DNA from: a virus
DNA: 21,743 bases
Virus record (IMG/VR): IMGVR_UViG_3300037427_002846
Span: 1-21,743 of that record
Reading direction: 5' to 3' (one strand)
Under the pieces are notes generated by a model that saw only the letters and a list, made by a program, of their open reading frames with translations, had not been told where the DNA came from and searched no databases. A program made the position numbers and the translations under genes. How positions within the stretch are numbered: position 1 is the stretch's first letter; every line of letters begins with the position of its first letter. Of this stretch, positions 1-21,743 are shown piece by piece.

Positions 1-1057
1 CTCCAGTTAAAAGTGCTGTTGAACCATATTGTTGAGGATTACATACCACACCAACTCTTGCTATATCGTTACCAGTTATAAAATCAGGATTTTCATTATC
101 ATTTTCAATTCTAGAATATAGTAAAACGTTATATGCACCTAACTCTCTGTAAATATTATACCCATGACCACCTTGGGGTGGAATAATAACATCAAATAAA
201 GGTCTAGTGCTTCCAGTAGGAACAGAACCAGCTTCTAAATCAACACTACCAAAAGTATATCCAGACCCTTGTTTAGAAATAACTATAGTATCAACTTGCT
301 GATCATTAGTGGTTGTAATAGTACATTCTGCCCCCGATCCATCCCCTTTAATAGGAACATTACGATATTCAGTACCACCTACAGGACCAATACTTACTCC
401 CCTATTAGTAACCGTTACTATTTTAATTGATCCATCTACTGAATTGTCTCTTACTGCCGCATTAACATTACTTGTTTCCCAATCTGCAGGAACAGGCATA
501 AAGTCTGTAGAATCAAACTTTACAATATCAGATGGTTTAATTGTATAAAGATATTTCCAAATATAATTATCACCACTACTTCCAGCAGATCTTGGTTCTA
601 GATCAGTAAATGTCGGTTCATCTAAAGATGGTCTACCATTAGGATTATCAGGATCTGTACCATTTTGAAGACATTCATAAACTCTATAATCACTGTTTAT
701 AACGTAATATGTTGCATTATATAAATTTGTTGCACCTGAGACTGGAGCAGTATTTGTTCTGCTATAATCTCCCCGATACATGTCGTAAGTAGTACCAGAC
801 GACCACACCCTTTTCATAGCAACTTGTTTTGCATCTGCAGAATTTATTTTCTTCAACGCAATCATATTATCCCAATAGTCAGTTTCTTCTGAAAAACTAT
901 CTTTGGGGGAGGGTGGAGTTGTATTCCAATCAGTTGCAATATCAGTAGGATTTGTTAATCCAACAAAAGAATAATAAGCATTAGTACTAGAAGTTACTCC
1001 AGCAATAAAATTCTTCGCATTCAATATTCTAATCTGATCAGTTATTATAGCAGCCAT
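1..1057 (-). CDS. 8: Baseplate wedge subunit gp8 (T4-like), 3' part cut by window edge
   Basis: The open frame starts at ATG 1055-1057 and stays open to the left edge, giving at least 352 codons, so the C-terminus is missing. T4 gp8 is 334 aa, so most of the protein should be present. The translation begins MAAIITDQIRILNAKNF and continues with a YYSFVG segment, a DYWDNMIALKKI segment and WSSGTTYDMYRGDYSRTN. I recognise this pattern from cyanomyovirus gp8 proteins. Further on come the glycine-rich segments GGTEYRNVPIKGDGSGAEC and KQGSGYTFGSVDLEAGSV. In T4, gp8 is a dimeric wedge subunit that binds gp6, gp7 and gp10. The position directly after gp6 and the giant gp7-position gene matches T4 order. 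A late promoter motif lies just upstream, and no strong Shine-Dalgarno site is visible. Family assignment is confident; the exact end is unknown. Confidence 0.92.
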   Translation of the reverse strand, partial: MAAIITDQIRILNAKNFIAGVTSSTNAYYSFVGLTNPTDIATDWNTTPPSPKDSFSEETDYWDNMIALKKINSADAKQVAMKRVWSSGTTYDMYRGDYSRTNTAPVSGATNLYNATYYVINSDYRVYECLQNGTDPDNPNGRPSLDEPTFTDLEPRSAGSSGDNYIWKYLYTIKPSDIVKFDSTDFMPVPADWETSNVNAAVRDNSVDGSIKIVTVTNRGVSIGPVGGTEYRNVPIKGDGSGAECTITTTNDQQVDTIVISKQGSGYTFGSVDLEAGSVPTGSTRPLFDVIIPPQGGHGYNIYRELGAYNVLLYSRIENDNENPDFITGNDIARVGVVCNPQQYGSTALLTG

Positions 1058-1076
1058 TTGGACAGAGATTTTTCTT

Positions 1077-1084
1077 TATTTATT
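1077..1084 (-). promoter_or_regulatory. T4-type late promoter motif for gp8
   Basis: The minus strand reads AATAAATA, one base off the T4 late consensus TATAAATA. It lies in the short gap between the stop of the giant gene (1095-1097) and the gp8 start. The larger string TTAATAAATAAA is shared exactly with the site upstream of gp25. Distance to the start codon is 19 nt, so the leader would be very short. T4 late promoters are read by host polymerase carrying gp55 and gp33; that this applies here is inferred. Confidence 0.6.
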
Positions 1085-1094
1085 AATGATTTGA

Positions 1095-4000
1095 TCAAGG
1101 AGTTCTATAATCCTTATATTTAAGTGATTCAGATCTTCTTACTACTGTAGAAGTAGAAATTCCACCTGTTCCACCTAAAGTATATGCGTTATAAGCAATA
1201 CTTTCAGATCTTGAGGTTAAATTAATTTTACCCCAACTATATGCTCCAAAATAATTACCAGTTTGGATTCCAGCACCACTAAAGGATGGCCATTGTCCAC
1301 TCCAAGTATTGAAGTTGGTAACTTTCACAAACACCCTATTAAGATGAGTTGTGCCTATTCCAACACCCGTAGTTCCAACTCCAGTAGGAGATTGAACTAT
1401 TTCAAAATTGTTAACTTCATAAACGTTATTTAGGAACTGAGTTCCTACTCCAATAACAGCACCACCTGTGTCCACAGAATTTATTGATGTAGTTGCACTA
1501 CCAACTGTAGAGTTGTTAACAACGAAGAAGTCACCTGTAGATATTCCACTAATAGTAACTGCAGTTCCAGCAATACTAGAATCCCTTAGATCTGATGTGA
1601 GAGGAATATGTAAATCAAATATCAACTGATAATTGGTTGAACCAGCTCCTATTGTAGTAGTACCAAATCCAACTATAATACCAGAGTCACCTTGATAGTA
1701 GTCAACCTTATTTTCCTCTTCAGATATTGTTGGAGGACTTATAAGAACTGCTGGTGGATTAGATGATGTATATCCAGCACCAACACTTGTAATTGCAATA
1801 CCAGTTATAGTACCAGCAGAACCAATTATAGGAGTTCCAAAAGCAGTAGTAGATGTTGAACCAATACCCACTTCCTTTCCACCTAATGATGTTGTAGCAA
1901 AACTAACCATAGCAGTACTATAACCAACACCACCAGTTGAAATAGCAACAGAAGAAATTGTTCCAAGACCAGATACTATTGCAGTACCAGCAGCACCAAT
2001 CTTATCCTCTTGAGAAGCAAACTTAACTTTCTTTTGGAAAGTAAAATCACTGTCTACTAATAATTCAGGAAGTTGATTAACTTCATCCTGTGGGTCAAAG
2101 TATGGTCTTGCATTTTCAACATAGATGACTGTTGATCCTATTCCAACGGATTTGATAATAGGTGAATAAGGATTGATAACAGGTTCATAGAGTTCTCTAT
2201 CTTTACCTACACCTTTTTCATTAATAATCTTATCTTCAGTTTGTCTACACCAATTAATTGGTCTTTCTAAAGATGAATCACTACTATTACCTGGACCGTA
2301 ATATGGTGGAGTAGAAACACGATCTGTAGAATCTACACTAATAGGAACTCTAGCAACTTCTTGCAACCAATTATCTTGAGATATTAAACGTCCAATAGTT
2401 AAGTCATCACCTGGTTTGACAGTCTCTATAATCTTTCTTTCAACAACGTCTTGACCACCAGTTCCCTTATAAAAAATAATTTCAATTGTATCACCTATCT
2501 TAGGTGCTTCAGTAAATGTGATTACACTACCACCAGGGAATTTGTATCCTTTACCAGGAACTTGAGGGATGTTATTAACAAATACTAAAAGTACATCTTG
2601 AACATCAATCTTCGATCCTTTCTTAGCAACAATTGAAATAGAGGCATTATTAAGTGTCAATTCAAAATTAGTTTTACTTCCATCAATATATCTTTCAATA
2701 TTATCAAGAACTTCCAATTGACCAACAGACCATCCAGTAAACTCATCACTAAAGATTCTTTCAATATCAACTACAAACTCTGTGAAAGTTTTGCTTGGAT
2801 CAGTTGGAATACCTGTAGTACCACCAATAGGAACAGTTAGTTTCTCAAGGTTAGCATATCCACTACCAGTATTTTGAATAGTGAAACTAATAACACTAGA
2901 ACCTTGACCAACAACCACATCGATTGTAGCATTTGTTCCAATTCCAGCAGATGTATCACTATATTCTAAAGGAATATTACTATAAGATAATGGATCATCA
3001 AAGACTACTTTATTAAATCCATTTACCACACCACCTCTAGCATATAGATGATTTCTAGTAGATATTCCAGTTTGAGTTTCAAATGTCTTACTATTAACAA
3101 CACGTAAGATTTCACTTCCATTTGCAGCAACATCAAACTTACTATCTGAATTGTTATTCAATCTAGGAGCTAAGATTGCAGATTGAACGGAACCAAATCC
3201 AACATAGAAAGTAGGAACGGTGGAAACACCAATATTACATTCAAAGGTTGTTGTTCCTACACCAACAGCACTAACTGTTGTTCCTGTATAGTAAGGATCA
3301 GGTTTTCTAGGATATCTGTGGACAGTTGCATAACTATCTCTTGAACATCTAAAGTATAGAGATTCAGTTTTTATTCCAATACTTTGTCCTGTAAGGAGAC
3401 TATGACCAGCACCAACACTTACTGTTAATATTCCAACAGAAGCATTATATACAGCAGTAGAAATACTATAATTAGCAGTCTTAGATGTACCAACATTAAT
3501 AGTAATGGTATTAGCAGTTTTGGAATCAATATTAATAGCAGTACTAAATCCTGGATCAGTATATCTTGGATAAGTATGAATTGTTGCATAATCATCCATT
3601 TCACATCTAAACTTCAAACTATCTTGCTTTAACCTTACACTAGTATCTGCAGACAATCCATGAGAAGGAATAGTAAGAACTAAGTTTCCATTATCAGCAT
3701 TATAAGTAGCATCTGTAACGTTATGAGTTGCTGTTGCAGAAGTTCCAACATAAACCGTAATAGTATTTTCTGTATATCCTGTAATTGTAGTAGTAACTCC
3801 TGCAATAGGATCTGTTGAACGAGGATATGACTTGTTAGTTGTATAACTATCCATCCCACAAGTGAATACGATAGATCCCGTAGCAATTCCAATAGTATCA
3901 CTATCGGAAAGACCATGAGAAGGGATAGTAAGAACTAAGTTTCCAGTTGTAGCATTATATGTTGCATCAGTAGCAGTTGTAGTACCTATACCAGTTACGG

Positions 4001-7000
4001 AAACACTTCCAACACCAGCACTCACAAATGAATGTGTATATTCACCACCACTAATAACAGCACCATTTACTGAACCCACATACCTGTGAGGATATGAACC
4101 ACCAACAACTACAGCACCTGAAGTAGCAGATACAAACTGATGAGTGAATTGATCACTATTAGCAGCATATCCTACATCAATTGCGATGTCTCCGTCATTA
4201 TGAGTAAGTCCATCTGCAAGTGCTCTTACAAATGTATGAACACCCGTATTAGTGGAAGGTGCTACAGGAAGAACATTAACTCTAAACGTATTTGTAGTTA
4301 CATTAGAAACTGTTATCCATTGTCCAGCAATAGTATCCGATTCTCTAGGATAAGTATGCAAACTTTCATGAGAATCTTTATCACAAGTAAAGGTTAGAGA
4401 ATTAAGTGCAAATTTAACTTTATCTCCATTAGAGAACCCATGACTAGCAGATGTGCAAGTCATAATACCTGTATTGGGATTATATACTGCATCTGATAGT
4501 GTCTTCTTAGCACCATCCTTAGTAATCTTAACTGCAGTATGATATGCGGAATCTTGACCTCTTGGATAGTAATGAGTAGATGCTCCACCATCTAAACCAC
4601 ATGTAAATGCTAGTCCAGTAAAGATAACAACACTCTTCTGACCACTAGTTGATAATCCATGCCCAACAGCAGTCGTAACTGTCATAATACCAGAAACATT
4701 ATCATAGACTGCAGTGTGAATACCAAGTCTAGGTGCATAATCACAAGTGAATGCAATACCAGAAAGTCTTACTTCATCACCTACTGATAATCCATGATCA
4801 GTTTGTGTTGTTATTGTAGAAATACCAGTAACTGAACTATATCCAACATTTGCAACTTTTCTAGGTGAGTAGAAAAGATGATCCATATTGGTAACAGCAA
4901 TTCCTGTAATATTACCAGTAGTAATTTGTGCTGTTCCTATTCCAATTACATTTGTACCAACACGACTTAAAGTTTGTATTCCAACATTAACTGTTTGGAT
5001 ACCTGCTCTATAACCAGAACCAGTATTACCAATACTAATAGATTTAATAGTACCACCAGCAGAAACTGTAACAGTACCACCTGCTGCAACTAAAGGTTGG
5101 TATCCAAATCCTTCACTAGAACCAACAGAAACTATTATTCCACCTCTAGGTAAAGTTCCTACATTTGCATCAGTAGTAGAACTTCCAGTTCCTGTAAAGG
5201 AAATTGTTGTAACACCAACAGTAGCATCTTCTGTAATAGAATATTCGTTAGTAATACCTTGCCCATCTATATTTGGAGTTTGGAAGACATCATTAATAAG
5301 AATAATAGCATTATCAGTAACAATTCCTGAAACATTAGACCCATCTGATTTTAATATAAATTCTGATTCTTGTCCTGTAAATTGGGAAGAAATGCTATCA
5401 AAAATATAATTTCTCCAATATGGTTCATTTGCAGTATCAGGAACACCAGAACGCATAAATGTTCTTCCTTCAAAACTAGATCCAGTTGCAATTCCTACCC
5501 AATCTCTAGAATCTGGTGGATTGGTAGACGTGCTTAAAGGAACATTACCATAAGGTGCTTCCACAAAGTTTATTGTATTATCAACAATATTATAATTACC
5601 ACCAACTTTGGTAATTAAAGATCCTGTACCATATCCTGCCAAAGTAGTTCCTGCCCAAGATCTACTAACTCTAATAAGATTATCATTTCCAGATACACCT
5701 ATAGAATCAATTCTAATTATTTCATTACCAATTTTAATTAAGTCACCACCAAAGAATGATGTTATTCCAGCAAATTCAATAAGATCATCAGTAGTAAATA
5801 CTTGACCTGCTGTCTGGGTGGTTACTGCAGTAGATACAATAGGAGATTGAAGAATATTATCTAAAGATACAAGAGCTTTTTTATTCTGATTAACGGCATT
5901 AAAACAGTGAGAAGTTCCAATACCTACACTTGTGATATCAACAACCTCTGGGACGGTCTGAAGTGCCTTAGAGACACTCTCTGCAAGCTTAATGGTTTCA
6001 TCATCAACCTTAACTGCATATACTTTACTTGGTAATAAAGTAGTTGTACCAACTCCAGTAAATCCATCAGTAGAAGCAACTCCAATTGCCATTGTATATC
6101 CAGTACCAGGATTTGTATAAACAAGTTCTTCACCAGTAACAAAGAAATGGTTTGGTAAATTAATAGTATTATTAGTAACATCCACTATGTCACTATCCCT
6201 ACCATTAAATGGTTTTCTAAAAATTGGATCACCTTTATGTGATAATCCAAATCCTTTTAATACCGCACTCTCAGTTCCTGCATATTCCCCAAATCCACTT
6301 TCAATAGTTCCATTATTAAAGTCTATCGTATCTTTAGTATCATCCTGTATTCTTATAGCATTCATATACACATTAACTTGTGCATTAATACTTGCTACAG
6401 GAGTAAAGAGTAAAGAAACAGTTCCTGCAGATGATACTTTAGATCCAAAAGTACCAAGTCCACTTGGAGAAACACCAGATGCAACATTACCAAATTCTAC
6501 ATCAAATGTTTCTGTTGATGTCTCCGATATGTAATCAGTAATTGCAGCAAATTCAAACATAGAATAAACTTGATTGGTTGCATCAGTAACTTGAATAACT
6601 CCATAACCTGCTTCATATTCAACTGGCCATGAACCAATAGTATTAATTCCAGGTGAAGAAGAAGAAGTAATTTCGGTTGTTCTTGATTCTATCCTTGCAT
6701 GTTTGAGATCAACTGTACCAATACCAGTATAGGCAGAATCTGCGATACCAACAAGAATTGTATTAATAACACCAGTTGTTCCTATACCAACATTTGAATT
6801 GGCAATAAAATCAACCTTGAGTTCTGTCCCATCAATATAACCACGATAAGTTCCTAAACCACCAATTGATTCTGGAGTATTAACTGTAGTTAATCTTCCA
6901 TATTCCATTATATCAACTTCATCACCATTATGAATAATATTCAACTGATTATATTCATGTTCTGTACCACTAATATCAGGATTGATATTAATAATAACTT

Positions 7001-10000
7001 TTGCAGATCTATAAGTGCTTGCAATACCAACAATCGTTGTTGTTCCTATTCCAGTTCCTATTGTAACACTTTCAGAATCAACTATTGATCTACCAATAAC
7101 AGTACTACCAGTGCTTAATAAATTATCATCTAGATTGTATGAAAGAGTAGCAACAAAATAATCATTAACAGAATATTTGATAGGATAGAAATTTAATTGT
7201 CCTTCACTACCAGAAAGAGCAAAATCAAAATCTCCTTGATCATAAACTGATTCAACTCTTCCATATTGGTTAATATATCCTCGAATATCATCATGAATAA
7301 GGTCAACAATCATCAATTGTCTTTGACCAGTAAATCTCTTATCTCTTACAAATGTAATATACTTTAACGCTCTTCTCTCCGACAAAGTAAATCTATTAAC
7401 AGTATTAAACCTAGTCGCTCTTGGATTGCTATTAAATGTACCACTAAAATCATCAATAGAAACGACTCTATTTCCAACTGATTCAGAATAATCTTCTAGA
7501 ATTCTACTTGTGAAAGTTATTTCTGTAGAGAAAGCATCATCTCCACTAATATCTAAAGCATTTTCAGTTACTAGGTCAAAATCATATACACAATTTAAAT
7601 TACCAATACCATAAAGATCATTTACTACAGAAACATCAGATAATTCTGTTGATAATCCAACTCTAGTGGAAGCCGTTGACTCTAATTGATAATTAGCAAA
7701 TTTCTTAAATCCTAATGTATGATTTAAAGGGGAAACAGATTCATTCCATGTATTATAGTCAATTTTAGAACTTAAAGAATATGAAAGATTTTGATAATAA
7801 TCACTATCCTGAATTCTTTGTATATCTGCGTTAAGGAATCCAGAATCAGTTCCCCATCCCTTTTCAACTCTTGAAGTTGCATCTAATTTAATATAAGAAT
7901 CAAAAGTTTTGATAGATGAAGCAATACCTTGAGTTCCTGAAGATAATCCTTCTAGAACATCATTAATAAAAAATCCTTTAGTACTAGTAACTCTTAAAAT
8001 GCCTGTTAATCCATTCCAACTTTGAACCGTTCCTCTAGTACTACTAATAGAACCAGTAACTACTTCATTCTTAGAAAACTCATTAGGTGTTAATACAACA
8101 TCAAATGTAGGCATAAATTTCTGAGGAACTATCCTTCCAGAAGAATTAACAAAATCAAATGATCCTGCTGATAACCCAGGTGCTAATCCAGTAAAATAAT
8201 TAGATAGATTATATGTAATAGTACCAATTCCTCCATAATTTTGATCAACTGCTGTTATTTCAAAAAGTTTATAATCATAATCTTTAGAATTATATCCCCT
8301 TGCAGTTGTACCTATTCCTACACCTACACCCTCTATGAATACTTTATCCCCAACAGCAATTGGGAAAGTATCGGCAGTGCTAAATCCAACAGATAACTGT
8401 ATTGTTACATCATAGTTTTCTGTATTAAATCCAACAGTTGCGATTCCAATACCATTACTATTTTTATCTGTAATAATAGTAGGTGCTGCATTACTAATAC
8501 CTTTAGTATTCTTTAAAATTTCTACCTTTGGATTTCCTAAAGTATATTTTAAATCAAGATCAAGAATTGGTTTTTCAGTTTTTCCATCTAAAAGAATCAA
8601 ATCTGGTGATGAAATATAACCTCTACCAAAAGAAGTTATTCCAATTGATTCAACAGACATTAAAGCATCTATCTTAATAATTTGAGGTAGAGAAGCATCA
8701 GGTTTTACTGTAATATCTGATGCAAAATCATATCCAATATCTTTAACTTTTACTTTTCTAATATTTCCAACTGAAGTACTCTTTGGTTCAATAATAGCAC
8801 CATCACCAACTTCACTATTAATTGTAGAAATACCAGGAAGACTATAATAATTTCTACCAGGATTGGTTATCTCAAAATCTCCAATTGCACCATAGGCAGT
8901 TGGACTATCAGTTTCATATGATACAAGTGAAGTAGTTCCATAAGAAAGTCTTTCTGGAGATTCTTTTAAAGTATATGAGAACTGATTAGTTGCACCTATT
9001 GTTATTGTCTGTTTACCACTATAATCACTATCAACAAGTTGTACTTCATTTCCAGATAAAACATCAGCATCAACTTTTATTTCTTTTTTAACAAGTGGTA
9101 ATGTGCTTTCAAAAATAGGATCTAAACTATAATATAAAATTTCTGGAATATCGTTAGTAACAGATAATTTTACTTTTGCATCAGTAGATACTCCTGCAGC
9201 TCCATTTCTAGTAACATTAAAGGATGTAGATTGTAGAGATGTTTCCCACCGTTTTGTTAAATTTTCATCAGTATAAAAATTCAAAACAAATGCTGGATAA
9301 TTTGTAGATTGTACAGCATAAGACAAAGAAGAATCGGATAAGTTAAATTCAACTAAAGAGTTTTTATATACTTTTAATGGTGGATTTATTGGATTAATTA
9401 ATCCCCCATCACCAGTGCTAGTGATACCAACCACATTTGGTTTTGATTCTTTTGAGTCAAAACCAGTTGCAGCTAATTTAAATGTATTACTATCAACCTT
9501 TACAATATAATAAATTCCATTATCATCTAAACCACCAGGAGAAGCTGATGCTACTCCTACAGTATGAATAATCTTATCTCCTGTATCATACCCATGATCA
9601 TTAACTGTAATCGCATTAGTTGTAGTATTAACTCCAGATGAGGTATATGATTTTGGATCAATTACCATTCTCCTATTATAATCATTATACTTTACAGTAA
9701 CTGTTGTTGTAAGACCCGAAACAACATTCATGTAAACATTCTCATAATTTAATAGACCATGAGTTTCACCAGTAGAAACTGTTGCACGAGTTCTACGCAT
9801 TTCTCCAGTAATTACATCATAATTAGTCTTAAAGCTATGATAAACACCAGTACCAACTCCAGAGAAGAATACTGTTGTACTACCCCTCTGTGTGCTTGCA
9901 ATACCTACAAAAGTACCTGTACTACCTAAACCTACCTTAACAGTAGATACTCCTACAAGATCATTTGTAATAACTCCAGCATAAAGTGTTTGACCATCTG

Positions 10001-13000
10001 TTAATGTAGATATACCTGTATCAACAGCATCTGATCCATCCCATCTAATATTAAGACCTTCACCTTGATTAGGAGAATATGTTAACTTATCACCAGTTTT
10101 TAATCCATGTTGTGGAATATAAATTGCCTTTGTTTGAATAAATTTTTGAGTTAATCCAATTCCAGGATTACTAAATGCAATTGTAGTTCCAATACCAACT
10201 CCAGATCTTGTACCTAAACCAACTGAATCTACAGGATTAAAATAAATCTGCTGATTAACTCTATATTCATAATCAGAAGTAAAACCAGAATTAACAGTAA
10301 GTCTTCTTGGTTTTTCAAGAATTTCTGAAGTTACAGTATGAGAAACTCCTGTAACTCCATTAGCAGCTCTTAAAACCCTAATTCTTGAAAGAAGAGGTTC
10401 TACATTCAATAGTTTTAATGTTTCTGTTCCAATTCCAAGAATATCATTAGATTGAAGTTTTGATAAATCACCACGAACACTAATATGAGTTACTATTCCT
10501 GTAGCACCATCAGTTCCGATAGCAACAGCAGTAGTTCCTACTCCAGTTACACTAAGTTTTGTAGAGGTAATTCCAGCATTATAAACTCCTCCAATTTCAG
10601 AAGAAGTTGTAGATAATCCAGAAATTTTAATAATATCTCTATTAATCCAATAATGAGGTTCTGCAGAAACAAGACTATAGATTCCTTTTTGGTCTGAAGG
10701 ATATATTTCTACATTTGTTATACTACTAGTGGCAGCACTTACACTACTTACAGATTTACCAAGAAGTCTTGAAACTTTAGCAGCTGCATCATATCCTCTA
10801 GTACCCTCATCATTAAATATTACTTTATCTCCAATTCGATATTTGTTACCACCAGTTTCAATTCCAATACTTTCTAAAACACCTGGTTTAGTTCCCAAAA
10901 CCTCTATGGTTTGATCTAATTTATTAGGTATTGGAAGATAAGGATAATATACAGTATCATCATGAATTAAATTATAAGGGGTTGTATTTCTACACCAGTT
11001 ATACTCACTAATATCATCTAAGTGATAATTATTTTGATTTGAAGAAGATAAAAGGTTAAAATCGTTTGGAGTTGAATAATAATTTTTACCCACCAAATAA
11101 GGAAAAACTGGTAACTTATAAGTATTAAATTGTCCACCTTGTTCAGCACCAGAATCATCAATTGTTGCAAAATAAGCATAAGTACCACTTGGGAATTGTG
11201 GAGTTACACAAAATCTTCCATTATTCTCATCCAGAACAGTTTCATCGTTTACTGCCTTATATGTAAAATCGTTAGTAAAGAATCCAGAAGGGAAAATACT
11301 TAATGGTGGTCTATTTTCTTTAATTGAAGCTTCTTCAACATACCCAGATTTCATCTGAGATACAGTTCCACCTTCGTTCTTAACATATCCATAAGGTCCA
11401 TATATTGGATTACCATCATATGCCCATCCAATAATTGGAGAATGATTATCTGATGGAACTTCTTGCCCATTAACTTTTCTTAAATCTGGTTCACCATATA
11501 AAGATTTACCTTCTTGATTAGTAGCAAAAACAGTTTGTCTTAACTTTCTAGGTGCATACAAATGATTATATTGCAATCCAAAATTACCATCCTTTATGAT
11601 TCCATCATCATCACTAATTTGTTGAGTTTGATAATATTTTTCAAATAAATTAACACTCCATTTTTGAATATTTGAACGAACTTTACAATCTATTCCAGAG
11701 TTAATAACATCAATAGAAGTATTTTCCCTAGTATATCCACCTCCCTCTTGAATTACATTAACACTATCTAAAACATAATTAATAGTCGTTCCTATACCAA
11801 CTGATGATGCATTTCCATTAAGATCAACTATCTTCAATACAGGTGTTGCAACACAACCTACACCATCTCCATTAATTTGTAAGTTTGGGGGAGAATTATA
11901 ATAAGTACCTTTATTTTCTACAATAACTTCAATAATTTTACCATCTACACTTACAACAGGAGTAAGTTGAGCATCAGATCCAGATAATAAAGTTACTTCT
12001 GGTTCTCTATTAAAATTAATAATTTCAGACGCACCATACCCAACACCATTATTTGATAAATGAATAGATGTAATCTCACCTCTGAATAGAGGTTGAACTT
12101 TAAGTTCAAAAGTGTCAGATCCTACAGAATTTATACCAACGTCTCCAGTAATACTTAAACTAATATCTTGATAATTGAAAACATGAGTTCCAACTCCAAT
12201 TGAAGAAAGAGGTCTATGCTGGTTTGTCTTATAATAAAAATCACTAGCAGTAGTTCCTACCCCAACACTTGAAAGTTTGAAATTATTATTATCTACCTTA
12301 GTTACATAAAAATCAGTAGCAGTTGTAAGTCCTGCTATTGGAGTTCCATCACATGTATATGTGACAATTTCTCCAGATTTATAATCATGATTTTCAATTT
12401 TTATAGAATTTGAAGAAGTGTCTATACCTGAAGATACAGCAGTTCTTTTTTTATTTTGATACCCACTTCCACCTGAGATTATATTAATCGATTCAACTAT
12501 TGATTTTTTATCAAAAGATTTTATAAAATGTTTTCCTAATCCCCTAGATGTTAATGTAATTGTATTAATACCTGCAAGAACACCTGCTTCATCTTTATGA
12601 AGTCTTATAGTCGTTCCACCAGTTCCAACAACAGCAGCATAGTAAGTTGAACTTGTGGTAAGTCCACCAACAACTTCTTGATTATCTGTAACATATAAAA
12701 CCTGTTCTGCATTTCTAAATTTATGATAAGTCGTAAATCCAATTGTAGAAGGCAAACTACCAGTTGTTCCCAGACCCACTCTTGGAGAATCAGCATCAAA
12801 TGGAACAGAATGTTCCATTAATTCCATATTTACAGAAACACGAGCACCTGATCCATTACCACCTGTTATTTTTAATGTTGGTGGTGCTTGGTAATCAAAT
12901 CCTGGATCAATAATTCTAATATCCCTTAAAGATCCAGATACAGCAGCATATCCCGTAGCACCTGTTCCAACAGAATCTTTAATATGTAAAAATGGTGGAT

Positions 13001-15320
13001 TAATAATATCATACCCACTTCCACCAGAAAGAACATCTATATTTTTCAATTCTCCATAATGAACTTGATCAAAAGATTTGTAGTTTAATATTTCTACACC
13101 ATTAACCAATATACCAGTATGACCAGGAGTAGTTTCGTATACAGTTCCTGTATTTTCAATCGGACATACCTGTCTTAATATTTTTTGCGATTCTAAAGTT
13201 TTATTATTAAATTTAAATGGAGATATTTTGTTATCAGTTACAATACCAGTTCTTGTGTCATCATTATCAACATTAACAAATTTATCATTATAAAGATCGG
13301 AACCACTTTTTGCAAATTTAAGTGTTGTTCCATTTACTCTTTTTACAAAGTAAAGACCTTCATCCATTATAGATGATTTAACTACAAAATTTTCTATAGA
13401 AGTCCCACTGGTAGGATCTACATATGCATCATTAATTATTTGTGGTGTATAATAAATTGAATCACCAGTATAGAATCCATGATCATAGATAGGTACTCCA
13501 GATGGAGTTTTTGTAGCACTTGTTATAATTTCATATTCATCACCACTAAAACTTCCACTAAAGACAATTTTACCATCACTAACACCTAATGACTGAGATC
13601 CGTAGGTTGGAATAGAATTAGAAGCTATTAATAATTTGTCTGTTTTTTTATCTTTATATACGTTTTGTATATTTGTAGAATTAACAGATGCTTCAGGGAA
13701 ATTTATAGCATTTGTTTTTAAAATTTGCCTTTCTATCGTATATTTTAAATTTGTATCGACTTCACCCTGACCTTTAATAACAAAAGATCTTGAAGAAGTT
13801 AATTGCGTTATATCAGATACTGGTAAATTTCTACCATCACTACCAACCAAAATAGCAACAGATTTATCCCCAACCTTAAAATCATGATCAGTAGTTAGGG
13901 TAATTTCATAGGTAAAATCAGAATCATCTTTAAGATCAATACTATCAATCTTATATACAGCAGCTACGTTGTAAAACCACTCATCCAATTTAAATCCAGT
14001 ATCCCCAATACCTAAAGTTTTTATTTTTATAATGTCTCCATCTGTATAAAGACAATTATCACTAGAATACTCTAAATCATCAATAACTGATGTGATTCTT
14101 ACTTCAATTGTATCATCAGGATCTACTACAGATTTTCCATATGCAAAAGTATTAATCCCTATTGTAGATCCACTTAATATAGTTTTACCAATTCCACTCA
14201 ATCCAAAAAATTGAGTTAAATTTTTAGATGTATATGAACTAACACCTGTTGTATTATCAATATATGTAAAATGTAATTCTCCAGTACTTGCAAAACCAAC
14301 TGTTGAATCTACATCTACAAAAGTAATACCTGCACCAATTTCTCCAATTACTCTTGTTCTAGGTGGAGTAATAAAAGTTCCATATGTAGAACCTTCTACT
14401 CTAGAATCTCTATTATATCCAGCATCTAAACTTAACTTATAAAATGTAGTTCCAGCACTAACATTTATAGATTCAACATGAGTTATAGGAGCATATGCTT
14501 TATCAATATTATTATTTTTATCCGTATTTTGATATAAAGTGGATAACTCAAGATTTGTTGGATCACCAGAAATTGGTTCTACAACAAAATCTCTTGTTAT
14601 TTTATAATTTGCATTAGATGGTGTAAAAAGAAATTCAGAAGGTCTTATAATTTTTACATTTTCATTATATAAAGCTTTAAATAGAATTTCAAAACCTCTA
14701 TCAGTACCTTTACTTAAATAAAAGTCTTTTGACTGTTTTATAAAAATATTTTGATCTAAATTGGAAGATAATTTTTTCCCTTCAAGTCCAGGTGTAAGTT
14801 GATGTTTAGACTTAAGTAAAAACTCTTTAAGAAAAAGAGAACTTAAGTTTTGTATAGAATCTCCTTTATTATGTTCTGCTGCACTTGAAGTTTCAAATAC
14901 TAATTCATCAAGATGAGTAGGATCTTGATAAGATGTAACTCCAACAAATCCCCTAACACATCCTGTAAATGCAAAAGTAGTTATTCCAGTATATGTAATA
15001 ATTTCATCGTTAATTTTTAATAATCCATAAGAATCTGGAAAACCCAGAGTTCCTGTTGGATTATTTTTCATATCAACTTGAATTGTTTGATTGCTAACTC
15101 CTATAGAAGCACCCAATCCAATATATTCAGTAAGACCGACTTGTTCATCAATCTTTGTATATGCATCAATATTTTGAACCAAATCTATTGGTCCACCTTT
15201 ATACTCTTGCCCCTGATAATATGTTTTTAAAAAATCAACAACTAGTGGATATTCATCTATGACATATCGAGGAAGTTGATTCTGAACAATATTATTAAAC
15301 TGGATTTTTTTTGTAGACAT
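1095..15320 (-). CDS. Giant baseplate/tail structural protein at the gp7 position (4741 aa)
   Basis: A single uninterrupted frame of 4741 codons lies between gp6 and gp8, where T4 has gene 7 (wedge protein, 1032 aa). The first ~250 residues (YPLVVDFLKTYYQG near residue 25, then QSKDFYLSKGTDRGFEILF and a FTPSNANYKITRDFVVEPISG segment) look like the conserved start of cyanomyovirus gp7-type proteins. Residues ~1293-1387 form a YHYH-like domain (GWAYDGNPIYGPYGY, then NNGR and TYAYFATID). Glycine-rich GxGY...PP segments and VGIGTT strings recur along the chain. HG-x-TGD...VKVDxxTFKLA modules occur near residues 611-672, 976-1021, 1906-1953 and 3054-3116. Six cysteine-containing repeats occupy ~3490-4035. 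No signal peptide or membrane segment is evident. Start ATG 15318-15320 is 18 nt after the gp6 stop and has no clear Shine-Dalgarno site. Virion role is well supported; gp7 equivalence rests on position and the N-terminus. A composite wedge/fibre protein is possible. Confidence 0.88.
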   Translation of the reverse strand: MSTKKIQFNNIVQNQLPRYVIDEYPLVVDFLKTYYQGQEYKGGPIDLVQNIDAYTKIDEQVGLTEYIGLGASIGVSNQTIQVDMKNNPTGTLGFPDSYGLLKINDEIITYTGITTFAFTGCVRGFVGVTSYQDPTHLDELVFETSSAAEHNKGDSIQNLSSLFLKEFLLKSKHQLTPGLEGKKLSSNLDQNIFIKQSKDFYLSKGTDRGFEILFKALYNENVKIIRPSEFLFTPSNANYKITRDFVVEPISGDPTNLELSTLYQNTDKNNNIDKAYAPITHVESINVSAGTTFYKLSLDAGYNRDSRVEGSTYGTFITPPRTRVIGEIGAGITFVDVDSTVGFASTGELHFTYIDNTTGVSSYTSKNLTQFFGLSGIGKTILSGSTIGINTFAYGKSVVDPDDTIEVRITSVIDDLEYSSDNCLYTDGDIIKIKTLGIGDTGFKLDEWFYNVAAVYKIDSIDLKDDSDFTYEITLTTDHDFKVGDKSVAILVGSDGRNLPVSDITQLTSSRSFVIKGQGEVDTNLKYTIERQILKTNAINFPEASVNSTNIQNVYKDKKTDKLLIASNSIPTYGSQSLGVSDGKIVFSGSFSGDEYEIITSATKTPSGVPIYDHGFYTGDSIYYTPQIINDAYVDPTSGTSIENFVVKSSIMDEGLYFVKRVNGTTLKFAKSGSDLYNDKFVNVDNDDTRTGIVTDNKISPFKFNNKTLESQKILRQVCPIENTGTVYETTPGHTGILVNGVEILNYKSFDQVHYGELKNIDVLSGGSGYDIINPPFLHIKDSVGTGATGYAAVSGSLRDIRIIDPGFDYQAPPTLKITGGNGSGARVSVNMELMEHSVPFDADSPRVGLGTTGSLPSTIGFTTYHKFRNAEQVLYVTDNQEVVGGLTTSSTYYAAVVGTGGTTIRLHKDEAGVLAGINTITLTSRGLGKHFIKSFDKKSIVESINIISGGSGYQNKKRTAVSSGIDTSSNSIKIENHDYKSGEIVTYTCDGTPIAGLTTATDFYVTKVDNNNFKLSSVGVGTTASDFYYKTNQHRPLSSIGVGTHVFNYQDISLSITGDVGINSVGSDTFELKVQPLFRGEITSIHLSNNGVGYGASEIINFNREPEVTLLSGSDAQLTPVVSVDGKIIEVIVENKGTYYNSPPNLQINGDGVGCVATPVLKIVDLNGNASSVGIGTTINYVLDSVNVIQEGGGYTRENTSIDVINSGIDCKVRSNIQKWSVNLFEKYYQTQQISDDDGIIKDGNFGLQYNHLYAPRKLRQTVFATNQEGKSLYGEPDLRKVNGQEVPSDNHSPIIGWAYDGNPIYGPYGYVKNEGGTVSQMKSGYVEEASIKENRPPLSIFPSGFFTNDFTYKAVNDETVLDENNGRFCVTPQFPSGTYAYFATIDDSGAEQGGQFNTYKLPVFPYLVGKNYYSTPNDFNLLSSSNQNNYHLDDISEYNWCRNTTPYNLIHDDTVYYPYLPIPNKLDQTIEVLGTKPGVLESIGIETGGNKYRIGDKVIFNDEGTRGYDAAAKVSRLLGKSVSSVSAATSSITNVEIYPSDQKGIYSLVSAEPHYWINRDIIKISGLSTTSSEIGGVYNAGITSTKLSVTGVGTTAVAIGTDGATGIVTHISVRGDLSKLQSNDILGIGTETLKLLNVEPLLSRIRVLRAANGVTGVSHTVTSEILEKPRRLTVNSGFTSDYEYRVNQQIYFNPVDSVGLGTRSGVGIGTTIAFSNPGIGLTQKFIQTKAIYIPQHGLKTGDKLTYSPNQGEGLNIRWDGSDAVDTGISTLTDGQTLYAGVITNDLVGVSTVKVGLGSTGTFVGIASTQRGSTTVFFSGVGTGVYHSFKTNYDVITGEMRRTRATVSTGETHGLLNYENVYMNVVSGLTTTVTVKYNDYNRRMVIDPKSYTSSGVNTTTNAITVNDHGYDTGDKIIHTVGVASASPGGLDDNGIYYIVKVDSNTFKLAATGFDSKESKPNVVGITSTGDGGLINPINPPLKVYKNSLVEFNLSDSSLSYAVQSTNYPAFVLNFYTDENLTKRWETSLQSTSFNVTRNGAAGVSTDAKVKLSVTNDIPEILYYSLDPIFESTLPLVKKEIKVDADVLSGNEVQLVDSDYSGKQTITIGATNQFSYTLKESPERLSYGTTSLVSYETDSPTAYGAIGDFEITNPGRNYYSLPGISTINSEVGDGAIIEPKSTSVGNIRKVKVKDIGYDFASDITVKPDASLPQIIKIDALMSVESIGITSFGRGYISSPDLILLDGKTEKPILDLDLKYTLGNPKVEILKNTKGISNAAPTIITDKNSNGIGIATVGFNTENYDVTIQLSVGFSTADTFPIAVGDKVFIEGVGVGIGTTARGYNSKDYDYKLFEITAVDQNYGGIGTITYNLSNYFTGLAPGLSAGSFDFVNSSGRIVPQKFMPTFDVVLTPNEFSKNEVVTGSISSTRGTVQSWNGLTGILRVTSTKGFFINDVLEGLSSGTQGIASSIKTFDSYIKLDATSRVEKGWGTDSGFLNADIQRIQDSDYYQNLSYSLSSKIDYNTWNESVSPLNHTLGFKKFANYQLESTASTRVGLSTELSDVSVVNDLYGIGNLNCVYDFDLVTENALDISGDDAFSTEITFTSRILEDYSESVGNRVVSIDDFSGTFNSNPRATRFNTVNRFTLSERRALKYITFVRDKRFTGQRQLMIVDLIHDDIRGYINQYGRVESVYDQGDFDFALSGSEGQLNFYPIKYSVNDYFVATLSYNLDDNLLSTGSTVIGRSIVDSESVTIGTGIGTTTIVGIASTYRSAKVIININPDISGTEHEYNQLNIIHNGDEVDIMEYGRLTTVNTPESIGGLGTYRGYIDGTELKVDFIANSNVGIGTTGVINTILVGIADSAYTGIGTVDLKHARIESRTTEITSSSSPGINTIGSWPVEYEAGYGVIQVTDATNQVYSMFEFAAITDYISETSTETFDVEFGNVASGVSPSGLGTFGSKVSSAGTVSLLFTPVASINAQVNVYMNAIRIQDDTKDTIDFNNGTIESGFGEYAGTESAVLKGFGLSHKGDPIFRKPFNGRDSDIVDVTNNTINLPNHFFVTGEELVYTNPGTGYTMAIGVASTDGFTGVGTTTLLPSKVYAVKVDDETIKLAESVSKALQTVPEVVDITSVGIGTSHCFNAVNQNKKALVSLDNILQSPIVSTAVTTQTAGQVFTTDDLIEFAGITSFFGGDLIKIGNEIIRIDSIGVSGNDNLIRVSRSWAGTTLAGYGTGSLITKVGGNYNIVDNTINFVEAPYGNVPLSTSTNPPDSRDWVGIATGSSFEGRTFMRSGVPDTANEPYWRNYIFDSISSQFTGQESEFILKSDGSNVSGIVTDNAIILINDVFQTPNIDGQGITNEYSITEDATVGVTTISFTGTGSSTTDANVGTLPRGGIIVSVGSSEGFGYQPLVAAGGTVTVSAGGTIKSISIGNTGSGYRAGIQTVNVGIQTLSRVGTNVIGIGTAQITTGNITGIAVTNMDHLFYSPRKVANVGYSSVTGISTITTQTDHGLSVGDEVRLSGIAFTCDYAPRLGIHTAVYDNVSGIMTVTTAVGHGLSTSGQKSVVIFTGLAFTCGLDGGASTHYYPRGQDSAYHTAVKITKDGAKKTLSDAVYNPNTGIMTCTSASHGFSNGDKVKFALNSLTFTCDKDSHESLHTYPRESDTIAGQWITVSNVTTNTFRVNVLPVAPSTNTGVHTFVRALADGLTHNDGDIAIDVGYAANSDQFTHQFVSATSGAVVVGGSYPHRYVGSVNGAVISGGEYTHSFVSAGVGSVSVTGIGTTTATDATYNATTGNLVLTIPSHGLSDSDTIGIATGSIVFTCGMDSYTTNKSYPRSTDPIAGVTTTITGYTENTITVYVGTSATATHNVTDATYNADNGNLVLTIPSHGLSADTSVRLKQDSLKFRCEMDDYATIHTYPRYTDPGFSTAINIDSKTANTITINVGTSKTANYSISTAVYNASVGILTVSVGAGHSLLTGQSIGIKTESLYFRCSRDSYATVHRYPRKPDPYYTGTTVSAVGVGTTTFECNIGVSTVPTFYVGFGSVQSAILAPRLNNNSDSKFDVAANGSEILRVVNSKTFETQTGISTRNHLYARGGVVNGFNKVVFDDPLSYSNIPLEYSDTSAGIGTNATIDVVVGQGSSVISFTIQNTGSGYANLEKLTVPIGGTTGIPTDPSKTFTEFVVDIERIFSDEFTGWSVGQLEVLDNIERYIDGSKTNFELTLNNASISIVAKKGSKIDVQDVLLVFVNNIPQVPGKGYKFPGGSVITFTEAPKIGDTIEIIFYKGTGGQDVVERKIIETVKPGDDLTIGRLISQDNWLQEVARVPISVDSTDRVSTPPYYGPGNSSDSSLERPINWCRQTEDKIINEKGVGKDRELYEPVINPYSPIIKSVGIGSTVIYVENARPYFDPQDEVNQLPELLVDSDFTFQKKVKFASQEDKIGAAGTAIVSGLGTISSVAISTGGVGYSTAMVSFATTSLGGKEVGIGSTSTTAFGTPIIGSAGTITGIAITSVGAGYTSSNPPAVLISPPTISEEENKVDYYQGDSGIIVGFGTTTIGAGSTNYQLIFDLHIPLTSDLRDSSIAGTAVTISGISTGDFFVVNNSTVGSATTSINSVDTGGAVIGVGTQFLNNVYEVNNFEIVQSPTGVGTTGVGIGTTHLNRVFVKVTNFNTWSGQWPSFSGAGIQTGNYFGAYSWGKINLTSRSESIAYNAYTLGGTGGISTSTVVRRSESLKYKDYRTP
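3220..4860 (-). repeat. Block of six cysteine-containing protein repeats within the giant gene
   Basis: Six units share an order of motifs: a YN..TG strand pair, a SHGL..GD-like turn, F(T/R)C and, in most units, a (H)xYPRxxD segment. The cysteines are at residues 3526, 3574, 3646, 3821, 3906 and 3992. The last three units are spaced 85-86 residues apart, so they are true tandem copies of about 255 bp. At DNA level, 3658-3690 and 3913-3945 match over 33 bases with one mismatch, exactly 255 bp apart, which indicates a recent duplication or gene conversion. Function of the repeat fold is not known to me. Confidence 0.8.
4000..4150 (-). repeat. Short in-frame repeats (about 17 residues) in the giant gene
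   Basis: Three successive segments near residues 3724-3774 resemble each other: FTHQFVSATSGAVVVGG, then SYPHRYVGSVNGAVISGG, then EYTHSFVSAGVGSVSV. Each has aromatic-x-His-x-aromatic-Val followed by a small-residue turn and a Gly-rich linker. They sit between the third and fourth cysteine repeat units and account for the unusually wide gap between those units. A beta-strand repeat is likely; nothing else can be said from sequence. Confidence 0.6.
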
Positions 15321-15338
15321 TTTATATACTATTCTATC

Positions 15339-17330
15339 TTAGTAAAGGGATACGGTTGAAGAAGATCTAGTAGCTGTTGTTGAATTACCTCCACTATTAC
15401 GACCTCCAACACGAACTAGATTGCCATTATGATAACTTGATGAAGTAATATAGTTAGAACCAGAAGGATCTAATCCAGAAGCAATTTCATCAATAATAGG
15501 ATCAAATAAACTGTTATTAATATCTAGTTGCAAATAAAGATCCTGTAATCCAATCACATCATTAGATCTAGGACATGCTGAAATTTCAATAACTGTTTGA
15601 CCATCCTTAATCATTCCTGATTGAACGTTGACTGGATTGATAGTAACAACACCACTCTTATAATCAATCGTTCCAACGTTTCTTTTGCGAATAATTGGAG
15701 ATTGGGAATCTATTGATGGTAAAGAGAAGAAAAATAGTGATCCAGTTAATCTATTAGTATTAGGTAGATCTGAAATGTAAACATCATCCATTATTCCTGC
15801 AATTCTAAATGCAGATGATTTAATATTATAACCACTCATTCTTTTTATATAAAATTCGTTACCAAAACCAATAGAATACTCAGCAAAAGAATTTAATACA
15901 ACTCTTAAGTCTCTTCTCATACTTACTGTTGTAATATTAGAAGTTACTGCTTCATTACTATTATCAATTATAGACAAGAATTTACTATATTTAAATCTAG
16001 CACCATATTTGTTCACTTCTGAGGATTCCGCATACTTATTTGCATTATTTTGAACAATACTAGAAACAGCATCTGCGGATTCTGCAAGATTTGAGTTATA
16101 ATATATCTTTGAATCAATTTCAAGGTAAAGATATTTCAAATCAAGGATTTCTGGTATAATTCCTGCTACTGCATACTTCTTCAATTTTAACTTTATCTGT
16201 TCTTTGATCAAATTTGGTAAAAAATCACCATTTTTTGGTTTTATGCTAATAAAAACTTTTCCATATTGTGGGGGAATAAGGTCTTCTCCACCAAAAACTG
16301 AAATTGACTCCGTTTCTGGATAAATTTTTGAAGGAACTAGTGATTCATAGTCATTTGCAGTAATTGCTCTGTTTTGGGAGGCATAAATTCGTGGAGCAAA
16401 CTTTCTAACTGACTCTACGGACTCAATATCCTCTCCACCACCAGCAATTATGCCTGTAGTAAGTAAAGATATACCAGTTGTAATATTATATGTGCTTGCA
16501 TTTCTTGTATATTGCAATCTTCCCGAAAAATTAAAGGAACTTACTCCATTTGCAGCATCACCGTTAGAAGTGATGTAATTTATTGTAATAAAATTACCAT
16601 CTTCTAGTGCTTTTCCAAAAATTCCATCCCCAAAAAATATTTCATATCTTTCATCTTCAATTTCTTGTAAAAAATAAACTTTTGAGTCATTTTTTACGTC
16701 AAAAAGACTATCCTGAGAACTATATTTTGTTTGTGTTGCAGAAGCTTCAGTTGGACTGACTGTAACTTCTATTAAATCAGTATCAACACCAATATTTGGT
16801 AAAATAAACTTCTGATTTGGTACTCTTGCAGAATATGTGTAAGTTTGAGTCAATAAAGTTCCTTCATAAATCTCAATATCATTAAATGTTGCAATCCCAT
16901 TAGAAACAGGAACCGTAATATCACTTAAAATTGAAAAAACAAAAGATTGTCCAGCAAAAGTTACTGCCGAAGATGCTACTGGACCCCTTTTAAGAGTCAC
17001 CGTAGCAGGTGCTGGTGTAATTCCATCAGTATTAACAAAGAACGATACTGTTGCCCTTGCTGCTTGCCTTGGACGGGGTACATAACCTATGTTTCTTGCT
17101 AGTGAAACTATGTTTTTTCTTAAAGTTGCGGTATCGATGAACACTTCATTAGTGATCATGTTCGCATTATAAGATGTTATGTAGGTATTATATGCTAAAA
17201 CGTCTAAAATTGTTGATAGGTTAGATCCCTCGAAGTCATAATCCGTAAAATTCGAGTTAGATTTTAGATATTCTTGTAAAGTTGTCTTAACCTCATCAAA
17301 ATCGAGGTTAGAAAAGTTAGCTAATGGCAT
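15339..17330 (-). CDS. 6: Baseplate wedge subunit gp6 (T4-like, baseplate J family)
   Basis: The protein is 663 aa against 660 aa for T4 gp6. The N-terminus (MPLANFSNLDFDEVK, then DFEGSNLSTILDVLAYNTY and NEVFIDTATLRKNIVSLAR) is the conserved gp6/J-like opening I recognise from cyanomyoviruses. A glycine-rich GIIAGGGEDIESVESVRKFA segment followed by RAITANDYESLV matches the core of the baseplate J-like family. In T4, gp6 dimers join neighbouring wedges into the continuous ring of the baseplate and bind gp7, gp8 and gp53. The start ATG is 17328-17330, only 2 nt after the gp25 stop, with AGTAGG at 17336-17341 as a plausible ribosome site overlapping the end of gp25. That arrangement suggests translational coupling. 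It is followed 18 nt later by the giant gene. Nothing is truncated or broken. Confidence 0.96.
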   Translation of the reverse strand: MPLANFSNLDFDEVKTTLQEYLKSNSNFTDYDFEGSNLSTILDVLAYNTYITSYNANMITNEVFIDTATLRKNIVSLARNIGYVPRPRQAARATVSFFVNTDGITPAPATVTLKRGPVASSAVTFAGQSFVFSILSDITVPVSNGIATFNDIEIYEGTLLTQTYTYSARVPNQKFILPNIGVDTDLIEVTVSPTEASATQTKYSSQDSLFDVKNDSKVYFLQEIEDERYEIFFGDGIFGKALEDGNFITINYITSNGDAANGVSSFNFSGRLQYTRNASTYNITTGISLLTTGIIAGGGEDIESVESVRKFAPRIYASQNRAITANDYESLVPSKIYPETESISVFGGEDLIPPQYGKVFISIKPKNGDFLPNLIKEQIKLKLKKYAVAGIIPEILDLKYLYLEIDSKIYYNSNLAESADAVSSIVQNNANKYAESSEVNKYGARFKYSKFLSIIDNSNEAVTSNITTVSMRRDLRVVLNSFAEYSIGFGNEFYIKRMSGYNIKSSAFRIAGIMDDVYISDLPNTNRLTGSLFFFSLPSIDSQSPIIRKRNVGTIDYKSGVVTINPVNVQSGMIKDGQTVIEISACPRSNDVIGLQDLYLQLDINNSLFDPIIDEIASGLDPSGSNYITSSSYHNGNLVRVGGRNSGGNSTTATRSSSTVSLY

Positions 17331-17332
17331 TT

Positions 17333-17734
17333 TTACCTACTTGACTGCAAAACAAATTGTAATTCTTGTGATGGAATTTCTGATCCAATCACATTATATG
17401 TGATAATTACATCAAAACCGTTATTTTTAAAATCAGCAAATGCTTCTACATTACGTAATTCTACTCTTGGTTCATTAATATTAATTGATTCACGAATTTC
17501 ATCAGCAATAAGAGTTGCATTTATATCATCTATATTCTCAAATAGAGATTCTGTAATCCTTGAACCAAATGAAGCACTAAAAAACTTCTCTCCAGGTAAT
17601 GTAAAGACGATATTTCTAATAGAACGGGCAACTGCGTTCTCATTTTTAATCGCAATAAGGTCATCATTCAGTGGATTGGACTGAAATGTCATACTTATAT
17701 CTTTAAAACCTTGACTTACCCGTTCTACTGGCAC
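17333..17734 (-). CDS. 25: Baseplate wedge subunit gp25 (T4-like, GPW/gp25 family)
   Basis: The protein is 133 aa against 132 aa for T4 gp25. Visible family marks are FKDISMTFQSNPL near residue 10, then SIRNIVFTLPGEKFFSASFGSRI, where the P-G-E and F-G-S residues match the gp25/GpW-type lysozyme-like fold, and an EPRVELRNVEAF strand near the C-terminus. In contractile tails this subunit joins the wedge core to the sheath. The start is GTG at 17732-17734. An in-frame stop lies a few codons upstream and no ATG intervenes, so GTG is the best start and gives the usual MPVERVS opening. A late promoter motif lies 21 nt upstream, and gp6 follows 2 nt downstream. Assignment is confident. Confidence 0.96.
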   Translation of the reverse strand: MPVERVSQGFKDISMTFQSNPLNDDLIAIKNENAVARSIRNIVFTLPGEKFFSASFGSRITESLFENIDDINATLIADEIRESININEPRVELRNVEAFADFKNNGFDVIITYNVIGSEIPSQELQFVLQSSR

Positions 17735-17755
17735 ACTAATACGGCGATTATTGTT

Positions 17756-17763
17756 TATTTATT
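17756..17763 (-). promoter_or_regulatory. T4-type late promoter motif for gp25, gp6 and the giant gene
   Basis: The minus strand reads AATAAATA inside TTAATAAATAAA, the same 12 bases found upstream of gp8. It lies 21 nt before the gp25 GTG and between that start and the preceding small gene. This is the expected place for a promoter driving the structural operon late in infection. One base differs from the T4 consensus TATAAATA. Confidence 0.65.
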
Positions 17764-17783
17764 AAGGATTATAAATGATTGTT

Positions 17784-17930
17784 TCAAATAATCATCATTT
17801 GGTCGTCATAGTCAAGTTCATCCTCTTCAAAATCACCAAATATTTCACTTTGCACTAAATCATCACGTTTTTTAGGAGTAAGACGGTCATGAGAAACCTC
17901 TCTTAACATCTTCTTTTTGGAGTCTTCCAT
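17784..17930 (-). CDS. Small acidic protein of unknown function (48 aa)
   Basis: The reading frame runs from ATG 17928-17930 to TGA 17784-17786. The protein starts MEDSKKKMLREVSHDRLTPKK and ends in a strongly acidic stretch (FEEDELDYDD) followed by QMMII. The basic N-terminal half and acidic C-terminal half are unlike random translation. It fills the space between a terminator at 17961-17986 and the gp25 late promoter. No Shine-Dalgarno site is evident. A weak late-like GTTAAATA (6 of 8 matches to TATAAATA) lies between the terminator and the start and might drive it. I do not recognise a family. Confidence 0.7.
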   Translation of the reverse strand: MEDSKKKMLREVSHDRLTPKKRDDLVQSEIFGDFEEDELDYDDQMMII

Positions 17931-17960
17931 AATTTTAGTATGTTTTTACTATTTAACAAT

Positions 17961-17986
17961 AAAAAAAGGGGGATTGCTCCCCCCTT
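17961..17986 (-). terminator. Rho-independent terminator
   Basis: On the minus strand AAGGGGG, a 7-base loop and CCCCCTT form a 7-bp stem with a GC core, followed directly by a run of Ts (7 As on the plus strand at 17961-17967, the inner two of which belong to the stem). It lies just after the stop of the basic 48-aa gene (17990-17992). It therefore ends the transcript carrying the glycosyltransferase-like gene and that small gene, and separates them from the structural module. There is no T-run on the other strand, so it acts in one direction only. Confidence 0.88.
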
Positions 17987-17989
17987 AAT

Positions 17990-18136
17990 CTATTTTCCTT
18001 GTCCTCGGTACTTCTTTTTTGCTTTATTGCGAGAAGTTGCGGATAGGAGTGTGTTAGCCGAGCGTCCTTGACGAGTTTTTTTGGGCATCGAGACGAGTTG
18101 GACGGTCCCCCATGCCCCTTGCGTTGCTTTTGCCAT
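17990..18136 (-). CDS. Small basic cyanophage-type protein (48 aa)
   Basis: The reading frame runs from ATG 18134-18136 to TAG 17990-17992. The protein is rich in Lys and Arg, with MPKKTRQGRSANT at residues 17-29 and SRNKAKKKYRGQGK at the end. I recognise this as a small basic protein recurrent in cyanomyoviruses, with no function I can name; nucleic-acid binding is a guess from charge. Its start shares one base with the stop of the glycosyltransferase-like gene (TAATG), so translation is probably coupled. An internal Met at residue 17 is an alternative start giving a 32-aa core. The terminator follows within 4 bp. Confidence 0.78.
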   Translation of the reverse strand: MAKATQGAWGTVQLVSMPKKTRQGRSANTLLSATSRNKAKKKYRGQGK

Positions 18137-18903
18137 TAAATAACTCTCATTTTCTCATGTCCTACACGTATGCGAGGGTCACACCATGTCTCAATACCTG
18201 CTTCTTTAGCATCTAGGCAGAAAGACACGTCCTCACCACACATATCCTGAACTCCACCTGACTCGAAGACTTGCATCTTAGGAGCAAACCAAGGATATTC
18301 CATATTCTCGAATACACCCTTCTTAATTAATACCCAACCGAAACCAGTATAGTCAACTGTGAAAGGTTTGTTGCGCTTGCCCATAGACTCAACAGTCTCG
18401 TGATTCATAACTCCACCATTCTTACGGAAGTCATCCTCCTCTAACCAGTGTGCAACTGATGTAGTATGGCCGTCTTCTGTGGAATACCAGCCAGCTGCGA
18501 TTTCTCTTTCATCACCTTCCGCAGGGACTGCTAGATCGCAGAGTTGCCAGAACTTATTTGCATCAAAGACAATATCATTATCAATCCAGAGTTGATAGTC
18601 ATACTCTAGTTTACCATCCCAAGGTATCTGCTTAGGTCCACGAAGAACATTTGCTCCAAGACACTTACATCTTGCAAAGTTCACCATAGACGAATAATCT
18701 TGAGATATCTGTATACTCATTCCCGACTGTACCATATCAAAGCACAGTTGTACGAAATTCTTTAAAAACGTATAAGAACAACTTCTGCCAGGTAGACAGA
18801 ATACAATTGTCTTACCTTTCATTCTTGCTTTGATAGCAGGAATATCCCAACTAGGTGCTTCCCTTGTAGGTGCTTTGGCTTTAACAGTAAATCCTTTTGC
18901 CAT
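18136..18903 (-). CDS. Putative GT-A fold glycosyltransferase (255 aa)
   Basis: After a short basic N-terminus, KTIVFCLPGRS (residues 31-41) looks like the first strand of a nucleotide-sugar binding fold. LWIDNDIVF places a DxD motif at D108-N109-D110, the usual metal and sugar-nucleotide site of GT-A enzymes. CGEDVSFCLDAKEAG (E224, D225) resembles the later ED motif that supplies the catalytic base in family 2-like enzymes, and H249 near the end resembles the C-terminal metal-binding His. No membrane segment is seen. Known relatives in cyanophages are usually labelled glycosyltransferase or hypothetical. The target could be phage DNA, a virion protein or a host surface sugar; the sequence does not say. 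It has its own perfect-consensus sigma70-type promoter just upstream and is coupled to the basic 48-aa gene. Substrate unknown; fold assignment moderately confident. Confidence 0.75.
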   Translation of the reverse strand: MAKGFTVKAKAPTREAPSWDIPAIKARMKGKTIVFCLPGRSCSYTFLKNFVQLCFDMVQSGMSIQISQDYSSMVNFARCKCLGANVLRGPKQIPWDGKLEYDYQLWIDNDIVFDANKFWQLCDLAVPAEGDEREIAAGWYSTEDGHTTSVAHWLEEDDFRKNGGVMNHETVESMGKRNKPFTVDYTGFGWVLIKKGVFENMEYPWFAPKMQVFESGGVQDMCGEDVSFCLDAKEAGIETWCDPRIRVGHEKMRVI

Positions 18904-18925
18904 AACTTGTAATTACTTCATTTCA

Positions 18926-18954
18926 ATTATAATGCAATTCTATGTATATGTCAA
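18926..18954 (-). promoter_or_regulatory. Sigma70-type promoter for the glycosyltransferase-like gene
   Basis: The minus strand carries TTGACA (18949-18954), a 17-base spacer and TATAAT (18926-18931), which is full consensus at both hexamers and at optimal spacing. The -35 hexamer overlaps the TGA stop of the preceding 77-aa gene. The start codon lies 22 nt beyond the -10. It is expected to be read by unmodified host polymerase, so early. Confidence 0.88.
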
Positions 18955-19184
18955 TAAGAATCTCCCCCTTGTGGTTCTGCGAATATTCTCACAGGTCCAC
19001 CAACACCTACGGTAGGTGCTGCTTTCTCATAACTCAAATCTTCTGCTTCATAGTCTGTCTTTAACAATCCTACCATTACATTCAACATCTCCCATGTCTG
19101 ATCAAATTCTTCTTGTTTAAGATTATGATACAAACATTTATCCTTTGCATATATGTGATAAGTTGTAATCTCAGATCTATCCAT
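18951..19184 (-). CDS. Conserved cyanophage-type hypothetical protein (77 aa)
   Basis: The frame runs from ATG 19182-19184 to TGA 18951-18953. The protein contains TTYHIYAKDKCLYHNLKQEEFDQTW near the N-terminus and a MVGLLKTDYEAEDLSYE segment. I recognise this pattern from short uncharacterised cyanomyovirus proteins. The predicted product is soluble and mildly acidic, with a helical middle. No function is known to me. It follows the oxygenase-like gene by 23 nt and may share its transcript. Its stop codon lies within the -35 box of the next promoter. Confidence 0.8.
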   Translation of the reverse strand: MDRSEITTYHIYAKDKCLYHNLKQEEFDQTWEMLNVMVGLLKTDYEAEDLSYEKAAPTVGVGGPVRIFAEPQGGDSY

Positions 19185-19207
19185 TTTAAAAAAGGTCTTT
19201 ATTTAAT

Positions 19208-19816
19208 TTATACGTATTTTACATTTATATCTAAATTACCTGCTATACTAACTCTATCATATTCTTCTTCATGAGGTTCTACCCAATGAAAGATGTCACT
19301 AGGAAATACTATCATATCACCAATATTAAAGTCAATGGATATTGAAGATCCTACCTGATTATAAAATCTGTCCAGTTTTACTCTGTCATTTGGATTTTGT
19401 ATCCATAGAATTCCTTTAGTGAGATATACAACAAATACTAAATCTACTTCCTTATGATTATGACATCTATTATAATCTCTATTAGATGTTATGTTATACC
19501 ATATCTCTCCAAACTTTAAGTGGATTGGAATCTTTTGTATATTTTCAATTATATGGTTTCTTATTTTACTTGGAATATTGTTTATGGAAGTAAGATTTCC
19601 CTCGTTATTAAGAAACCCACCCACACTCGTATTAATATTAAAATCTACGGACCGTAGTGGAACGGCGTTTTTATTATCTCCTTTCCAATAGTTCATATAA
19701 TCTATTTTTTGTCTGCCCTTTACTATATCTTCAATTTCATCAGAAATTTTTTCAGCAAAATTTTCATCTGCTTTGAATAAGAAAAAGGGTGTCTTAAAAA
19801 AATCTATCTCTTGCAT
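19208..19816 (-). CDS. Putative 2OG-Fe(II) oxygenase (202 aa)
   Basis: The protein carries the double-stranded beta-helix signature of 2-oxoglutarate/Fe(II)-dependent oxygenases common in cyanophages (PF13759-like). It has IWYNI (residues 105-109), then N116-R-C-H119-N-H121 resembling the NxxHxH iron-binding box, YLTKGILWIQNP, and a distal box FPSDIFHWVEPH with H177. This is followed by YDRVSIAGN, where R188 would bind the 2-oxoglutarate carboxylate. Overall length fits. The N-terminal ~45 residues (IDFFKTPFFLF...) also match the usual opening of these proteins. Substrate is unknown; phage relatives are proposed to hydroxylate proteins or modify nucleobases. The start at ATG 19814-19816 has no clear Shine-Dalgarno site. 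Upstream lie a late-like motif at 19862-19869 and a perfect sigma70-type promoter at 20013-20041. Confidence 0.78.
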   Translation of the reverse strand: MQEIDFFKTPFFLFKADENFAEKISDEIEDIVKGRQKIDYMNYWKGDNKNAVPLRSVDFNINTSVGGFLNNEGNLTSINNIPSKIRNHIIENIQKIPIHLKFGEIWYNITSNRDYNRCHNHKEVDLVFVVYLTKGILWIQNPNDRVKLDRFYNQVGSSISIDFNIGDMIVFPSDIFHWVEPHEEEYDRVSIAGNLDINVKYV

Positions 19817-20012
19817 GAAAAGTAATAAGGGGGGTTTTTACTCTGAGAAATTTTTTAGAGGAATTTATATATAGCTCTCGAATTCGGTTCGTTGTAGGTT
19901 AGGGACTTTCGGTTTTTTATAAACGCAACGCCCGCACCGCAAAATAACATATAGGGGGCATAAACGCTGTCGAAACTGTCAATAACTCATACGGTCATTA
20001 AGTGTTATTATT
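19817..20012 (-). other. Long untranslated leader upstream of the oxygenase-like gene
   Basis: Between the sigma70-type -10 at 20013-20018 and the oxygenase-like ATG there are about 195 bases with no credible gene. The longest minus-strand frame I followed is 14 codons. It includes a GC-rich patch at about 19924-19940 (cgcaacgcccgcaccgc), which stands out in AT-rich DNA, an 8-bp palindrome CGAATTCG at 19879-19886, and a second TTGACAGTTT at 19973-19982. I could not fold it into a known riboswitch or RNA. Confidence 0.45.
19862..19869 (-). promoter_or_regulatory. Possible late promoter motif for the oxygenase-like gene
   Basis: The minus strand reads TATAAATT, seven of eight bases of the T4 late consensus TATAAATA, 45 nt upstream of the start codon. 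In AT-rich DNA such a match can arise by chance, so this is weak support for late expression. Confidence 0.35.
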
Positions 20013-20041
20013 ATTATACAATATAATGGGCAGACTGTCAA
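20013..20041 (-). promoter_or_regulatory. Sigma70-type promoter upstream of the oxygenase-like gene
   Basis: TTGACA (20036-20041), a 17-base spacer and TATAAT (20013-20018) on the minus strand give full consensus at optimal spacing. It lies downstream of the 41-aa gene stop and points towards the oxygenase-like and 77-aa genes. The -35 belongs to a longer TTGACAGTCT string resembling TTGACAGTTT at two other sites. Confidence 0.85.
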
Positions 20042-20075
20042 CAACCTGCCCCTAATCGTGTTTACTAATTGTTAC

Positions 20076-20201
20076 TTATAGTGCTGTATCTTCCACCTCT
20101 ACAATATCATCCAAAACTGATAAGATTTCCGCACCATTGTTTGCATTATCTAGCAAGAATTCTGCAAAGTTTGGTGATACTCTGTTCACGTAATCTGCCA
20201 T
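20076..20201 (-). CDS. Small acidic protein of unknown function (41 aa)
   Basis: The frame runs from ATG 20199-20201 to TAA 20076-20078. The protein starts MADYVNRVSPNFAEFLLDN, then has an acidic helix-like tail (ILSVLDDIVEVEDTAL). Composition is protein-like and clearly acidic. There is no strong Shine-Dalgarno site. It lies 71 nt after the 59-aa gene and probably shares the promoter at 20483-20511. I do not recognise a family. Confidence 0.6.
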   Translation of the reverse strand: MADYVNRVSPNFAEFLLDNANNGAEILSVLDDIVEVEDTAL

Positions 20202-20272
20202 AATAAGTTGTTAATAATTGTACTGAGATTAAGAGTGATTCACCCTTACATAAGAGGGACACTTTAGACGCT

Positions 20273-20452
20273 TCAGTTATAATAATCCAACGGCAAATCT
20301 ACATCCTCTATGTAACACTTACAGTCCTCAATCTCTTGCATATCTAATACTTTTCTCCAGTCAATCTCTCTTGGATTAAAGTCATCAAGCACATCCAATT
20401 CTAGTGTTATTCTATACTTAGTCTTCTGCCCGTAGTAGTTAGAAACTGTCAT
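20273..20452 (-). CDS. Small protein of unknown function (59 aa)
   Basis: The frame runs from ATG 20450-20452 to TGA 20273-20275. The protein reads MTVSNYYGQKTKYRITLELDV at its start, followed by FNPREIDWRKVLDMQEIEDCKCYIEDVDLP. The alternation of an amphipathic strand (KYRITLELDV) and a helix suggests a small folded domain, and similar short proteins occur in cyanophages. The start is 30 nt downstream of a perfect sigma70-type -10. The leader is unusual in being C-rich (CCCCCAACCC) with no Shine-Dalgarno site. Function unknown. Confidence 0.7.
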   Translation of the reverse strand: MTVSNYYGQKTKYRITLELDVLDDFNPREIDWRKVLDMQEIEDCKCYIEDVDLPLDYYN

Positions 20453-20482
20453 GGGATTAGAGGGTTGGGGGTGATACTTACT

Positions 20483-20511
20483 ATTATAATATGACTGTGG
20501 AAAACTGTCAA
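20483..20511 (-). promoter_or_regulatory. Sigma70-type promoter with a TTTTCCACA site in its spacer
   Basis: TTGACA (20506-20511), a 17-base spacer and TATAAT (20483-20488) on the minus strand give full consensus. The spacer contains TTTTCCACA (20496-20504), so a protein bound there would block or remodel the promoter. It drives the 59-aa and 41-aa genes. Confidence 0.87.
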
Positions 20512-20585
20512 GAATTACAGTATTATTATGTATAAATCCTTATATTTTAAAAAACGTAATACCCTGACAAAATATAAACGAGGGA

Positions 20586-20615
20586 TTGACAATTAAACCG
20601 AGTTCGTGTTATACT
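20586..20615 (+). promoter_or_regulatory. Plus-strand sigma70-type promoter facing against all the genes
   Basis: TTGACA (20586-20591), an 18-base spacer and TATACT (20610-20615) lie on the plus strand. No plus-strand gene follows. The transcript would pass through the TTCCACA array and the inverted repeat and then run antisense to the right-hand operon. The -35 is perfect and the -10 matches five of six bases. Confidence 0.65.
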
Positions 20616-20647
20616 CTGCTCGGTAAGATCACTATAAAATCAACACT

Positions 20648-20721
20648 TTATTCACATATATTCCACACTATCTAACAACAATTCCACACGTATTCCACCT
20701 ATTAACTATTACTTTTCCACA
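20648..20721 (+). repeat. Five phased DnaA-box-like motifs
   Basis: Nine-base motifs start at 20648 (TTATTCACA), 20659 (TATTCCACA), 20680 (AATTCCACA), 20691 (TATTCCACC) and 20713 (TTTTCCACA), all on the plus strand. The spacings are 11, 21, 11 and 22 bp, close to one or two helical turns, so bound proteins would lie on one face of the DNA. The last copy is the perfect TTTTCCACA; the others differ by one to three bases. Confidence 0.65.
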
Positions 20722-20807
20722 CACTTGTTGAAAAGAGATACATTAAGCACCCCTATTTATTAGACCATTTATAATTCATTTTAAAGCATATTACACTCGA
20801 TAAGTAA

Positions 20808-20846
20808 TAGTTTTCCACAGAAATGCCCCCTAGTTGTGGAAAACTA
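20808..20846. repeat. 12-bp perfect inverted repeat made of two TTTTCCACA sites
   Basis: TAGTTTTCCACA (20808-20819) and TGTGGAAAACTA (20835-20846) are exact reverse complements separated by 15 bases. As DNA this is an inverted pair of DnaA-box-like sites. As RNA it would be a hairpin with a 12-bp stem. It lies about 60 bp beyond the stop of the right-hand operon, but has no proper T-run for a classic terminator. Confidence 0.75.
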
Positions 20847-20881
20847 AGAGGCACAGTCTGTATTTGATTGTTGTTAATTAG

Positions 20882-20890
20882 TGCTATAAT
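20882..20890 (+). promoter_or_regulatory. Possible extended -10 promoter on the plus strand
   Basis: TGCTATAAT is a perfect -10 with the TGn extension. A TTGATT 15 bases upstream is only a weak and closely spaced -35. The plus-strand product would be antisense to the right-hand operon. AT-rich background makes chance occurrence possible. Confidence 0.3.
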
Positions 20891-20905
20891 ACACCTTGTA
20901 GAGTG

Positions 20906-21058
20906 TTAATAATTATGCAAAGTCCTATAGGGTTTATAACAGTATCTCTCCTGTTGCTGAGTATCAATTAGAGACGATAATCCTTGAGTTTCGTTTCTAT
21001 CTTCAGTTGATAATCTTGCCCTTAGTTGTTGATACTCTTCAGTTGTAAGTGTTGTCAT
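20906..21058 (-). CDS. Small protein of unknown function (50 aa)
   Basis: The frame runs from ATG 21056-21058 to TAA 20906-20908. The protein begins MTTLTTEEYQQLRARLSTEDRN and ends in RYCYKPYRTLHNY. The N-terminal half is likely helical, and the tail is aromatic and basic. It follows the 49-aa membrane protein gene by 6 nt and is the last gene of the right-hand cluster. No Shine-Dalgarno site is clear. I do not recognise a family. An 18-codon hydrophobic plus-strand frame overlaps it and is taken as a shadow. Confidence 0.65.
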   Translation of the reverse strand: MTTLTTEEYQQLRARLSTEDRNETQGLSSLIDTQQQERYCYKPYRTLHNY

Positions 21059-21064
21059 AATGTG

Positions 21065-21214
21065 TTACTCAGAGAATGGGATTACAGGTAATTGTTTGTA
21101 TATAACCTCTTGCGATTGTATTCCTTTTATATCTCTTTTTGCCATCCAGATGTTTGCATATAGTACGAATATTATACCACTAATTGTTAGTAATGTCCAT
21201 CTAGTTTTGCTCAT
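21065..21214 (-). CDS. Small single-pass membrane protein (49 aa)
   Basis: The frame runs from ATG 21212-21214 to TAA 21065-21067. A basic start (MSKTRW) is followed by a hydrophobic stretch TLLTISGIIFVLYANIWM at about residues 7-24, then a basic MAKRDIKG, so one inner-membrane helix is likely. The rest (residues ~32-49) is polar. The start overlaps the stop of the 135-aa gene by 4 bases (ATGA), which indicates translational coupling. It could be a holin-like, superinfection-exclusion or host-modifying peptide; nothing in the sequence chooses among these. Confidence 0.72.
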   Translation of the reverse strand: MSKTRWTLLTISGIIFVLYANIWMAKRDIKGIQSQEVIYKQLPVIPFSE

Positions 21215-21618
21215 GTTTGTGATAAATGAATAGGGTAATCTGGATCATTAAATTTACCAAAACTAAACTTACTATCTTTAACAATTTCATTATAGAATTG
21301 CTCATCATACTTATAACTATTCATCTTCATATTGTCTACTAATCTATCAACTTTGTCTGCATAATCATCCTTCTTATCTGTTACTTTATGTGCCTTATCA
21401 TTAAGTGTTAAACTACCAGCATATTGTGTCTTATTTAATAACTCACATCTATGAATTGCAAGCAGTAAATTCATATCTACTCCCTCCCAATCTGTCCATT
21501 CTGAAACATAATCATCACACGTAAAATCACCTGTTTCATCTACATTTAGTGGGCAAGATTTGAATTCAAAATCATCATCTACCCAGAAGATTCTTCCGAA
21601 TGTTTCACTTTTATACAT
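21211..21618 (-). CDS. Hypothetical phage protein (135 aa)
   Basis: The frame could open at 21693, but I place the start at ATG 21616-21618. There AGGAGG (21628-21633) stands 9 nt upstream, the only strong Shine-Dalgarno site I found in this window, and the protein then opens MYKSETFGRIFWVDDDFEF. The extra 25 upstream residues overlap another likely gene and look like spurious translation. The protein is acidic and rich in Asp, Tyr and Lys, with a TCDDYVSEWTDWEGVDMNLLLAIHRCE middle. No domain is recognised. It overlaps the genes on both sides, by 8 and 4 bases. Confidence 0.78.
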   Translation of the reverse strand: MYKSETFGRIFWVDDDFEFKSCPLNVDETGDFTCDDYVSEWTDWEGVDMNLLLAIHRCELLNKTQYAGSLTLNDKAHKVTDKKDDYADKVDRLVDNMKMNSYKYDEQFYNEIVKDSKFSFGKFNDPDYPIHLSQT

Positions 21619-21736
21619 GGCAATAGTCCTCCTGTTTGATATACTGTGCTGGCATATATTCAGATGTAACATTATACTTACAGTCTTTAACATACTCCCT
21701 TACTTGATAATAAAACTCATCACGAGATATTATCAT
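21611..21736 (-). CDS. Small hypothetical protein at the right edge (41 aa, start uncertain)
   Basis: The frame runs from ATG 21734-21736 to TAA 21611-21613. The product reads MIISRDEFYYQVREYVKDCK, then a SEYMPAQYIKQEDYCHV tail. It overlaps the 135-aa gene by 8 bases and contains that gene's ribosome site, as is common for coupled phage genes. The window ends 7 bases upstream, so an earlier start cannot be excluded. No family recognised. Confidence 0.6.
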   Translation of the reverse strand: MIISRDEFYYQVREYVKDCKYNVTSEYMPAQYIKQEDYCHV

Positions 21737-21743
21737 TTTCTTT

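Follow-up and report, generated by a model that had tools for sequence, protein, structure and literature searches.

A gene-free gap of a T4-like cyanophage genome fragment holds an array of sites that match the cyanobacterial DnaA box and are kept, in motif and in spacing, in related phages, and we propose that in part of the T4-like cyanophages this region is a conserved candidate platform to which the initiator DnaA of the host would bind. Among the functions such a platform might have, a DnaA-assisted origin opened by transcription ranks first with a probability of about 0.38, ahead of a promoter switch and, behind that, a decoy mimicking oriC.

The window, i.e., the whole IMG/VR fragment of 21.7 kb (21,743 nucleotides) that was analysed, belongs to a T4-like cyanophage and encodes gp25, gp6 and a large baseplate gene, all on the minus strand, its gp6 sharing 73% identity with gp6 of Synechococcus phage Bellamy. 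The open reading frame next after gp6 is a single one of 4741 codons (1095-15320); the annotations of Bellamy and S-SM2 give the gene in this position as baseplate wedge initiator. The 59-aa protein encoded at the left flank of the gap corresponds to phrog_12516 (function unknown) and no functional assignment was found for it. The features of the gap and its flanks are:

20273-20452, minus strand: 59-aa ORF, left flank of the gap
20453-20905: gene-free gap of 453 bp with the whole array; no conserved ORF
20475-20575: the 100 bp with the lowest stability in the gap (0.6th percentile), flanked by the two promoters
20483-20511, minus strand: promoter of the 59-aa gene, TTGACA-17-TATAAT, 12/12 consensus
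20496-20504, minus strand: perfect box TTTTCCACA within the spacer of that promoter, also at -50/-52 in close relatives
20586-20615, plus strand: divergent promoter, TTGACA-18-TATACT with extended -10, 11/12 consensus, pointing into the box array
20598-20623: CCGAG...CTCGG, an inverted repeat that encloses the -10 of the divergent promoter, found by reading the sequence
20648-20656, plus strand: TTATTCACA, a degenerate box that opens the phased array
20659-20667, plus strand: box TATTCCACA, 1 mismatch, 11 bp further
20680-20688, plus strand: box AATTCCACA, 2 mismatches, 21 bp further
20691-20699, plus strand: box TATTCCACC, 2 mismatches, 11 bp further
20713-20721, plus strand: perfect box TTTTCCACA, 22 bp further, end of the phased array
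20754-20761, minus strand: AATAAATA, a conserved column block in the 23-locus alignment
20811-20819, plus strand: perfect box, arm 1 of a convergent inverted pair with a 15-bp spacer, kept in relatives
20823-20854, minus strand: terminator-like hairpin GTGCCTCTTAGTT-ttccac-AACTAGGGGGCAT after the 50-aa ORF (-21.9 kcal/mol, z -4.4)
20835-20843, minus strand: perfect box, arm 2 of the convergent inverted pair
20906-21058, minus strand: 50-aa ORF, right flank of the gap

An earlier note on this DNA had described five phased same-strand motifs that end in a perfect 9-mer and lie in a region without genes. All of this holds: the gap 20453-20905 is free of genes, the five sites start at 20648, 20659, 20680, 20691 and 20713 with spacings of 11, 21, 11 and 22 bp, and the last of them, at 20713, is a perfect TTTTCCACA, the other four carrying one to two mismatches. 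Overlooked there were three further perfect boxes, at 20496(-), 20811(+) and 20835(-), the last two of which form the convergent inverted pair. The gap thereby holds four perfect TTTTCCACA 9-mers (20496(-), 20713(+), 20811(+) and 20835(-)) and the other 21 kb of the record none. Dinucleotide shuffles of the gap contain 0.0077 perfect boxes on average and 0 of 20,000 reach four, while in 0.025% of the shuffles a stretch of 75 bp holds five such same-strand sites; shuffled sequence, which the earlier note had named as a check, does not match the motif density. The DnaA-box array is confirmed and is a stronger observation than was first stated.

The 9-mer TTTTCCACA, named in the earlier note as the cyanobacterial DnaA box, is indeed the published one (PMC4674748, PMC3480399), and 45 Prochlorococcus loci show an enrichment of it beside dnaN. 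Upstream of dnaN in these loci, TTTCCACA is more than 100-fold commoner than in the sequence downstream, ATTTCCACA and TTTTCCACA being its main forms, and the boxes adjoin CTACTACTACTA, a run resembling a DnaA-trio; the dnaN query was used only for locating the loci, the Prochlorococcus matches being 72-87% identical to it over its full length. Two further Cyanobiaceae genomes have boxes beside dnaN at spacings of 22-12-21 and 22-12. The phage region is like the cyanobacterial oriC beside dnaN in its TTTTCCACA boxes, several host-consensus copies of which lie in one non-coding region, and in their same-strand spacing of about one and two turns, whereas it has neither a DnaA-trio nor dnaN and carries in addition a convergent pair with a spacer of 14-16 bp. 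Judged from the sequence, it is very probable that host DnaA binds the phage array.

Relatives were located through two anchors that are independent of the motif, gp6 and the 59-aa protein. Viral contigs found by gp6 that extend far enough upstream often carry the cluster. The 59-aa protein gave 60 loci with at least 500 bp upstream, in 32 of which the 700 bp preceding the 59-aa gene hold two or more exact boxes; elsewhere in those 60 loci there is only one exact box. No box at all is present in 27 of the 60. Among the matches listed, the inverted pair is situated 2.1-8.6 kb upstream of gp25, on its sense side, in 62 of 62 contigs with detectable gp25 or gp6, and as the gp6 genes of pair-bearing contigs diverge to about 31-33% identity, the arrangement is old. 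When 23 loci are aligned the box positions stand out as distinct conserved blocks, and the array that is degenerate in the fragment occurs in perfect form in two relatives, with spacings of 22, 22, 11 and 21 (L141) and of 22, 11 and 21 (L096). The check in related phages that the earlier note had asked for came out positive, both motif and spacing being kept. The conserved block AATAAATA at 20754-20761 on the minus strand resembles, we presume, T4-type late promoters.

The box-less loci (L338-L374), nearly half of those with a 59-aa gene, have a coding gene close by on the upstream side of the 59-aa gene wherever they were read directly. Within one gene neighbourhood the module has been lost from such loci, or was gained later by the others.

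The same-strand spacings of exact boxes in 77 non-redundant clusters fall at 11-12 bp (27 cases), 21-23 bp (9), 31-33 bp (9) and 42-44 bp (8), a helical phasing with a Rayleigh p of ~5e-14 for all spacings and of 1e-5 once the dominant 11-12 bp class is left out, both values coming from spacings that are pooled within clusters and not fully independent. The convergent box pair with a 14-16 bp spacer is a second signature: convergent pairs peak at 23-25 bp start-to-start, inside the allowed 17-31 bp, and again at 34-36 bp, beyond the scanned range, while 0 of 201 host-family genomes contain a convergent pair with a 14-16 bp spacer. As this geometry is not seen in host genomes, and DnaA binding to the array is a prediction, it is conceivable that the 9-mer is the site of a different protein, encoded by the phage or by the host, instead of DnaA; we regard this as improbable, since the 9-mer matches the host DnaA box exactly and the same-strand boxes are spaced as in the host oriC.

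The inverted pair could fold as RNA, and in the fragment the terminator-like hairpin at 20823-20854, which has no long T tail, overlaps it, so that a hairpin or terminator, or else a set of chance repeats, without any role of DnaA has to be weighed. The likelihood of this is very slight: chance is excluded by the shuffles, the phased boxes on one strand are unable to form a hairpin, and at least 128 inverted pairs keep their 9-mers. The scan for these pairs demanded exact 9-mers, yet loci located through a protein anchor have intact 9-mers as well. We rejected the inverted pair as structured RNA, the flanks in at least 128 pairs pairing no more than base composition predicts. A terminator scan of the region called no terminator, and an Rfam search returned nothing credible, its one weak miRNA match lying outside the region.

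The promoters of the gap had been described as opposed; two are indeed present, but they are divergent (20511-20483 on the minus strand and 20586-20615 on the plus strand). In most relatives the promoter of the 59-aa gene is kept at a distance of ~59 bp upstream, and in the fragment a box fills its spacer. The predicted transcript of the divergent promoter has no ORF, and its -10 and leader TAAGATCACTA are kept in most relatives, including box-less Bellamy. As Bellamy has both promoters and no boxes, promoters and boxes are separable. The AT-rich tract of the earlier note exists as well (20475-20575) but is not unusual for these genomes, in which it has a median rank of 35% among 900-bp windows. 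The repeat at 20598-20623 changes on both arms in relatives (GCGAG...CTCGC) and the leader TAAGATCACTA after it is nearly unchanged; it looks like an operator or an RNA 5' hairpin.

These promoters bear on the possibility of a DnaA-responsive switch, in which DnaA at the boxes would repress or activate the divergent early promoters according to the replication state of the host, with no initiation taking place here. In the fragment and its close relatives the spacer of a perfect promoter contains one box, a transcript from the divergent promoter would cover the array within its first ~230 bp, both promoters are conserved, and DnaA is a known transcription factor (PMC8203912). Nevertheless Bellamy keeps both promoters without boxes, the nearest box of several relatives is 86-136 bp upstream of the 59-aa gene or farther, and four to eight boxes plus a fixed inverted pair exceed the needs of a simple operator, and we hold the switch to be a serious rival of the origin but a less likely reading.

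As to the DnaA-assisted origin, we propose that host DnaA would oligomerise on the phased boxes as on the host oriC and that the bound protein would bend and destabilise the region. Transcription from the divergent promoters would then give the opening, and possibly a primer RNA, replacing the role that the DnaA-trio plays in oriC, whereupon the phage's own helicase loader and helicase would take over, the array serving as an auxiliary origin from which phage DNA would be copied in the first rounds. An origin is favoured because the array is oriC-like, the divergent promoters could open the DNA and the phage has no initiator of its own, no DnaA C-terminal domain having been found in 8 cluster-bearing phage genomes. 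It is further favoured because place and spacing are conserved, the box is that of the host, boxes are strongly enriched, and some of the GC-richer contigs, whose box pair has an 18-bp spacer, have primase-like genes within ~3 kb. According to a review a single theta origin was predicted for Syn9, its location not being given there (PMC2984593), and this favours an origin too.

The same reading is disfavoured by the DnaA-trio, a run of at least four units of which lies beside 0 of 520 phage boxes as compared to 44 of 94 host boxes, by the ordinary AT tract, by the position of T4 oriF elsewhere and by the eight of 14 isolates without a cluster. It is also disfavoured by the detrended cumulative GC skew of Syn9 and S-ShM2, which shows a maximum and not a minimum ~8 kb from the cluster, a comparison confounded by gene orientation. 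That the region is a phage origin, as the earlier note had suggested, is not established, as DnaA-trio, unusual AT tract, skew minimum and strict oriF synteny were not found.

To our knowledge T4 does not use host DnaA, and we know of no detailed account of how replication starts in T4-like cyanophages. The T4 origin oriF, or ori(uvsY), is close in setting, belonging to a T4-like phage and having a promoter beside its element near gene 25; it differs in lying downstream of gene 25 and in combining the promoter with an A+T-rich unwinding element and an R-loop (PMC3016281), and the review describing it makes no mention of DnaA (PMC3016281). In oriF the A+T-rich element follows the promoter; the phage region has promoters too, and its least stable stretch, an unexceptional one, falls between the two. 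A synteny with oriF in the order helicase, cluster, gp25 was considered and dropped: oriF, at 115321, is just downstream of gene 25, whereas the phage cluster is 2.1-8.6 kb upstream of gp25, and although a UvsW-family helicase precedes the cluster in isolates, a better UvsW match is found at 106-122 kb.

That mobile replicons can carry host DnaA boxes is generally known, P1 oriR and like plasmid and phage origins having them together with iterons of their own initiator. The phage array shares with these origins the host boxes on a mobile replicon and differs from them in that no phage initiator site was recognised in the fragment.

Box and array spacing as in the host oriC, yet no DnaA-trio, would also be expected of an oriC mimic without an opening element, the phage copies of which would withdraw host DnaA and stop new rounds of host replication. 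Such a decoy fits with the convergent pair being found in 0 of 201 host-family genomes and with the E. coli titration locus datA, which likewise lies apart from the host origin as a small cluster of DnaA boxes, some of them consensus and some nearly so (PMC5835720). A DnaA-box cluster outside oriC is what the phage region presents as well; datA differs in being chromosomal, in its role in DnaA-ATP hydrolysis and in its IHF site (PMC5835720). As a decoy requires neither a fixed genomic place nor divergent promoters, and the boxes are few when one genome infects, we consider it unlikely, though a rival to be taken seriously.

Exact-box clusters at one genomic place are present in the isolates Syn9, S-ShM2, S-PM2, Syn1, P-TIM68 and S-SM2; in Syn9 and S-ShM2 the cluster region is the densest box site of the genome, and some boxes lie inside annotated small ORFs. 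Eight of 14 T4-like cyanophage isolates (Bellamy, S-RSM4, P-HM1, P-SSM2, P-SSM4, S-SSM7, SynMITS9220M01 and S-CRM01) have no cluster, and none upstream of gp25 even with one mismatch allowed, so the cluster cannot serve as origin throughout the group. In T4, KVP40 and the pelagiphage HTVC008M there are scattered copies only, with no cluster. The array had been called unusual for T4-like phages, which stands for T4 and KVP40, neither of which has a cluster. In S-PM2 (L379) the tRNA genes annotated in the stretch 9400-11350, over the box cluster, were not found by ARAGORN, and the tRNA coordinates of this record may be shifted.

The conserved cluster suggests that lytic phages recruit or capture DnaA, the initiator of host chromosome replication. 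In open-access full texts we found no report of DnaA boxes in T4-like cyanophages. If the array is functional, phage replication or host shutdown would depend on the host initiator, and a conserved, host-matched array in many abundant marine phages is a concrete sequence for testing. As Syn9 and S-ShM2 carry the array and Bellamy does not, the comparison is possible in existing laboratory systems.

Variants of the module occur in several contigs. L093, L095 and L126 carry the module in duplicate, as two box clusters separated by ~1 kb in which the convergent spacing is 13/23 bp and the divergent one 19 bp, and in the AT-rich L147, L168, L183 and L204 a convergent box pair surrounds a conserved, nearly palindromic 20-bp spacer of the type CAGTCATCTATATTAGACTG. 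In contigs with a GC content of 0.56-0.60 (L121, L139 and L156, also L127, L146 and L155) a convergent TTTTCCACA pair has an 18-bp spacer, and in the three of them that were scanned (L121, L139 and L156) a primase-like gene lies within ~3 kb of the pair; these GC-richer contigs form a second phage group with host-type DnaA-box pairs, apparently an unrelated one.
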